Of a DNA stretch of 64,000 bases, positions 1-64,000 are shown one piece after another. A program made the translations under genes and the position numbers. This DNA comes from an uncultured Leifsonia sp. Its GTDB lineage: Bacteria; Actinomycetota; Actinomycetes; Actinomycetales; Microbacteriaceae. The stretch's first letter is position 1. The number at the start of each line of letters is the position of its first letter. Under the pieces are notes generated by a model. The model saw only the letters and a list, made by a program, of their open reading frames with translations. It was not told the origin of the DNA and made no database searches. The stretch is taken from assembly GCF_945957465.1 (NCBI RefSeq), contig NZ_CAMFLC010000007.1, positions 1 to 64,000 on the forward strand, read 5' to 3'.

Positions 1-913
1 GCTGGCGGCCGCCGTGGTTGGAGAGCACGATGCCGTCGACGCCGAGGTCGACGAGTCTCTTCGAGTCGTCGACGTTCTGCACGCCCTTGACCACGATCTT
101 GCCCGGCCACATGCTGCGGATGACGTCGAGGTCGGCGAAGCTGATCGACGGGTCCATGGCCGAGTCCAGCAGTTCGCCGACGGTGCCGCCGGTGGAGGAC
201 AGCGATGCGAACTCCAGCTTGGGCGTGGTGAGGAAGTCGTACCACCACCACGGCCGCGGGATCGCGTTGATCACCGTGCCGAGCGTCAGCTGCGGCGGGA
301 TCGAGAAGCCGTTGCGCTTGTCGCGCAGCCGCGCGCCGGCGACCGGCGTGTCGACCGTGAAGAAGAGCGTGTCGAAGCCGTTCGCGGCAGCACGGCGCAC
401 CAGCTCGTAGGAGATCTCGCGGTCGCGCATCACGTACAGCTGGAACCAGTTGCGGCCGGTCGGGTTGGCGGCCTTCACGCCCTCGATGGAGGTCGTGCCG
501 AGCGTCGACAGTGTGAACGGGATGCCCGCGGCGCCGGCCGCGCCCGCGCCGGCGACCTCTCCCTCGGTCTGCATCAGCCGGGTGAACCCGGTCGGGGCGA
601 TCCCGAACGGCAGGGCCGACGGGCCGCCCCAGATCTCGCAGGACGTGTCGACGGTGGAGACGTCGCGCAGGATCGACGGGTGGAACTCGACGTCCTGGAA
701 CGCCTGGCGGGCGCGGGCCAGCGAGATCTCGCCCTCCGCGGCACCCTCCGTGTAGTCGAAGGCGGCCTTCGGCGTGCGGCGCTTGGCGATCGCGCGCAGG
801 TCCTCGATGGTGAGGGCGGCGTCGAGCCGGCGCTTCTTCGCGTCGAGCTCCGGCTTCTTGAACGACAGGAGCTCGAACAGCTCGGCGGGTTTCGGGAGTT
901 GACGGGTGACCAT
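1..913 (-). CDS. lldD: FMN-dependent alpha-hydroxy-acid dehydrogenase/oxidase, 3' part cut by window edge
   Basis: About 304 N-terminal residues of a member of the LldD/glycolate oxidase/lactate monooxygenase family, which oxidises 2-hydroxy acids such as L-lactate with FMN in a TIM barrel. The visible order fits the family: an N-terminal helical part ([16 protein letters not shown]), PFGIAPTGF, the strand FFTVDTP with substrate-binding residues, the FMN-contacting lysine in GKIVVKGV, and then [11 protein letters not shown] with the catalytic histidine, where the window ends. The start is ATG at 913, only 10 bases after the stop of the FadR-family gene upstream, so the two form an operon; this is the usual lldR-lldD arrangement. 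The exact substrate (lactate or another hydroxy acid) cannot be read from this part. Confidence 0.9.
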
Positions 914-923
914 GATCGTGTGC

Positions 924-1712
924 CTAACGTGCGTCGGTGGAGGGGGCGGGGGCGGGGGCGGGAGAGGGAGAGGGAGAGGGAGCGGGCGGGGATGAAGCGG
1001 GGCCCGCAACGGGTTCGGGGGCGGCATCCCGGTAGTAGCCGCTGATGTGGTCGTGGATGCGCGCACGGGCGGCAGCGACGTCGCCGCCCGTGATCGCGGC
1101 CAGCACGGCGCGGTGCTCCGCCCGCAGCCGCGCGGCCATGGCCTCCCAGTCGGGCAGGCGCGCGGCACCGGCCAGCACGTACCCTTCGATGGAGCCGCGC
1201 AGCCCGGCCATCATGGTCGCCACGACGCTGTTGCCGGCGGCCCCGGCGAGCGAGAGATGGAACTGGGCGTCGAGCGCGAGGAACTCGGCGGCGGTCAGCG
1301 CGGGATCGTCCATGGCGTCCAGCAGGTGGGACGCCTCGCCCAGGTCGACGTCCGGCGCGTGTTCGGCCAGCTCCCCGGCGACGGCCGACTCCAGCAGCAG
1401 ACGGGTGCTCACCACGTCGGTGACCGGGAAGCCGCTCGCGGCGACCTGCAGTCGCATGAGGGCCTGCATCCCGCCGATCGGGCGGGCGATGATGATGGCG
1501 CCGGAACTCGGTCCCGAGCCGGTCTGAGTGCGGATCAGGCCCATGGCCTCCAGTACCCGGACGGCCTCGCGGACGCTCGAGCGCGCGACGCCGAGCTCGG
1601 CGGCGAGAGTGCGCTCGGGAGGCAGATGGTCGCCCGGTCGCAGGCGGCCGTCCACGAGCCGCTCCTCGATGCGGGCGAGCACGCTCTCCCACGCCTTCGG
1701 CTCGGTGCCCAT
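924..1712 (-). CDS. FadR/GntR-family (FCD domain) transcriptional regulator, LldR-like
   Basis: 262 residues. An N-terminal GntR winged helix occupies about residues 5-75: [18 protein letters not shown], then the recognition helix [17 protein letters not shown] in slightly variant form. An FCD effector domain follows at about 95-235, with the D/H metal-ligand pattern around FLALDAQFH and the late histidine of RIHDHI. Start ATG 1712 has a GGAGGG ribosome site. The last 25 residues are a Pro/Ser/Ala tail ([11 protein letters not shown]) encoded by simple hexamer repeats, which is unusual for the family. It is the first gene of an operon with the hydroxy-acid dehydrogenase and lies 25 bases downstream of a double FadR-type operator, so an autoregulated repressor relieved by lactate or a related acid is the likely role (inference). 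Confidence 0.9.
941..985. repeat. G-rich hexamer microsatellite in the 3' end of the regulator gene
   Basis: Runs of GGCGGG-type units followed by AGAGGG-type units. On the coding strand they encode the Pro-Ala and Pro-Ser tail of the FadR-family protein. Tracts of this kind change length by slippage; here a change of whole units would only lengthen or shorten a disordered tail. Confidence 0.75.
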
Positions 1713-1736
1713 CGCGCTCCCTCCGCGCCTGTCATG

Positions 1737-1760
1737 TGGTCGGACCACATGGTCCGACCA
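1737..1760. promoter_or_regulatory. Double FadR-family operator upstream of the regulator-hydroxyacid dehydrogenase operon
   Basis: TGGTCGGACCA (1737-1747) and its exact reverse complement TGGTCCGACCA (1750-1760) lie 2 bases apart, so the whole 24-base block is itself a perfect palindrome. TGGTC-n-GACCA is the known core recognised by FadR/FCD-type GntR regulators. It is 25 bases upstream of the regulator's ATG (1712), where it would cover the promoter. Assignment to the adjacent regulator is inference from position. Confidence 0.8.
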
Positions 1761-1794
1761 CACGATACCACGCGCGGGATGCGGCGTGCGCGCG

Positions 1795-1855
1795 CACGAG
1801 GGGACGCAACACGCCGCCACGGCGTGGCGGTAGCGGCGTGTTGCGACCCCTCGTG
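1795..1855. terminator. Long hairpin, family alpha copy 1 (3' end of the MFS gene)
   Basis: 23-base arms at 1795-1817 and 1833-1855 pair with one mismatch around a 15-base loop. The element lies after the stop of the MFS gene (read leftward) and before the operator of the next gene, so termination is the obvious role. There is no T-tract, as is common in actinobacteria. The right arm carries CGGCGTGTTGCG, a word shared with the hairpins at 42906-42955 and (one base different) 57610-57670. Confidence 0.7.
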
Positions 1856-1918
1856 AAGGCGCCGGGGCGGGAGCGCCGGGGCGGGAGCGCGGGCGTGGGA
1901 GCGCCGGGCCCGGGAGCG

Positions 1919-3364
1919 CTACTCGGCGGGGGCCGCGGCGCGGCCGAGCTCCACGTCCTCCACCCGCGACCGCGGCATCAGCAGCCCGGCGACGATCGTC
2001 AGAACGGCGACGACCGCGACCGAGACGAACACGGCGGTCGAGGCGCTCCGCACGGCAGCGGGGGAGTGTGCCCCACCGCCGGCCGACAGGATGATCGCGT
2101 TCGCGATCGCGCCGAACACGGCGACGCCGACCGCGCTGCCGATCGAGCGCGCGAACATGTTCGTGCCGGTGACGACGCCGCGCTCGCTCCACGAGACGCT
2201 CGACTGCGCCGCGATCAGCGTCGGCGTCGCGACGAGCCCCATCCCGAGGCCGACGATGAAGCAGCTGACCGCCACGAAGAGCACGCTCGGCGTGACGCTC
2301 GTGACCGCGAGGAGGATCGTGCCCAGGATGGCGATGGTCGTCCCGAGCAGCGCGGTGTTGCGGAAGCCGATCCGCAGATAGAAGCGTCCGGAGATGCTCG
2401 CCGCGATCGGCCAGCCGAGGGTGAGGGCCGCGACGGCGAGGCCGGAGACGAGCGGAGGCACACCGATGGTCGACTCCAAATACGTCGGCACGTACGACGT
2501 GAGCCCGATCAGGATGGCGCCGATGCCGAGCGAGACCAGTGTGGTCGTCACCAGCAGGCGCCGCGAGAACACCCACAGCGGAAGCACCGGCTCCGACGCC
2601 TTCCGCTCGACGAGGGCGAATGCGACGAGCAGGAGGCCGCCCAGCGCGAACGCGCCGACGCTCCACACCGAGTTCCAGGCCCAGGCCTGGCCGCCCTCGA
2701 GCACGGAGAGGATGAGGAGCGACATGCCGGCCGTCAGCAGCGCGGACCCGGCGTAGTCGATGCGGTGGCGCTTGCGTTCGATGCTCTCGTGGAAGGCGCG
2801 GATCAGCATCCAGGCGGCCAGGATGCACAGCGGCACGTTGACGAAGAAGATCCACCGCCAGGAGAGGAACTGCGAGAACAGGCCGCCGAGCGTCGGGCCG
2901 ACCACCGATGAGATGGCCCACACGCTCGCGAGGTAGCCCTGGGTCTTGGCGCGCTCGGCGACGGTGTAGATGTCGCCGGCGATCGTCATCGACATGGGCT
3001 GGATGGCGCCGGCCCCCAGGCCCTGGAGCGCCCGGAAGGCGATCAGCGCCGGCATGCTCCAGGCGAAGCCGCAGAGGATCGAGCCGAGGAAGAACAACCC
3101 GATGCCGGCCAGGACGATGGGCTTGCGGCCGACGGTGTCCGACAGCTTGGCGTAGACGGGGACGGAGACCGCCTGGGCGAGCAGATAGATCGAGAACAGC
3201 CAGGGGAACTGGGCGAAACCGCCGAGGTCGCCGACGATGGACGGCACCGCCGTCGCGAGGATCGTCGCGTCGATCGCGACGAGCCCCGTCGTCTGCATCA
3301 GTGCTATCAGGATGGGGCCGCGCTCGGAGCGGAAGCCCACGCTGGCTCGGGTGATCTCGTTCAT
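1919..3364 (-). CDS. MFS drug/proton antiporter, DHA2 (14-TM) type
   Basis: 481 residues, the usual length of EmrB/QacA exporters. Family marks include the first-helix segment DATILATAVPSI (QacA motif D1 region), the loop 2-3 motif YAKLSDTVGRKP, the RALQGLGAGAIQP segment of helix 4, the antiporter motif region VVGPTLGG of helix 5, and about 14 hydrophobic segments. ATG 3364 is preferred; an in-frame TTG lies 12 bases upstream. It is divergent from an ArsR-like regulator with a 74-base shared promoter region, so that regulator may control it as well as the second MFS gene. It likely exports a toxic compound; the substrate is unknown. Confidence 0.9.
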   Translation of the reverse strand: MNEITRASVGFRSERGPILIALMQTTGLVAIDATILATAVPSIVGDLGGFAQFPWLFSIYLLAQAVSVPVYAKLSDTVGRKPIVLAGIGLFFLGSILCGFAWSMPALIAFRALQGLGAGAIQPMSMTIAGDIYTVAERAKTQGYLASVWAISSVVGPTLGGLFSQFLSWRWIFFVNVPLCILAAWMLIRAFHESIERKRHRIDYAGSALLTAGMSLLILSVLEGGQAWAWNSVWSVGAFALGGLLLVAFALVERKASEPVLPLWVFSRRLLVTTTLVSLGIGAILIGLTSYVPTYLESTIGVPPLVSGLAVAALTLGWPIAASISGRFYLRIGFRNTALLGTTIAILGTILLAVTSVTPSVLFVAVSCFIVGLGMGLVATPTLIAAQSSVSWSERGVVTGTNMFARSIGSAVGVAVFGAIANAIILSAGGGAHSPAAVRSASTAVFVSVAVVAVLTIVAGLLMPRSRVEDVELGRAAAPAE

Positions 3365-3402
3365 CTGTGTGAACAACCGGCGAGCCCGGAGATCATTCCC
3401 GC

Positions 3403-3433
3403 TTGACGTGAAAGAGTTGTCGGCGCAAACTCT
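3403..3433 (+). promoter_or_regulatory. Promoter and candidate operator between the divergent MFS gene and ArsR-like regulator
   Basis: A -35-like TTGACG (3403-3408) is followed 17 bases later by CAAACT (3426-3431), which ends 7 bases before the ATG of the regulator, so the transcript would be nearly leaderless. An inverted repeat AGAGTT (3413-3418) / AACTCT (3428-3433) flanked on both sides by GAAA-like bases overlaps the promoter core and is the likely autoregulatory site. Confidence 0.45.
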
Positions 3434-3438
3434 GAAAC

Positions 3439-4065
3439 ATGTCTTTCACATCCGGAGCGCGCCGGGAGGACCGCCGCACGGTCACCGACCCGCGGGCTCT
3501 GCGCGCCCTCGCCCACCCGCTTCGCCTCGCCCTGCTCGACCACCTGATGTCGTTCGGCGCCCGCACGGCCAGCGAGTGCGCGGCGGCCGTGGGCTCGACG
3601 CCCTCCAACTGCAGCTACCACCTGCGCGCACTCGCCCGTTTCGGGCTCGTCGAGCGGGTGGAGGCCGAAGACGGCCGGGAGCGCCCCTGGCAGTCGACGG
3701 CCACCGGCCTCCAGCTCGGACGCGCAGGCGACCCGGGCATCCAGCTCGGCGTCGACACCGCCGAGCGGTTCTTCGCCGACCACCAGGTCGACGAGGAGGC
3801 CGCGCGCCTGCACCGTGCGATCGCGCTCCGCGACAGCGTGCCGCCCGCGTGGCGCGACGCCGGCATCCTCTCCGGCTACGCGCTGCGCATCAGCCCCGAC
3901 GAGCTGAGGGAGCTGGGACAGCGGCTGGACGCCCTGATCCGGCCCTACATCGCGCTCACCCGGGACGACGCCCCCGGCGACAGCGCCGTCGTCGCCCTCA
4001 ACCTCAACGCGTTCCTGCATCCCGATGCCGTCGCGGCCGCCGACGAGGAGGGCGAGGGCCGATGA
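3439..4065 (+). CDS. ArsR-like winged-helix transcriptional regulator
   Basis: 208 residues. An N-terminal helix-turn-helix of the HTH_20/ArsR type covers residues 15-80: DPRALRALAHPLRLALLDHL, then the recognition region TASECAAAVGSTPSNCSYHL and a wing (RVEAEDGRERPW). The C-terminal half (about 95-190) is an effector/dimerisation region without recognisable metal-binding cysteines, so it is unlikely to be a classical metal sensor. The start ATG lies 7 bases after a -10-like hexamer. Its stop overlaps the ATG of the following MFS gene (ATGA), so the two are translationally coupled, and it is divergent from another MFS exporter; the probable job is ligand-dependent repression of these exporters. 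Confidence 0.85.
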   Translation: MSFTSGARREDRRTVTDPRALRALAHPLRLALLDHLMSFGARTASECAAAVGSTPSNCSYHLRALARFGLVERVEAEDGRERPWQSTATGLQLGRAGDPGIQLGVDTAERFFADHQVDEEAARLHRAIALRDSVPPAWRDAGILSGYALRISPDELRELGQRLDALIRPYIALTRDDAPGDSAVVALNLNAFLHPDAVAAADEEGEGR

Positions 4066-5360
4066 CCCGTTCGCCCCTCCTCCGGCGCGACTACGCGCTG
4101 GTCTGGACCGCCGGCCTGGTCTCCGACACCGGCGACTGGCTGTTGATGATCGCCCTCCCGCTGTTCGCCTTCTCGGTCACCGGCTCCGCCCTGGGCGCCT
4201 CCGGGGTGTTCCTGGCCGAGCTTGTTCCGATGCTGCTCGCCGGCACGTTCCTCGGGGTGCTGGTCGACCGCTGGGATCCCCGGCGCACCATGATCGTCGT
4301 CGCGCTCGTCCAGGGCGTCGCGCTGCTCCCGCTGCTGGCCGCGGGCCCCGACCGCATGGGGATCGTGTACGGGGTGGCCGCCGTCCAGGCGTGCCTCGGC
4401 GGGATGATCAACCCGGCGAGGCAGTCCATGGTGCCGCGGCTCCTGCAGCCGCACGAACTGGGTCGGGGCAACGCGCTCCTCGCCATCGCCGACAACCTCG
4501 CGCGGCTCGTCGGCTCACCTCTCGGCGGCCTCGCGTTCGCGATGGGCGGTCTTCCCGGCGTGGTGATCGTGGACGCCGTGAGCTTCGGCGTGACCGCCGC
4601 GCTGGTCGCCTTCGTCCGGCCGTTGCGGCCCGCTCACGCCGAGGCGCGCATGGAGTCCGCGCCCGCGGTCGAGCGACGTCTGCTGCGGGAGTGGGTGGAG
4701 GGCATCGCGACGATCGTGCGGAGCCGCGAGCTGCGCACGATCGCGGTGATCGCCGTGCTCGGCAGCGTCGCCCAGGGCGTCTTCCTCGTCCTCTTCATCG
4801 TGTACGTCACGCACGACCTGGGCGCAGGCGACACGGAGGTCGGCCTGCTGCGCGGTGTGCAGGCGATCGGCGGTGTGCTGGGCGGCCTGATCACGGGGAT
4901 GCTGATCCGCCGCTTCGCGCCCCGTCGGCTGATCGGCGGCGGCTACCTGGTGTTCGGCGCGCTCTCGCTGCTGACATGGAATCTCGCTCCGGTCACGACC
5001 GCGGTGTGGGTCTACGCCGGGCTGTTCATCGCGATGGGCCTCCCGGCGGTGGCTACCGCCACGGGCGAGATCACCCTCGTGCAGACGGTGACGCCGCGCG
5101 CAGCCCTCGGGAGGGTGATCGCCGCGGTGACGACGCTCTCCGGCGCCGCGCAGGGCGTCGGCCTCCTGGTCGCGGGTCTCATCGCCGAGCCGGTCGGCAC
5201 TGTGCGCGTGCTCGACGGCCAGGCGACCCTCTATCTGTTGTGCGGTGTGCTGGCCCTGGTGTTCCTCGGGGCGGCGAAGAGGAACGGCCGGCGGGCGCCC
5301 GAGGGCGCGAATGACGGGGTGACCGATTCGGCCGCCGGCGTCGCCCGACCCGCCGGTTGA
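4062..5360 (+). CDS. MFS exporter of the EntS/MefA-like (MFS_3) group
   Basis: 432 residues with about 12 membrane segments. The start RRDYALVWTAGLVSDTGDWL is characteristic of the MFS_3 group (macrolide/enterobactin-type exporters), followed by the loop 2-3 motif VLVDRWDPRRTM and ARQSMVPRLLQPHELGRGNAL. The ATG at 4062 overlaps the regulator's TGA by one base pair step (ATGA). A central loop at about residues 200-215 separates the two six-helix halves. Substrate unknown; coupling to the ArsR-like regulator suggests a compound that the regulator senses. Confidence 0.88.
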   Translation: MTRSPLLRRDYALVWTAGLVSDTGDWLLMIALPLFAFSVTGSALGASGVFLAELVPMLLAGTFLGVLVDRWDPRRTMIVVALVQGVALLPLLAAGPDRMGIVYGVAAVQACLGGMINPARQSMVPRLLQPHELGRGNALLAIADNLARLVGSPLGGLAFAMGGLPGVVIVDAVSFGVTAALVAFVRPLRPAHAEARMESAPAVERRLLREWVEGIATIVRSRELRTIAVIAVLGSVAQGVFLVLFIVYVTHDLGAGDTEVGLLRGVQAIGGVLGGLITGMLIRRFAPRRLIGGGYLVFGALSLLTWNLAPVTTAVWVYAGLFIAMGLPAVATATGEITLVQTVTPRAALGRVIAAVTTLSGAAQGVGLLVAGLIAEPVGTVRVLDGQATLYLLCGVLALVFLGAAKRNGRRAPEGANDGVTDSAAGVARPAG

Positions 5361-5416
5361 CGCGAAACCCGCGCAGATTGCCGGGCGTTTCGGGCTGAGG
5401 CACGTAGGGTGTCGGT

Positions 5417-8400
5417 GTGTGGCGACTGGATAGGAAGAGCGAGGACGACGACATGACGTCGGACGTGCCCGAGGGCGACGCGCTGCACCCGGCCTCCAAC
5501 ACGACGTCCCCGCACACGCTGAGCCTCGGCGACCCCGGCCTCGTCGCCGGAAACATCGCCGACCACGTCTGGGCGCGCTGGCGCGAGGAGATCGCGGCGA
5601 TCGGCGGAGAATCGCCGCTGCTGCACTTCGAGGACAGCCCGCGGACGCGCATCGAACTGAGCACCACGCACCCGGGCGGCCTGCCCCAGTTCATCACCGG
5701 TCAGAGCACGCTGCTCTCCAGCCTGATCCGGGACGAGCTCGCCCTCCGCACGGCGCGCGCCGCGGCCAACGCGATCACGGCCAAGGGGATCGAGCTGCGC
5801 TCTGTGCGCGGCATCGAGTCGGTGCACCTGGCGATCGGGCTGGCGCAGTGGCGGCACGGCGCCGACGAGTTCATGGCGCCGATCCTGCTGCGTCCGCTCG
5901 CGATCCGCCGCTACGGGCGCGACTTCGAGCTGAAGCTCAAGGGGCAGCCCTTCCTGAACCCCGAACTGGCCCGCGCGCTGTCCGAGCAGTTCCAGATCAC
6001 GCTCGACGCCGACGCGTTCGTCGCGCTCGCCCTCGACAACGGGGCGTTCAAACCGCAACCGGTCATCGACCGCCTGCGCGGGCTCACGTCGCATCTGCCC
6101 TGGTTCAACGTGCAGCCGCGGCTCGTCGTGTCGTCGTTCGCCGACGTGGCTCCCGCGCTGCGGGCCGAGGCCGACGACCTGGACACACCGCTCCTGGATG
6201 CGCTGGCGGGCAACCCCACCGCCCGCACCGCGATCGAGAGCGCCTTCAACCCGGCCGACCCCATCCGGCAGGACGAGCGTCCGCCGGCCACCGACTCCCT
6301 CCTCCTGGATGCCGACGAGGAGCAGGAGAACGTGGTCGCGCAGATCTCGGCGGGCAACTCGATCGTCGTGAAGACCCTGCCGGGCACCGGAGGGACGCAG
6401 ACGATCGTCAACGCCGTCGGCGCCCTCGTCGCGCAGCACAAGCGCGTGCTCGTGGTGGGTCCGAGGCGATCGAGCCTCGAAGACATCGCGCAGCGCTTCG
6501 CGAAGGTCGGGCTGCCCGGCGTCGCGGTGACTCCGCGCACCCTCCGGCGCGACCTCATCCAGTCGATCGGCCGCAACGAGAAGGCCGAGCAGCCGCGCGT
6601 CACCGATGTGGACGACGCGCTCGTGCGGCTCCGCAAGGTGCTGCTCGACTATCGCGCCGCCCTCGCCCGACGCGACCCGGTGCTGCGCGTGTCCGTGCTC
6701 GACGCCCTGCGCGAGCTCTCGCGCCTCGCGCTGCTGCCCACGCCGCCGGCGACCACCGCCCGTCTCAGCCGCGCTTCGATTGAGGCTCTCGCCTCGGGCC
6801 GAGATGCCGCGGCGGACGCCCTGATCCGGGCCGCGCGCCTCGGCGAGTTCCGCTACGGCCCGAACGACTCCCCCTGGTACGGCGCGTCCTTCGCGACCAC
6901 GGAGGAGGGCAAGGCCGCCCACGACCTCGCCAAGAAGCTGAGCCGGGCCGAGCTGCCCCGCCTCATCGAGCGCGCCAGGGCGCTCATCGGCCAGACCCGG
7001 ATGCGGCCCTTCGAGTCGATCGCGGAGCTCGGCGTCTACCTGCGCCTCCTGCTCGACGTGCGCGAGACCCTCGACCGCTTCACGCCCGCCGTCTTCGACC
7101 GGTCGATCTCGGAGCTCATCGCGGCGACCTCGTCGCGCCGCGAGTCGCCGACGATGTCCGGTACCAACCGGCGCCGGCTGCGCAAGCTCGCCCTCGAGTA
7201 CGTCCGGCCCGGCGTGCACGTCACCGACCTGAACGAGAGCCTGCGCCGCATCCAGCAGCAGCGCATCCTCTGGAACCGCTTCGCCGTCGCCGGCGTGGTC
7301 CCGGAGGTGCCCGTCGGCATCGCCGACGTGCAGGTCGCGTACCAGCGTGTCGCGGAGGATCTCGCCCGGCTCGACATCCCGTTGCGTCGCACCGGCACCC
7401 CGCAGTCGCTGGCCGTGCTGCCGGTGGACGAGCTCACGCGTCAGGTCGCCGGACTCGCGGCCGAGTCGGAGGTGCTGGCCAACCTCCAGGAGCGCACCGC
7501 ACTGCTCGGGCAGCTGCGCGAGCGCGGTCTCGACCCGCTGCTGTCGGATCTGTCGGTGCGGCACGTCCCGGAGACCCAGGTCAGCGCTGAGCTGGAGCTC
7601 GCCTGGTGGCAGTCGGTGCTGGAGGCACTGCTCTCCGCCGATCGTGCCCTGCTGAGCGCGAATACCAGCGTCCTCGACCGTTTGGAGGCGGACTTCCGCC
7701 TCGTGGACGAGGCCCACGCCTCGGCGACGGGCAAGCAGCTGGCGTGGATGCTGGCGGAGACCTGGAAGATCGGGCTCGTCGACTGGCCGGACGAGGCCAA
7801 GGCGCTCAAGAAGCTGCTGACGACCACCACTCCGACCGCCGCGTCGCTGAACGCGGTGGCGCCGCACCTCGCCCGGCCGCTCGCGCCGGTCTGGCTCGTC
7901 TCGCCCTACGAGGTCCCGGCGATCGACGTCGACGTCGCCTTCGACGCGGTCGTGCTGATCGACGCGGGCGCTTCCACCCTGGCCGAGAACGTCCCTGCCC
8001 TGCGTCGCGCGCGCCAGATCGTCGCGTTCGGCGACCCGGTGACGCAGACGCCGTCCCGCTTCGACACCGGCGTGCACGAGTACGGCACCACCGCGGAGGT
8101 CGCCGACGTGGACGCCCTGCACGGCGACTCCGCTCTCGCCCGGCTGTCCGAGCTGCTGCCCGTGTACACCCTCGCGCGCAGCTATCGTGCGGGCGGCGAA
8201 GACCTGGCGGAACTCGTCAACCGGCGCTTCTACGGCGGCAAGATCGACTCGCTGCCGTGGGCGGGCACGTATCTGGGCCACGGCAGCCTCGCCCTCCACT
8301 ACGTCACCGGCGGTCAGGGCATGCCCGACAGCGACACCGGCGCCGTCGAGAGCACGGACGCGGAGGTGGCCAAGGTCGTCGAGCTCGTGCTCCGCCACGC

Positions 8401-9175
8401 CACGGAGCGTCCGCGCGAGTCGCTGATGGTCATCACGGCGAGCGAACGCCACGCGGTGCGTGTGAACCAGGCCGTGCTGTCCGCGTTCGCCAAGCGCACC
8501 GAGCTGGCCGACTTCATCCTCGGCGACCGGCCGGAGCCGTTCACGGTCGTCACCCTGGAGCAGTCGGTCGGGCAGAGCCGCGACCGGGTGGTCTTCTCGA
8601 TCGGCTACGGCCGCACCCCGCACGGCCGGCTGCTGTCGAACTTCGGCGCCCTCGCCGAGCCGGGCGGCGACCGCCTCCTGGCCGTCGGCATGACGCGAGC
8701 GCGCCGGGGCATGGACATCGTCTCGTGCTTCCGCCCCGACGACATCGACGAGTCGCGCATGCGGCACGGCATCGCCGCCCTCGCCCAGGTGCTGGGGGAG
8801 GCCGACCAGTTGCAGGCCGCGGTGCCCGAGTACCTCAGCCCCGACGCGGACCCGATGATCGTCGACCTCGCCAAGCGCCTCGCGCGGCGCGGCCTGGACG
8901 TGCAGGTCGGCTACCGGGGCAAGCTCACGCTCGTGGCCTCGAACGAGGGCCGCGCCGTGGTGGTGGAGACCGACGACGACGTGAACAAGGGCAGCCTCCG
9001 CGAGTCGCTGCGTCTGCGCCCCGATGTGCTGCGCCGGCTCGGCTGGCACTACCTCCGCGTGCACAGCTTCGAGCTGTTCGCCGACCCGGACGCGGTGGCC
9101 GGCCGTATCGCGAACCTCATCGGCGTCTCGGAGGCGAACACCGAGACCGCGCCCATCACGCTGCCGGTGCAGTGA
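5417..9175 (+). CDS. SF1 helicase-like protein with C-terminal MTES_1575-type endonuclease-fold domain; Walker motifs degenerate
   Basis: 1252 residues. The N-terminal 300 are an actinobacterial-specific part. A RecA-like domain starts near 300; its Walker A reads LPGTGGTQT with Gly326 where SF1 enzymes have the phosphate-binding Lys. Walker B reads VVLIDAGAS (Asp849-Ala850), so the catalytic Glu is also missing. Later SF1 motifs are kept: IVAFGDPVTQTP (motif III-like), VVTLEQSVGQSRDRVV (motif V-like) and LLAVGMTRARRGMD (motif VI with arginines). The last ~95 residues (VDLAKRLARRGLDVQVGY...VVVETDDD...LRRLGWHYLRVHS) match the Vsr-like REase_MTES_1575 fold. GTG 5417 lies six bases after TAGGGT, the leaderless pattern of this window; an in-frame ATG at 5453 behind GAGG is the alternative. 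Both lost residues were checked in the DNA. It is single, not in an operon. Either a nucleotide-independent DNA-binding/nuclease protein or a deteriorated helicase. Confidence 0.85.
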   Translation: MWRLDRKSEDDDMTSDVPEGDALHPASNTTSPHTLSLGDPGLVAGNIADHVWARWREEIAAIGGESPLLHFEDSPRTRIELSTTHPGGLPQFITGQSTLLSSLIRDELALRTARAAANAITAKGIELRSVRGIESVHLAIGLAQWRHGADEFMAPILLRPLAIRRYGRDFELKLKGQPFLNPELARALSEQFQITLDADAFVALALDNGAFKPQPVIDRLRGLTSHLPWFNVQPRLVVSSFADVAPALRAEADDLDTPLLDALAGNPTARTAIESAFNPADPIRQDERPPATDSLLLDADEEQENVVAQISAGNSIVVKTLPGTGGTQTIVNAVGALVAQHKRVLVVGPRRSSLEDIAQRFAKVGLPGVAVTPRTLRRDLIQSIGRNEKAEQPRVTDVDDALVRLRKVLLDYRAALARRDPVLRVSVLDALRELSRLALLPTPPATTARLSRASIEALASGRDAAADALIRAARLGEFRYGPNDSPWYGASFATTEEGKAAHDLAKKLSRAELPRLIERARALIGQTRMRPFESIAELGVYLRLLLDVRETLDRFTPAVFDRSISELIAATSSRRESPTMSGTNRRRLRKLALEYVRPGVHVTDLNESLRRIQQQRILWNRFAVAGVVPEVPVGIADVQVAYQRVAEDLARLDIPLRRTGTPQSLAVLPVDELTRQVAGLAAESEVLANLQERTALLGQLRERGLDPLLSDLSVRHVPETQVSAELELAWWQSVLEALLSADRALLSANTSVLDRLEADFRLVDEAHASATGKQLAWMLAETWKIGLVDWPDEAKALKKLLTTTTPTAASLNAVAPHLARPLAPVWLVSPYEVPAIDVDVAFDAVVLIDAGASTLAENVPALRRARQIVAFGDPVTQTPSRFDTGVHEYGTTAEVADVDALHGDSALARLSELLPVYTLARSYRAGGEDLAELVNRRFYGGKIDSLPWAGTYLGHGSLALHYVTGGQGMPDSDTGAVESTDAEVAKVVELVLRHATERPRESLMVITASERHAVRVNQAVLSAFAKRTELADFILGDRPEPFTVVTLEQSVGQSRDRVVFSIGYGRTPHGRLLSNFGALAEPGGDRLLAVGMTRARRGMDIVSCFRPDDIDESRMRHGIAALAQVLGEADQLQAAVPEYLSPDADPMIVDLAKRLARRGLDVQVGYRGKLTLVASNEGRAVVVETDDDVNKGSLRESLRLRPDVLRRLGWHYLRVHSFELFADPDAVAGRIANLIGVSEANTETAPITLPVQ

Positions 9176-9216
9176 CCGCGGAGCGGTCGCGCGGAATCTG
9201 CGCGTAGCCTGGCCTG

Positions 9217-9390
9217 ATGGAGACGAAGCCCGAGGGTGGCGAACGCCCCGCGCGCCGGTCGCGCCGCGTGAAGCGCGACGGTGCGCCGGGCGCCGATCCG
9301 ACACCACGGCTGCCCGAGCGCGACCGCGACGACGGGTCGTGGTCGTCGAACGACGAGCAGCTGCGCCGCGACGTCCCGCCGCACTACTGA
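9217..9390 (+). CDS. Small conserved-looking basic protein (57 aa), function unknown
   Basis: 57 residues, rich in Arg, Asp and Pro, no membrane segment. It ends SSNDEQLRRDVPPHY; a C-terminal D-x-L-x-x-D-x-PPH-aromatic ending recalls a small uncharacterised actinobacterial protein type (from memory, not searched). ATG 9217 comes exactly six bases after TAGCCT, the same leaderless start signature as larger genes here, and this is the main argument that it is real. It lies 41 bases after the helicase-like gene and is convergent with mscL. Confidence 0.6.
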   Translation: METKPEGGERPARRSRRVKRDGAPGADPTPRLPERDRDDGSWSSNDEQLRRDVPPHY

Positions 9391-9421
9391 GACTCTCCGG
9401 TGACGCGGTGCCGCACCGGAG

Positions 9422-9482
9422 ATTCGTGACGAATGTGCACTTTCGTGCCACGAATCACGGCATTCGGCACGAATGTGCCGGC
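9422..9482. repeat. Three-unit palindromic repeat, family delta copy 1
   Basis: Three successive units of 19-21 bases, each built on ATTCGTG/CACGAAT half-words (first ATTCGTGACGAAT, second TTTCGTGCCACGAAT, third ATTCGGCACGAAT), separated by short GTGCAC/CACGGC links. It lies in the convergent gap between the 57-aa gene and mscL, and its partner at 38533-38588 also lies between convergent genes. Units can fold singly or as one long hairpin; a terminator or a protein-binding array are both possible. Confidence 0.7.
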
Positions 9483-9514
9483 TAGGGGAGCGGGTCGGCT
9501 AGGGGAGCGGGTCG
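9481..9514. repeat. 17-base tandem duplication over the mscL stop codon
   Basis: GCTAGGGGAGCGGGTCG occurs twice in a row (9481-9497, 9498-9514). The unit contains the TAG stop of mscL on the minus strand, so the duplication gives mscL the extra codons preceding the first stop and leaves a second copy of the stop outside the gene. Confidence 0.85.
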
Positions 9515-9942
9515 GCGTGCTTTGCGGTGCCGGCTCCCGAGGGCGGGGCCTGCTGCGCCTGCAGGAGGTCGCGGATCTCGGTGAGCAGGTCGAGTTCGGT
9601 GATCGGGGCGTCGGGCTCGACTACGCCCTTCTTGCGGAGGCGGTCCATCCGCTCTTTGAGCTTGTTGATCGGGTAGACGAAGACGAAGTAGACCACGACC
9701 GCCACGATCAGGAAGCTGATGATCGAGCCGAGGACGGCGCCGAACTTGATCTGAGAACCGTTCAGGGTGACAACCATCGCGTCGTCCAGGGTGCTCGCTT
9801 TGAAGAACGCGCTGATCAACGGGTTGAAGAGGTTCGTCACGATCGACGTGACGACAGCGGTGAACGCGGCGCCGATGACCACGGCGACCGCCAGATCGAT
9901 CACGTTCCCGCGGAGGATGAACTCTCTGAAGCCTTTGAGCAT
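9499..9942 (-). CDS. mscL: Large-conductance mechanosensitive channel MscL
   Basis: 147 residues, a homopentameric membrane channel that opens under membrane tension in osmotic downshock. The start MLKGFREFILRGNVIDLAVA is the family's signature; TM1 covers about residues 12-40 (VIDLAVAVVIGAAFTAVVTS), a periplasmic loop follows, and TM2 about 68-95 (GSIISFLIVAVVVYFVFVYP). The C-terminal helix bundle (TELDLLTEIRDLLQAQ) is present. ATG 9942 has AAAGGA seven bases upstream, better than the TTG at 9960. It follows the zinc-ribbon gene in the same direction, as in the mycobacterial mscL-Rv0991c-Rv0992c neighbourhood. Confidence 0.97.
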   Translation of the reverse strand: MLKGFREFILRGNVIDLAVAVVIGAAFTAVVTSIVTNLFNPLISAFFKASTLDDAMVVTLNGSQIKFGAVLGSIISFLIVAVVVYFVFVYPINKLKERMDRLRKKGVVEPDAPITELDLLTEIRDLLQAQQAPPSGAGTAKHADPLP

Positions 9943-9985
9943 GACCGGTCCTTTCGCCAAGTGGATGGAACTGGTGGTGCTGGTC

Positions 9986-10336
9986 TCAGGCCGCGGAGCC
10001 CGACGAAGACGACGAGCTCGACGACGACGAGCCCGACGACGAGCCTGACGACGTCGAGCCTGACGACGACGAGCCCGACGACGAGGTCGAACCCGAACCC
10101 GAACCCGAACCCGAACCCGAACCCGAACCGGACGACGCTCCCGCGGCCGACTTCGTCCCGCCGCGCGAATCGGTCCGGTAGAACCCCGAGCCGTTGAAGG
10201 TCACACCGACCGTGCCGAACACCTTGCGCAGCGTGCCGCCGCAGTTCGGGCAGACGGTGAGCGCATCGTCGGTGAAGGCCTGGTGGATGTCGAACGCGTG
10301 GCCGCAGTCGCGGCAGGAGTAGGAATAAGTGGGCAT
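9986..10336 (-). CDS. FmdB-family zinc-ribbon protein with Ser/Gly-repeat tail (Ruc/Rv0991c-like)
   Basis: 116 residues. Residues 1-45 are a zinc ribbon: MPTYSYSCRDCG and VCPNCGGTLRKVFG supply the CxxC...CxxC ligands. From about residue 65 the chain is nothing but Gly and Ser, starting with (GS) repeats and ending in Ser runs; this tail must be disordered. The homologue at the same place in Mycobacterium tuberculosis, Rv0991c (Ruc), is a serine-rich zinc protein described as a redox-regulated chaperone acting with Hsp70 and protecting proteins under oxidation; transfer of that role here rests on synteny and architecture. It sits 31 bases after the 5-formyl-THF cyclo-ligase gene in one operon. 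Confidence 0.85.
   Translation of the reverse strand: MPTYSYSCRDCGHAFDIHQAFTDDALTVCPNCGGTLRKVFGTVGVTFNGSGFYRTDSRGGTKSAAGASSGSGSGSGSGSGSGSTSSSGSSSSGSTSSGSSSGSSSSSSSSSSGSAA
10089..10130. repeat. Hexamer microsatellite coding for the Gly-Ser tail of the zinc-ribbon protein
   Basis: Six perfect GAACCC units (10089-10124) followed by GAACCG. On the coding strand the unit reads GGGTTC-phase codons for Gly-Ser, so unit gain or loss changes tail length by two residues without a frameshift. Neighbouring bases 10000-10088 repeat CGACGACGAGC-like words for the Ser-rich part. Confidence 0.85.
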
Positions 10337-10367
10337 TGTCTTCCGTATGGTCGGGGCGCGGTGCCGC

Positions 10368-10952
10368 TCAGGAGAACTGGACGATGCGGGTCGGGGTGAC
10401 CGCGCCGTCGACCGGCTGGTCGTGTCGCTCCCGCGGGACGTCGCTCACGAGTTCGCCGTCGAAGACGACGGCGTACACCGGGGGACATTTTTCCATGCTG
10501 CCGAGCGTCTTGTCGAAATAGCCGCGCCCCCAGCCCATGCGCATCCCCGTCGCGTCGACCGCCGCGGCGGGCACGAGGATGAGGTCGACGTCGTTGATGG
10601 CGATCGGGCCGAGCAGCTCGCCGACGGCCTCCGGCATGCCGAACAGCCCCTCGGTCTCGGTCTCGCCGTCGCCGGTCGTCCAGTCGAGCAGGCCGTCGTC
10701 GCGCGAGACCGGCAGGAGGACGCGGATGCCCTGGCCGATCGCCCAGTTGACGAACGGGCGGGTGTCGGGCTCGATGGTGGTCGAGAGATAGCAGGCGACG
10801 GAGCGGGCGGACAGATCCGTGGCCAGATCGACCAAGTTGCGGGTGATCCCGGCGGTCGCGGCCTCCCGTTCCGTGGTCGTGAGGTTCTGCCGCCGCTCCC
10901 GCAGTTCGGCTCGGAGCGCCCGCTTGCGATGGGCGGCAGTGTCCGTGTCCAT
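10368..10952 (-). CDS. 5-formyltetrahydrofolate cyclo-ligase
   Basis: 194 residues, the usual size. It converts 5-formyl-THF to 5,10-methenyl-THF with ATP, recovering a stored and inhibitory folate form. Marks: the N-terminal basic helix KRALRAELRERRQ, the substrate loop DTRPFVNWA, and the signature VDATGMRMGWGRGYFDKTL with the glycine-rich ATP/folate loop, then YAVVFDGELV. ATG 10952 lies six bases after TAGGAT on its strand. It is divergent from galU (58-base gap) and heads the operon with the zinc-ribbon gene and mscL. Confidence 0.93.
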   Translation of the reverse strand: MDTDTAAHRKRALRAELRERRQNLTTTEREAATAGITRNLVDLATDLSARSVACYLSTTIEPDTRPFVNWAIGQGIRVLLPVSRDDGLLDWTTGDGETETEGLFGMPEAVGELLGPIAINDVDLILVPAAAVDATGMRMGWGRGYFDKTLGSMEKCPPVYAVVFDGELVSDVPRERHDQPVDGAVTPTRIVQFS

Positions 10953-11010
10953 GGGTCAATCCTAGAAGATCCGGCCTGGGCGACCGGGCAAATGCGGATA
11001 CTGTAGCGGC

Positions 11011-11958
11011 ATGGCATCTCACGTGACGAAAGCAGTGATCCCTGCAGCAGGCCTCGGCACCCGGTTCTTGCCGGCGACCAAGGCGATGCCCAAAGAGATG
11101 CTGCCGGTCGTCGACAAGCCGGCCATCCAGTACGTGGTCGAAGAAGCCGTCAGTGCGGGTCTGCACGACGTCCTGATGGTCACCGGCCGCAACAAGAACG
11201 CGCTCGAGAACCACTTCGACCGAAACGCCGAGCTCGAGGACACCCTCGTCAAGAAGGGCGACACCGACCGCCTCGAGAAGGTCAACTACTCGACGTCGCT
11301 GGCCGACCTCCACTATGTGCGGCAGGGTGATCCCAAGGGGCTCGGCCACGCCGTGCTCCGGGCCAAGATGCACGTCGGGCGGGAGCCGTTCGCGGTGCTC
11401 CTGGGTGACGACATCATCGACTCGCGCGACGATCTGCTCCAGCACATGCTCGACGTCCAGCAGAAGTACAACGCCACCGTCGTCGCGCTGATGGAGGTGC
11501 CCAGCGAGTCCATCCACCTGTACGGCGCCGCCGCCATCGAAGAGACCGGCGACGACGACGTGGTGCGCATCACCGGCCTGGTCGAGAAGCCGGACGCCGA
11601 GCACGCGCCCTCCAACTACGCCGTCATCGGACGTTATGTGCTGCGGCCCGAGGTCTTCGACGTGCTCGAGCGCACCGCGCCGGGCCGCGGCGGCGAGATC
11701 CAGCTCACCGACGCCCTGCAGGCGATGGCCGAGGCGCCCGACTGGACGGGTGGGGTCTACGGCGTCGTGTTCCGTGGCCGTCGCTACGACACCGGCGACC
11801 GCCTCGACTACATCAAGGCGATCGTGCAGCTGGCGGTCGACCGCGAAGACCTCGGTCCGGAGCTGCGGCCGTGGCTGCGCGAGTTCGCCGACGGCCTCGC
11901 CGACGAACCGCGCGAAGTGCTCGACGAGATGCCGGCAGACACGACTGACGCGATCTAG
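11011..11958 (+). CDS. galU: UTP-glucose-1-phosphate uridylyltransferase
   Basis: 315 residues. Makes UDP-glucose from UTP and glucose-1-phosphate for cell-wall sugars and glycolipids. The nucleotide loop AGLGTRFLPATKAMPKEML starts near residue 12; LLGDDII holds the metal-binding Asp, VEKP and FRGRRYDTGD the sugar-phosphate contacts. The ATG follows TACTGT by exactly six bases, so the mRNA is probably leaderless. Followed by rimJ and the GlpR-like gene. Confidence 0.97.
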   Translation: MASHVTKAVIPAAGLGTRFLPATKAMPKEMLPVVDKPAIQYVVEEAVSAGLHDVLMVTGRNKNALENHFDRNAELEDTLVKKGDTDRLEKVNYSTSLADLHYVRQGDPKGLGHAVLRAKMHVGREPFAVLLGDDIIDSRDDLLQHMLDVQQKYNATVVALMEVPSESIHLYGAAAIEETGDDDVVRITGLVEKPDAEHAPSNYAVIGRYVLRPEVFDVLERTAPGRGGEIQLTDALQAMAEAPDWTGGVYGVVFRGRRYDTGDRLDYIKAIVQLAVDREDLGPELRPWLREFADGLADEPREVLDEMPADTTDAI

Positions 11959-12015
11959 TCCGTTTACCGCTACGGTCGTATCTGCGGCGAACGGTCGCCG
12001 CAGAAGGAGGACGCC

Positions 12016-12678
12016 GTGGCGTTCGTCATCCCCACGCTGAGCGAGGGACGCATCGGGCTGCGACCGATCCGTCTGCGGGACGCTCGCGCCCTCGAGCGGT
12101 CACTGCTCGACAACCGCACCTGGTTGCGGCAGTGGGAGGCGACGAGCCCGTACGCGCCGGGTGCGTTCGACACGCGCGCGAGCATCCGCTCGCTGCTCGC
12201 CAACGCCCGGGCCGGACACGGCCTGCCGTTCATCGTCGAGTACGACGGCCGCCTGGCCGGACAGCTCAACGTCTCGTCGGTGACCTACGGTTCGCTGTCG
12301 AGCGCCACCATCGGCTACTGGATCGCCGAGGAGTTCGCCGGTCGCAACATCACCCCGACCGCGGTGGCGCTTGCCACCGACTACTGCTTCTACCAGCTGG
12401 GCTTGCACCGCATGGAGATCTGCATCCGCCCCGAGAACGGCCCGAGCCTGCGCGTGGTCGAGAAGCTCGGTTTCCGCTACGAGGGTCTGCGGCGTCGGTA
12501 CATCCACATCAACGGCGACTGGCGCGACCACTACTGCTTCGGGCTCGTGTCCGAGGAGCTGCAGCAGGGCGTGCTGCGCCGCTGGCTCGACGGCCAGGCG
12601 CCGACGGAGGCCGCTGCGGTGACGGCGGAGGACCGCGCCGCCGCCGCCATCCCGCTCCCGGTGGCCCGGCGACGCTGA
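12016..12678 (+). CDS. rimJ: RimJ-type GNAT N-acetyltransferase
   Basis: 220 residues. GNAT fold with the opening GLRPIRLRDARALERSL, the acetyl-CoA pyrophosphate loop region IGYWIAEEFAGRNI and the final ENGPSLRVVEKLGFRYEGLRRRYIHINGDWRDHY, all typical of the RimJ/RimL group that acetylates ribosomal-protein N-termini. GTG 12016 has a strong AAGGAGG six bases upstream. It keeps the conserved place between galU and the GlpR-like gene (Mtb Rv0995). The last 30 residues are an Ala-rich extension. The actual acetyl acceptor is not known. Confidence 0.88.
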   Translation: MAFVIPTLSEGRIGLRPIRLRDARALERSLLDNRTWLRQWEATSPYAPGAFDTRASIRSLLANARAGHGLPFIVEYDGRLAGQLNVSSVTYGSLSSATIGYWIAEEFAGRNITPTAVALATDYCFYQLGLHRMEICIRPENGPSLRVVEKLGFRYEGLRRRYIHINGDWRDHYCFGLVSEELQQGVLRRWLDGQAPTEAAAVTAEDRAAAAIPLPVARRR

Positions 12679-12749
12679 GAGTCCTCTTCATCGGTGACAC
12701 ACCCGGGCGCTGACCGGGGCGCCGAGCCCGCGACCCCTACCGTAGAGGC

Positions 12750-13862
12750 ATGAATGGGGATGTGATGGGCGGTGGGGTGATCGTCGCCATCGCGGCCGCC
12801 CTCTGGCTGGCCTATCTCGTCCCGGTGTGGCTGCGCCGCCGCGAGTACCTGGCGACGGAGCGCAACGCCGTTCGGCTGCAGCAGACGCTGCGCATCCTGG
12901 CCGAGACGAGTGAGCTTCCGGACGCGGTCCGCGTGGAGGCGACCGCGAAGACGGTCGCGGAGCAGCAGCGGATCCTCCGCAGGGCGGAGGAGCGCCGGCT
13001 CGCGACGGCGCGGGCCGAAGCGGCCGCGCACGCGCGACGCGAGCAGGCACTCGCCGAGGAGCGCAGGCACGCGGCGGAGGAGGCCGAGCGTGCCGCCGCC
13101 GAGGCGATCGCGCTGGAGCGGGCGTCGCGCGCGGCCGCGGCCCAGCGGGCACGTGCGCTCGCCGTCGCCAGTGCTCGACCGGTTCTCTCGCCTCAGCGTC
13201 GCCGTCGGTTGCGCCGTTCGCGCGCACTGTGCACGACGCTGATGGTCGCGGGCCTCGTCGGCGTCGCGATCGGAGCGGCCCTGTCGCTCTCCAGCGGTGC
13301 GTGGCTCGTCCCCGTGCTCTCCGGGCTGGTCGCCCTCGCCTCCCTCGGGATGCTGAGCAGACTGTCGCGGTCCGTTCGCGTCACGGCGCCCCCGGTGCCG
13401 TTCGTGCCCGCCGCCCCTGCGTCGCCCGACCTCTACGATCACGCTCAGCACGACCTCCCGGTTCAGGAGGCGCTGCGCCAGAGCTGGACGCCCCGCCCGC
13501 TGCCGAAGCCGCTGCACCTCTCTCCTGGCACGGTCGCCGCGGCGGCGATGGCGTCGGTGGACGCCGCTGCCGAGCTGCGCCGCGCGGCCGCCCGTGCGGA
13601 CTTCGAGCGCAAGGCGACCGCGGTGGCGGAGGCCACGCCGGCGGCACCCGCACCCGTCCTCCTGCGCCCGGTCGCAGCTGCCGCTCCGGCCGTCGCGTCG
13701 GCCGTCGCCTCCGCGACCTCTTCGGCACCCGTTGCCTCCCGCCCCGTCGCGGTCGAGGAGGCCGTGCCGAGCGTCTACTCGGCGATGGGAATCGTGGGCT
13801 CGGTCGACGGCGAGGCGCTCGACCTGGACGCGGTCCTCCGTCGTCGCCGGGCGGCCAGTTGA
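12750..13862 (+). CDS. GlpR-like membrane protein (Rv0996 synteny group), divisome-associated candidate
   Basis: 370 residues. TM1 at about 9-28 (VIVAIAAALWLAYLVPVWL) followed by RRREYLATERNAVRLQQTLRI, a long charged Ala/Glu/Arg coiled coil (about 60-145), two close TMs (about 157-205), then an Ala/Pro-rich cytoplasmic part ending VYSAMGIVGSVDGEALDLDAVL. Position after galU-rimJ equals Mtb Rv0996. In Corynebacterium the protein of this locus, GlpR, is the membrane receptor of the gephyrin-like FtsZ-binding protein Glp (the MoeA-like product of the same locus). No moeA/glp gene lies here between galU and rimJ. ATG 12750 follows TACCGT by six bases. Homology to GlpR is inferred from topology and synteny, not from a search. 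Confidence 0.6.
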   Translation: MNGDVMGGGVIVAIAAALWLAYLVPVWLRRREYLATERNAVRLQQTLRILAETSELPDAVRVEATAKTVAEQQRILRRAEERRLATARAEAAAHARREQALAEERRHAAEEAERAAAEAIALERASRAAAAQRARALAVASARPVLSPQRRRRLRRSRALCTTLMVAGLVGVAIGAALSLSSGAWLVPVLSGLVALASLGMLSRLSRSVRVTAPPVPFVPAAPASPDLYDHAQHDLPVQEALRQSWTPRPLPKPLHLSPGTVAAAAMASVDAAAELRRAAARADFERKATAVAEATPAAPAPVLLRPVAAAAPAVASAVASATSSAPVASRPVAVEEAVPSVYSAMGIVGSVDGEALDLDAVLRRRRAAS

Positions 13863-13919
13863 GCGGCACTCGATTTCGACTCGGCACAGCGAGGGTGCTA
13901 GGCTAGCTGAGCAGTTCCC

Positions 13920-13992
13920 GGGGCTATGGCGCAGTTGGTAGCGCGCTTCGTTCGCATCGAAGAGGTCAGGAGTTCGAATCTCCTTAGCTCCA
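13920..13992 (+). tRNA. tRNA-Ala (anticodon CGC)
   Basis: A 73-base cloverleaf: acceptor GGGGCTA / TAGCTCC with one G-T pair, D arm GCGC-AGTTGGTA-GCGC, anticodon stem CTTCG / CGAAG with loop TTCGCAT (anticodon CGC at 13953-13955, reads GCG), T arm AGGAG-TTCGAAT-CTCCT, discriminator A. CCA is not encoded. A -10-like TAGGCT is at 13899-13904, and a terminator hairpin follows. Confidence 0.95.
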
Positions 13993-14005
13993 CCCGGTAA
14001 CACCA

Positions 14006-14033
14006 GAAGGGCCGCCAGAGATGGCGGCCCTTC
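14006..14033 (+). terminator. Rho-independent-type terminator after tRNA-Ala
   Basis: Perfect 11-base stem GAAGGGCCGCC (14006-14016) / GGCGGCCCTTC (14023-14033) with a 6-base loop, 13 bases after the tRNA, followed by GTCGTTG rather than a pure T-run. Confidence 0.85.
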
Positions 14034-14190
14034 GTCGTTGCCGGACCGCGGTACGCCGCCGGAATCACGGCCTATAAGCCGAATCACGTTGACATGAGCG
14101 TTCTGCACGTCTTGCGTTCTTTTGCTACCCGATTTGCAGGCGGCCGACGCTGAGCGCCTCAACGTTCCGCTGGTAGTGCGGGGGTGAGCC
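14034..14190. other. Unassigned 157-base gap after tRNA-Ala, visibly less GC-rich
   Basis: No reading frame with a credible start or domain. It contains TTCTTTTGCTACC and other AT-richer words unlike the neighbours and ends at the convergent lysE stop. The 3' half of a tRNA gene is a common integration site, so it could be a leftover of a lost element, but no second copy of the tRNA 3' end and no integrase remnant is visible in the window. Confidence 0.35.
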
Positions 14191-14790
14191 TCACACCACC
14201 AGCATGACGGCGAGCACGACCATCAGCACCGCGATGCCCGCGTCGAGCACGCGCCAGGCGATCGGCCGCGCGAACACCGGTGCGGCCACGCGGGCGCCGA
14301 AGCCCAGCAGCAGGAACCACAGCAGGCTCGCCGTCGCCGCGCCGGCACCGAACACCCAGCGGCCGGGATCGCCGTGGGTCGCCGACAGCGAGCCCAGCAG
14401 GAGAATGGTGTCGAGGTACACGTGCGGGTTGAGCCAGGTGATCGCGAGGCAGGTGCCGATCGCGGCCGTGAGCGGGCCTCCGCCGGCGGTGGCCGCTGTG
14501 AGCGTGCCGGGCCGCACGGCCCGGATCGCCGCGAAGACCGCGTAGCCCAGGAGGAACGCGAAGCCGGCCCAGCGCACGATCTGCAGTGCGAGCGGTGCCG
14601 CCTTCACGAGGGTTCCGATCCCGGCGACGCCCGCGGCGATCAGCACCGCGTCGCTCGCCACGCAGATCGCCACCACAGCGAGCACGTGCTCCCGTCGCAG
14701 ACCCTGGCGGAGCACGAAGGCGTTCTGGGCGCCGATGGCGACGATGAGAGCGGCGGCCGAGCCGAGGCCGGTGAGGAATACGGAGAGCAC
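14191..14790 (-). CDS. lysE: LysE-family basic amino-acid exporter
   Basis: 199 residues with six hydrophobic segments. The beginning (LGSAAALIVAIGAQNAFVLRQGLRREH) with the conserved GAQNAFVLRQG is diagnostic of LysE/ArgO exporters for lysine/arginine; ITWLNPHVYLDT is the second family motif in helix 4. Two GTG codons are in tandem; GTG 14790 is exactly six bases after TATCGT and is preferred to 14793. Divergent from an ArgP/LysG-type regulator, the standard pairing in which the regulator activates export when intracellular lysine or arginine rises. Confidence 0.93.
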   Translation of the reverse strand: MLSVFLTGLGSAAALIVAIGAQNAFVLRQGLRREHVLAVVAICVASDAVLIAAGVAGIGTLVKAAPLALQIVRWAGFAFLLGYAVFAAIRAVRPGTLTAATAGGGPLTAAIGTCLAITWLNPHVYLDTILLLGSLSATHGDPGRWVFGAGAATASLLWFLLLGFGARVAAPVFARPIAWRVLDAGIAVLMVVLAVMLVV

Positions 14791-14812
14791 CACTCGACGA
14801 TAGGCAACCCGT

Positions 14813-14856
14813 GAGATTCAGTACAGCTCACGTTTCTTATGATCCATTAGAATCTC
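14813..14856. promoter_or_regulatory. Inverted repeat in the lysE/argP divergent promoter region
   Basis: GAGATTC (14813-14819) and its reverse complement GAATCTC (14850-14856) lie 30 bases apart between the two divergent starts. The right half overlaps the -10-like TAGAAT ahead of the regulator. Binding by the ArgP/LysG-type protein is inferred from position only. Confidence 0.45.
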
Positions 14857-14861
14857 TGAAC

Positions 14862-15749
14862 ATGGAGGTCTCGAGCGATCACCTGCGCACGCTGGCGGCG
14901 GTGGTCGAGCACGGCACGTTCGACCGCGCGGCGAGCGCGCTCCACCTCACCCCGTCGGCGGTGAGCCAGCGCATCAAAGCGCTGGAGGAGTCGAGCGGGC
15001 GCGTGCTCGTCCGGCGGAGCAAGCCCATCCAGGCGACACCCGCGGGCGCCGTTCTCGTGCGGCTCGCGCGTCAGGTCGCACTGCTGGAGGCGGAGGCGGC
15101 GGCCGAGCTCGAGGAGGACGGCGGAGGCGGCGGCTTCCTCACCTCGGTCGCGCTCATTGTCAACGCCGACTCCCTCGCGACCTGGGTGCTGCCGGCCCTC
15201 GCGACCGTCCCCGGTTCGGTGTTCGACATCGTCCTCGACGACCAGGAGCACACGATCGGACGGCTGCGCGACGGTACGGCGATGGCGGCGATCGGCTCCG
15301 ACCGCGACCCCGTGCAGGGGTGCACCGTGACGGCGCTCGGCGCCATGCGCTACCGCCCGCTCGCGAGCCCCGCGTTCGTGGAGCGCTGGTGCGCCGCGGG
15401 CTGGGATGCGTGCGCCGCCGCGAAGGCGCCGATGCTGGTGTACGACCGCAAGGACGCCCTCCAGGACCGGTACCTGGCCCGCCTCGCGCCGGGCGCCCGG
15501 CCGCCGCGCCAGTATGTGCCGGCATCGACCGAGTTCGTCGGCGCCGCGATGCTCGGGCTCGGCTGGGGCATGATCCCGGACCTGCAGGCGCAGCCGATGC
15601 TGGCCGACGGGCGTCTCGTCGTGCTCGACGAGGACGGCGCGGCGGACGTTCCCCTGTACTGGCAGCAGTGGTCGTTGCAGTCGGCCCCGCTCAGCGCGGT
15701 CGCCGCGGCCATCGCGAACGCCGCGGCCCGCGTGCTCCGCCCGGTGTGA
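14862..15749 (+). CDS. LysR-family regulator of the ArgP/LysG type
   Basis: 295 residues. The N-terminal winged helix (DHLRTLAAVVEHGTFDRAASALHLTPSAVSQRIKALEESSGR, described by its parts: helix 2 FDRAASALHL, recognition helix SAVSQRIKALE) is followed by a linker helix and a periplasmic-binding-like effector domain (about 90-290). KPIQATPAGAVLVRLARQV is typical of ArgP/LysG, which sense basic amino acids. ATG 14862 is chosen because MEVSSDHLRTL is the usual start; it lies shortly after TAGAAT. Divergent partner of lysE. Confidence 0.92.
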   Translation: MEVSSDHLRTLAAVVEHGTFDRAASALHLTPSAVSQRIKALEESSGRVLVRRSKPIQATPAGAVLVRLARQVALLEAEAAAELEEDGGGGGFLTSVALIVNADSLATWVLPALATVPGSVFDIVLDDQEHTIGRLRDGTAMAAIGSDRDPVQGCTVTALGAMRYRPLASPAFVERWCAAGWDACAAAKAPMLVYDRKDALQDRYLARLAPGARPPRQYVPASTEFVGAAMLGLGWGMIPDLQAQPMLADGRLVVLDEDGAADVPLYWQQWSLQSAPLSAVAAAIANAAARVLRPV

Positions 15750-15828
15750 CCGCGTCTCGCCGCTTCTCTTCAACGCCGAGGGGCACGGGGACGGGGGTGC
15801 GCGGCGAGGCGCGCGCGGGGCGGCGCCG

Positions 15829-18753
15829 CTAGATCGTGGCCAGCACGAGGTCCAGCGCGTCGACGAAACGGTCGGCGCTCTCGCGCGTGATGCACAGCGG
15901 CGGCTTGATCTTGAGAACGTTCTTGCCGTCTCCGGTGGGCTGCACGATCGCGCCCTCCTGCAGCATGCGCTCGCAGATCAGCGCCGCCTCGGCGCTCGCC
16001 GGGTTCAGGGTCTCGCGATCGCGGACGAGCTCGACGCCCAAGTAGAGCCCCATGCCGTGCACCGCACCGACGAGCGGATGTCGCTCGCCCAGCGCACGCA
16101 GCCGCGCCGCCAGGTGGTCGCCCACTGCCGCCGCGTTCTGCTGCAGCCGCTCATCCCGCATCACGTCGAGCACGGTGAGGCCGACGACCGAGCTGACCGG
16201 GCTGCCCCCGGCCGACGAGAAGAAGCTGCCCTCGGCAGCGAACGACTCGGCGATCTCCCGACGCGTGATGACCGCCCCGAGCGGGTGTCCGTTGCCCATC
16301 GCCTTGGCGATCGTGATGACGTCGGGAACGACGCCCTGCTGCTCCGAACCCCAGAAGAAGTGGCCGAGCCTCCCGTAGCCCACCTGCACCTCGTCGGCGA
16401 TGCAGACGCCGCCGCGGGCGCGCACGCGCTCGTAGACGCCCGCGAGGTAACCGTCCGGGAGCATCAGCCCGCCCGCATTGCCGAACACCGGTTCGGCGAT
16501 GAACCCGGCGAGCCCGGTGCCGGCGGCGTCGACGCGGGCCAGCTGATCGTCCAGCTCGGCGAGGTAGGCCTCAGCGGAGTCCGTGCCGCGGTATCGGCCG
16601 TGGAAGACGTTCGGCGAGGCGATCAACTCCACCCAGTCCGGCCGGGTCTCGAGAGCGCGCGGGTTGTCCCCGAGCGACGAGGAGACGGCGTCGGCTCCGA
16701 CCGTCCATCCGTGGTAGGCCTCGGTCACGGCGAGGATGGTGCGGCGTGCGGTGTGCACCTGCGCGAGGCGGAGGGCGAGGTCGACCGCCTCGCTTCCGCT
16801 GTTGACGAGGAACACCGTGTCGAGCCCGTCCGGCGCCACCGCGGCCAGCCGCTCGGTGAAGCGCGAGAGCTCCTCGTAGTGGAAGCGCGAATTCGTGTTC
16901 AGGCGGGCCCACTGGGCGCGCACGGCCTCCACGAGTCGCGGGTGGGCGTGGCCGATCTGGGTCACGTTGTTGACCATGTCGAGATAGCTCTGCGCGCGCG
17001 TATCGAACAGATGATGCCGCCAGCCGCGCTCGATGAGCGGCGGCTCGGTGAAGTAGTGCTCCTGAACGCGCGCGAACGAGGCGTCGCGGCGGGCGAGCGC
17101 GGCGGCCGGGTCGGCGGCCGTCACGGACAGGTCCACGCCGAACAGTGCGGACGGGTCGGGTGAGACCTCCGCCCAGACGTGTGCGGGCAGCGCGGGCGTC
17201 ACCAGCGCGGGAGGCCGGCGGCCGGGCACGCGGCTCAGCTGCACGGTCAGCCGGACCGCGCTGCCGATGGCATCCCCCCGGTCGACGGACGCGGTGGTCA
17301 GCGGCCGGGACAGGCCGTCAAGCCACAGGTCGAGCCCCTCGCGGCCTGACCCGTCGCCGCCCGACCCGTCGCCGTGCAGCAGCCAGGAGCCCTCCGTCAG
17401 GCGCAGCTCGCCTGCGAACGGCGCGTGCACCACCAGGCCGGTCGGCGCGTCGAGCGTCACACCGAGTGCGATGGTGGCCGACGCCTCGGAACGGTCGAGG
17501 ACCGCCCGGGTGAGACGGGCCTCGCCGTAGCGGGTGAGCGCGTGCCCGTGCTGCCGGCAGATCGCCGAGAGCACCGCGTCCTCGGCATCGCGGCGCGCCC
17601 ACAGGCCGGCGTCGAGGGCGCGGCCGGTCACCGAGAGGTCGGCGAGGTTGTCGTCCGTGCTGTCGACGGCGACCAGGCGACCGAGTGAGCCCGGACCCGT
17701 GGGCCGGGAGGCCGTCGCCTCCGGAGCGGAGGCCGCGAGCCGGGCTCTCACCACGGCCTCCACCTCGGCGGCCGGGAGACGGCGCGCGACGTCGAAGGCC
17801 ACCCACTCGTGCGCGCGGTTCTCGTCGGCGTAGGCGTTGTCGTCGTCGAGCGCGACCTGCTGCTCGCCGCTCACGACGAGGACGGCCCCGCGCAGTACGA
17901 CCAGCGGCCACAGCGCCGCCAGGTCCGCGTCGTCGAGGGGCGACTCGGCGTGGAAGGCCTCGATGACGTCGAGGACCGCGAGCGGGTCGTCGGGCACGTG
18001 GTGCAGGGCGCTCGTCACCGTCGCGGCGAGCTCGGCGACGAGCCAGCCGTCGGCGACGTCGCCGAAGTCGATCACGCCCGGGCCGTCGGCGCCGAGCACG
18101 ATGTTGTCGTCGGTGACGTCGCCGTGGACCGCCTGCACGCGGAGCCGATTGCGCAGCGGGTCGAGGGCGGCGAGCGCGCGTTCGGTCGCCCGGAGCACGG
18201 CCTGGCGCTTGGCGGGCTGCGGCACGTGGCCGACCAGCAGCTCGACCACATCGCCGCCGATGCGCGCGTCCCACTGGGTCGTGCGGGCGAGTCCCGGGTG
18301 ACGCAGCCCCGACAGGCCGGCGGCGATGCGCCCGGAGAGGCGGCCCAGTGTCCGCAGCTGCTCGCGGCTGGGACGCGCTACGCCGGTGAGCGGGTCGCCG
18401 TCGAGAAAGGTGAGCACGCGCGCGTTCAGGGCGCGGCCGCGCACCTCCACCGCCGCGACCTGCGCGCCGTCGAGCGCGGGGACCACGCGGGGTATGCGCA
18501 CATCGGAATCGGCCAGCCGCCCGAGTGCGGCGTTCTGCGCGTGCAGCTCGTCGAGCGAGAAGACGGGGTTCGCGATCTTGAGCACGTATCGGCCGTCGTC
18601 CGTCTCGATGAGGAAGTTGCGATCCTGGTTGCTCCCCAGTTCGGTGATCCGGCCGGTGAGCCCGAACGCCCGTTCGGCCACCGCGGCGGCGTCGGCGGCC
18701 CCGACCTCCGGCCGGGGGAGCGAGGGCTGGGCGAGGAAGTCGGAATTGGGCAC
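15829..18753 (-). CDS. Three-domain fusion: APH-type kinase, degenerate M23-like domain, class III PLP enzyme (amino-alcohol phospho-lyase/aminotransferase)
   Basis: 974 residues. Residues about 20-340 are an aminoglycoside-phosphotransferase-like kinase with HGDVTDDN (catalytic loop, 210-217) and IDFGD (228-232). About 370-530 resembles a lysostaphin/M23 domain (VVHAPFAGEL) but lacks the zinc histidines. About 560-974 is a class III aminotransferase-fold protein with PLP Lys817 in TIAKAMGNGHPLGA and CIADEVQVGYGR. In animals the separate homologues are hydroxylysine kinase (AGPHD1) and the PLP phospho-lyases for phosphohydroxylysine and phosphoethanolamine (AGXT2L1/2), so kinase plus ammonia-phospho-lyase acting in series on an amino alcohol is likely; the substrate is unknown. 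GTG 18753 with GAGGAG is chosen; the reading frame extends upstream without signals. It is convergent with argP. Confidence 0.85.
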   Translation of the reverse strand: MPNSDFLAQPSLPRPEVGAADAAAVAERAFGLTGRITELGSNQDRNFLIETDDGRYVLKIANPVFSLDELHAQNAALGRLADSDVRIPRVVPALDGAQVAAVEVRGRALNARVLTFLDGDPLTGVARPSREQLRTLGRLSGRIAAGLSGLRHPGLARTTQWDARIGGDVVELLVGHVPQPAKRQAVLRATERALAALDPLRNRLRVQAVHGDVTDDNIVLGADGPGVIDFGDVADGWLVAELAATVTSALHHVPDDPLAVLDVIEAFHAESPLDDADLAALWPLVVLRGAVLVVSGEQQVALDDDNAYADENRAHEWVAFDVARRLPAAEVEAVVRARLAASAPEATASRPTGPGSLGRLVAVDSTDDNLADLSVTGRALDAGLWARRDAEDAVLSAICRQHGHALTRYGEARLTRAVLDRSEASATIALGVTLDAPTGLVVHAPFAGELRLTEGSWLLHGDGSGGDGSGREGLDLWLDGLSRPLTTASVDRGDAIGSAVRLTVQLSRVPGRRPPALVTPALPAHVWAEVSPDPSALFGVDLSVTAADPAAALARRDASFARVQEHYFTEPPLIERGWRHHLFDTRAQSYLDMVNNVTQIGHAHPRLVEAVRAQWARLNTNSRFHYEELSRFTERLAAVAPDGLDTVFLVNSGSEAVDLALRLAQVHTARRTILAVTEAYHGWTVGADAVSSSLGDNPRALETRPDWVELIASPNVFHGRYRGTDSAEAYLAELDDQLARVDAAGTGLAGFIAEPVFGNAGGLMLPDGYLAGVYERVRARGGVCIADEVQVGYGRLGHFFWGSEQQGVVPDVITIAKAMGNGHPLGAVITRREIAESFAAEGSFFSSAGGSPVSSVVGLTVLDVMRDERLQQNAAAVGDHLAARLRALGERHPLVGAVHGMGLYLGVELVRDRETLNPASAEAALICERMLQEGAIVQPTGDGKNVLKIKPPLCITRESADRFVDALDLVLATI

Positions 18754-18874
18754 GGATGCTCCTCGGCGTGCGGACGCGCGGCGTTCGGCTGTGGACGGGT
18801 GGGGCCAGTCTATTGAAGCGGACGCCACGCCTGCATCCAGCGAACGCACGGGAGCCGCGCCGTAGCATCGACGC

Positions 18875-19255
18875 GTGAAATCCTGGAGGACAGCAGTCGT
18901 GGCGTTCCTGATCGACGCCGTGCTCGTCCTCGTGTTCGTGCTCATCGGGCGGCGCAGTCACGGCGAGGCGGCCACGGTCGCCGGCGTCTTCACCACCTAC
19001 TGGCCGTTCCTCGTCGGGCTGGTCGCCGGGTGGCTGGTCACCTGGGCCTGGCGTCGCCCGCTCGCGCTGCTCTGGCCGGGTGTCCCCGTCTGGCTGATGA
19101 CGGTGGCGCTCGGGATGCTCGTCCGCACCTCCGCCGGCCAGGGCGTCGAGCCCGCCTTCATCGCGGTGGCGTTCGCCGTGCTCGGCGTCTTCCTGCTCGG
19201 CTGGCGGATCGTCGCGAAGCCGTTCGCCCGGCGCCGGGCGTTGCGGCGGGCCTGA
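18875..19255 (+). CDS. DUF3054-family small membrane protein
   Basis: 126 residues with four hydrophobic helices (about 7-24, 40-60, 68-88, 94-112). LIDAVLVLVFVLIGRRSHGE at the start and the later PVWLMTVALGMLVRTSAGQG are typical of DUF3054 proteins, which have no known function. GTG 18875 comes six bases after TAGCAT (leaderless pattern). A second GTG at 18899 has GGAGGA in front and is the alternative start. Divergent from the kinase fusion gene. Confidence 0.85.
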   Translation: MKSWRTAVVAFLIDAVLVLVFVLIGRRSHGEAATVAGVFTTYWPFLVGLVAGWLVTWAWRRPLALLWPGVPVWLMTVALGMLVRTSAGQGVEPAFIAVAFAVLGVFLLGWRIVAKPFARRRALRRA

Positions 19256-19312
19256 GCGCACGCAGGCCTGAACGGCCGCGCCGGCTGAGCGGACGCCGAT
19301 CTGCGAGACCGC

Positions 19313-20599
19313 TCAGAAGGCTCCGGCGATCAGCGTCGCGATCGTGTAGATCGCCAGGCCGGCGAGCGCTCCGACGACCGTCCCGTTGATCCGGATGAAC
19401 TGCAGGTCGCGTCCCACCTGGGTCTCGATCTTGTCGGTGGTCTCCGCCGGGTCCCAGCCACGGACCGTCTCGGTGATGACGCTCGCGATGTCGTGCCGGT
19501 AGGTTGCGACCAGATAGCGTGCGGCGCCCGAGATCCGTTCGTCGAGGGAGGCGCGCAGCTGAGGGTCGGCAGCCACCCGCTCGGCGGCGTCGGCGAGAGC
19601 TGCCGCGGCGCGCTGCCGCAGCACGCCGTCGGGGTCGGTGAGGGCGTCGGTCGCCGCCGTGCGCGCGGCGGTCCACACCGAGGCCGCCAATTCGCGGATG
19701 CGCGGGTCGTCGAACGCGCGCGCCTTGGCCGACTCGAGCCCGGCGATCGTCTCCGGGTCGTGCTGGAGGCGGTCACTGAGCTCGGCGAGGTAGCCGTCGA
19801 GCGCGCGCCGGGCGCGATGCGTGGGATCGTTGCGGACCTCGCCGACGAACCGGCGCAGTTCCTGGTGCACGCGCTCGTCCACGAGGCGGTCGACGAACGA
19901 CGGCATCCACGACGGCAGCCGTCCGGAGACGAGGTTGGACAGTGCGTCGGGGTGGATGACGAGCCAGTCGTCCAGCCGGTCGAGGAGCAGGTCGACCGCG
20001 TCGTGGTGGCCTCCGGAGGCGAGGATGCGCTCTCCCAGCCGGCCGATGGGCGGTGCCCACTCCGGGTCGATGACGTGCGTGCGCACGACCGCTTCCACGG
20101 CCTCGCGCATCCGGTCGTCGTCGAGCAGTCCGGTGAGCCCCACGACCGCGCCGGAGGCTTCGGCCACGACCCGCTGCGCGTTGCCCGGCTCCATCAGCCA
20201 GCGCGCGACGGCGCCGGACACGTCGTAGGCGGCCAGGCGTGCGGCGACGACGTCGTCCGACAGGAATTCGGTCTCCACGAAGTCGCCCAGGCTCTCGCCG
20301 ATCTCGTCCTTGCGGCTGGGGATGATCGCGGTGTGCGGGATCCGCAGGCCGAGCGGATGACGGAACAGGGCGGTCACGGCGAACCAGTCGGCGAGCGCGC
20401 CGACCATCGCGCCCTCCGCAGCAGCACGCACGAACCCGAGCCACGAGTAGCGGTCCTGCAGGGCGAACGAGACGGCGACGATCACGGCGGCGACGACCAG
20501 CAGGCCGGTGGCGAGCAGCTTCATCCGCCGCAGCGCCCGGCGCCGTTCGGCGTCGCGGTCGGCCGTCGCCGTGGTTGCGGATGCGGATGCGGATGTCAC
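19313..20599 (-). CDS. DUF445 family membrane-anchored protein
   Basis: 428 residues. One TM near 28-48, then the family's conserved segment WLGFVRAAAEGAMVGALADW with FAVTALFRHPLGLRIPHTAIIP, a long helical cytoplasmic part and a C-terminal TM (VGALAGLAIYTIATLI). These are the marks of DUF445 (YjiN/YheB-like); the biochemical role is unknown. GTG 20599 overlaps the TGA of the peptidase gene upstream (GTGA), so the two are translationally coupled. Confidence 0.9.
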   Translation of the reverse strand: MTSASASATTATADRDAERRRALRRMKLLATGLLVVAAVIVAVSFALQDRYSWLGFVRAAAEGAMVGALADWFAVTALFRHPLGLRIPHTAIIPSRKDEIGESLGDFVETEFLSDDVVAARLAAYDVSGAVARWLMEPGNAQRVVAEASGAVVGLTGLLDDDRMREAVEAVVRTHVIDPEWAPPIGRLGERILASGGHHDAVDLLLDRLDDWLVIHPDALSNLVSGRLPSWMPSFVDRLVDERVHQELRRFVGEVRNDPTHRARRALDGYLAELSDRLQHDPETIAGLESAKARAFDDPRIRELAASVWTAARTAATDALTDPDGVLRQRAAAALADAAERVAADPQLRASLDERISGAARYLVATYRHDIASVITETVRGWDPAETTDKIETQVGRDLQFIRINGTVVGALAGLAIYTIATLIAGAF

Positions 20600-21705
20600 T
20601 GGACGATGTGCAGGTCACGGCTGGTGTTGTTCAGCCGCTGTGCTCCGCCGGAGGTGGCGACGACGATGTCCTCGATGCGGACCCCGAATCGCCCCGGCAG
20701 ATAGATGCCCGGTTCGATGGAGAAGCACATGCCGGCGACGATCGGCTGCTCCTCGCCCTCCACCAGGTACGGCGGCTCGTGAGTGGTCGTGCCGATGCCG
20801 TGGCCGACGCGGTGGATGAAGAACTCGCCATAGCCGGCCTCCGCGATCACGGACCGGGCGGTCCGGTCGATCTCCTGGAGCGGCACCCCGACGGCGACCG
20901 CCTCGAACGCGGCCTGCTGGGCGCGCTTGACGGTCTCGAAGACCTCGTGCTCCTCGTCGGTCGGCTCGCCGACGTGCACCGTGCGGGTCGTGTCGGAGCC
21001 GTAGCCGTCCATCAGGCCGCCGAAGTCGAGCACCACCATGTCGCCCTGCTCGATGATCCGCGGGCCGGCCTCGTGGTGCGGGTTGGCGCCGTTCGGTCCG
21101 GAGCCGACGATGGTGAAGTCGACCTGGGAATGCCCGTGCTCCCGCAGCAGACGGTCGAGGTCGGCCGCGACCTCGGTCTCGGCTCGGCCGGCGAATGCCA
21201 GCGACAGGACGTCTTCGAACGTGGCATCGGCGGCGGCGCCCGCGGCAGCCAGCCGATCGATCTCGTCCGGCCCTTTGACGGCACGGAGCATCGGCAGCAC
21301 CGCCGAGAACGCCTCGAATCGCACATCGGGGAGGACGTCGTGCAGTGCGAGCAGGTGCAGCGCCCACGCCGAGTCCGAGATCCCGTAGCGGCCGCCGGAC
21401 CACAGCTGGTCGACCAGCGGTCCGTGCTCGTCCTCGCCGTCCGCCCAGGTGACGAGCCGGATCAGGCCGGACGCGCGCGTCGCGCCCGCGCTGTCGCGTT
21501 CGAGCACGGGGACCACCATCGTCGGCTCGCCGTCCCCCGGGATGACCAGCATCGTGAGCCGCTCCGTGGCCGGCGGCAGGTAGTCGGCGAAGTACGCCAG
21601 ATCGGGGCCCGGCGCGACCAAGAGGGCATCCAGGCCCGCGTCCTTCGCCTGCGCCGCACCGCGCGCCAGGCGCTCGGCGAAGTGACGCTCGGTGATCTCC
21701 TGCAT
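20596..21705 (-). CDS. pepQ: M24-family Xaa-Pro dipeptidase/aminopeptidase
   Basis: 369 residues. N-terminal creatinase-like domain (1-125), then the pita-bread catalytic domain with all five metal ligands: Asp pair in VLDFGGLMDGYGSDTTRT, His in HRVGHGIGTTTHEPP, Glu in SIEPGIYLPG and Glu in VRIEDIVV. It cleaves X-Pro peptides in the cytoplasm. ATG 21705 has GGGAGG at good spacing; upstream in-frame codons lack one. Couples by GTGA overlap to the DUF445 gene. Confidence 0.93.
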   Translation of the reverse strand: MQEITERHFAERLARGAAQAKDAGLDALLVAPGPDLAYFADYLPPATERLTMLVIPGDGEPTMVVPVLERDSAGATRASGLIRLVTWADGEDEHGPLVDQLWSGGRYGISDSAWALHLLALHDVLPDVRFEAFSAVLPMLRAVKGPDEIDRLAAAGAAADATFEDVLSLAFAGRAETEVAADLDRLLREHGHSQVDFTIVGSGPNGANPHHEAGPRIIEQGDMVVLDFGGLMDGYGSDTTRTVHVGEPTDEEHEVFETVKRAQQAAFEAVAVGVPLQEIDRTARSVIAEAGYGEFFIHRVGHGIGTTTHEPPYLVEGEEQPIVAGMCFSIEPGIYLPGRFGVRIEDIVVATSGGAQRLNNTSRDLHIVQ

Positions 21706-21740
21706 GACGCCTCCCGTGTCGGTCGGTTCGATGTGCCGGG

Positions 21741-22901
21741 TCAGTCCTCGACCGGTCCGAGCCACGCGTTCGCGACGGTGCTGTGCGCCGACTCGGCGTC
21801 GGAGGGATGGAAGATCCCGGCGAGCACGTCACGGTACAGCCGGCCGAGCTCGCTGCCCGCGAAGAAGGTGGAGCCTCCGGAGACCCGGATCGCCTGATCG
21901 ACGACGCGCCGCGCGGTCTCGGTCGCCCGGATCTTCATCCCCACGAGCTTCGGGAACCACTGCGAACCGTGGTCCGCCCGGGTGTCGACGTCGCGCGTGA
22001 TCGCGTCGAGCTGGGGGAGGAGGGCGTCCTGGTCGATGGCGGCGTCCGCGATCCGCCAGCGGATGTCCGGGTCGCTCGCGTAACTCCGGCCCTCGTTCTT
22101 GAGACTCGTCCGGCGGTGCGCGGCGGCGACCGCCAGCTCCAGCGCCCGGGCGCCGATCCCGGTGTAGACCGCAGCGAGGAGGAGCTCGAAGTTGGCGAAG
22201 ATCGCGAACACCAGCGGGTCCGGGTTGGGGCCGGGATCGAGGCGGCGGACGATCCGGTCGGCCGGTGCCGTCGCCCCGGTGAGCACGGTCGTGCTGCTCT
22301 GGGTGGCGCGCATCCCGATGGTGTCCCAGTCCTCGCGGATCTCGAATCCGCCGGCCGCACGGTCGATGAACCCGTAGACGATCTTGGGCGCGTCGTCGCT
22401 CTCGGTGTCGAAGCCCATCGTGCCGAGCCGCGTCCAGGCGGGCGACAGCGAGGTGAAGATCTTCGTGCCGGCGTACTGGTACGAACCGTCGGGCTGCGGC
22501 GTGGCCCGGGTGGTCGACCCGAACAGCACCAGGTCGTTGCCGGCCTCGCTGAGTCCGAACGCGAACACCTCGCCGGCTCCGGCCTCCCGCAGCAGGAACT
22601 CCAGCGAGTCGTCGCCGCGGTCGCGGAGCGTCTTGGCCACTCCCGTCCAGACCAGGTGCATGTTGACGGCGAGCGCGGTGGCGGGCGCCGCGCCGGCCAG
22701 CCGCACCTGCAGCCGCGCGGTCTGCTCCAGCGACAGCCCGAGGCCGCCGAACTCGACAGGGACGAGCGCCTTGAGGTAGCCGATGTCGGCCAGCTCGGCG
22801 AAGTCTTCGGTGAAGAAGCGGTTCTCGGCGTCGTACTGGGCGGCGCGGGAGCGGAACCGCTCCAGGCGCTCCTCGCTCAACAGCTCGTCGTGCTCGGTCA
22901 C
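21741..22901 (-). CDS. Acyl-CoA dehydrogenase-family flavoprotein
   Basis: 386 residues. N-terminal helical domain with YLKALVPVEFGGLGLSLEQ, middle beta domain (FAFGLSEAGND; YQYAGTKIFTSLSPAW), and C-terminal helices ending RVSGGSTFFAGSELGRLYRDVLAGIFHP. The usual catalytic Glu of short-chain enzymes is not evident in the last helix, so it could be a DszC/monooxygenase-like member or an acyl-CoA dehydrogenase of divergent type. GTG 22901 is chosen (seven bases after TAGGGT). It is in the same direction as pepQ with a 35-base gap and may be co-transcribed with it. Confidence 0.85.
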   Translation of the reverse strand: MTEHDELLSEERLERFRSRAAQYDAENRFFTEDFAELADIGYLKALVPVEFGGLGLSLEQTARLQVRLAGAAPATALAVNMHLVWTGVAKTLRDRGDDSLEFLLREAGAGEVFAFGLSEAGNDLVLFGSTTRATPQPDGSYQYAGTKIFTSLSPAWTRLGTMGFDTESDDAPKIVYGFIDRAAGGFEIREDWDTIGMRATQSSTTVLTGATAPADRIVRRLDPGPNPDPLVFAIFANFELLLAAVYTGIGARALELAVAAAHRRTSLKNEGRSYASDPDIRWRIADAAIDQDALLPQLDAITRDVDTRADHGSQWFPKLVGMKIRATETARRVVDQAIRVSGGSTFFAGSELGRLYRDVLAGIFHPSDAESAHSTVANAWLGPVED

Positions 22902-22940
22902 GTTCCCCACCCTAGATGCCGCGACACCGAGGGGCACCCA

Positions 22941-22971
22941 AACGCCCCTAAAACCACGTTTTAGGGGCGTT
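22941..22971. terminator. Perfect hairpin, family beta copy 1
   Basis: Arms AACGCCCCTAAAAC (22941-22954) and its exact complement (22958-22971), loop CAC, just after the SDR gene (read leftward) and before the acyl-CoA dehydrogenase start. The words around TTAGGGGCGTT and CGCCCTTCG recur in the hairpin at 48629-48689. Confidence 0.85.
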
Positions 22972-23004
22972 CAGACGCCCTTCGCGGCCCTACTGCGCCG
23001 GGTC

Positions 23005-23760
23005 TTACTGCGCGGTGTAGCCGCCGTCCACCAGGTGGTAGCTGCCGGTGATGAACGACGCGGCGTCGGAGGCCAGGAACGCGACCAGCGCCGCGACCTC
23101 CTCCGGCTCGCCGAGGCGGCCGAGGGCGTGCTTGCCCTCGAGGAACTGCAGCGCCTCCTGGCTCAGGTTGGCTTCCACCAACGGGGTCTTGATGAAGCCG
23201 GGACCGACGGCGACGACGCGCACCTTCTTGTCCGCGTACTCGAGCGCAGCGTTCTGGGTGAGGCCGAGGAGGCCGTGCTTCGCGGTGACGTAGGCGGACG
23301 AGTTCGCGAAGCCCACGCTGCCCAGGATGGACGCCATGTTGACGATCGCACCCCCGCCGTTGACCGCCATGGCGGTCAACTGCGGCTGCATCGAGTACAT
23401 CACCGCGTTGAGGTTGACCTCGATGACTTTGCGCCAGCCGTCGAGCGAGTAGTCGGCGACAGGGGCCGCCTCGCCGCCGATGCCGGCGTTGTTGACAGCG
23501 ATCTTCAGCGGGGCCAGGGCGTTCGCGGCCTCCACGCTCGCCGCGGCGAACGCCGGGTCGGTGACGTCGCCGGCGAGTGCGGCGGCGGTCCCGCCCGCGG
23601 CCTCGATCTCGGCGGCGACGGCCTCCGCGTGCTCGGCGTTCAGGTCGGTGACCAGGACCGCGGCGCCGCTGGCCGCGAGGGTCAGTGCCACTGCGCGTCC
23701 GATGCCCGAGCCTCCACCCGTGACGATCGCGGAGCGGTCGGCGACATCGTACTGAGCCAT
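23005..23760 (-). CDS. SDR-family oxidoreductase (short-chain dehydrogenase)
   Basis: 251 residues, classical SDR: cofactor loop TGGGSGIGRA, acidic DLNAE after beta2 (suggests NAD(H)), NNAGIGG, Ser in NMASILGSVGF, catalytic Tyr/Lys in AYVTAKHGLLG, and PGFIKTP. The C-terminus HLVDGGYTAQ is typical. AAGGAG lies upstream of ATG 23760. It is divergent from a TetR regulator across a perfect 10+10 palindrome, so it is probably the gene that regulator represses. Substrate unknown. Confidence 0.93.
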   Translation of the reverse strand: MAQYDVADRSAIVTGGGSGIGRAVALTLAASGAAVLVTDLNAEHAEAVAAEIEAAGGTAAALAGDVTDPAFAAASVEAANALAPLKIAVNNAGIGGEAAPVADYSLDGWRKVIEVNLNAVMYSMQPQLTAMAVNGGGAIVNMASILGSVGFANSSAYVTAKHGLLGLTQNAALEYADKKVRVVAVGPGFIKTPLVEANLSQEALQFLEGKHALGRLGEPEEVAALVAFLASDAASFITGSYHLVDGGYTAQ

Positions 23761-23778
23761 GGGAAATTCTCCTTCCAG

Positions 23779-23800
23779 TTATCCGACATCTGTCGGATAA
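23779..23800. promoter_or_regulatory. Palindromic operator between SDR and TetR genes
   Basis: TTATCCGACA (23779-23788) and its exact complement TGTCGGATAA (23791-23800) around TC. The palindrome lies between the two divergent starts and just upstream of the TACGAT hexamer (23809-23814) of the TetR gene. Size and symmetry fit a TetR dimer site. Confidence 0.8.
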
Positions 23801-23820
23801 ATCCATTGTACGATCGATTC

Positions 23821-24471
23821 GTGAACACGGGCGATGCCGAACGGAGTCGGGTGGGTGCGCTCGGGGCGAACACGGCCGCGCCGGCCGAACCGCCGCGGCT
23901 GGATGCCCGGCAGGAGAAGACGCTCGCCCGGCTCACGGACGCCGTGCTCGAACTCGCCGCGGGGCAGCCGATCGGCGACGTCACCGTCTCGCGCCTGGCC
24001 GCCACCGCGGGCGTGCACCGGTCGACCGTCTACGAGTACGCCCCCTCTCCGGCCGCGCTACTCCAGCGCGTGCTCCGGACCGAACTCGACGCCCTCCGTG
24101 CCGCGTACCTCGTCGACGTGGCTCCCGACGACGCCGGCGCCGCCATCGCCGGGGTCACGCGCGCGGTGCTCCGGCATGTCGATGAGCACGCTGCGATCTA
24201 CCGGCGCGGGCTGGGGGCCGAAGGAGCGGAGTCGGGGCTGAACGCGATGCTGAGCGAGCACTTCCAGGGCTCCATCGAGCTGCTGCTCGACCAGCACAGC
24301 GTCTGGGTACCGGCTGCGGACGAAGTGGAGCGGCGCGCGATCGAGCGCTACCTGGCCGACGGGATCATCGGCGCGATCGACGTGTGGCTCACCCGTCCGC
24401 GACCGCGCGACGTGGAGGCGCTCCTCGCGCTGCTCGAGCGGCTCACTCCGGCGTGGTGGCCGTCGGCGTGA
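23821..24471 (+). CDS. TetR-family transcriptional regulator
   Basis: 216 residues. The HTH covers about residues 32-78: TLARLTDAVLELAAGQPIG, then TVSRLAATAGVHRSTVYEYA with the recognition helix. The C-terminal ligand domain (about 85-212) is family-typical and unassignable. GTG 23821 is exactly six bases after TACGAT, indicating a leaderless transcript. Divergent from the SDR gene with an operator between. Its last 29 bases overlap the end of the next TetR gene, which runs the other way. Confidence 0.88.
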   Translation: MNTGDAERSRVGALGANTAAPAEPPRLDARQEKTLARLTDAVLELAAGQPIGDVTVSRLAATAGVHRSTVYEYAPSPAALLQRVLRTELDALRAAYLVDVAPDDAGAAIAGVTRAVLRHVDEHAAIYRRGLGAEGAESGLNAMLSEHFQGSIELLLDQHSVWVPAADEVERRAIERYLADGIIGAIDVWLTRPRPRDVEALLALLERLTPAWWPSA

Positions 24472-25051
24472 GCGTCACGCCCTCCACGACGTCGAGATAC
24501 GTCGGCCCGTCGAACCCGTCGAACAGGACCGTCTGGATGACATAGCCCTGCACGAGGCTCATGTAGACGGACGACTCGCGTTCCGCGCGGCGCCGTGCCT
24601 CTTCGCGGGACATCGTCTGCGCGTGCCAATCGGTGAGATAGTCCGTGAACATCGTGCGGATCCGGTCGCCGATCGCCGTCGACATGCGCTTCAGCCCCGG
24701 ATTGATCGGCACCTGGCCCCAGACCTGCACGAGCAGCTGCACGTCGATGATGTGCGAGGTCAGACCGGTCACGAGCAGGCGCACGATCTCGCCGGGGGAG
24801 GCGAGCGGCTGCGTGGTGCGTGCCTCGGCGACCTCCAGGAATCGCGCGTCGAGGATCTCCGACGCGGTGAGCTCGATCAGCTCGTCCTTGCCGGCGTAGT
24901 GCCCGTAGATCGCCCCCGCCGACAGGCCGGACTCGGCGATGATGTCGGCCATCGACGTCGCGGCGAAGCCGTTGCGGGCGAAGCAGCGGAGCGCGGCCTG
25001 GGCGATCTCGTGGCGCCGCGCACTGCGGTACTCCTCGGTGACCTTGGGCAT
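24443..25051 (-). CDS. TetR-family transcriptional regulator of the adjacent membrane protein
   Basis: 202 residues. HTH at about residues 10-58: RRHEIAQAALRCFARNGFAATSMADIIAESG, shown here by parts, with the recognition helix SAGAIYGHYAGKDELI. The ligand domain follows (about 70-190). ATG 25051 has GAGGAGG nine bases upstream. Divergent from the ABC-2-like membrane protein; a strong promoter flanked by inverted half-sites lies between them. Such regulator/exporter pairs usually respond to a hydrophobic toxic ligand. Confidence 0.9.
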   Translation of the reverse strand: MPKVTEEYRSARRHEIAQAALRCFARNGFAATSMADIIAESGLSAGAIYGHYAGKDELIELTASEILDARFLEVAEARTTQPLASPGEIVRLLVTGLTSHIIDVQLLVQVWGQVPINPGLKRMSTAIGDRIRTMFTDYLTDWHAQTMSREEARRRAERESSVYMSLVQGYVIQTVLFDGFDGPTYLDVVEGVTLTPTATTPE

Positions 25052-25081
25052 GCGGCCTCCTCGTGGAAACGGCGGAAAAGG

Positions 25082-25135
25082 AATGTTCGTTCTTGACAAT
25101 ACTGTCGCTGCTGTCGATTATAAAAAACGAGCATT
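25082..25135 (+). promoter_or_regulatory. Consensus-like promoter framed by TetR-type half-sites
   Basis: TTGACA (25093-25098) and GATTAT (25116-25121) are 17 bases apart, one of the best promoter matches in the window. AATGTTCGTT (25082-25091) and AACGAGCATT (25126-25135, complement AATGCTCGTT, 9 of 10 the same) sit on both sides, so a bound repressor would block it. The local AT content is far above its surroundings. Confidence 0.7.
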
Positions 25136-25156
25136 CGTTTTTATTGGGAGTCCACC

Positions 25157-26302
25157 ATGAGCACCAGCATCGAGCGGGACGCGGAGCGTCCGGCAACCGA
25201 GACAGACACGGCGTCATCGCACCGCGGTACGCACCCCAGCGGCCCCGGGAATCCCTCCGCACCTACCGTGGTCCACACCCCGTGGGCACGCGCGCTCGCG
25301 CTCGCCGTCGGGGCGGCGGCCGTGGTCGTCGTCATCCTCCTGGCCTTCCTCTGGCCGACCGTCACGTCAACGGTCAAAGACCTGCCGATCGGCGTCGCCG
25401 GGCCGTCCGCCCAGGTGACCGCGGTCGAAAAGCAGCTGTCCACCGCGGGCGACGGAGCATTCGCGCTCGCAACCTACGACAGCAGGAACGCCGCAGTGGA
25501 CGCCATCCGGAAGCGCGACGTCTACGGCGCGATCGTGCTCGGCGACCACCCCGAGGTGCTGACCGCGTCCGCCAACGGCGCCGCGGTGACGCAGATCCTG
25601 AACCAGGTGGCGACCACAGTGCAGAAGCAGGCGAACGCGCAGGCGGCCGCCGCGGTCCAGCAGGCGATCGCCGCGGGCACGGCGCCGGCGGGCACCACGC
25701 CGCCCACCATCACGGTGAAGGTGACCGACATCGTCCCGCTCGCCTCGACCGACGCGCGCGGGCTCGGGCTGGCCGCGTCGTCGTTCCCGCTGGTCCTCGG
25801 CGGGATGATCGGCGGCGTGCTCATCTCGCTCCTGGTCGCGGGCAGCTGGCGTCGGCTGGCCGCCGTCGCGCTCTACGCCGTCGCGGGCGGCCTTGCGGTC
25901 GCCGGCATCCTGCAGGGGTGGTTCGGCATCCTGCAGGGCGACTTCTGGCTGAACACGCTCGCCGTCGGACTGGCGATGTTCGCGACGGCGGCGTTCGTCG
26001 TCGGCATGAACGCGCTCTTCGGCCGGGTGGGCATCGCCGTCGGCGCGGTGCTGACCGTGCTGGTCGGAAACCCGCTGTCGGCGGTCGCCCAACCGCTGCA
26101 GTTCCTGGTCGGGCCGTGGGGGGCGATCGGCCAGTGGTTCGTGCCGGGCGCGTCGGTCTCGCTGCTGCGCGACCTGTCCTACTTCCCGTCGGCGGACGCG
26201 CTGTTCCCGTGGCTGGTGCTGCTGGGCTGGGCGGCCGTCGGTGTCGTCGGGATGCTCGCCGGCCACTTCCGCGACCAGGAGGTCACGGAAGCGGCGGCCT
26301 AG
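25157..26302 (+). CDS. ABC-2/YhgE-Pip-like membrane protein (putative transporter component)
   Basis: 381 residues. A cytoplasmic N-terminal 45 residues, TM1 at about 48-70 (ALALAVGAAAVVVVILLAFL), a large extracytoplasmic region (about 75-205) with Ala/Gln-rich helix QKQANAQAAAAVQQAI, and then five TMs (about 212-370). This is the layout of DUF3533/YhgE-type ABC-2 membrane proteins. No ATPase gene is adjacent. ATG 25157 is preceded by GGGAG. The dedicated TetR gene alongside suggests export of or defence against a membrane-active compound (inference). Confidence 0.8.
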   Translation: MSTSIERDAERPATETDTASSHRGTHPSGPGNPSAPTVVHTPWARALALAVGAAAVVVVILLAFLWPTVTSTVKDLPIGVAGPSAQVTAVEKQLSTAGDGAFALATYDSRNAAVDAIRKRDVYGAIVLGDHPEVLTASANGAAVTQILNQVATTVQKQANAQAAAAVQQAIAAGTAPAGTTPPTITVKVTDIVPLASTDARGLGLAASSFPLVLGGMIGGVLISLLVAGSWRRLAAVALYAVAGGLAVAGILQGWFGILQGDFWLNTLAVGLAMFATAAFVVGMNALFGRVGIAVGAVLTVLVGNPLSAVAQPLQFLVGPWGAIGQWFVPGASVSLLRDLSYFPSADALFPWLVLLGWAAVGVVGMLAGHFRDQEVTEAAA

Positions 26303-26311
26303 GCTGGGGCC

Positions 26312-27292
26312 ATGCAGCAACGAACTCTCGGACGCACCGGGCGCGACGTCTCGGTCATCGGTCTCGGAACCTGGCAGCTCGGCGCCGACTGGGGCGATGT
26401 CTCGGAGGCCGACGCGATGGCTGTCCTGGACGCCGCGACCGAGTCGGGCGTCACCTTCTTCGACACGGCAGACGTCTACGGCGACGGCCGCAGCGAGCAG
26501 CTGATCGGCCGCTACCGTGCGGCGCATCCGGAGCTGCCGTTGACCGTGGCGACCAAGATGGGCCGTCGCGAAGCGCAGGATCCGGCGAACTTCACGCTGG
26601 CGAAGTTCCGGGAGTGGACCGACCGCTCGCGCCGCAATCTCGGCGTCGACAGGCTGGACCTCGTGCAGCTGCACTGCCCTCCCACCCCGGTCTTCTCGAA
26701 CGCGGCCGTCTACGACGCGCTCGACACCCTGGTCGACGAGGGTGCGATCGCGAACTACGGCGTGAGCGTCGAGACCTGTGCGGAGGCGCTGGAGGCCATC
26801 GCGCGGCCGGGCACCGCATCCGTGCAGATCATCCTGAACGCCTTCCGGCTGAAGCCGCTCGACGAGGTGCTTCCGGCGGCGCGGGAGGCCGGGGTGGGCA
26901 TCATCGCGCGGGTTCCGCTGGCCTCCGGTCTGCTGAGCGGCCGCTACTCGGAGTCGACGACCTTCTCGCCCGACGACCATCGCAGCTACAACCGCCACGG
27001 CGAGGCGTTCGACGTCGGCGAGACCTTCTCGGGCGTCGACTACGAGGACGGTGTGCGCGCGGCTCGGGAGTTCGCCGCACTCGCGCCGCAGGGCGCGACG
27101 CCGGCACAGGCGGCCCTCGCCTGGGTCATCGCTCAGAGCGGCGTGACCACCGTCATCCCCGGCGCGCGTTCGCCTGAGCAGGCCCGGGCGAACGCGGCCG
27201 CCAGCGGCGTCGTGGTCACGGACGGCTTCTCCGAAGCCGTCCGCGCCCTCTACGACCGCTACTTCCGCGCCACCACCCACCCCCGCTGGTAG
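26312..27292 (+). CDS. Aldo/keto reductase
   Basis: 326 residues. (beta/alpha)8 NADP-dependent oxidoreductase of the AKR11/YajO-like group. Catalytic tetrad visible: Asp and Tyr in FFDTADVYGDGRSEQLIG, Lys in VATKMG, His in LVQLHCPP. NADP loop in the late VIPGARSPEQARAN. ATG 26312 follows TAGGCT by six bases even though the membrane-protein gene ends only 9 bases earlier, so it may have its own promoter inside that gene's end. Substrate unknown. Confidence 0.92.
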   Translation: MQQRTLGRTGRDVSVIGLGTWQLGADWGDVSEADAMAVLDAATESGVTFFDTADVYGDGRSEQLIGRYRAAHPELPLTVATKMGRREAQDPANFTLAKFREWTDRSRRNLGVDRLDLVQLHCPPTPVFSNAAVYDALDTLVDEGAIANYGVSVETCAEALEAIARPGTASVQIILNAFRLKPLDEVLPAAREAGVGIIARVPLASGLLSGRYSESTTFSPDDHRSYNRHGEAFDVGETFSGVDYEDGVRAAREFAALAPQGATPAQAALAWVIAQSGVTTVIPGARSPEQARANAAASGVVVTDGFSEAVRALYDRYFRATTHPRW

Positions 27293-27294
27293 CC

Positions 27295-27350
27295 GAGACG
27301 TGAGTAATCGTGGAAATCGGCCCGCCGATTTCCACGATTACTCACGTCTC
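27295..27350. terminator. 26-base perfect hairpin, family gamma copy 1
   Basis: Arms 27295-27320 and 27325-27350 pair perfectly with a 4-base loop, between convergent genes. The TAA stop of the DUF559 gene (27338-27340) lies inside the right arm. The outer arm GAGACGTGAGTAATCG is shared with copy 2 at 28295-28350, while the inner stem differs but still pairs. Confidence 0.85.
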
Positions 27351-28237
27351 GTCGTCAAGAGCCGAGAGAGACGGGCGATGAGAGGGGCGGGGGCGTGGAG
27401 GTCTGCCGCGGTGACGCGGACGACACGCCAACCGAGATCCTCGAGGTCTTCCCGCCGCCGGATGTCGCGGAACCACACGTCGCGGTCGACGCGATGGCCG
27501 TCTCCCTCGTATTCGAGCACGACGCGCTGGTCGGGAAAGGCCATATCGACACGTGCGAGAAACGCCCCGTCGCGCTCGTGGATCAGGTAATTCAGCTCCG
27601 GTTCGCAGAGCCCGGCATCGCGGATGAGCAAACGGAGCCGGGTCTCGGCGGGCGACTCCGACCGCGTTCGGATGAGCGGCAGCGCAGCGCGGGCGTTCGC
27701 GATTCCTCGACGGCCGGCGGAGGATCGCACAGCGACGACGAGTCGCTCGAGCGTGGTCAGCGGGTGCCGATAGCTCACCAGCCAGTCGCCGGCGGAAATG
27801 AGGGCGTCGCGTCCGAGCACCCCGGCGAGATCGAGCCAGGTCTGTTCGGGTGTCGTCACGGGGAGACCGCGAACGGTCGTGGTGGACCACGCGGCCAGTG
27901 TGTGCCCGATGACGGACGCGGCCTGTACCGCGCGTTCGCCTCGCGGGACGCTGACATGGAGTCGGTTGTGGTCACGCGCAGCCAGTGGGAGCGGCGCCCC
28001 GAGCAGCTCAGCAGCCGTCGTATGGCTGAAGGCGAGTCGTTCGTCGCGGTGGAGGAGGAAGGCGCGGCAGCGCGCGTCGAGGTCGTCTGCGTGACCGGAG
28101 AGCCGGACGCCTCGGATCGGGGTGACGAGGTCCTTCGCACGCAGCCGGCCGGCGGTGACCCGGCGCTCTTCTGCGTCGCGGGTCCGGAACGGACCCGACG
28201 TCAATTCGATCGGTAGTGCAGTGGCTCGTCTTCCCAT
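27338..28237 (-). CDS. DUF559 (Vsr-like PD-(D/E)xK fold) protein with AbiEi-like N-terminal part
   Basis: 299 residues. The N-terminal ~180 residues contain SHTTAAELLGAPLP and a winged-helix-like region similar to abortive-infection AbiEi/antitoxin-type proteins (family impression, not searched). The C-terminal ~110 residues carry a nuclease-like core: SPAETRLRLLIRDAGL, then RVDMAFPDQRVVLEYEGDGH, then LEDLGWRVVRVTAADL, the arrangement of DUF559 proteins related to Vsr endonuclease. Enzymatic activity is unproven for such proteins. ATG 28237 is chosen. The gene is bracketed by two hairpins of one sequence family, the downstream one supplying its last codons and stop. Confidence 0.85.
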   Translation of the reverse strand: MGRRATALPIELTSGPFRTRDAEERRVTAGRLRAKDLVTPIRGVRLSGHADDLDARCRAFLLHRDERLAFSHTTAAELLGAPLPLAARDHNRLHVSVPRGERAVQAASVIGHTLAAWSTTTVRGLPVTTPEQTWLDLAGVLGRDALISAGDWLVSYRHPLTTLERLVVAVRSSAGRRGIANARAALPLIRTRSESPAETRLRLLIRDAGLCEPELNYLIHERDGAFLARVDMAFPDQRVVLEYEGDGHRVDRDVWFRDIRRREDLEDLGWRVVRVTAADLHAPAPLIARLSRLLTTRRE

Positions 28238-28294
28238 CCCGCCACCCTGCCCGACCCGCGCCGCCTGTGCAGGCACTCTCCACAGGCAGGGATC

Positions 28295-28350
28295 GAGACG
28301 TGACTAATCGCGGGAATGCTGTGGATGATTCCCGCGATTACTCACGTCTC
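28295..28350. terminator. 23-base hairpin, family gamma copy 2
   Basis: Arms 28295-28317 and 28328-28350 pair with one mismatch around a 10-base loop, five bases after the stop of the MFS gene read leftward. GAGACGTGA-TAATCG at the outside matches copy 1; inside, GCGGGAAT replaces GTGGAAATCGG with the partner strand changed to match. Confidence 0.85.
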
Positions 28351-28355
28351 GGAGG

Positions 28356-29567
28356 TCAGGAGGGCTGGACCGGGACGGGCTCGGTGTCGGGGATGGGGGA
28401 GGCGTCGCGACCGCGGAGGTCGGGGTGGACGCGCACCGCCAGCGCCGGCACCAGGAACCCGACGAGCGCGAAGGCGCCGGCCGCCCAGAACGCGCCGACC
28501 GGGCCGTTGGCGTCGATCAGGAAGCCGGCCAGCGCGGAGCCGAGTGCCGCGCCGATCAGCTGCCCGGTGCCGACCCAGCCGTACGCCTCCGCCGTGTCGG
28601 AGAATTTGACGCTCGCCGAGACGATCGCGAACAGCACCGCCAGTGCCGGGGCGATTCCGAGCCCCGCGATGATGAGCGACAAGGACAGTCCCCACCACGA
28701 CCAGAGCATGAACGTCGAGATCACCACGCCGACGAAGACGATCAGCATGCGGCGCGCAGTCGCCCACGGCCCGATCGGCACGTGGCCGAACGCCAGGCCG
28801 CCGACGAGCGACCCGAGCGACCAGATGGCGAGCACGATGCCGGCGAACGGGGACCCCTCGCCGAAGTTGGCGACGACGCCCGCCTCGACCGCGGCGCAGG
28901 ACCCGATCAGCAGGAACCCGACGACGGTGGCCAGGAGCACGGGAGGCCGCGCCAGCACCATCCCGAACCGGCGCTTGCTGCGCGGGATGCGCACGCGCCC
29001 GACCTCGGGCGAGGAGATGAACCAGAAGCCGCCGAGGAGCATGATCGCGACCGACATCAGGATGCCCTCGACGGTGCCGATCTGGGTCGAGACGAACGTG
29101 ATCGCCACCGGCCCGGCGATCCAGATGATCTCTTGCGCCGAAGCGTCGAGCGAGAAGAGCGGGGTGAGCTGACGCGAGTTCACCATCTTGGGGTAGATCG
29201 TGCGCACCGCCGGCTGGATCGGCGGCATGCTGAGGCCCGCGAAGAACGCGACCGCCATCGTGACCGGGATGGGCATGACGAAGACGCCGATCGCCGCGAC
29301 GGCGACGGAGCACAGCGCGAGCGTCGTCCACAGCACGGTGCGCATGCCGAGCACGCCCATCAGCCGACTCGTCATGGGCCCCGCGATCGCCTGGCCGATG
29401 CTCATCGCACCGAGCACGAGGCCGGCCGCCCCGTAGGAGTGGTGGATGCGTTCGATGTGCAGCAGGAAGGCCAGCGAGAGCATCCCGAAGGGGAACCGGG
29501 CGGTCAGCTGGGCGGCGATGATCCGCGCGACGCCGGGCGTCTTCAGAAGGCTCGAGTAGCTGCTCAC
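28356..29567 (-). CDS. MFS transporter, 12-TM type
   Basis: 403 residues. Opening SSYSSLLKTPGVARIIAAQLTARFPFGML, seen in parts, is typical of a group of actinobacterial sugar/efflux-like MFS proteins; SRLMGVLGMRTVLW is the loop 2-3 motif, and the protein has about 12 helices with a hydrophilic C-tail (DTEPVPVQPS). GTG 29567 lies after TAGAGT and GGGAAGA. Substrate not predictable. It is divergent from nrdA across the NrdR box region. Confidence 0.88.
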   Translation of the reverse strand: MSSYSSLLKTPGVARIIAAQLTARFPFGMLSLAFLLHIERIHHSYGAAGLVLGAMSIGQAIAGPMTSRLMGVLGMRTVLWTTLALCSVAVAAIGVFVMPIPVTMAVAFFAGLSMPPIQPAVRTIYPKMVNSRQLTPLFSLDASAQEIIWIAGPVAITFVSTQIGTVEGILMSVAIMLLGGFWFISSPEVGRVRIPRSKRRFGMVLARPPVLLATVVGFLLIGSCAAVEAGVVANFGEGSPFAGIVLAIWSLGSLVGGLAFGHVPIGPWATARRMLIVFVGVVISTFMLWSWWGLSLSLIIAGLGIAPALAVLFAIVSASVKFSDTAEAYGWVGTGQLIGAALGSALAGFLIDANGPVGAFWAAGAFALVGFLVPALAVRVHPDLRGRDASPIPDTEPVPVQPS

Positions 29568-29672
29568 AGTCTTCCCACTCTATCGGTCGGAACGGGCCGC
29601 GGAAGGGGCGTGAAACCCGTTCGAGGGGGTGTGGAAATGTGCATAACTTCTTCACACCTGTGGATGACACGC

Positions 29673-29720
29673 CCACTAGATATGGGGGCATGGAAATGTC
29701 GGTACCCGGCTATATAGTGG
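29673..29720 (+). promoter_or_regulatory. Pair of NrdR boxes upstream of nrdAB
   Basis: Box 1 CCACTAGATATGGGGG (29673-29688) and box 2 CCCGGCTATATAGTGG (29705-29720) resemble the NrdR consensus ACACwATATATwGTGT and begin 32 bases apart, about three helical turns, the known spacing for cooperative NrdR binding. NrdR represses ribonucleotide reductase genes when dATP is high. The boxes lie 110 bases before the nrdA start and over the presumed promoter (TATATAGT). Confidence 0.8.
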
Positions 29721-29829
29721 TTCACGCGACAGGGGGTCCGGCTCGTTCTCGGGGAGGCCGGAGGCCGTCGCGACCGACTTCGCCGCTCGCCGAGCGGCAC
29801 ATTGAGATCGAGAGATCGAGGGAGAGATA

Positions 29830-32322
29830 GTGGCTATCACTGTTGTGAAGCGGAACGGCGAGCGGGAGCCGTACGACGCCAACAAGATCAACCTGGCCAT
29901 CGAGAACGCGGCTGCCGGCCTGGATGAGAACATCACCTGGGTGACGCAGATCGCGAGCGAGCTGGAGTTGACCCTGTTCGACGGCATCACGACCCAGCAG
30001 CTCGACGAGGCGGTCATCCAGGTCGCCCTGCAGAACGTCAAGGACGACCCGGCGTTCGACACCGTCGCCGCACGCCTCCTCCTCAAGACCATCTACAAGC
30101 GCGTGCTCGGCGACTACGAAGGCGCCGACGCGCTCGTCGACCTCCACCGCTCGCACTTCCGCGGCTACATCGAGCGCGGCGTCGCCGAGACCCTGCTCGA
30201 CTCGCGGTTCACCTCGCTCTTCGACCTCGACCGCCTCGCCGCGGCCCTCGACCCGTCGCGCGACGAGCTCCTCAAGTACATCGGCGTGGTCACGTTGAAC
30301 AACCGCTACGGCATCAAGGCGCGCAACGGCGACTCGCTCGAGGTTCCGCAGTACTTCTGGATGCGCATCGCGATGGGCCTCTCGCTCAACGAGGCCGACC
30401 CGACCTCGCACGCTCTCGCCTTCTACGACAAGATGTCCAAGCTCGAGTACCTCGCGGCGGGCTCCACGCTCGTCAACGCGGGAACGGCGTACCCGCAGCT
30501 CTCCAACTGCTTCGTGATGGAGATGCAGGACGACATCGAGCACATCGCCAAGTCGGTCCGCGACGTGATGTGGCTCACGAAGGGCACCGGGGGCATCGGC
30601 CTCTCGGTCACCAAGCTGCGCGCGCAGGGCTCGCCCATCCGCTCGAACAACACCACCTCCACCGGCCCGATCCCGTTCATGCACACGATCGACTCGGTGC
30701 TGCGTGCGGTCAGCCGCGGCGGCAAGAAGTTCGGCGCCCTCTGCTTCTACATGGAGAACTGGCACCTCGACTTCCCCGAGTTCCTCGACCTCCGTCAGAA
30801 CTCCGGCGACCCTTACCGCCGCACCCGCACCGCCAACACCGCGGTGTGGATCAGCGACGAGTTCATGAAGCGCGTGCAGAACGACGAAGACTGGTACCTC
30901 TTCGACCCGCTGGAGGTCGCCGACCTCAACGAGCTGTACGGCAAGGAGTTCTCCGCCCGTTACCAGCACTACGTCGACGAGGCCGAGGCCGGTCGCCTGC
31001 GGATGTTCAAGAAGATCAGCGCGCGTGCGCAGTTCAAGGACATCCTGATGAGCCTGCAGACCACCAGCCACCCGTGGCTGACCTGGAAGGACACCATCAA
31101 CAACCGCGCCCTCAACAACAACACGGGCACGATCCACCTCTCGAACCTCTGCACCGAGATCACGCTGCCGCAGGACCGCGACAACGTCTCGGTCTGCAAC
31201 CTGGCCTCCATCAACCTGTCGCGTCACCTGATCGACGGCAAGATGGACTGGGAGCGCATCGAGGCCAGCGCCCGCCAGGCCGTGCGCCAGCTGGACAACC
31301 TGATCGACATCACCGTCTCCAGCGTCGACGAGGCCGATTTCTCGAACAAGCAGAACCGGGCGATCGGCCTGGGCGTCATGGGCTTCACCGACATCGTCGA
31401 GCGCCTCGGCTACAGCTACGAGAGCGAAGAGGCCTACGCCCTGATCGACGAGATCATGGAGCACGTCTCGTACGCGGCCATCGACGAGAGCGCCGACCTG
31501 GCGCAGGAGCGCGGCGCCTACCCGAACTTCGAGGGATCGCGCTGGTCGAAGGGCCTCGTGCCCTACGACTCGATCGCCCTCACCGAGGCCGACCGCGGGG
31601 TGCCGATCACGGTCGACCGCACGATCCGCCTCGACTGGGACCGCCTGCGCGAGAAGGTCAAGGGCGGCATGCGCAACGCCACCCTGATGGCCATCGCCCC
31701 CACGGCCTCCATCGGCCTGGTCGCCGGCACCACGCCGGGCTTCGACCCGCAGTTCTCGCAGATCTTCAGCCGGTCGACCTCCTCGGGCAAGTTCCTCGAG
31801 GTCAACCGCAACCTGGTCGAGACGCTGCAGGAGCGGGGCATCTGGCAGGACGTCCGCGAGTCGATCCTGCGCTCGCAGGGCGACATCCAGGGCATCGCCG
31901 CCATCCCGGACGAGGTCAAGGCCACGTTCAAGACCAGCTTCCAGCTCTCGCCGTACGCCTTCATCGAGGTGGCCGCGCGCGCCCAGAAGTGGATCGACCA
32001 GGCGATCAGCCGCAACATGTACCTCGAGACGCGTGATCTCGGCGACATGATGGACATCTACTACGCGGCGTGGGAGAAGGGTGTCAAGACCACCTACTAC
32101 CTGCACATGAAGCCGCGTCACCAGGCCGAGCAGTCGACCGTCAAGGTCAACAAGGCCGAGGAGATCTCGGGAGGCCGCACGGGCTTCGCCACCGTGGGTG
32201 CAGGCGCACCCGCCGCTGCCCCCGCCGTCACCGAGACCGCCCCGGCGGCCGCTCCCGCTCGCCGCGGGTTCGGCTTCGGCGGTCTCACCTCCAACACCAC
32301 GGCTGGCGGTGAGAGCAAGTGA
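29830..32322 (+). CDS. nrdA: Ribonucleoside-diphosphate reductase alpha subunit, lacking the in-frame C-terminal redox tail
   Basis: 830 residues. ATP-cone at 1-95 (ITVVKRNGEREPYDANKI), then the ten-stranded barrel. Catalytic residues are present: Cys227 (LSNCFVMEM), Cys441 (SNLCTEI, thiyl radical site), Cys456 (VCNLASINL) and the radical-transfer pair Tyr756-Tyr757 (TTYYLHMKP). After an Ala/Pro-rich linker the frame ends FGFGGLTSNTTAGGESK without the terminal CxxC pair that re-reduces the active site; that sequence follows in another frame (32319-32396). GTG 29830 has GGGAGA. No nrdH or nrdI gene is adjacent, so with the ATP-cone this is NrdA-type, not class Ib NrdE. Makes deoxynucleotides with NrdB; controlled by NrdR. 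Confidence 0.95.
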   Translation: MAITVVKRNGEREPYDANKINLAIENAAAGLDENITWVTQIASELELTLFDGITTQQLDEAVIQVALQNVKDDPAFDTVAARLLLKTIYKRVLGDYEGADALVDLHRSHFRGYIERGVAETLLDSRFTSLFDLDRLAAALDPSRDELLKYIGVVTLNNRYGIKARNGDSLEVPQYFWMRIAMGLSLNEADPTSHALAFYDKMSKLEYLAAGSTLVNAGTAYPQLSNCFVMEMQDDIEHIAKSVRDVMWLTKGTGGIGLSVTKLRAQGSPIRSNNTTSTGPIPFMHTIDSVLRAVSRGGKKFGALCFYMENWHLDFPEFLDLRQNSGDPYRRTRTANTAVWISDEFMKRVQNDEDWYLFDPLEVADLNELYGKEFSARYQHYVDEAEAGRLRMFKKISARAQFKDILMSLQTTSHPWLTWKDTINNRALNNNTGTIHLSNLCTEITLPQDRDNVSVCNLASINLSRHLIDGKMDWERIEASARQAVRQLDNLIDITVSSVDEADFSNKQNRAIGLGVMGFTDIVERLGYSYESEEAYALIDEIMEHVSYAAIDESADLAQERGAYPNFEGSRWSKGLVPYDSIALTEADRGVPITVDRTIRLDWDRLREKVKGGMRNATLMAIAPTASIGLVAGTTPGFDPQFSQIFSRSTSSGKFLEVNRNLVETLQERGIWQDVRESILRSQGDIQGIAAIPDEVKATFKTSFQLSPYAFIEVAARAQKWIDQAISRNMYLETRDLGDMMDIYYAAWEKGVKTTYYLHMKPRHQAEQSTVKVNKAEEISGGRTGFATVGAGAPAAAPAVTETAPAAAPARRGFGFGGLTSNTTAGGESK

Positions 32323-32396
32323 ACAGCACCAAGATCGAGGAGTACTACGTGCCGGTCGACCCGATGGACGACCTGCAGTGCGAGTCCTGCCAGTAG
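32319..32396 (+). CDS. Out-of-frame C-terminal tail of NrdA carrying the CESC redox motif (25 codons)
   Basis: GTG at 32319 overlaps the nrdA TGA (GTGA) and opens MNSTKIEEYYVPVDPMDDLQCESCQ. This matches the end expected of a class I alpha subunit: a flexible linker followed by DLQCESCQ, the Cys pair that passes electrons from thioredoxin to the active site. It continues nrdA in the -1 frame. Options: a real indel or base-calling error (one extra base would make KVNSTKIEEYY continuous), a programmed shift (no slippery heptamer seen), or coupled translation of a separate peptide. The first is the simplest. The clear coding sense of the sequence is visible; its mode of expression is not. Confidence 0.75.
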   Translation: MNSTKIEEYYVPVDPMDDLQCESCQ

Positions 32397-32433
32397 CCCG
32401 CCAGCACGAGATCACGAGAGAAGAGAAGAACAG

Positions 32434-33423
32434 ATGGGCATCCTGGGAACGGGAATCGAAGAGGGCCTGCTGCTCAAGCCGGTGAAGTACCAGTGGGCGA
32501 TGGACCTCTACGACCAGGCCGTCGCGAACACCTGGTTCCCCAACGAGATCCAGCTCGGTGAGGACATCGCGGACTTCAAGCGGATGACCGACGAGGAACG
32601 TCACGCGGTCACCTTCCTGATGAGCTACTTCAACCCGAACGAGCTCCTGGTGAACAAGGCGCTGGCGTTCGGCGTGTACCCCTACATCAACGCGGCGGAG
32701 GCGCACCTCTACCTCGCCAAGCAGATGTGGGAGGAGGCCAACCACTGCATGTCGTTCGAGTACGTCCTCGAGACGTTCCCGATCGACCGCGAGCAGGCGT
32801 ACAACTCCCACGTCGACATCCCGTCGATGGCGCGCAAGGAGGAGTTCGAGGTCCGCTTCATCAAGCGGATGACCGAGCAGGCGCTCGACATCACGACGAC
32901 CGAGGGCAAGCAGGACTTCATCCGCAACCTGGTGGCGTACAACGTCATCCTCGAGGGGATCTGGTTCTACTCGGGCTTCATGGTGGCGCTGTCGTTCCGC
33001 CAGCGGAACCTGCTGCGCAACTTCGGGTCGCTGATCGACTGGGTGGTGCGCGACGAGTCGCTGCACCTCAAGTTCGGCATCAACCTGATCCTCACCGTGC
33101 TGGAGGAGAACCCCGACCTGCAGACGCCGGAGTTCGCGAACGAGATCCGCCAGATGATCCTGGACGCCGTGGAGATGGAGGAGCAGTACAACCGCGACCT
33201 GCTGCCCGGCGGCATCCTGGGCCTCAACGCCAACTACATCAACCAGTACGTCAAGTACCTGGCCGATCGCCGCCTGGAGGAGCTCGGCTTCGAGGCCGAG
33301 TACAAGGTCTCCAACCCGGCCAAGTGGATGGCGACCGCCAACGACACGCTCGAGCTGGTCAACTTCTTCGAGTCGACCAACACGTCGTACGAGTCGAACG
33401 CGAAGGCGTCCAGCGGGCACTGA
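32434..33423 (+). CDS. nrdB: Ribonucleoside-diphosphate reductase beta subunit (R2), class Ic-like with Phe at the radical site
   Basis: 329 residues. Ferritin-like dimetal protein. Ligands seen: Glu70 (NPNELLV), Glu101 and His104 (WEEANHCMSF), Glu174 (VILEGIWF), Glu208 and His211 (RDESLHLKF). The position four residues after His104, where most R2 proteins have the radical Tyr, is Phe108 (codon TTC). The ligand spacings equal those of the Chlamydia trachomatis R2 (E89, E120, H123, E193, E227, H230, F127), whose Mn(IV)/Fe(III) centre replaces the tyrosyl radical. First ligand Glu instead of Asp also fits class Ic. ATG 32434 is close behind nrdA and the redox-tail frame. Confidence 0.95.
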   Translation: MGILGTGIEEGLLLKPVKYQWAMDLYDQAVANTWFPNEIQLGEDIADFKRMTDEERHAVTFLMSYFNPNELLVNKALAFGVYPYINAAEAHLYLAKQMWEEANHCMSFEYVLETFPIDREQAYNSHVDIPSMARKEEFEVRFIKRMTEQALDITTTEGKQDFIRNLVAYNVILEGIWFYSGFMVALSFRQRNLLRNFGSLIDWVVRDESLHLKFGINLILTVLEENPDLQTPEFANEIRQMILDAVEMEEQYNRDLLPGGILGLNANYINQYVKYLADRRLEELGFEAEYKVSNPAKWMATANDTLELVNFFESTNTSYESNAKASSGH

Positions 33424-33443
33424 GTTCCTGGCGTCACGTCCGT

Positions 33444-33480
33444 CGAGGGGCGGCTCCGGTCCGACCGGAGCCGCCCCTCG
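33444..33480 (+). terminator. Terminator hairpin after nrdB
   Basis: Perfect 17-base stem (33444-33460 with 33464-33480), loop CCG, 20 bases after the nrdB stop. No T-run. Its sequence does not belong to the four repeat families described here. Confidence 0.9.
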
Positions 33481-33500
33481 CGCGTGAGCGTCGCAACCGA

Positions 33501-33576
33501 TCGGCGGCGGCGTCGGCATCGGCGGCGGCATCGGCGGCGGCGGCACCGGTGGCAGCACGGGTGGCGCACGGCGGTG
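33501..33576. repeat. GGC/ATC-rich low-complexity tract between nrdB and the rhodanese gene
   Basis: Mostly GGCGGCG and GGCATCGGCGGC units in the 197-base gap. Open in several frames because of composition, with no start signal; nothing coding is supported. Confidence 0.7.
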
Positions 33577-33620
33577 ACCGTCGCGGCGGCCACGGCGCAA
33601 CGGTCTGCGAGAATCGGGGG

Positions 33621-34487
33621 ATGAATCCTCTGATCACCGCCGCCGCGCTGGACGCCGCTCTCGGGTCCGAGACCCTGTGGAGCCGCGCCGGCCGGCGGCG
33701 GTCGTCGTTGCGGGTGCTCGACGTGCGCTGGAAGCTCGGCGGCCCTCCCGGGCGGGACGAGTTCGCGAAGGGGCACATCCGGTCGGCCGTCTACGTCGAT
33801 CTCGACACCGAGCTCGCCGGCCACGGACTCCCGACCGACGGCCGCCACCCGCTGCCGCCGATCGCCGACCTTCAGGCCGCTGCGCGGAGCTGGGGACTCA
33901 GCGACGGTGACGCGGCGGTCGTCTACGACGACGTCTCCGGAACCTCCGCCGCCCGGGCCTGGTGGCTGCTGCGGCACGCGGGCTTCGACAACGTGCGCGT
34001 CCTCGACGGCGGCCTGGCCGCCTGGGTCGCCGCAGGGGGAGCGTTGGAGACCGGGGAGTCGGTGGTCGCGCCCGGAGACGTCCACCTCGAATACGGACAG
34101 CTGCCGGTGCTCGACGCCGATGCCGCCGCGGCGGTGGCCGCCCACGGAGTGCTGCTCGACGCGCGCGCCGGAGAGCGTTTCCGTGGCGAGGTCGAGCCGG
34201 TCGATCCGCGCGCCGGCCACATCCCCGGCGCCGTGAGCGCACCCACGGCCGACACCATCGGTGCCGACGGCCGCATGCTGCCGCCGGGGGAGCTCGCCGA
34301 ACGCTTCGCCGCGCTCGGGGTCGACGCGAACGCGAAGGTCGGCGTGTACTGCGGGTCGGGCGTCACCGCCGCTCACACCGCCCTGGCCATGGAGGCCGCC
34401 GGCCTGCCGATCCCGGCGCTCTACCCGGGCTCCTTCTCGGCATGGTCGAACGACGCGGCACGGCCGGTGGCCGTCGGCGCGGACTGA
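33621..34487 (+). CDS. sseA: Thiosulfate/3-mercaptopyruvate sulfurtransferase (two-domain rhodanese)
   Basis: 288 residues. Inactive N-terminal rhodanese domain (1-140: VLDVRW...GHIRSAVYVDLD), active C-terminal domain with GHIPGAVSAPT and the catalytic loop YCGSGVTA, Cys244. It transfers sulfur from thiosulfate or mercaptopyruvate to a thiophilic acceptor. The ATG lies six bases after GAGAAT (leaderless pattern). First gene of a sulfur-flavoured group with the cysteine synthase that follows. Confidence 0.92.
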   Translation: MNPLITAAALDAALGSETLWSRAGRRRSSLRVLDVRWKLGGPPGRDEFAKGHIRSAVYVDLDTELAGHGLPTDGRHPLPPIADLQAAARSWGLSDGDAAVVYDDVSGTSAARAWWLLRHAGFDNVRVLDGGLAAWVAAGGALETGESVVAPGDVHLEYGQLPVLDADAAAAVAAHGVLLDARAGERFRGEVEPVDPRAGHIPGAVSAPTADTIGADGRMLPPGELAERFAALGVDANAKVGVYCGSGVTAAHTALAMEAAGLPIPALYPGSFSAWSNDAARPVAVGAD

Positions 34488-34612
34488 ACGCGACGCACGA
34501 CTCACGGAACGGACGCACGGTCCGGCAGGGGCCCGGCGCGCGGTCTCTTCCCCGGGCTGTAACACGTGGAAACACCCGTGCACTGCCCAGCCGACCCGTC
34601 TATCGTTCCTGC

Positions 34613-35635
34613 ATGACCGCGCTCGACCTGATCCCCTCCTCCGCCCCCGGGAACCTCCCGCTGGGCGAGGTGTGCGACTCGGCGGCGGCGCTGATCGGCA
34701 ACACCCCGGTGGTCGAACTGCACTCCCTGCCGGCGGGGCTCGAGGCTCGCGTGCTGGTCAAGCTCGAGGGCCGCAACCCGGGTGGCTCGTCGAAGGATCG
34801 CATCGCGCTCACCATGATCCGCGCAGCCGAATCGACCGGCGCCCTCGCGCCCGGTGGCACGATCGTGGAGGCGACGAGCGGTAACACCGGCATCGGCCTG
34901 GCGCTCATCGGCCGGCTCACCGGGCACCCCGTCGTCATCGTGCACGCCTCCGACATCTCGGACGAGAAGCGCAAGGTGCTCGCCGCCTACGGTGCCCGGC
35001 TCGTGGAGGCCGACTGGGAGGCCGGGCCGCACGACCCGGCCAATCCGCGCGCCGTCGCGGACCGGATCGCCGCGGAGACGCCGGGCTCGTGGCGGCCGGC
35101 GCAGTTCGCGAACGCCGCGAACCCGGAGGCGCACTACCGCGGCACCGGCCCGGAGATCTGGCGTCAGACGGCCGGGCGGGTGACGCACTTCGTCGCGTCC
35201 ATCGGCACGGGAGGGACCGTGAGCGGCACGGGCCGCTACCTCAAGGAGGTCAGCGGCGGGGCGGTGGAGGTGCACGGCGCCAACCCGGCGGGGTCGACGT
35301 ACGGCGGCGACGCGGCGGGGCGCATCCTCGTCGATGGAGTCGGCACCGCGTGGCCCCGCGAGTTCTGGCCCGTCACCTTCGACCCGGAGGTGGTGGACGA
35401 GGTCCACACGGTCGAGGATGGAGTCGTGTACCGAACGCTGCGCAGGCTCGCCGCCGAGGAGGCCCTCCTGCTGGGGCCGTCGTCGGCGCTCGCTGTCGCC
35501 GCCGCCCTGCGGGTGGCCCGCGAGGCCCGACCCGGCTCGATCGTGGTGGCGATCGCTCCCGACGGCGGCACGAACTATCTGACCAAGGCGTACGACCCCG
35601 ATTGGCTGACCGCCGCCGGCGTCGGCGTCGACTGA
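34613..35635 (+). CDS. PLP-dependent cysteine synthase family protein
   Basis: 340 residues, fold type II PLP enzyme. PLP lysine in NPGGSSKDRIALTM, TSGNTGIGLALIG asparagine loop, and the phosphate loop SIGTGGTVSGTGRYLKE; all as in CysK/CysM and cystathionine beta-synthase. No C-terminal CBS domain. The sulfide or other sulfur donor cannot be told apart from sequence. ATG 34613 follows TATCGT by six bases. Lies between rhodanese and an FMN monooxygenase. Confidence 0.9.
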   Translation: MTALDLIPSSAPGNLPLGEVCDSAAALIGNTPVVELHSLPAGLEARVLVKLEGRNPGGSSKDRIALTMIRAAESTGALAPGGTIVEATSGNTGIGLALIGRLTGHPVVIVHASDISDEKRKVLAAYGARLVEADWEAGPHDPANPRAVADRIAAETPGSWRPAQFANAANPEAHYRGTGPEIWRQTAGRVTHFVASIGTGGTVSGTGRYLKEVSGGAVEVHGANPAGSTYGGDAAGRILVDGVGTAWPREFWPVTFDPEVVDEVHTVEDGVVYRTLRRLAAEEALLLGPSSALAVAAALRVAREARPGSIVVAIAPDGGTNYLTKAYDPDWLTAAGVGVD

Positions 35636-35708
35636 CGCGCCCACGGGTGCACCCCACACCGACGCACACCTTCAGCGACGCGGCCGCGTCCGGCGACAGA
35701 GAGAATCC

Positions 35709-37010
35709 ATGGCACTTCTTCACTTCGGCTGGTTCCTCGGCGCCGGTTTCGGCGTCCAGGGCTGGGGCGACCCGACGTACGGCATCGGCTACGACTGGAG
35801 GCAGCCGCCGGTCTATCAGGACGCCGCACGAGCCTTCGAAGGAGCCGGCTTCGACCTCTTCATCATCGAAGACGGGGTCGCCGTGCCCGACACCTACGGC
35901 GGCTCGGCCGAGGTGAACCTGGCCGCCGCGCGGTTCGTGCCGAAGCACGACCCGCTGCCGCTCGTACCGTATCTGCTCGGCGCGACCAGCCGGCTCGGCA
36001 TCGTTCCCACGCTGAGCGCGAGCTTCTACGAACCCTTCACCGCCGCGCGCCTGCTCAGCACCCTGCAGCACTTCGCGGGCGGTCGGCTCGGCTTCAACGT
36101 GGTGACCAGCGGCTCCGACCTGGCCGCCCAGAACTACGGGCTCGACAAGCAGGTCGAGCACGACCTGCGCTACGACCGGGCCGACGAGTGGGTGGAGGTC
36201 GTCCGCAAGCTCTGGCGCAGCTGGGAGCCCGACGCGATCGTCGAGGACGTCGCGGGCGGTGTCTACGCCGACTACCGCAAGGTGCACACGATCGACCACG
36301 AGGGCCGCTTCTTCCGGGTCCGCGGCCCGTTGAACACCGCTCCGGCGGCCGACGAGCCGGTGATGGTGCAGGCGGGGGCGTCCGGGCGCGGTCGCGACTT
36401 CGCCGGGAAGAACTCGGACGTCGTGCTCGCTCTGGCCTCCACACCCGAACGGATGCGCGAGTACCGGGACAGCATCCGCGCGGTCGCCGTCGAGAACGGC
36501 CGGTCCGCCGATGCGGTGAAGGTGCTGTTCGTGGTGCAGCCGATCCTGACGGCCAACGCCGCTGAGACGGCGAGCGTGCGCGCGGCCCGTGCCGAGCTCA
36601 CGCAGGCGGCAATCGACGAGCAGCTGCAGTCGATCAGCTACCTCACCGGCGTCGACTTCAAGGCCTTCGACCTGGATGCCCCGCTTCCGGAGATCACGAC
36701 CAACAGCAACCGCGGGACCCTCGACAATTTCGTCTCGTCCGCACCGGCGGGGTCCACGCTGCGCGAGATCCTGCAGACGCGCGCCAAGAAGGACGGGCTG
36801 GCGATCATCGGCACGGCCGACGAGGTGGCCGACCACCTGGGCGAACTGGGGGAGGCCGTCGGCGGCGACGGGTTCCTGTTCACCGGCCAGGTGCATCCCG
36901 CCAATGTGCATCGCACGCTCGACCCGCTGGTGCCGGCGTTGCGGAGGCGCGGGCTGCTGCGCGCGGAGCTCGGCGACGGCGGCCTGCGCCGCAACCTGGC
37001 CGACTTCTGA
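35709..37010 (+). CDS. FMN-dependent monooxygenase of the NtaA/SnaA/DszA family
   Basis: 433 residues. Bacterial luciferase-like barrel; early YDWRQPPVYQDAARAFEGAG, FIIEDGVAVPDTYGG, LASASFY-type region TLSASFYEPF, GRLGFNVVTSGSDLAAQNYG and the flavin phosphate segment MVQAGASGRGRDFA are all markers of the NtaA/DszA group, which use reduced FMN from a separate reductase to oxidise chelators, sulfones or similar. It ends four bases before the next gene, so the two are one operon. The upstream cysteine synthase gene suggests sulfur scavenging, but this is inference. Confidence 0.92.
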   Translation: MALLHFGWFLGAGFGVQGWGDPTYGIGYDWRQPPVYQDAARAFEGAGFDLFIIEDGVAVPDTYGGSAEVNLAAARFVPKHDPLPLVPYLLGATSRLGIVPTLSASFYEPFTAARLLSTLQHFAGGRLGFNVVTSGSDLAAQNYGLDKQVEHDLRYDRADEWVEVVRKLWRSWEPDAIVEDVAGGVYADYRKVHTIDHEGRFFRVRGPLNTAPAADEPVMVQAGASGRGRDFAGKNSDVVLALASTPERMREYRDSIRAVAVENGRSADAVKVLFVVQPILTANAAETASVRAARAELTQAAIDEQLQSISYLTGVDFKAFDLDAPLPEITTNSNRGTLDNFVSSAPAGSTLREILQTRAKKDGLAIIGTADEVADHLGELGEAVGGDGFLFTGQVHPANVHRTLDPLVPALRRRGLLRAELGDGGLRRNLADF

Positions 37011-37014
37011 CGCC

Positions 37015-38496
37015 ATGACCGGGTCGACAGGCGACATCCGATTCGGCGCACGGCCCGCTGCGGTCTCCGACATCGTCGCGATCGCAGAGGGCGCACCGGT
37101 GGTGCTGGACGCGGAGGCGCTCGAGCTGCTGGCGGCGTCCCGTGCCGTCGTCGAGAGGGCGATCGCAGCGGGCGAGCCGGTCTACGGGCTCAACCGCCGG
37201 CTGGGCGCCGGGCGCGACGATGCCGTGGAAGCGGCCGATTTCGCGGCGTTCCAGCGGCGCACGATCGCGAACCATCGCGGTGGGATCGGGGCGCCGCTGA
37301 CCGAGATCGAGGCGCGCGCGGTCGTGGCGACGCGCCTCGCCGGGTTCACCCGCGGAGGGGCGGGCGTGCGTCCGGAGCTCGCCGAGGCATACGCGGCGCT
37401 GCTCAACGCACGGGTGACGCCGTGGATCCCGTCACGCGGCTCGGTCGGCGCGGCCGACCTCACAGCGCTCGCGGAGGTCGCCGCCGTGGTCATCGGCACC
37501 GGCGTCGTGCTCCGCGACGGGGAGGAGGTGCCGGCGGCCCGAGCCCTCGCCGACGCCGGCCTGCGGCCGATCGAGTTGGCTGCGCATGAGGCGCTGGCCG
37601 CGCTGAGTGCGAACGCCCTGAGCGTGGGTGTGGGCTCGCTGACGGCGGTGACGGCGCGCCGGCTGGCGGAGGCACTCGATCTGGTGGTCGCGCTGTCGCT
37701 GGAGGCCGTCGGGGCGGCGGGCCCGGCCGGAAACCTCAGTCCGTACTCGGCCGCCGTGGCCGAAGCGCGCGGCGGATCGGGGCAGGCGCGGTCGGCGCAG
37801 GCGATCCGTTCGGCGCTCGACGGCAGCGGCCTCCACGCGCCCGGCCGCGAGGTGAGCGTGCAGGACCCGCTGGCCTTCCGCACTGCGCCCCAACTGCACG
37901 GCGCGCTGCGGGAGGCTGCCGCCCGGCTGCGCGCCGAGCTGGAGGTCGAACTCGCCGCCCGCTCGGAGAATCCGGTCGTCGACCTTCCGAGCGGCCGGCT
38001 CGTCTCGGGCGGCAACTTCGAGGCGCTGCCGCTGGCACTCGCTCTCGAGAACCTGCGCCTGGCGCTGGCGCACGTGGCCGAGGCCTCGGAACGGCGCACG
38101 GCCGCGCTGTCGCTCGCGCTCGCCCCGGCGCGCCGGGAGGGCCGCACCCGGCTCCCCGGCCTCCTCCTCTATGCGGCGGCGGACGCGGTCGCCGAGGTGC
38201 GGCAGTCGGCGGCGCCGGCGACGCTCGGCAGCTCGACGCTGTCGGGCGTCGAGGACCACGCGACCTTCGCGCCGCTCGCCCTGCGCCTCCTGCAGAGCTC
38301 GCTCGCGCGGACGACGGAGGTCGTGGCGGTCGAGGCGCTGCACGCGGCCGACCTGCTCGCTGTGCTCGACGTGCGCCCCACGGGTGCCGGAACCGGACGG
38401 CTGGCCGCGGCCCTGGCCGAGACGTTCGACGACCCGGTCGACGGCCGCTCCGCCGCCGCCCTCGTCCGCGAGACCGCCCGCCTCCTCACCGCCTGA
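37015..38496 (+). CDS. Histidine/aromatic ammonia-lyase homologue without the MIO triad
   Basis: 493 residues, HAL/PAL-fold throughout. The segment that should read GSVGASGDL, whose Ala-Ser-Gly cyclises to the MIO electrophile, is GSVGAADL here (Gly142-Leu149): the Ser is lost and one residue is missing, so MIO cannot form. The Tyr of VYGVNTGFG is kept (Tyr57) but the loop is YGLNRRLG; the second catalytic Tyr of QDxYSLR is Leu286 (QDPLAFR). Scaffold motifs SENPVVDLPSG, SGGNFEA and the late EDHATFAPLA remain. Codons were read directly in the DNA. ATG 37015 is four bases after the monooxygenase stop. It may be a pseudo-enzyme or catalyse a different, MIO-independent elimination or a binding role. 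Confidence 0.85.
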   Translation: MTGSTGDIRFGARPAAVSDIVAIAEGAPVVLDAEALELLAASRAVVERAIAAGEPVYGLNRRLGAGRDDAVEAADFAAFQRRTIANHRGGIGAPLTEIEARAVVATRLAGFTRGGAGVRPELAEAYAALLNARVTPWIPSRGSVGAADLTALAEVAAVVIGTGVVLRDGEEVPAARALADAGLRPIELAAHEALAALSANALSVGVGSLTAVTARRLAEALDLVVALSLEAVGAAGPAGNLSPYSAAVAEARGGSGQARSAQAIRSALDGSGLHAPGREVSVQDPLAFRTAPQLHGALREAAARLRAELEVELAARSENPVVDLPSGRLVSGGNFEALPLALALENLRLALAHVAEASERRTAALSLALAPARREGRTRLPGLLLYAAADAVAEVRQSAAPATLGSSTLSGVEDHATFAPLALRLLQSSLARTTEVVAVEALHAADLLAVLDVRPTGAGTGRLAAALAETFDDPVDGRSAAALVRETARLLTA

Positions 38497-38532
38497 CCCA
38501 CCACCCACCTCACCCGCGACTCCGTGCAGGCA

Positions 38533-38588
38533 GATTCGTCACGAATCACGACATTCGTGCCACGAGTCACGGCATTCGTCACGAATCT
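38533..38588. repeat. Three-unit palindromic repeat, family delta copy 2
   Basis: Units beginning ATTCGT at 38534, 38553 and 38574, each with a complementary ACGAAT/ACGAGT half (ATTCGTCACGAAT, ATTCGTGCCACGAGT, ATTCGTCACGAAT). Like copy 1 at 9422-9482 it lies between convergent genes. The outer units pair with each other with a single mismatch. Confidence 0.75.
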
Positions 38589-38610
38589 CGAGGGGGTGAC
38601 GAGTGCGGCG

Positions 38611-39120
38611 CTACAGGTCTTTGCGGAAGCCGAGATACGAGACGCGTTCCCAGTCGTCGTCGAGGTCGAAGAGGGGCGAGTAGCCGAGCGAGAGGTACAG
38701 CGCGACGGCCTCCGGCTGCCGCGCGCCGGTGGTGAGCACGATGGTGGCCGCTCCGCGACGGGCGGCCTCGGCCTCCAGCTCGGCCATCACACGCCGCGCA
38801 AGCCCCTGGCGACGGTAGCCGGAGTGGGTCCACACCCGTTTGACCTCGACCGTCGACTCGTCGTCCCGCATGAAGGCTCCGCCCGCGACAGGCGCGCCTT
38901 CCGCGTCCACGAGGAGCAGGAACGTGCCTCCCTCCGCCGCCGTGAACCGCTCGGCCGGATAGCGCGACAGTTCCGCCGACGACGGGATGCCGTCGTTGAG
39001 CCCGTAGCGCTCGTCGTACTCGCGCGAGAGTTCCTCGACCAGCGGCGCGGCCAGCGGATCGTCGGGGCGGGTGACGACCACGCGCGCCGATTCGGCGAGG
39101 CCGGATTGCGGTTGGATCAC
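38611..39120 (-). CDS. GNAT-family N-acetyltransferase
   Basis: 169 residues. Acetyl-CoA binding motif A: VEVKRVWTHSGYRRQGLARRVMAELE with the R-x-x-G-x-A loop, then ATIVLTTGARQPEAVALYLSLGY (motif B). Acceptor unknown. GTG 39120 lies six bases after TAGGGT on its strand (leaderless pattern). Monocistronic. Confidence 0.9.
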   Translation of the reverse strand: MIQPQSGLAESARVVVTRPDDPLAAPLVEELSREYDERYGLNDGIPSSAELSRYPAERFTAAEGGTFLLLVDAEGAPVAGGAFMRDDESTVEVKRVWTHSGYRRQGLARRVMAELEAEAARRGAATIVLTTGARQPEAVALYLSLGYSPLFDLDDDWERVSYLGFRKDL

Positions 39121-39214
39121 GACCCGACCCTAGCGCGGCGCGCGATGCCGCGCGCAATCGACGTCATCCCAGGTCGCAGACGACGGATTCCGCGCAAAGA
39201 AACACGAAATCTCT

Positions 39215-39244
39215 GCGAAACTTGCAGGAAAACTGGCGTTTCGC
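39215..39244. promoter_or_regulatory. Inverted repeat upstream of the amino-acid ABC operon
   Basis: GCGAAAC (39215-39221) and its complement GTTTCGC (39238-39244), with further AAATC / GATTT partial pairing outside. A -10-like TAGTAT follows at about 39251, so a regulator bound here could affect the ABC transporter promoter. The operon leader is about 80 bases, long for this window. Confidence 0.4.
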
Positions 39245-39339
39245 GCGCGATTTAGTATGCGTGTATTGCACCGGGCCTGGGGTATCCTCCCCTTACCCCT
39301 CCTGCACACCTTGCACCAGGAAGAAGGACAACTACCATC

Positions 39340-40242
39340 ATGCGCATCCGATCCGTGGCCCCCGTGGCCGCCCTCGCCGCCGTCGCAGCGCTCGCGCTCT
39401 CCGGTTGTGTCGACAACTCCACCCCCTCGTCGAGCGGCTCAGCGTCGAGCGCCGCGTTCGACGTGAAGAAGGACGACACCCTGGCGAACAGCGTGCCCTC
39501 CAAGATCAAGTCGGCCGGTCAGCTCACCGTCGGCATGGACGACACGTACCCGCCGAACGAATACAAGGACGACAACGGCAACCCCGTCGGCTGGGAGGTC
39601 GACTTCACCAACGCCATCGGCGCGAAGCTCGGCCTGAAGATCAACTACGCGATCGCCAAGTTCGACAACATCATCCCGAGCGTCACCGGCGGCAAGGACG
39701 ACTTCGGCATGTCGTCGTTCACCGACACCGTCGAGCGCGAGAAGCAGGTCGACTTCGTCAACTACTACAACGCGGGCATCCTCTGGGCCTCCGCCAAGGG
39801 CAAGACCGTCGACCCCGACAACGCCTGCGGCCTCAAAGTCGCCGTCCAGTCGACCACCTACGAGGACACCGACGAGGTCCCCGCAAAGTCGAAGGCCTGC
39901 ACCGACGCCGGCAAGCCGGCCATCCAGGCGCTGCGCTACGACAACCAGGACGACGCGACCAACGCGGTCATCCTCGGCAAGGCCGACGCCCTCAGCGCCG
40001 ACTCGCCCGTCACGCTGTACGCGATCTCGAAGTCCAGCGGCAAGCTCCAGGAGGCCGGCAAGACGTTCGACGTGGCGCCGTACGGCATCCCCGTCGCCAA
40101 GAACTCCGACCTGACGCCGGTGCTGCAGAAGACCGTCCAGGCGCTCATCGACGACGGCACCTACAAGAAGATCCTCGACAAGTGGGGCGTGGCCGACGGC
40201 AGCGTCACCACCGCGGACATCAACGCGGCCTCGAAGGGCTGA
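39340..40242 (+). CDS. Polar amino-acid ABC transporter, substrate-binding lipoprotein
   Basis: 300 residues. Lipoprotein signal (MRIRSVAPVAALAAVAALALSGC, given here as its charged start, hydrophobic core and lipobox LSGC with Cys at 24). The mature part is an SBP_bac_3 domain: GQLTVGMDDTYPPNEYKDD, EVDFTNAIGAKLGLK, DNIIPSVTGGKDDFGMSSFT, then a hinge and AVQSTTYED. It binds an amino acid outside the membrane and delivers it to the permease that follows four bases after its stop. AGGAAGAAGGA precedes the ATG. Confidence 0.95.
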   Translation: MRIRSVAPVAALAAVAALALSGCVDNSTPSSSGSASSAAFDVKKDDTLANSVPSKIKSAGQLTVGMDDTYPPNEYKDDNGNPVGWEVDFTNAIGAKLGLKINYAIAKFDNIIPSVTGGKDDFGMSSFTDTVEREKQVDFVNYYNAGILWASAKGKTVDPDNACGLKVAVQSTTYEDTDEVPAKSKACTDAGKPAIQALRYDNQDDATNAVILGKADALSADSPVTLYAISKSSGKLQEAGKTFDVAPYGIPVAKNSDLTPVLQKTVQALIDDGTYKKILDKWGVADGSVTTADINAASKG

Positions 40243-40246
40243 CCCG

Positions 40247-41233
40247 ATGTCGCAGGGCAACCCGGCCGGTCCGGCGACGGGATCCGTCCCGTCGCCGGCC
40301 GGCGCCCCACCCTCCGAGCCGATCAAAGCCGTCAAGCTGCGTCATCCGTGGCGCATCGTCTTCGCGGTCGTCCTCATCCTGCTGGTCGTCTGGTTCATCA
40401 TCGACGCCTCGCAGCGCTCCGCGTACGGCTGGCAGTACGTGGGCAAGTACGTCTTCGACAAGCGCATCAGCGCTGCTGCGCTCGTGACCCTCCAGCTGAC
40501 GATCTACTCGATGGTCATCGGCGTCGTCCTCGGTCTGATCCTGGCCGTGATGCGGCTGTCGCCGAACCCGGTCGTCAAGTCGGTGGCCTGGCTCTACCTC
40601 TGGATCTTCCGCGGCACCCCGGTCTACGTGCAGCTGGTGTTCTGGGGCCTGTTCTCCCTGATCTACCCGCACGTCTTCCTCGGCGTGCCGTGGACCGACT
40701 TCGGCGTGACGATCAACCTCGACTTCATGCAGAACGCGTTCATCATCGCGATCATCGGCCTGGCGCTCAACGAAGCCGCCTACATGGCCGAGATCGTGCG
40801 TGCCGGCCTGCTCTCGGTCGACGCGGGCCAGGAGGAAGCGGCGACGGCTCTCGGCATGTCGTGGTGGCAGACGATGACCCGCATCGTCATCCCGCAGGCG
40901 ATGCGCGTGATCATCCCGCCGACCGGCAACGAGGTCATCTCGATGCTGAAGACCACCTCGCTGGTCGCGGCGATCCCGCTGACCACCGACCTGTACGGTG
41001 TCGCCCGTGACATCTCCGCGGTCACGTACACGCCGATCCCGCTGCTGATCGTCGCCTCGCTGTGGTACCTGCTGTTCACGTCGATCCTGATGATCGGCCA
41101 GTACTTCCTCGAGAAGCGGTTCTCGCGCGGCGTCAACATGCGACGGCCCGAGAACAAGGAGCCGGCGCTCGCCACGGGCGCGCTGCCGGCGGCCGGCGCA
41201 CCCGACGGCAACGACCTGGGAGGCAAGGGATGA
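40247..41233 (+). CDS. Amino-acid ABC transporter permease
   Basis: 328 residues. HisM/GlnP-type permease with a long hydrophilic N-terminus (about 38 residues), a first TM ([15 protein letters not shown]), then the BPD_transp core: [30 protein letters not shown], and the EAA loop [23 protein letters not shown] before [15 protein letters not shown] single permease gene probably forms a homodimer. Its stop overlaps the ATPase start (ATGA). Confidence 0.95.
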
Positions 41234-42033
41234 CCGACGCGCCAGTACAGAACCCGGCCGCGAAGGCCGGCGTCACGCCGATGGTCCTCGCCGAGGGCGT
41301 CTCGAAGAGCTTCGGCTCCAACGAGGTGCTCAAGTCGATCTCGCTCTCGGTGCGGCCGGGCGAGGTGCTCTGCATCATCGGGCCGTCGGGCTCGGGCAAG
41401 TCCACCTTCCTGCGCTGCATCAACCACCTGGAGCGCGTCGACGCGGGTCGGCTCTCCGTCGACGGCCAAGTGGTCGGCTACCGTCAGCACGGCGACAAGC
41501 TGTATGAGCTGAAGCCCAAGGAGGCCTCCCGCCAGCGCCAGGACATCGGCATGGTGTTCCAGCGGTTCAACCTGTTCCCGCACATGACGGCTCTCGAGAA
41601 CATCATCGAGGCGCCGATCCGGGTGAAGGGCATCCCGAAGGCCCGCGCGGTCGAGCGCGCCAACGAGCTGCTCGCCCGGGTGGGGCTGGCCGACAAGGGC
41701 GACCACTACCCGTCGCAGCTCTCCGGAGGCCAGCAGCAGCGGGTCGCGATCGCACGGGCGCTCGCGATGGACCCCAAGCTGATGCTGTTCGACGAGCCGA
41801 CCTCCGCCCTCGACCCGGAGCTGGTCGGCGAGGTGCTCGACGTCATGAAGGGCCTGGCGGCCTCCGGCATGACGATGGTCGTCGTCACGCACGAGATGGG
41901 CTTCGCCCGTGAGGTCGCCGACGAGCTGGTCTTCATGGACGGCGGCGTGGTCGTCGAATCCGGCGACCCGCGCGAGGTGCTCGCGAACCCGCAGCACCGG
42001 CGGACGCAGGCGTTCCTGTCGAAGGTGCTGTAG
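41230..42033 (+). CDS. Amino-acid ABC transporter ATP-binding protein
   Basis: 267 residues. Walker [11 protein letters not shown]-loop in [12 protein letters not shown], signature [15 protein letters not shown], Walker [16 protein letters not shown]-loop VVTHEMGFA: an intact GlnQ/HisP-type ATPase. ATG 41230 overlaps the permease TGA, so the three-gene importer is made as one coupled operon. Specificity for a particular amino acid is not visible. Confidence 0.96.
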
Positions 42034-42099
42034 CGCCTGGCGCGCGGTTCGCCGCTGCGCCACGGAGTGGGCGTCGTGACCGTCTGACACAATCGTCGG

Positions 42100-42894
42100 A
42101 TGGACCACGACGCCCGCTCCTCCCGTCCCGTCGTCTTCATCACCGGCGCGAGCCGTCCGAACTCGATCGGCGCGGCCATCGCCCGCAACCAGGCCTCGCT
42201 CGGCTGGGATGTCGCCTTCGCCTTCTGGGACGACTACGACGCCGCGATGCCGTGGGGCGCCGAGGAACGCGCCCACGACGCTTTCGCCGACGAGCTGCGG
42301 GCGCTCGGCGTCCGCGCTCTCCCGGTCGCCGTCGATCTCGCGCACCCGGAGGCGCCCGCGCGGGCCGTCGACCGGGTCCGCGCCGGGCTGGGGCCGATCC
42401 AGGCACTGGTCGCCAGCCACGCGCACTCCGTCGACAGCGGGCTGCTCGACACGAGCGTGGAGGCCTTCGACGCGCACTTCGCGGTGAACACGCGGGGAAC
42501 GTGGTTGCTGATCAAAGCCTTCGCCGAGCAGTTCCGGCGACCGACCGACCCCGACGCCCCGGCGATGGGGCGCATCGTCGCCCTGACGAGCGATCACACC
42601 GCCCACAACCTCCCCTACGGTGCCAGCAAGGGCGCGCTCGACCGCATCGTCACGGCGGCGGCCGTCGAGCTCGCGCACCTCGGCATCACGGCGAACCTGG
42701 TCAACCCCGGTCCGATCGACACCGGCTGGATGACGCCCGACCTCGCCGAGGCGCTCGCCGCCGAGACCGCGCTCGGCCGCCTCGGCCGACCGCAGGACAC
42801 CGCCGACCTGGTCGCTTTCCTGCTGTCGGTGTCCGGCGGCTGGGTGAACGGCCAGCTGCTCCACTCCAACGGAGGCTTCCACCTCCCCGTCTAG
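42100..42894 (+). CDS. SDR-family oxidoreductase
   Basis: 264 residues. Cofactor loop TGASRPNSIGAAIA is of the longer G-x-S-x(4)-G spacing; after it come FAFWDDYD, ASHAHSVD in place of the usual NNAG, catalytic Ser in ALTSDHT, Tyr-Lys in LPYGASKGALD, NPGPIDTGWM, and a C-terminal VNGQLLHSNGGFHLP. This resembles the SDRs annotated 3-ketoacyl-ACP reductase-like that occur as singletons. ATG 42100 lies six bases after CACAAT. Substrate unknown. Confidence 0.9.
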   Translation: MDHDARSSRPVVFITGASRPNSIGAAIARNQASLGWDVAFAFWDDYDAAMPWGAEERAHDAFADELRALGVRALPVAVDLAHPEAPARAVDRVRAGLGPIQALVASHAHSVDSGLLDTSVEAFDAHFAVNTRGTWLLIKAFAEQFRRPTDPDAPAMGRIVALTSDHTAHNLPYGASKGALDRIVTAAAVELAHLGITANLVNPGPIDTGWMTPDLAEALAAETALGRLGRPQDTADLVAFLLSVSGGWVNGQLLHSNGGFHLPV

Positions 42895-42905
42895 CAACCA
42901 TCCCC

Positions 42906-42955
42906 TCCGGAGTTGTGTACGCCGCGGCACGGCGTGTTGCGTGCACGACTCCGGA
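42906..42955. terminator. Hairpin, family alpha copy 2 (between convergent genes)
   Basis: 17-base arms (42906-42922, 42939-42955) with two mismatches that can be G-U pairs in RNA. Inside it holds CGGCGTGTTGCG, the word of family alpha. It serves the ends of the SDR gene and, in the other direction, hrpA. Confidence 0.75.
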
Positions 42956-42969
42956 ACGGATGGCTTGGG

Positions 42970-45900
42970 TCAGCCGGTGAGGACCTTGCGGATGCGCTGG
43001 AGGGAGACGGTCTCGGCGGTGCCCAGCGACTGCGCGAAGAGAGAGACGCGGAACTCCTCGAGCATCCAGCGGGCGTGCACGAGGTTCTCCGGCGCGTGCG
43101 GAGCGGGCGGGATGCGGCCTCCGGCCTCCGTGTAGAGCGCCGTCGCCGTCTCCACCTGCGTCTGCCAGGCCCGGTCGCGACCGGGGTTCGTCGGCAGCGC
43201 CTGCATGCGCTGGGTGATTCCCGACAGGTACCGCGGGAGGTGCTTCAGCTGTTCGAGCCCGGTCGCGGAGACGAAGCCGTTCCCTCCGCTCTTCTCAGCC
43301 CAGACGAGCCCGGCGAGCTGCGTCTTCGCGTCGTTGAGCGCCGGGAGGTACGCGAGCGACGTCGTGCCTCCGATCGCCTTCTCGGCGGCCCGCGCCGCGG
43401 TGAGGATGCGCGTGACGAGCGCGACCGTCTCGAACAGCGAGTCCATCACGACCCCGGAGACCCGGTCGCGCACGGCCTCGAACTCGGCGCGCATGAAGAG
43501 CCGGCCGTCGGGCTTCATCCGGTAGAGCACCGAGTCCACGACCGCGAGCAGACAGTCGTCGAACAGCGCCTTCGTGTTCGGATACGGGCTGGCCGCGAGC
43601 GTCAGCTTCTCGTTCGCGGTCAGGTGCTGCTGCACGTAGGCCACCGGCGACGGGATGCTCGCGAGCAGCAGCCTCCGCACGCCGCCCGGCAGCGCGCGCG
43701 CCTGCTCGGCCGGTGTGGACATCAGCCGGATGCTGACGCTGGAACCGTCGTCGACGAGCGCCGGGTAGGCGCGGATCGTGTTCGTCGTGCCGTTCGGTCC
43801 CTTCTGCGTCGTGTCGAGGTGGCGCGGCAGCTCGTCGAGGTCCCAGGTCGTGAGTCCCGTGCGCTCGATGGCGTCGGGTGTGCGCGCCTCGGCGACGCGC
43901 GCGACCGAGTCGCGGGCGCGTGAGCGCAGGCGCTCCTGCAGGGCGGCGAGGTCTTTGCCGGTCGCGAGCGGCCGGCCGCGCTCGCCGATCACCTGGAAGG
44001 TGGGCCGGAGGTGGGTGGGCAGCCGGTCGAGGTCGAAGTCGGCGCCGGTGACCCGCGAGCCGGTCTGCCGCGAGATGGTCGCTGCGAGGGTGTCGGCGAG
44101 GGAGGCTGCGGGGCGGCGGCCGTCGTGGGCCTCCATGCCGGCGGCGCCCGCCAGCTCGCCGAGCAGGCGCGTGGCCCAGTCGGCGGCCGGCACAACCTGG
44201 CGCCGGATGGCTTTGGGCAGCGACTTGATCATCGCGGTCACCAGCTCCTGGCGCAGCCCGGGCACCTGCCAGTCGAACCCGTCCGGAACGAGGCCGGCGA
44301 GCAGCGGCAACGGCACCTGCACGGTCACGCCGTCGTCCGCGGCGCCGGGCTCGAAGCGGTAGCGCAACGTCAGTCGCTGGTCGCCCTGGCGCCACACCGG
44401 AGGGAAGGCCTCCTCGTCGATGTCGGCGGCATCGTCCTCGAGGAGCGCTTCCGGTGTCATGGTGAGGAGGTCCGGCGTCTCGTTCCTCGCCTTCTTCCAC
44501 CAGCCCTCGAACGACCGCGTCGAGACGACGTCGGCGGGGATCCGGGCGTCGTAGAAGTCGAAGACCGCCTCGTCGTCGTTGAGGATGTCGCGGCGGCGGG
44601 TGCGCTCCTCCAGCTCGCGGAGCTCGGCGAGCAGTCTGCGGTTGGCCCGGTCGAACGCCTGCCGCGAGTCCCATTCGCCGTCGACCAGCGCGTGGCGGAT
44701 GAACAGCTCGCGCGACAGCTCGGCATCGATGCGCGCGTACTGCACGCGGCGTCGCGGGATGATCGGCACGCCGTAGAGCGTCACGCGCTCGTAGGCGACG
44801 ACGGCGCCCTGGTTCTTCTCCCAGTGCGGCTCGCTGTACTGCCGCTTGCACAGGTCGCCCGCGATCGGCTCGGCCCACGCCGGGTCGATGGTCGCGTTCA
44901 TCCGCGCGAACAGCCGGGAGGTCTCCACCAGTTCGGCGGACATGATCGCGTTCGGCTGCTTCTTGGCGAGCGCCGACCCGGGGAAGATCACGAACCGCGT
45001 CTGCCGCGCGCCGAGGTATTCGGACTGCCGCTGCCCACGTGCGGAGCCCTTGTTGCCCGACTCGCGTGCGTCTTTGAGACCGATGTGCGACAGCAGCCCG
45101 GCGAGCAGCGACCGGTGGATGCCGTCCGGGTCGATCGACGGCTCGCCGATGGTCAGCTCCAGCGGGCGGGCCAGTTGACGCAGCTGCCGGTAGACGTCCT
45201 GCCATTCGCGCACGCGGAGGAAGTTGAGGTACTCGGCCTTGCACAGCCTGCGGAACGCGCTGGAGGACAGCTCCCGCTGCTGCGCCTCCAGGTGGTTCCA
45301 GAGGTTGAGCAGGGTGAGGAAGTCGCTGGTGGGGTCGACGAAGCGGGCGTGCTTCTCGTCGGCGCTGCCGCGCTTCTCGACGGGCCGCTCGCGCACGTCC
45401 TGGATGGTGAGGCCGGCCACGATCGCCATGACCTCGCGGGAGGTGTTGTGGCGCTTGGACTCGACGACCATGCGCGCGAAGCGCGGGTCGATGGGCAACT
45501 GGGCGAGCTGGCGGCCGACCTTGGTGAGCTCGATGCCGCCGGAGCGCGCCGAGGGTCGGGTCGCGCCGAGCTCCGCCAGCAGATCGAGTCCGTCTTTGAT
45601 GCCGCGCGAGTCCGGGGGAGTGAGGAACGGGAACGCGGCGATGTCGCCGAGGCCGAGCGAGATCATCTGCAGGATGACCGCGGCGAGGTTGGTGCGCAGG
45701 ATCTCCGGCTCGGTGAACTCCGGCCGCTTCTCGTAGTCCTCCTGCGAGTAGAGGCGGATGGCGATGCCGTCGCTGGTGCGCCCCGATCGACCGGAGCGCT
45801 GATTGGCGCTGGCCTGCGAGATCGCCTCGATCGGGAGGCGCTGCACCTTGGCGCGCGTCGAGTAACGGCTGATGCGCGCGGTGCCGGCGTCGACCACGTA

Positions 45901-46854
45901 TTTGATGCCGGGCACCGTCAGGCTGGTCTCGGCGACGTTGGTGGCGAGCACGACGCGTCGGCGCACGCCCGGCATCGTGGAGGGCTGGAAGACCCGGTGC
46001 TGCTCGGCCGCCGAGAGCCGGCCGTACAGCGGCAGCACCTCGGTGCCGGGGAGGTTGCGGCCGCGGATCGCGTCGGCGGCGTCGCGGATCTCGTTCTCAC
46101 CCGAGAGGAACACGAGCACGTCGCCCGGTGCCTCCCTCGCCAGCTCGTCGAGCGCGTCGTTGATGCCCTGGAGGTAGTCGCGGTCGGCGGCGGGAACCGG
46201 ATCGGGCTCATCCTCGTCGTCGGCCTCCATCGTCTCGGCGACGAGCGGACGGTAGCGTATCTCGACCGGGAAGGTACGCCCGGAGACCTCGACGATCGGC
46301 GCCGGCGTGCCGTCGGCGGCGGCGAAGTGCGCGGCGAAGCTCTCCGGGTCGATGGTGGCGGAGGTGATGATCACCTTGAGGTCGGGACGCTTCGGCAGCA
46401 GCTCGCGCAGATACCCGAGCAGGAAGTCGATGTTGAGGCTGCGCTCGTGCGCCTCGTCGATGATGATCGTGTCGTATTTGCGGAGCAGCCGGTCGCGGTG
46501 GATCTCGTTGAGCAGGATGCCGTCGGTCATCAATTTGATGCGAGTCGCCTTGGACACCCGGTCGGTGAAGCGCACCTGGTAGCCCACGAGCTCACCGACG
46601 CTCTGGCCGAGCTCCTCGGCGATGCGCTCGGCGATCGTGCGGGCGGCCAGCCGCCGGGGCTGGGTGTGGCCGATGCTCTCGCGGCCGAGCTCGAGACAGA
46701 TCTTCGGCAGCTGCGTCGTCTTGCCCGAGCCGGTCTCGCCCGCGACGATCACGACCTGGTTGTTGCGGATGGCGCGCGCGATGTCGTCGCGCTTCTGGCT
46801 GACGGGCAGCTCGGAAGGGAAGACGATGCGGGGGAGGGCGACCGATGCGGACAT
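42970..46854 (-). CDS. hrpA: ATP-dependent RNA helicase HrpA (DEAH box)
   Basis: 1294 residues, the full HrpA length. Walker A AGETGSGKTTQLP near residue 38, IIIDEAHERS (DEAH), SAT in IITSATIDPE, QRSGRSGRT (motif VI), helicase-associated domain, OB-fold and the long HrpA-specific C-terminal half (DUF3418: RYRFEPGAADDGVTVQVPL; WLVPGL-type segment). HrpA resolves stalled ribosomes and processes mRNA in other bacteria. ATG 46854 has GGAGGG. Convergent with the SDR gene and divergent from the acyl-CoA ligase. Confidence 0.96.
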   Translation of the reverse strand: MSASVALPRIVFPSELPVSQKRDDIARAIRNNQVVIVAGETGSGKTTQLPKICLELGRESIGHTQPRRLAARTIAERIAEELGQSVGELVGYQVRFTDRVSKATRIKLMTDGILLNEIHRDRLLRKYDTIIIDEAHERSLNIDFLLGYLRELLPKRPDLKVIITSATIDPESFAAHFAAADGTPAPIVEVSGRTFPVEIRYRPLVAETMEADDEDEPDPVPAADRDYLQGINDALDELAREAPGDVLVFLSGENEIRDAADAIRGRNLPGTEVLPLYGRLSAAEQHRVFQPSTMPGVRRRVVLATNVAETSLTVPGIKYVVDAGTARISRYSTRAKVQRLPIEAISQASANQRSGRSGRTSDGIAIRLYSQEDYEKRPEFTEPEILRTNLAAVILQMISLGLGDIAAFPFLTPPDSRGIKDGLDLLAELGATRPSARSGGIELTKVGRQLAQLPIDPRFARMVVESKRHNTSREVMAIVAGLTIQDVRERPVEKRGSADEKHARFVDPTSDFLTLLNLWNHLEAQQRELSSSAFRRLCKAEYLNFLRVREWQDVYRQLRQLARPLELTIGEPSIDPDGIHRSLLAGLLSHIGLKDARESGNKGSARGQRQSEYLGARQTRFVIFPGSALAKKQPNAIMSAELVETSRLFARMNATIDPAWAEPIAGDLCKRQYSEPHWEKNQGAVVAYERVTLYGVPIIPRRRVQYARIDAELSRELFIRHALVDGEWDSRQAFDRANRRLLAELRELEERTRRRDILNDDEAVFDFYDARIPADVVSTRSFEGWWKKARNETPDLLTMTPEALLEDDAADIDEEAFPPVWRQGDQRLTLRYRFEPGAADDGVTVQVPLPLLAGLVPDGFDWQVPGLRQELVTAMIKSLPKAIRRQVVPAADWATRLLGELAGAAGMEAHDGRRPAASLADTLAATISRQTGSRVTGADFDLDRLPTHLRPTFQVIGERGRPLATGKDLAALQERLRSRARDSVARVAEARTPDAIERTGLTTWDLDELPRHLDTTQKGPNGTTNTIRAYPALVDDGSSVSIRLMSTPAEQARALPGGVRRLLLASIPSPVAYVQQHLTANEKLTLAASPYPNTKALFDDCLLAVVDSVLYRMKPDGRLFMRAEFEAVRDRVSGVVMDSLFETVALVTRILTAARAAEKAIGGTTSLAYLPALNDAKTQLAGLVWAEKSGGNGFVSATGLEQLKHLPRYLSGITQRMQALPTNPGRDRAWQTQVETATALYTEAGGRIPPAPHAPENLVHARWMLEEFRVSLFAQSLGTAETVSLQRIRKVLTG

Positions 46855-46998
46855 GAGCCCTCCAGTCTACCCGCCCGTGGCGAGGTGAACACGGGCCGCC
46901 TGCGTTCGGCGCCAACGGGGGCGTTGCGGGGCGGGGCGGCGTGACGTAGGTTTCCCTCAACCCGAACGGGTCCGTCAACGTCGACGAAGGAGCCCCTC

Positions 46999-48567
46999 AT
47001 GCCTCACGGCTACGCCACCATGTCCGTCGCCAGCATCCTGGCCGAGACCGCACACCGGATGCCCGACAACGTGGCGTTGATATTCAACGGCGACGAGATC
47101 CTGTACCGCGACCTCTGGGACCAGACCCGCGCCTACGCCGGTGCCCTCCGCGACCTCGGCGTCGGCCCCGGCGACAAGGTCGCCCTGATGATCCCGAACG
47201 TGCCGGACTTCCCGCGCGCCTACTACGCCACCCTCGCTCTCGGGGCGGTGGTCGTGCCGATCCACGCGCTGCTCAAGGCGGCCGAGATCGAGTACGTGCT
47301 GCGCGACTCCGGCTCCAAGCTGCTGATCTGCGCGGCGCCCCTGCTGGCGGAAGGGGCCAAAGGCGCGGCCCTCGCCGGCATCGACACCCTCTCGGTGCTG
47401 GTTCCGGACGAGATGGTCGAGCAGCTGCCGTTCCCACGGCTGGAGGAACTGGCGGCGGAGGCGGAACCGATCGCGACCTACGTTCCCCGGCACCCGATCG
47501 ACACGGCCACGATCCTCTACACCAGCGGTACCACGGGCAAGCCCAAGGGAGCGCAGGGGTGCCACTTCTCGCTGGTCGAACAGGTCAACGTGCTCCTCAG
47601 CGGCACCCTCGACCTGGAGCCGACCGACCGCATCCTCGGCTGCCTCCCGCTGTTCCACACGTTCGGGCAGACGTGCGTCATGAACATGGGCTTCCGAGCC
47701 GGCGCCGCCATCGTCCTGGTCCCGAAGTTCGACGGGGCGACGGCCCTGCAGCTGCTCAACGCTCACGGGTGCACCGTCATGACGGGCGTGCCCACGATGT
47801 ACATCGCGCTGCTGGAGGCCGCCAAGACCAACCCGGAACGCCCGCCGCTGCGCTACGGGATGAGCGGCGGCGCGGCGATCCCCGTCGCCGTCATCGAGCG
47901 GATGAAGGAGGTGTACGGCATCGACGTGCACGAGGGCTACGGGCTCACCGAGACGTCGCCGGTCGCGTCGTTCAACCACCGGGGGAGGCCGACCAGGGTC
48001 GGCACGGTCGGCCAGCCGATCTGGGGTGTGGATGTCGAGATCGCCGATGCGGAGGTCGACGATGCGATCCGGCTCCTGCCACGCGGCGAGCTGGGCGAGA
48101 TCGTGATCCGCGGCCACAACCTGATGAAGGGCTATCTCAACCTCCCGGAGGCGAACGCCGAGGCGATGGTCGACGGCTGGTTCCGCACCGGCGATCTGGG
48201 GACGAAGAGCGACGACGATTACATCACGATCGTGGACCGCAAGAAGGACATGATCGTCCGCAACGGCTACAACGTGTACCCGCGCGAGGTGGAGGAGGCC
48301 CTCTCGACGCATCCCGCCGTCGCGCTCGTGGCCGTGTTCGGCATCGCGCACGACACGCACGGCCAGGAGATCATGGCAGCCGTGACGCTCATGCCCGGCT
48401 CGGAGGCCTCCCCGGACGAGCTCGTCGTCTACGCGCAGGAGCGCGTCGCGGCATACAAGTTCCCGCGCCGCGTCGAGATCCTGGAGGTGCTGCCGCTCGG
48501 CCCCAGCGGCAAGGTCCTGAAGCGCGAACTCGTAGCCCGCTTCGAATCCCAAACCCCCGTCGCCTGA
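46999..48567 (+). CDS. fadD: Long-chain fatty acid-CoA ligase / acyl-AMP synthetase
   Basis: 522 residues. ANL superfamily: P-loop ILYTSGTTGKPKGA, HTFGQTCVMNMGF, MSGGAAIPVAV, A5 YGLTETSPVASF, A7 YLNLPEAN...GWFRTGDLG, A8 IVDRKKDMIVRNGYNVYPREVE and the catalytic Lys in GPSGKVLKREL. It activates a fatty acid to the acyl-adenylate and then acyl-CoA. AAGGAG precedes ATG 46999. The natural substrate length is not predictable. A monocistronic gene. Confidence 0.93.
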   Translation: MPHGYATMSVASILAETAHRMPDNVALIFNGDEILYRDLWDQTRAYAGALRDLGVGPGDKVALMIPNVPDFPRAYYATLALGAVVVPIHALLKAAEIEYVLRDSGSKLLICAAPLLAEGAKGAALAGIDTLSVLVPDEMVEQLPFPRLEELAAEAEPIATYVPRHPIDTATILYTSGTTGKPKGAQGCHFSLVEQVNVLLSGTLDLEPTDRILGCLPLFHTFGQTCVMNMGFRAGAAIVLVPKFDGATALQLLNAHGCTVMTGVPTMYIALLEAAKTNPERPPLRYGMSGGAAIPVAVIERMKEVYGIDVHEGYGLTETSPVASFNHRGRPTRVGTVGQPIWGVDVEIADAEVDDAIRLLPRGELGEIVIRGHNLMKGYLNLPEANAEAMVDGWFRTGDLGTKSDDDYITIVDRKKDMIVRNGYNVYPREVEEALSTHPAVALVAVFGIAHDTHGQEIMAAVTLMPGSEASPDELVVYAQERVAAYKFPRRVEILEVLPLGPSGKVLKRELVARFESQTPVA

Positions 48568-48628
48568 CCCCGCCCCCGCGCGCCCCTCCCAGCCCCGCGC
48601 GTGCCCCTCCCGAGCCTCGCGAGGGGCC

Positions 48629-48689
48629 GCCGAAGGGCGCCCAAGCGCCCTTAAAACCGCGGAATAGGGGCGTTTGGGCGCCCTTCGGC
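48629..48689. terminator. 25-base hairpin, family beta copy 2, between convergent genes
   Basis: Arms 48629-48653 and 48665-48689 pair almost completely, the two exceptions being G-U in RNA. GGGCGTTTGGGCGCCCTTCGG of the right arm (quoted in part: TAGGGGCGTTTGGGCG) matches the family beta words at 22960-22985. Serves the acyl-CoA ligase and the opposite membrane-protein gene. Confidence 0.8.
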
Positions 48690-48722
48690 TGCCCTTCGGC
48701 TGCCCTTCGGCTGCCCTTCGGC
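48681..48722. repeat. 11-base tandem repeat grown out of the hairpin arm
   Basis: CCCTTCGGCTG occurs three times (48681, 48692, 48703) with a partial fourth (48714-48722). The first unit is the end of the hairpin's right arm, so the array looks like slippage duplication of the stem base, giving alternative registers for pairing with the left arm. Confidence 0.85.
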
Positions 48723-48734
48723 GGGCGCAGGAGG

Positions 48735-49145
48735 CTAGGGCGCGGTGTCGAGCGTGCGCAGACGGTAGGAGGAGTTCAGGTAGTACGCGGCCAGAAGGGC
48801 GTAGCCGATGCAGGCGACGGCGGGCACGAACGCCGACTCCGGTTTGCTCGCGAGAGCGCCGACGCACGAGATGAAGGCCAGGACGGCGAGCGCGGCGCCC
48901 AGCCAGAAGCCCGCGGCGGGACGGGCGGTGGCGCGCCACCAGGGCCGCGGGTCGTCGCGGTTCTCGCCGCTCCCGCGGAAGGTGCGGGTGCCGACGAGCA
49001 CGTACGCGACGTTGAGGATGGCGACGATCAGCACGTCGAGCGCCGCGTTGACGAGCCGGTCGATCACGAAGAAGTTGAGCGCCAGGATCAGGCCGAAGGC
49101 GCCCACGATATAGATGATCTTCCCCGTGATCGTCGTGATTCTCAC
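48735..49145 (-). CDS. Small four-helix membrane protein, function unknown
   Basis: 136 residues. Hydrophobic segments at about 8-28, 34-52, 78-98 and 102-124, with a charged loop TRTFRGSGENRDDPRPWWRAT between the second and third. Not recognised as a named family. GTG 49145 lies six bases after TAGGCT on its strand (leaderless pattern), which supports it as a real gene. Convergent with the acyl-CoA ligase. Confidence 0.75.
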   Translation of the reverse strand: MRITTITGKIIYIVGAFGLILALNFFVIDRLVNAALDVLIVAILNVAYVLVGTRTFRGSGENRDDPRPWWRATARPAAGFWLGAALAVLAFISCVGALASKPESAFVPAVACIGYALLAAYYLNSSYRLRTLDTAP

Positions 49146-49241
49146 GCTGCGAGCCTAGTCGGGATGGCCGAGGGGCACGTCGTCGTCACGTCGTCGGGCG
49201 ATGAATGACGACGGCGTGCCGCTCGGGAGGTCGGCTGGGTG

Positions 49242-51976
<2,735 letters not shown>

Positions 51977-52015
51977 GGCCGGCGCTCGCTTCGTCGGGGC
52001 GACGTCGGGGCGACG

Positions 52016-52627
52016 TCAGCGCTCGACGCGGTATGTCAGGTGGGCGACCTGCGGCGTGACGCGCGAGCGCAGCAGCTCGAGCTGCAGCGGCGGCACCCGG
52101 TCGAACACGCGCTCGCCGGCTCCCAGCGTGAGCGGCACGACATGCAGCCGCAGCTCGTCGACGATGCCGGCCCAGAGCGCCTGATTGAGCGTCTCGGCAC
52201 CACCGGCGATCGCGACGTCCGCCTCGCCGGCGACGGCGCGCGCCCGGTCCGCCGCCGAGTGGATGCCGTCGGTCACGAACTCGAAGGTGGTGCCGCCTTC
52301 GAGCACGAGCGGTTCCCGCGCGTAGTGGGTGAGGACGAACACGGGCGCGTGGTACGGCGGGTCGTCGCCCCACCAGCCGCGCCAGTCGGACAGGTCGCCG
52401 CCCTCGGGCCAGTCGCCGCGCACCGGGCCGAACATGTTGCGGCCCATCACGTAGGCGCCGGCCGCCGTGATCGCGGCGATCTCCTCGGCGTGCTCATCGG
52501 CGTACTCGAACATCCAGGTGTGCAGTCGCTCCACGCCGCGCTCTCCGAGCGGGTTCTGGAGGGACTGGTTGGGCCCGGCGGCGAATCCGTCGAGCGACAC
52601 GGCGATATCGGCGGTGACGATCCCCAT
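52016..52627 (-). CDS. Dihydrofolate-reductase-family (RibD C-terminal-like) protein
   Basis: 203 residues. RibD_C fold: VTADIAVSLDGFAAGPNQSL, AYVMGRNMFGP, PVFVLTHYAREPL, IAGGAETLNQALWAGIVDEL and HVVPLTLGAGERVF. Such stand-alone proteins are NADPH-binding reductases of unknown substrate and are unlikely to be the housekeeping DHFR. ATG 52627 is close after a TAGACCT word. Confidence 0.9.
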   Translation of the reverse strand: MGIVTADIAVSLDGFAAGPNQSLQNPLGERGVERLHTWMFEYADEHAEEIAAITAAGAYVMGRNMFGPVRGDWPEGGDLSDWRGWWGDDPPYHAPVFVLTHYAREPLVLEGGTTFEFVTDGIHSAADRARAVAGEADVAIAGGAETLNQALWAGIVDELRLHVVPLTLGAGERVFDRVPPLQLELLRSRVTPQVAHLTYRVER

Positions 52628-52640
52628 GCCGCCAGGTCTA

Positions 52641-52973
52641 CTACGCCCGCTCGACCTTGTCGAGCATTCCCCAGACTGCTTCGCTCAGTTCGGGGTGCTC
52701 CAGGGCGATGCGGCGCAGAACGCCGAACTCGAAGCGCGTGTACGTGTCGCGCCCGGCAGCGGGGTGGTGCGCCCGCGACTGCTCCTCGGCCAGATCGAAC
52801 TCCTCGATGGCTCCGGCGCGGAGCGAGATGACCACCTGCTCGTCGACGCTCGGGAGGTCGGGGATGAAATGCCAGGGGTCTTCGCCGGCGCGGCAGCGGT
52901 GCTCGATGATCGCAGCCAACTCGTCGCGTGCCTGCTGACGCAGCACTTCGATGCTCCTCGGGACCTCGTCCAC
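52641..52973 (-). CDS. Small hypothetical protein (110 aa)
   Basis: 110 residues, acidic, no signal or membrane segment; HRCRAGEDPWHFIPDLPSVDEQ and TRFEFGVLRRIALEHPELSEAVWG are the notable parts. No family recognised. GTG 52973 has an excellent GGAGG six bases upstream, which decides the start against longer in-frame versions. It runs just upstream of the DHFR-like gene (13-base gap) and probably shares its transcript. Confidence 0.7.
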   Translation of the reverse strand: MDEVPRSIEVLRQQARDELAAIIEHRCRAGEDPWHFIPDLPSVDEQVVISLRAGAIEEFDLAEEQSRAHHPAAGRDTYTRFEFGVLRRIALEHPELSEAVWGMLDKVERA

Positions 52974-53118
52974 GTCGACCTCCCTTCCCCGGCGGTGGCC
53001 CCGGCGTCGTCGCCGGTACGGTGCGTACAGCCTAGGCGGCGAAGGGAATGCACCGCGAATCGGGGTGTAACGCACGGTCCACGCGCGGGTGAACAGGTGG
53101 TGCCGAGCGTGTCGCCGA

Positions 53119-53212
53119 CGGAGGAGATCCACGCGAATCCCGCCCCGATCTCCTCCGCTGACTGCGGCTCGCCGGCGCGCCGGAACAGATCTCCTCCGCT
53201 GGCCGCAGTCAG
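53119..53212. repeat. Nested inverted and direct repeats at the end of the aminotransferase gene
   Basis: CGGAGGAGATC (53119-53129) is complementary to GATCTCCTCCG at 53147-53157 and again at 53188-53198. Around the second copy, CTGACTGCGGC (53158-53168) pairs with GCCGCAGTCAG (53202-53212), which includes the stop codon of the aminotransferase gene. The 235-base gap thus offers two competing hairpins, and may act as terminator. Confidence 0.7.
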
Positions 53213-54099
53213 TGCGTGCGCGAGAGCAGGTAGCGGTTCAGGTCGGCCGTGAGCTCCGCGTCCACCGGGTACTCCCGACCGTCGAGGTGCGTGATGGGCG
53301 CGGCCTGGCGCACGCTGGAGACGAGCCACAGAGCATCGGCCGCCTCCAGCTCGTCCTGGGCGATCTGCCGGTACTCCGTCGCGTAGCCGCGCTCCTCGAA
53401 GAACGCGAACACGGCCGCCTGCGTCGTGCCAGCCAGGATCCCCTGGTCGGTCTGCGGGGTGCGGACGACACCGTCGGCCAGCAGGATGACGTTGGAGGTC
53501 GGCCCCTCCAGCGCGTACCCGTCGGAGCTGATGAAGATCACGTCGTCCGCACCGCGCCGGGCGGCCTCCCGCTGGGCAGCGCGGTTGACGGCGTACGAGA
53601 GGGTCTTGGCCCCCGCGAGCAGCCACGGGGAGGTCTCGGCGACGTCGTGCCGCAGGCCGCGGTCCAGCGCCACCACCGAGATGCCGAGGCGCTGCTGCGT
53701 GAAGTCCTCGCCTTCGTCCACGAAGATCCAGCCGCTCGGAGCGCCCGTGCCCTCGATGCCGCGCGAGTAGATCAGCTTGGCGAACAGCTCGCCGCCGTGG
53801 CCGTTGCGCGACCGGTAGTCGGCGATGCCCGCCAGCACCGCCTCGTGCCATACGTGCTCCGCGGGCGCGGGCAGGTCGAGCAGCTCAGCCGAATGGGCCA
53901 GCCGCATCAGGTGCGGGCCGAGCGCCTGCGGGTGCCCATCGATCACGGCGATCGTCTCGAAGACGCCGTCGCCGCGGGTGACGGCCAGATCGGTGATCCG
54001 CACCTGCGGCGCGTCGAAGTCGGCGAGGGCGAAGCCGGGGTCGCCGGGTGCGGGCTCTCCGGTGGGCGCGGTGATGGTCAGCAGGGTTGCGCGGCTCAT
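53209..54099 (-). CDS. pabC: Class IV PLP enzyme, aminodeoxychorismate lyase-like
   Basis: 296 residues. Fold type IV: ARITDLAVTRGDGVFETI-type start (here VRITDLAVTRGDGVFETIAV), PLP Lys165 in LLAGAKTLSYAVN, Glu-containing EGPTSNVILLADG with the cofactor N1 contact, and GILAGTTQAAVF. PabC makes p-aminobenzoate for folate; a D-amino-acid or branched-chain aminotransferase of the same fold is the alternative, as the family is hard to split by sequence. ATG 54099 lies six bases after CACAAT. Confidence 0.85.
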   Translation of the reverse strand: MSRATLLTITAPTGEPAPGDPGFALADFDAPQVRITDLAVTRGDGVFETIAVIDGHPQALGPHLMRLAHSAELLDLPAPAEHVWHEAVLAGIADYRSRNGHGGELFAKLIYSRGIEGTGAPSGWIFVDEGEDFTQQRLGISVVALDRGLRHDVAETSPWLLAGAKTLSYAVNRAAQREAARRGADDVIFISSDGYALEGPTSNVILLADGVVRTPQTDQGILAGTTQAAVFAFFEERGYATEYRQIAQDELEAADALWLVSSVRQAAPITHLDGREYPVDAELTADLNRYLLSRTH

Positions 54100-54172
54100 G
54101 GCCCTATTGTGCCCCTCGGCGGCGGCACGGCGTCAGACGCCGCCGCGCCGCGCCGGTGCTCGATCGTCGCAC

Positions 54173-54475
54173 CTACTCGGTCTGGCGGATGCGGAACGCG
54201 TCGTCGCCGTCGGGCCGCGCCTCCGACACCTCCACCGCGTCGACCCGGCTGCCCGGCGGACCGGCGCGCAGCCACTCGATCATGCTCTCGACCCGAGCGG
54301 CGTCGCCCTCCACCTCCACTTCGACGGTGCCGTCGCTGCGGTTGCGGGCCCAGCCTGCCACGCCGAGCCGGTGGGCCTCCTCGCGGGCGCTCCAGCGGAA
54401 GCCGACGCCCTGCACCGTCCCGGTCACCACGGCTCGCCTGCGCACGACGCTATCTCGGGAAGTCACAGCGCCCAT
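54173..54475 (-). CDS. acyP: Acylphosphatase
   Basis: 100 residues. GTVQGVGFRWSAREEAHRLG contains the phosphate-binding loop with the catalytic Arg, and GWARNRSDGTVEVEVEG the catalytic Asn. Hydrolyses carboxyl-phosphate bonds. The N-terminus is about ten residues longer than usual. AGGAG precedes ATG 54475. Divergent from the methyltransferase gene with a 23-base gap. Confidence 0.93.
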   Translation of the reverse strand: MGAVTSRDSVVRRRAVVTGTVQGVGFRWSAREEAHRLGVAGWARNRSDGTVEVEVEGDAARVESMIEWLRAGPPGSRVDAVEVSEARPDGDDAFRIRQTE

Positions 54476-54498
54476 TGTGCTCCTGGTTGAATGGATCC

Positions 54499-56061
54499 GT
54501 GAGTTCAGCCGCCGTCTCCGCTCTCCGCTCCGACCTCCGCGCCGCCGGCTTCACCGTCGATGGGCTCACCGACCTGTGGGGCGAGCAGGCGTCCGCCGCG
54601 CTGTTCCGCGGGAGGCGCGTGCCGGCCGAGCGGGCGCTGGCCGCGGCGTCGGCCGGGCCGCTGGGCACGCTCGCCGCCCTCTTCGTGCTCGGGCGGCCGG
54701 TGGCACGGGCGGAAGCCGCTGCGGCGCTGCCGGAGCTCGGCGTCGAGGGTGCGACCGGGCTCGGTCTCGTCGTCGGCGGCGAACGCGTCGAACCCGCTGT
54801 CGATCTCCGCCCCTACGCGTTCGTCGATTCGGTCGGGCCGGCCGAGTGGTGGATCGTCTCCGACCTCGGCGAGCTGGCGCTCGGCGGCGCGCTGCCCGAA
54901 GACCACGTCCTCGGCGTCGGCGGCGCCTCCCTGACCCTGAGCGGCCTGATGCTGCAGCGGCCGGTGGGCTCCGCGCTCGACCTGGGCACCGGCTGCGGCA
55001 TCCAGGCGCTGCACGCCTCCCGCCACGCGCAGCGCGTGGTCGCGACCGACATCTCCCCGCGCGCCCTCCGGCTCGCGGCCCTCAACGCCGAGCTCAACGA
55101 GGTCGCGGGGATCGAGTTCCGGCTGGGCAGCCTGTTCGAGCCGGTGGCTGGCGAGACCTTCGACCACATCGTCTCCAACCCGCCCTTCGTCATCACGCCG
55201 CGGGTCGAAGGGGTGCCCGCGTACGAGTACCGCGACGGCGGCATGGTCGGCGACGCCCTGGTCGCGGCGTTCGTCGCCGGGTGCGGCGCGCACCTCGCAC
55301 CGGGGGGCGTCGCACAGCTGCTCGGAAACTGGGAGTACCGCGGAGCGGGCGACGCGCTCGACCGGGTGCGCGGCTGGGTGGACGATTCGTCGCAGCCGCT
55401 CGACGCCTGGGTGATCGAGCGCGACGTGGAGGGCGCCGCCCAGTACGCGGAGACCTGGATCCGCGACGGCGGCACCCTGCCGGGCACACCGGAGTTCGAC
55501 CGGCTCGAGGCGGCGTGGCTCGACGACTTCGCAGCCAGGGACGTGCGGGAAGTGGGGTTCGGCTACGTCCTGCTGCGGCGTGCCGACGGTGTGCCGACGC
55601 TCCGCCGGTTCGAGCGCAGACACGGCTCCCTGGGCGCCGACGAGGCGGGCCTCGGCGTGCATCTCGGCGCCTGCCTCGCCGCGCACGACGCTCAGGCCGC
55701 GCTCGATGACGACGCACTCGCGACCCTCCGGCCGACGGTCGCGCCCGACGTGACGGAGGAACGTCACCTGTGGCCGGGCGCCGACGCCCCGACGGCGATC
55801 CTGCTGCGCCAGGGCGGCGGCTTCGGCCGCGTGGTCTCCGCCGACACCGGCCTCGCAGCGCTCGTCGGCGCCTGCGACGGCGAGCTGAGCGTCGGCGCGA
55901 TCGTGGCCGCGCTCGCGCAGCTGCTGGAGGTCGACGAGGAGGCGCTCCGTGCCGACCTCCTGCCCGCCGTCCGCGCCCTGCTCGTCGACGGCCTCCTCAC
56001 CCTCCCGTCGGCGGCCGGACCGCTCAGCGGGGTGGAAGGGAGACCAGGCGCACGTCGGTGA
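54499..56061 (+). CDS. SAM-dependent methyltransferase with N- and C-terminal actinobacterial domains
   Basis: 520 residues. N-terminal DUF7059-like part (1-120: DLRAAGFTVDGLTDLWG), central class I methyltransferase with ALDLGTGCGIQALHAS (motif I), VVATDISPRALRLAALNA, and VSNPPFVIT (NPP[FY] motif of N-methylating enzymes such as PrmC/RsmC), then a C-terminal winged-like region (about 410-510). The substrate, perhaps rRNA, tRNA or a protein glutamine, is not known. GTG 54499 lies six bases after TTGAAT. Its end overlaps by 38 bases the end of the phosphodiesterase gene on the other strand. Confidence 0.9.
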   Translation: MSSAAVSALRSDLRAAGFTVDGLTDLWGEQASAALFRGRRVPAERALAAASAGPLGTLAALFVLGRPVARAEAAAALPELGVEGATGLGLVVGGERVEPAVDLRPYAFVDSVGPAEWWIVSDLGELALGGALPEDHVLGVGGASLTLSGLMLQRPVGSALDLGTGCGIQALHASRHAQRVVATDISPRALRLAALNAELNEVAGIEFRLGSLFEPVAGETFDHIVSNPPFVITPRVEGVPAYEYRDGGMVGDALVAAFVAGCGAHLAPGGVAQLLGNWEYRGAGDALDRVRGWVDDSSQPLDAWVIERDVEGAAQYAETWIRDGGTLPGTPEFDRLEAAWLDDFAARDVREVGFGYVLLRRADGVPTLRRFERRHGSLGADEAGLGVHLGACLAAHDAQAALDDDALATLRPTVAPDVTEERHLWPGADAPTAILLRQGGGFGRVVSADTGLAALVGACDGELSVGAIVAALAQLLEVDEEALRADLLPAVRALLVDGLLTLPSAAGPLSGVEGRPGARR

Positions 56062-56524
56062 GGCGGGCGTCGGCGACCTCGGCGGTCAGGTAGGTGCAGA
56101 ACGGCTGACGGCGGCGGTCGGTGGGGGAGCCGGGGTTCAGGAGGCGCAAGCCGCCCGGCGAGACCGTGTCCCAGGGGATGTGCGAATGCCCGAACACGAG
56201 CACGTCCGTCTCGGGGAAGTCGCGTTCGCAGCGATGCTCGCGCCCTGCTGCCGGGCCGGTCTCGTGCACGACCGCGAACCGCAGGCCGCCCAGTTCTGCG
56301 CGCGCGACCTCCGGAAGCCGGCGCCGCAGCCCGGGCCCGTCGTTGTTGCCCCAGACGCCGATGAGCCGCCGGGAGCGCTCCTCGAGGAGATCGAGCGTCG
56401 CCTCGTCGACCCAATCGCCCGCGTGGATCACGACGTCCGCCTCGGCGATCGCGGCGAGCAGCTGCGGCGGCAGCGCCCTGGCCCGCTTGGGCACGTGGGT
56501 GTCGGACAGCATCAGCAGCTTCAC
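56024..56524 (-). CDS. YfcE/MJ0936-type metallophosphoesterase
   Basis: 166 residues. Dimetal motifs in order: MLSDTHVPK (D-x-H), VIHAGDWVD (GD), VWGNNDGP (GNND), VFGHSHIPW (GHSH), ending in LLNPGSPTDRRRQP, all of the MJ0936/YfcE family of small phosphodiesterases. GTG 56524. Convergent overlap with the methyltransferase gene. Confidence 0.92.
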   Translation of the reverse strand: MKLLMLSDTHVPKRARALPPQLLAAIAEADVVIHAGDWVDEATLDLLEERSRRLIGVWGNNDGPGLRRRLPEVARAELGGLRFAVVHETGPAAGREHRCERDFPETDVLVFGHSHIPWDTVSPGGLRLLNPGSPTDRRRQPFCTYLTAEVADARLTDVRLVSLPPR

Positions 56525-56572
56525 GGTGGCAAACGGTAGGCGAAAACGCCGCGCGAGGCTAGCGTCGGGTCC

Positions 56573-57604
56573 ATGGACCTCAGGACCCTCGGAAACAGCG
56601 GAACGATCGTGTCCGCCTTCGCCCTCGGCACGATGACGTTCGGAGCGGAGGCCGACGAGCCCACCTCCCACGCCATCCTGGAGCGCTACCTCGACGCCGG
56701 CGGCACCCTCGTCGACACCGCCGACGTCTACAGCTCGGGTGTGTCGGAGTCGATCATCGGGCGCTGGCTCGCCCGCAACCACGGCCGCCGCGATCAGCTC
56801 GTCATCGCCACGAAGGGCCGGTTCCCGATGGGGGAGGGGCCGAACGACCTCGGCCTCTCGCGAACGCACCTGCGCAAAGCCCTCGACGACTCGCTGCGCC
56901 GGCTGGGCGTCGACCACATCGATCTCTACCAGCTGCACGCCTGGGACGCCCTCACCCCGCTCGACGAGACGCTCCGCTTCCTCGACGACGCGGTCACGGC
57001 GGGCAAGATCGGGTACTACGGGTTCTCCAACTACCTCGGCTGGCAGCTGACCAAGGCCGTGGCCGTCGCCGACGGCTACGGGTTCGTCCCTCCGGTCACG
57101 CTGCAGCCGCAGTACAGCCTCCTGGTGCGGGGGATCGAGCACGAGATCGTGCCGGCCGCGCTCGACGCGGGCGTCGGTCTGCTGCCGTGGTCGCCGCTCG
57201 CGGGCGGCTGGCTGAGCGGCAAGTACCGCCGCGACCAGGCGCCGACCGGCGCGACGCGCCTGGGTGAGAACCCGAAGCGCGGCATGGAGGCCTTCGACGC
57301 CCGCAACGCCGACCCGCGCACCTGGGAGGTCATCGACGCCGTGCAGGCCGTCGCGGAGGAGACCGGGTCGAGCATGTCCCGGGTGGCGCTGGCGTGGCTG
57401 GTCGATCGTCCGGCCGTGACGAGCGTCATCCTGGGCGCGCGCACGGTCGAGCAGCTCGACGACAACCTCGCCGCGGCCGACCTGGTGCTCAGCGAGGAGC
57501 AGCGCAGCCGTCTCGACCGGGTGAGCGAGCCGCGCACCGAGGTGTACCCCTACGGGCCGCAGGCGGTCGCGCAGCGGCACCGCAAGCGCGAGGGCGGCCG
57601 CTGA
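56573..57604 (+). CDS. Aldo/keto reductase (YajO/YhdN type)
   Basis: 343 residues. Third AKR of the window: LVDTADVYSSGVSESIIGRW (Asp/Tyr), IATKGRFPMG (Lys), LYQLHAWD (His), YYGFSNYLGWQL, and the NADP loop VILGARTVEQLDDN. About 30% longer loops than the AKR5 protein at 49242. ATG 56573 follows TAGCGT by seven bases. Substrate unknown. Confidence 0.93.
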   Translation: MDLRTLGNSGTIVSAFALGTMTFGAEADEPTSHAILERYLDAGGTLVDTADVYSSGVSESIIGRWLARNHGRRDQLVIATKGRFPMGEGPNDLGLSRTHLRKALDDSLRRLGVDHIDLYQLHAWDALTPLDETLRFLDDAVTAGKIGYYGFSNYLGWQLTKAVAVADGYGFVPPVTLQPQYSLLVRGIEHEIVPAALDAGVGLLPWSPLAGGWLSGKYRRDQAPTGATRLGENPKRGMEAFDARNADPRTWEVIDAVQAVAEETGSSMSRVALAWLVDRPAVTSVILGARTVEQLDDNLAAADLVLSEEQRSRLDRVSEPRTEVYPYGPQAVAQRHRKREGGR

Positions 57605-57609
57605 GCGCT

Positions 57610-57670
57610 GCAGGGGGGGCGTGACGCGCCGCCACCCGATCGGGAGAACGGCGTGTCGCGTCCCCTCTGC
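57610..57670. terminator. Hairpin, family alpha copy 3, between convergent genes
   Basis: 22-base arms 57610-57631 and 57649-57670. The four non-Watson-Crick positions are all transitions that form G-U pairs in RNA of the + strand. The right arm begins CGGCGTGTCGCG, the family alpha word with one change. Confidence 0.75.
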
Positions 57671-57761
57671 GCCCCGGCGGCGCCGCTCGCGCCGTGCGCG
57701 ACGGCCTCGCCCGGCAGGGCGACGCTGCGCGGCTCGTCGGCATCCTCCAGGAGCACGGGCG

Positions 57762-58355
57762 TCACCGCGGCGGCGGGACGACGGTCAGCACGCGCTCGAT
57801 GTACTCGAAGAACGACACCATGAAGCCGCGCAGGAATGCCTCGGTCGACTCGTCGGTGACCACGCCCTCGTCGTCGATCAGCCCGGGCCGCAGCTGGATG
57901 TAGGCCTCCGGCGCGTTCATCTGCGGAGCCTGCAGGAAGCTGAGCACGCTGCGCAACTGCTGCTGCGCCACCGCGGTGCCGATCGCCCCCGTGGAGGCCC
58001 CGATCACGGCGGTCGCCTTCCGCGCGATCACATTCTCCCCGTGGGGCCGGCTCGCCCAGTCGATCGCGTTCTTCAGCGCGCCAGGGATCGACCGGTTGTA
58101 CTCCGGTGTGACGAAGAGCAGGGCCTCCTGCGCGGCGATCGACGCCTTGTAGTCGCGGGCGACCTGCGGGAAGTCGCCGTCCAGGTCGCGGTTGTAGAGC
58201 GGCAGGTTCCCGATCGCGATCTCGGTGAAGACGAGCTCGTCGGGGGCGAGGCGGAGGAGGGCCTTCGACAGCCTCCGGTTGATGGAGACCGAGGAGAGGC
58301 TCCCGACGAAGTAACCGACGCGATAGGGAGGCCGGAGCTCGTTGATCGTTGCCAT
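57762..58355 (-). CDS. NADPH-dependent FMN reductase (ArsH/ChrR-like flavodoxin fold)
   Basis: 197 residues. GYFVGSLSSVSINRRLSKALL supplies the FMN phosphate loop (GS-x-x-x-x-S-x-N), LPLYNRDLDGDFP, FVTPEYNRSIPGALKNAIDW and VIGASTGAIGTAVAQQQLR are the family motifs. It reduces FMN or quinones with NADPH. ATG 58355; nothing better upstream. It could serve an FMN monooxygenase such as that at 35709, though it is 20 kb away. Confidence 0.92.
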   Translation of the reverse strand: MATINELRPPYRVGYFVGSLSSVSINRRLSKALLRLAPDELVFTEIAIGNLPLYNRDLDGDFPQVARDYKASIAAQEALLFVTPEYNRSIPGALKNAIDWASRPHGENVIARKATAVIGASTGAIGTAVAQQQLRSVLSFLQAPQMNAPEAYIQLRPGLIDDEGVVTDESTEAFLRGFMVSFFEYIERVLTVVPPPR

Positions 58356-58520
58356 GAGGTCAGCTTGCTCCGGCGGTCGCACACTGTCGAGTCCCTGCCT
58401 CCCCGATCGACGTAGGAGGAGAGAGCGGACCGGAATAGGGCATCTTCCCGATGTGGGAGGGGGGCCTTAGCGACGAGTCTGAGGGAGTCGAAGAAAGCAG
58501 TGGAACGAAGGGTGAGGCTC

Positions 58521-58790
58521 ATGATGCTGTCCGAGGAGTTCGTCGCCGGGCGCGTGTTCGAGGGGGATGTCCGCCGTGCGGAGCGGGAGCGCGATCTGCT
58601 GCGCCGCGTCCGTGAGCAGCAGGCCGGGCGGCGCGCGGAGCGGGCCACCCGGCGCGCTGCACGCGACGACGTTCGTGCGGCGGCGAGCACGGGCCGCAGC
58701 GCGGCCTCGATCCCCGTCGCCCCGGCCGCCGTGCCGGCCGCAGAAGCCCCGGCCGAGCTGCAGCGGGAGCTCGCCCGCGCCGGGCGATGA
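58521..58790 (+). CDS. Small Arg/Ala-rich protein (89 aa), function unknown
   Basis: Tandem ATGs at 58521 and 58524 after a GGGTGAGG ribosome-site-like stretch. Residues MMLSEEFVAGRVFEGDVRRA, then ERERDLLRRVREQQAGRRAERATRR, a helix-forming basic part, and an Ala/Pro tail. Low-complexity composition makes a chance frame possible, but spacing to the next gene (73 bases) and the ribosome site favour a real gene. Could be co-transcribed with the LuxR regulator. Confidence 0.5.
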   Translation: MMLSEEFVAGRVFEGDVRRAERERDLLRRVREQQAGRRAERATRRAARDDVRAAASTGRSAASIPVAPAAVPAAEAPAELQRELARAGR

Positions 58791-58863
58791 GGTTCGTTCT
58801 GCCCTCCGCGAAGCCGGGCGCGCGGGAGGTGAGGATGTCGGTGGTGCGTGGCACGATGAGGCC

Positions 58864-61800
58864 ATGCGATCACCGGCGTCCAGCCCCACGATGATCGGAC
58901 GCGAGTCCGATCTCGAGGCGCTGCGCGATGAGCTCCGTGCCGTCGAGCAGGTCGGCGGCCTCCGCGCCGTCGTCGTCGGAGGAGAGGCCGGAATCGGCAA
59001 GTCCCGGCTGCTCGCGGAGTTCCTCGCCGAGGCCGAAGGGTCGGCGACGGTACTTCTCGGGAGGTGCGTCGATCTCGGCAACGACGGGGCGCCGTACGCG
59101 CCCTTCGCGAGCATCCTGCGCCGGCTCATCGAACTGCGCGGGCTCGACACCGTGCTCGCGGCCGCCGGGCACGGCGCCGGCGTCCTCCCGGTGCTGCTGC
59201 CCGAGCTCGCCGACGACTCGGCCGTGCCCGCCCGCACCGGCGCCGAGCGGCTCTACGAGCTCGTGACGGTGCTGTTCGAGACGCTGTCGGCCGACCGGCC
59301 CCTCGTGCTCGCCGTCGAAGACATCCACTGGGCCGACTCGGCGACGCTCGAACTCCTCCGGTTCCTCGTGCGCATGGCCGAGCGCGGGCGCATCCTCGTG
59401 CTGCTCAGCTACCGCAGCGACGAGGTCGGGCGTGGGCACCCCCTGCGGTCGTACCTCGCCGAGCTCGAGCGCACGCGACGGCTCACGCGGTGGGAGCTCT
59501 CACGGCTCGGCCGCGACCAGGTGGAGGCCCTGATCGCCCGGCTGCTCGGCTGCGAGCCCGACGCGGCGACCGTCGAGCGCGTCTACGAGATGAGCGAGGG
59601 CGTGCCCTTCTTCGTCGAGGAGCTCATCGGGATCGACGGGCTCGTGACCGGAGAAGACCTCCCCGAGACGTTGCGCGAGCTGCTCCTGGCGCGGTTCGAG
59701 AAGCTCAGCGAGCCCGCCCAGCAGCTGCTGCGCCTGGTGTCGGCGGGCGGGGTCTGCGTCGACCACGAGCTGCTGAGCGCGGTCTTCGAGGGAACGGCCG
59801 ACCAGCTCGACGCGGCGGCTCGCGAGGCCGTGGTCGCCAACGTTCTCGCTGCCGACACCACCGAGTACACGTTCCGCCACGCGCTCGTTCGGGAGGCGAT
59901 CCACGCCGATCTCCTCCCGGGCGAGCGCAGCCGGTACCACCGGCGGTTCGCCGAGGCGCTGGAAGCCGGCCCGCAGCGCTCCGCCACGCAGCTGTCCACG
60001 CACTGGCTGGCCGCGCACGACCTGCGGCGGGCGTTCATCTCCTCGCTCGAGGCGATGGAGGAGGCGCGCCGTTCGTACGCGTACGCCACCGCCGCGGCGA
60101 TGGGCGATCGCGCCCTCGAGCTGTGGGACAGCGTGCCGGACGCCGCCGAGCTCGGCAGGGGTGCGCTCGGCATCACCAGCCGCACCGAGCTGCTCGCACG
60201 CACGGCTTCTGCGCTCCGCAACGCGGGCGACAACGAGCGGGCACTGGCGACGGTGAACGCCGCCCTCGACTCGGCCGTCGAGCTGCCGCCTGCCCGGTAT
60301 GCCCGCCTCCTGCGCGACAAGGCCCAGTACCTCATGAACCTCAACCGGCCGGGAGTCATCGAGCTGCTGCAGCAGGCTCTGGAGGCCGTTCCGCCGGGAT
60401 CGCTGCCGCCGGCAGACGGACTGCGTCCCCAGTTGCTCACCGAGCTCGCCGCGCGCTACATGCTGGCGGCGCGCTTCGATGAGGCGATCGCGCTCACGAC
60501 CCGGGCCATCGACGAGGTCGGCGGCGCGCAGGCGGTCGGCGGCGCGGAGTCCGCCGGAGGTGCCGAGGCGCTCCTCTCGGTCGCGCACAACATCCGCGGC
60601 AGTTCCCTGGTGGCCGCGGGGTCCGTCGACCGGGGACTGGCCGAGCTCGACGAAGCGGGACGGCTCGCCGAGCGAGACCCCGCCGCGTCGCTGCGCTACG
60701 CGGTCAACGCGTCGGACGCCATGAACACCCTGGGCCGCTACGAGGAGGCCGTGGCCCTCGCGGAGCGCGGAGCCCGCGAAGCGCGCGCCCGCGGTGTCGA
60801 GCGCACGTCCGGGGTCATCCTCTCGTCGAACGCCGTCGAGCCGCTCCTGGCCCTCGGTCAGCTCGACCGCGCCGAAGCCATGCTCGATCCGGCGCTCGCG
60901 CTCGACCCTCCACCGAGCTTCCGCGCGCATCTGCAGCGCATGAAGCTGTGGCTGACGCTCTGGCGGGGCGACCTCCACAGCGCGGAGAATCTGCTGCGCC
61001 GCTGGCACGGCGGCCTGCGCACGCTCGGCGAGCTGGAGGTGCAGTCGGAGCTGGGCGTCGCCCGGCTCGTCGCCGAGCTGGCGATCGCACGCGGCGACCA
61101 TCTCGGAGCGTGGGAGGCGACCGCTCCCGTCCGCGCGCAGGCGCACCCCCGCCTCCCGGCGTCCGACCTCCCGGTGCTCGCCGCTGCCGCGCGGGCGCTC
61201 GCAGACGGCGCCTTCAGTACGTCCCGCACGGCGCCCGCGGCCGACGGCGAGGGCCAGACCGCTGAACGCGACGTCGTGGCGGAGGTGGCCCGCCTGGACC
61301 AGGTGCTGGCCGCCATCGAGACCTGGCCGACCGCGGTGGTCTGGGGTCCGGTGATCCGCGCCGAGCTCGCCACGGCTCTGGCCGCGGCGGGTGCCGCCGA
61401 CGCGGACACGCGCGACGGGGTGGGCGCTGTGCGCGACCCGGCCCGGTTCGACGCCGCCCGCGCCGCCTGGGATGCCGCTGTCGCAGCGACGGCCATCCCG
61501 CTGGCGCCGGTGCACCTGCACCCGTACGCGCTCGTGCGCGCAGCCCGTGTCGCCCGGGCCGCCGGCGACAGCGGAGCGGTCGAGCAGCTGGCCGGCGCGG
61601 CCCGGGCCGAGGCCGATCGCCGGGGCTTCGGGCTGATGAGCGACGCCGCGACCGCTCTCGCCTCGTCGCGGATCCCGCGCGTAGCGCACGGCACCGGGGG
61701 AGTCGGCCCCGGGGCTCCGCTCACCGAGCGTGAAGAGCAGGTGCTCGCCCTCATCGAGCAGGGGCTCAGCAACAAGCAGATCGGCGAAGCGCTGTTCATC

Positions 61801-61902
61801 TCCGCCAAGACCGCGAGCGTGCACGTCTCGAGCATCCTGCGCAAGGTGGGCGCGTCCAGCCGGACCGAGGCGGTCTACCGCGCCGCCCGCGCCTCCCGCT
61901 AG
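58864..61902 (+). CDS. LuxR-family ATPase regulator (AAA ATPase + TPR-like repeats + LuxR HTH, MalT/LAL type)
   Basis: 1012 residues. IGRESDLEALRDEL starts a STAND/AAA domain with Walker A GGEAGIGKS (39-47), Walker B LVLAVEDIHWADSATLELL, followed by a helical sensor domain with many TPR-like repeats (about 380-900) and a C-terminal GerE/LuxR HTH (LTEREEQVLALIEQGLSNKQIGEALF, given here in part). LAL regulators integrate a ligand and ATP to activate genes. ATG 58864 is chosen; the -10-like CACGATGAG lies close upstream. Its target genes are not evident from the neighbours. Confidence 0.92.
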   Translation: MRSPASSPTMIGRESDLEALRDELRAVEQVGGLRAVVVGGEAGIGKSRLLAEFLAEAEGSATVLLGRCVDLGNDGAPYAPFASILRRLIELRGLDTVLAAAGHGAGVLPVLLPELADDSAVPARTGAERLYELVTVLFETLSADRPLVLAVEDIHWADSATLELLRFLVRMAERGRILVLLSYRSDEVGRGHPLRSYLAELERTRRLTRWELSRLGRDQVEALIARLLGCEPDAATVERVYEMSEGVPFFVEELIGIDGLVTGEDLPETLRELLLARFEKLSEPAQQLLRLVSAGGVCVDHELLSAVFEGTADQLDAAAREAVVANVLAADTTEYTFRHALVREAIHADLLPGERSRYHRRFAEALEAGPQRSATQLSTHWLAAHDLRRAFISSLEAMEEARRSYAYATAAAMGDRALELWDSVPDAAELGRGALGITSRTELLARTASALRNAGDNERALATVNAALDSAVELPPARYARLLRDKAQYLMNLNRPGVIELLQQALEAVPPGSLPPADGLRPQLLTELAARYMLAARFDEAIALTTRAIDEVGGAQAVGGAESAGGAEALLSVAHNIRGSSLVAAGSVDRGLAELDEAGRLAERDPAASLRYAVNASDAMNTLGRYEEAVALAERGAREARARGVERTSGVILSSNAVEPLLALGQLDRAEAMLDPALALDPPPSFRAHLQRMKLWLTLWRGDLHSAENLLRRWHGGLRTLGELEVQSELGVARLVAELAIARGDHLGAWEATAPVRAQAHPRLPASDLPVLAAAARALADGAFSTSRTAPAADGEGQTAERDVVAEVARLDQVLAAIETWPTAVVWGPVIRAELATALAAAGAADADTRDGVGAVRDPARFDAARAAWDAAVAATAIPLAPVHLHPYALVRAARVARAAGDSGAVEQLAGAARAEADRRGFGLMSDAATALASSRIPRVAHGTGGVGPGAPLTEREEQVLALIEQGLSNKQIGEALFISAKTASVHVSSILRKVGASSRTEAVYRAARASR

Positions 61903-61926
61903 TTCGCGCCGGGACGTCTACGCGGG

Positions 61927-62343
61927 TCAGCGCTCCGCGGCGACCGCGCAGACGATGCACAGCTCGGTCGTCGGGCGCGCCTCGAGCCGCTGCACTCCGA
62001 TCGGCCGTCCGCACGACGCGCACGTGCCGTAGCGTCCGAGGCGGATGCGTTCCCGAGCGGCATCGACGGCGGTGATGTCGGCCGCCGAGTCGGAGCGCAG
62101 TGCGTGCAGGCGGCTCCATTCCGAGCTGAGCGTCGGGCCCTCCGGGTCGTGCTCGTCGTCGGCGGTCGACTCCGACCGCGACGACAGCAGGCTTCCCAGC
62201 GCCTCGGCGTGCCGTTGAGATTCGGCGACGTCCCGGCGGCGCCGCTCGTCGAGCATCCTGTCGAAGCGTTCCAGCTCGTCGGCGGTGAGGCCGGATTCCT
62301 GGATGATGTAGAGCTCTCGTGTGTCCGGTGATTCGGTGTGCAT
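61927..62343 (-). CDS. DksA/TraR-type zinc-finger protein
   Basis: 138 residues. Coiled-coil-forming first two thirds (ELERFDRMLDERRRRDVAESQ) and a C-terminal zinc finger GTCASCGRPIGVQRLEARP...LCIVC with the four cysteines. ATG 62343 has AAGGGGGTG upstream. In proteobacteria DksA binds the RNA polymerase secondary channel; in actinobacteria such proteins are often called TraR/DksA and their role is less clear. Convergent with the LuxR regulator. Confidence 0.9.
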   Translation of the reverse strand: MHTESPDTRELYIIQESGLTADELERFDRMLDERRRRDVAESQRHAEALGSLLSSRSESTADDEHDPEGPTLSSEWSRLHALRSDSAADITAVDAARERIRLGRYGTCASCGRPIGVQRLEARPTTELCIVCAVAAER

Positions 62344-62414
62344 CGGCGCACCCCCTTCCGATCCCGCCGTGTCAGCGTACGACATAGTAGACCTGCCCGC
62401 CGTAGGCTCGGCGC

Positions 62415-62705
62415 GTGCCTTCGTTTCGTGTGATCATCCCGGTCGGGCGGCTGCGCAGTGACGTGCCGGCCACCTCCATCGAGCCGGCCGCCGCAGCGGC
62501 CACCGCCGAACGCGCGACGGTCGAGGCGACGAGCGTCGACGTCGTGAGCCGGGAGGCGCGGCTCACGGTCCGGTTCACCGCCGACCGCGCCGATGAAGCG
62601 CTGGCGGTGGCCGAGCACACCGTCGCCGCGGTCCACGCTCTTGCGGAGACGGGAGCGTGGCGGCTCACCGAGCGCGTCGGCGGCCGGTGGTTCCGCCGCG
62701 CCTGA
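62415..62705 (+). CDS. Small hypothetical protein (96 aa)
   Basis: 96 residues with MPSFRVIIPVGRLRSDVPAT at the start and a periodic Ala-rich amphipathic pattern (ADRADEALAVAEHTVAAVH), ending in GGRWFRRA. No family recognised. GTG 62415 lies six bases after TAGGCT, the leaderless pattern of this window, which supports the call. Divergent from the DksA-type gene (71-base gap). Confidence 0.65.
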   Translation: MPSFRVIIPVGRLRSDVPATSIEPAAAAATAERATVEATSVDVVSREARLTVRFTADRADEALAVAEHTVAAVHALAETGAWRLTERVGGRWFRRA

Positions 62706-62741
62706 GCACGCCTCCGCGCCCTGCGGGCCGGGAACGGGGGA

Positions 62742-63230
62742 TCAGGCGACCGCCGGGAGGGATGCCTCGATCAGTCCGACGATCCGCGGATCGTCCGGCT
62801 CGGTCTGCGGACGGAAGCGATGCACCTCGCCGTCGGGCGTGATGACGAACTTCTCGAAGTTCCACTTGACCTTGCCGGCTTTGCCGTCTGCGTCGGGATG
62901 GGTGGTCAGCTCGGCGTAGAGCGGGTGCGCGTTGCGCCCGTTCAGCCGCACCTTCTCCATCATCGGGAAGGTGACGCCCCAGGTCGTCGAGCAGTATTCC
63001 TTGATCGCGTCCGTCGAGCTCAGCTCTTGCAGGAACTGGTTGCTCGGGAAGCCGATGACGGTGAAGCCGCGGTCGCCGTACGTCTCCTGCAGTCGCTCGA
63101 GCTTCTCGTACTGCGGTGCGAGTCCGCAGCGGGAGGCGACGTTGACGACGAGGATCACCTTGCCCGCGTACTCGGACAGGCTGCTCGGCGCCCCGTCGAT
63201 GGTGTTGAACGGAATATCCATCAGGGTCAT
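62742..63230 (-). CDS. Glutathione/thioredoxin peroxidase (GPx family, cysteine type)
   Basis: 162 residues. Peroxidatic Cys35 in VNVASRCGLAPQYEKL, then GFPSNQF with the catalytic Gln, resolving-Cys-like EYCSTTWGVTFP, and KWNFEKFVI with the catalytic Trp/Asn. As in most bacteria it is a cysteine enzyme and probably uses thioredoxin or mycothiol-linked reductants instead of glutathione (family knowledge). ATG 63230 lies six bases after TAGGCT on its strand. Confidence 0.93.
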   Translation of the reverse strand: MTLMDIPFNTIDGAPSSLSEYAGKVILVVNVASRCGLAPQYEKLERLQETYGDRGFTVIGFPSNQFLQELSSTDAIKEYCSTTWGVTFPMMEKVRLNGRNAHPLYAELTTHPDADGKAGKVKWNFEKFVITPDGEVHRFRPQTEPDDPRIVGLIEASLPAVA

Positions 63231-63303
63231 GCTCCGAGCCTACGTCCCGCAGTGGCACCGAGTGCCCGATTGCGGTGAAGACCCAGGTCACCGCGAAGCG
63301 GGA

Positions 63304-64000
63304 TCACAGACTCGCCAGCGGAGCCTCCGGGTCGGACGCCCACTCGTTGAGCGAACCGTCGTAGACCGTGACGTCGTGGCGGCCGAGGACGGCGAGCGCG
63401 AGCGCGTCCGCGGCGGCGGCGATACCACCTCCGCAATAGGCGATGATCGGGTCGGGAGAGGCGAGCACGTCGGCGAAGAGCTCGCGCAGTTGGGCACGGG
63501 GCAGGAACGCGTTCGTCGCCCGGTCCACCAGCCGCAGAGCGGGCGCGCTCACGCTGCCCGGGATGTGCCGGGCCGCGAAGTCACGCGGGGCGGTGCCGCA
63601 GACCAGCGTTCCCCGGCGTTCGCCGGAGAGGAGGGCTGCAACGTCGTCCGTGTCGCTCCAGAAGCCGCTGAGCTCGGCGGCCGGGAAGGCGTCTGCCGCG
63701 ACCGGCGCGACCTCGCCGGTCTCGAGCGGGCGGTCCTCGCCGCTCCATTTGGTGACACCGCCGTCGAGCACGGCGACCCGGTCGTGCCCGAACGAACGGA
63801 ACAGCCACCAGAGCCGCGACGCCCACTGCCCGACGGAGGCGTCGTAGATCACGACGGTGGTGTCGGCGCCGACGCCGAGCGCGGCGGCCGCGTCCGCGAA
63901 CGCCGCGGCGGTCGGACGGGTGAACGGGAACCGCCCGGACGGGTCGCTGAAGGGGTCGAGCAGATCGGCGAAGACGGCACCGGGCAGGTGTCCCGCGCGG
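63304..64000 (-). CDS. Sulfurtransferase (two-domain rhodanese), 5' part beyond the window
   Basis: About 232 C-terminal residues. Part of the N-terminal domain (GHLPGAVFADLLDPF, IYDASVGQWASRLWWLFRSFGHDRVAVLDGG, shown in parts) and the C-terminal domain with RHIPGSVSAPALRL and the active loop IIAYCGGGIAA. A second rhodanese besides the one at 33621, with a CGGG loop instead of CGSG. The start lies outside the window. Confidence 0.92.
   Translation of the reverse strand, partial: RAGHLPGAVFADLLDPFSDPSGRFPFTRPTAAAFADAAAALGVGADTTVVIYDASVGQWASRLWWLFRSFGHDRVAVLDGGVTKWSGEDRPLETGEVAPVAADAFPAAELSGFWSDTDDVAALLSGERRGTLVCGTAPRDFAARHIPGSVSAPALRLVDRATNAFLPRAQLRELFADVLASPDPIIAYCGGGIAAAADALALAVLGRHDVTVYDGSLNEWASDPEAPLASL

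What the first reader, a model, noticed from the sequence alone, without database searches (positions are those of the whole stretch)
32311..32396. Redox-active C-terminus of NrdA lies in a different reading frame
The nrdA frame contains every barrel residue (Cys227, Cys441, Cys456, Tyr756-757) but stops at GGESK without the terminal Cys pair. The next 78 bases, opening with a GTG that overlaps the stop, encode MNSTKIEEYYVPVDPMDDLQCESCQ, plainly the missing tail. If the DNA is correct, either the peptide is made separately by coupled re-initiation, a novel way of supplying a ribonucleotide reductase redox tail, or the gene carries a -1 frameshift. If it is wrong, one missing base is the simplest explanation.
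Basis: partly seen in the sequence, partly recalled or inferred. Interest (0 to 1): 0.75.

Follow-up and report, generated by a model that had tools for sequence, protein, structure and literature searches.

The report
Detached redox tail of ribonucleotide reductase
In this bacterium and its relatives, the short cysteine tail that recharges the enzyme making DNA building blocks is not part of the enzyme but is encoded as its own tiny gene, usually in two or more copies, and some plasmids and viruses carry the tail gene too, in the cases checked mostly without the enzyme.

Summary
nrdA (29830-32322) ends without the C-terminal Cys pair; an overlapping 25-codon ORF (32319-32396) encodes ...YYVPVDPMDDLQCESCQ; nrdB follows. 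In 75 of 78 assessable close relatives the tail is also a separate ORF beside nrdA, in all three relative frames (64/7/4), so neither a lost base nor one fixed frameshift explains it. In other families of the class the tail is fused to NrdA (44 of 47 loci read). Of 299 family genomes, 130 have this NrdA; all 130 have the tail and 118 have two or more copies. The window's genome has one nrdA and six tails. A stand-alone copy has paired NrdR-like boxes in 25 of 25 hand-chosen cases. Six genomes lack the tail between nrdA and nrdB but keep one elsewhere: a natural in-trans experiment. Plasmids and phages carry tails; 33 of 34 virus records searched lack NrdA. Best explanation: a separately translated redox peptide that re-reduces the NrdA active site in trans. 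Translation, binding and chemistry are inferred, not shown. The nearest precedent is the split class II NrdJa/NrdJb. Nine full-text searches, top listings only, showed no report of it.

The parts
29830..32322 (+). nrdA, class I ribonucleotide reductase catalytic subunit without the C-terminal Cys pair (830 aa)
   Evidence: Pfam ATP-cone, Ribonuc_red_lgN, Ribonuc_red_lgC; NCBIfam NF005101 (PRK06539) 1689.8 bits, cut-off 988; no Cys after residue 456
32319..32396 (+). separate tail gene, 25-aa peptide VNSTKIEEYYVPVDPMDDLQCESCQ; start codon overlaps the nrdA stop
   Evidence: conserved in relatives
32434..33423 (+). nrdB, small (radical-generating) subunit, 329 aa
   Evidence: Pfam Ribonuc_red_sm; NCBIfam NF007186
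29673..29720 (+). candidate pair of NrdR boxes upstream of nrdA (29673-29688 and 29705-29720); weak, just at the threshold used
   Evidence: score 21 of 32, spacing 32 start to start; 5 of 3000 random window segments reach 21. The consensus was recalled, not taken from a call.

Best explanation
In Microbacteriaceae with this NrdA, the flexible C-terminal redox tail of class I ribonucleotide reductase has become a separate gene. Shown by sequence: the split, its conservation, several copies in most genomes, copies far from nrdA, and copies on plasmids and phages. Inferred: the operon copy is made by termination-reinitiation at the nrdA stop; the free peptide of about 25 aa binds NrdA through its conserved Y-x-VP-x-DPM-x-x-L-x-C-x-S-C-Q segment; its Cys pair reduces the active-site disulfide (by homology Cys227/Cys456; roles recalled) and is itself re-reduced by thioredoxin or a glutaredoxin-like protein, so the peptide acts as a diffusible reductant subunit. 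NrdR probably controls the second chromosomal copy, so peptide supply could set turnover. Plasmids and phages would carry it as a cheap way to raise dNTP supply from the host enzyme without carrying nrdA.
For: Adjacent separate ORF in 75 of 78 assessable loci (best 80 of 403 matches), frames 64/7/4, first ATG/GTG at -1 or +2 relative to the nrdA stop in 61 of 75. 0 of 106 NrdA ends read (L002-L108, some genomes twice) have a Cys after KTTYY. Fused form elsewhere in the class: 28 of 29 order-level loci read and 16 of 18 class-level loci. Co-occurrence in 299 family genomes: both 130, NrdA only 0, tail only 6, neither 163. Six genomes with no tail between nrdA and nrdB and a tail elsewhere. Own genome: one nrdA, six tails. 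Paired NrdR-like boxes in 25 of 25 stand-alone copies read outside plasmid-like settings, against 5 of 3000 random window segments. pN/pS 0.13-0.29. Plasmids: 19 of 72,556 records. 80 of 80 viral loci read end in the motif; NrdA in 1 of 34 whole virus records. Precedent for a separate redox subunit: NrdJb (PMC4520616 passages).
Against: No expression, proteomic or biochemical data; peptide binding to NrdA is not shown. In 59 of 75 adjacent loci the tail frame has no stop in the 30 bases before the nrdA stop, so the start codon is not forced there. Six family genomes have a tail match but no NrdA match: five fragmented assemblies (completeness 77-94%) and G258 with a weak match in a 16-codon frame. 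The NrdR consensus was recalled and the pair threshold was set after single-box scores had been seen; 20 of the 25 stand-alone loci were chosen by hand; 20 of 25 have a 17-bp spacer, not the commonest 15-16, and one has 19; the window's own nrdA pair is at threshold. Shuffles of the upstream sequence reached the best single-box score in 0 to 12 of 200 for these 25. Eight of 33 tail ORFs tested (plasmid-like settings or plasmids) lack boxes.
Confidence: 0.85

Rival explanations
1. Programmed frameshifting or readthrough fuses the tail to NrdA during translation, and the overlap is a recoding site.
For: 64 of 75 adjacent tails are in the same relative frame, and in 59 of 75 the tail frame is open for at least 30 bases before the nrdA stop, so slipping is not barred there.
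Against: 7 tails are in frame 0 and 4 in frame 1; in the window only 7 bases lie between the tail-frame stop and the nrdA stop, with no slippery heptamer seen by eye; six genomes have no tail next to nrdA; stand-alone copies cannot be fused by frameshifting.
Confidence: 0.04
2. The tail peptides have another role, for example a regulator or decoy binding NrdA or thioredoxin, and the active site is reduced directly by another protein.
For: Copies on plasmids and phages and up to six per genome are unusual for an enzyme part; a 100-aa protein without a Pfam match on a plasmid-like contig also ends in the motif.
Against: The same segment is the fused C-terminus of NrdA elsewhere in the class; none of 130 genomes with this NrdA lacks it; the window's NrdA has only four Cys, none in its tail.
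Confidence: 0.09
3. Sequencing or assembly error: one base missing in nrdA.
For: A single-base shift would look the same in one genome.
Against: Same architecture in 75 of 78 assessable relatives, with different overlaps and frames, and stand-alone copies.
Confidence: 0.01
4. The peptide is joined to NrdA after translation by a ligase or trans-splicing.
For: Would restore the usual covalent layout; not excluded by any search.
Against: No evidence for it was found, but no dedicated search was made.
Confidence: 0.01

Closest known systems
Split class II RNR NrdJa/NrdJb of Pseudomonas aeruginosa (PMC4520616, PMC5704485; passages seen)
   Same: The redox-active C-terminal cysteines are on a separately encoded polypeptide that works with the catalytic subunit in trans.
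   Different: Class II, B12-dependent; NrdJb is a folded cysteine-rich zinc-finger domain. Here it is a class I enzyme with NrdB, and the separate part is a peptide of about 25 aa, usually multi-copy, with a copy behind NrdR-like boxes and copies on plasmids and phages.
Aeromonas phage Aeh1 NrdA-a/NrdA-b (PMC3653736, passage seen)
   Same: NrdA encoded in two genes and reported functional.
   Different: That split comes from a homing endonuclease insertion inside the phage gene. Here there is no insertion; only the tail is detached and it exists without nrdA.
Thermus phage phiYS40 nrdJ-a/nrdJ-b (PMC3653736, passage seen)
   Same: An RNR given as two consecutive ORFs.
   Different: Class II; where the break lies was not checked here.
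NrdA with fused tail in other families of the class
   Same: Same NrdA type, RGFG-rich linker and a homologous tail ending DP(M/Q/A)E(R/A)L(Q/N)C(E/D)SCQ.
   Different: Tail in the same chain.

Membership tests
Class I ribonucleotide reductase catalytic subunit (NrdA) | ATP-cone, N-terminal and barrel domains | tested here: met
   Pfam PF03477, PF00317, PF02867; NF005101 above cut-off
Class I ribonucleotide reductase catalytic subunit (NrdA) | Active-site Cys triad and Tyr pair (roles recalled) | tested here: met
   Cys227, 441, 456 and Tyr756-757 align with identical residues of 5im3
Class I ribonucleotide reductase catalytic subunit (NrdA) | Redox Cys pair at the C-terminus of the same chain | tested here: not met
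   0 of 106 NrdA ends read have a Cys after KTTYY
Class I ribonucleotide reductase catalytic subunit (NrdA) | Partner NrdB encoded beside it | tested here: met
   Ribonuc_red_sm at 32434-33423
Split RNR of the NrdJa/NrdJb kind | Separate polypeptide with the redox Cys | tested here: met
   Separate ORF by sequence; translation not shown
Split RNR of the NrdJa/NrdJb kind | Class II enzyme and cysteine-rich zinc-finger domain | tested here: not met
   Class I NrdA with NrdB; the window's tail has two Cys in 25 aa
Split RNR of the NrdJa/NrdJb kind | The two parts bind and turn over together | not testable with these tools
   Needs protein work
Programmed frameshift gene | Fixed frame relation and a conserved slip site | tested here: not met
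   Frames 64/7/4; varied stop-start contexts; slip site judged by eye only
NrdR regulon | Pair of 16-bp boxes with a 14-17 bp spacer (spacing from PMC12051234 passages; consensus recalled) | tested here: met
   25 of 25 stand-alone copies read have a pair; spacer 17 in 20, 16 in 4, 19 in 1 as scored
NrdR regulon | NrdR binding | not testable with these tools
   Needs a binding assay

The most novel reading that the evidence does not exclude
The reductant tail of an essential enzyme has become a free, mobile, gene-encoded peptide cofactor: its supply through NrdR-controlled and plasmid- or phage-borne copies tunes dNTP synthesis, and phages take over host ribonucleotide reductase with a gene of about 75 bp instead of carrying the enzyme.
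Probability: 0.55. Interest if true: 0.95.

Novelty: new variant of a known kind. Interest (0 to 1): 0.86.

Why it matters
Class I RNRs are known for carrying their redox tail on the catalytic chain. A detachable tail of about 25 aa makes the thiol-exchange step separable and directly testable, gives a natural case of an enzyme part turned into a diffusible cofactor, and may be one of the smallest auxiliary metabolic genes. None of the four peptides tried matched NCBIfam or PHROGs, and the three tried in Pfam gave only hits below cut-off. In the two phage records read it is not annotated, so it is easily missed.

Tried and rejected
Sequencing error and a fixed frameshift: rejected on relatives. 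Literature: ten searches, of which nine bear on novelty and one on NrdR boxes. Two returned 0 papers; of the other seven only the top 8 to 15 titles and abstract openings were seen, showing split RNRs of other kinds or unrelated work. Only open-licence PMC papers are held, so a report elsewhere cannot be excluded. Structure prediction was not used: only single chains can be folded, so docking could not be tested. The pN/pS values lean to conservation because tails were found by their motif; viral ones were also fetched by motif. Phage tblastn E-values (0.09-0.5) are not significant alone; the ORFs were read for CN1A and phiPsal1, not CMP1. Of 19 plasmid records (E up to 0.5) the tail ORF was read in three. 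In 16 of 80 viral loci the tail lies in a frame open for more than 100 codons, so its start is uncertain there. Genomes without a tail match in the order and class surveys (360 of 396, 375 of 394) were not checked for NrdA. G028 has two weak extra tail matches (E 8.8e-4 and 2.3), not followed up.

Full report
Observation. nrdA runs from 29830 to 32322 and stops at TGA 32320-32322; the overlapping GTG at 32319 opens a 25-codon ORF ending in LQCESCQ at 32396; nrdB starts at 32434. NrdA has cysteines only at 227, 305, 441 and 456. It has the ATP-cone and both RNR domains, scores 1689.8 bits against NF005101, and aligns with 5im3 over the active-site residues.

Not an error and not a fixed frameshift. 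The search for related loci kept the best 80 of 403 relatives (most titles name Microbacteriaceae genera, some are MAGs with vaguer names). 78 could be assessed: L072 and L078 are cut off. In 75 a separate tail ORF follows nrdA; in 3 it does not (L020, L059, L073). The tail lies in relative frame 2 in 64, frame 0 in 7 and frame 1 in 4. Its first ATG/GTG begins at +2 from the first base of the stop in 31, at -1 in 30, elsewhere in 14. Such overlaps fit coupled re-initiation (inference). In the window the tail frame is closed at 32310-32312; a tail-frame stop lies within 30 bases before the nrdA stop in 16 of 75. 0 of 106 NrdA ends read have a Cys after KTTYY (L002-L108, some genomes twice, one with a disturbed frame).

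Ancestral state (inference from distribution). Elsewhere in the class the tail is fused. Order survey: 36 of 396 genomes matched at E <= 0.1; of 29 non-own loci read, 28 end a NrdA-marked frame with the tail (L147 lies in a 110-codon frame without the mark); six further weak matches were not read. Class survey: 19 of 394 matched at E <= 0.01; 16 of 18 non-own loci are fused (L280 and L283 not resolved).

Distribution. In 299 genomes of the family, 130 have this NrdA (E <= 1e-100) and 136 the tail (E <= 0.001): both 130, NrdA only 0, tail only 6, neither 163 (Fisher p 2e-78, nominal because genomes are related). The six are G258 (weak, 16-codon frame) and five assemblies of 120-320 contigs. Copies among the 130: one in 12, two in 91, three or more in 27.

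In trans. The window's genome has one nrdA but six tails: C7, C17 (two), C26, C32 (two). Near the C32 tails lie ParA-like, ArdC-like, relaxase, resolvase and Fic proteins, and near one C17 tail an SSB, so these look element-borne (inference). G030 and G591 are not complete assemblies. In G440 (98% complete, one contig) the tail is about 33 kb from nrdA.

A second copy with NrdR-like boxes. 25 stand-alone copies outside plasmid-like settings were read: five picked by hand from the capped list. All 25 have two NrdR-like boxes, 33 bases start to start in 20, 32 in 4, 35 in 1; 5 of 3000 random window segments score as high. The threshold followed a look at single-box scores, in which shuffles reached the best box in 0 to 12 of 200. 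PMC12051234 (passages) gives 14-17 bp spacers as functional and 15-16 as commonest. 23 of 25 share downstream neighbours; by eye these look MaoC-like and MurB-like (recalled, not searched). The other 8 tail ORFs tested lack the boxes, as do 77 of 78 viral ones.

Mobile copies. Plasmids: 19 of 72,556 records (Clavibacter 15, Leifsonia 3, Gryllotalpicola 1). On pCM2 and pCM2L, typed conjugative, the match lies in a small hypothetical gene between an ArdC-like and an SSB gene. Leifsonia WP_223361114.1 is annotated as subunit beta although it is a 33-aa tail protein. Phages: 5 of 50,697 records; CN1A and phiPsal1 were read, and the tail is unannotated in both. IMG/VR: 387 stretches matched the pattern, 354 were confirmed, 80 kept; all 80 read as ORFs ending in the motif. 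tblastn of the 80 loci found NrdA in L223 only and NrdB in L223 and L230; whole-record search of 34 (32 longer contigs, two phages) found NrdA in L223's only. Viral contigs may be fragments.

Selection. On the last 18 codons pN/pS is 0.13 (genus operon copies), 0.29 (loci), 0.15 (stand-alone) and 0.20 (viral), with the bias noted under Tried and rejected.

Mechanism. Shown: separate, conserved, mostly multi-copy genes found with every tail-less NrdA surveyed, and present on mobile elements. Inferred: translation, binding, thiol exchange, NrdR control, benefit to phages and plasmids. In P. aeruginosa, NrdJa alone has low activity with DTT and needs NrdJb in vivo (PMC4520616, passages), which is the model for what to expect.

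Novelty. No family reached a curated cut-off on the peptides tried. Nine text searches showed no report in their top listings. PMC3653736, PMC5704485, PMC9669993 and PMC9531940 were seen only in passages.

Noticed in passing
L223 5170-8511 (viral record G1083): nrdA-like frame with an in-frame insert near active-site Cys441 that matches Intein_splicing and LAGLIDADG_3, both below the Pfam cut-off; gene order is tail, nrdA, nrdB, with NrdR-like boxes before the tail.
   Followed up: partly
L230 3943-5075 (viral contig): nrdB-like gene directly before a tail ORF, with no NrdA match in the 58.9-kb record.
   Followed up: partly
L153 3209-3511 (plasmid-like contig of the window's genome) and L160 (contig not examined further): A roughly 100-aa protein without a Pfam match ends in the tail motif: the tail fused to something that is not NrdA.
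   Followed up: partly
L108 (G005): The nrdA frame runs past its usual stop after query position 809, so the frame appears disturbed upstream; this genome has three tail matches in all.
   Followed up: no
L062: The tail ORF has tandem VNEHG repeats with several GTG starts at its N-terminus.
   Followed up: no
window 29722-33600 (-): 1292-codon open frame antisense to nrdA-nrdB, probably an effect of high G+C.
   Followed up: no
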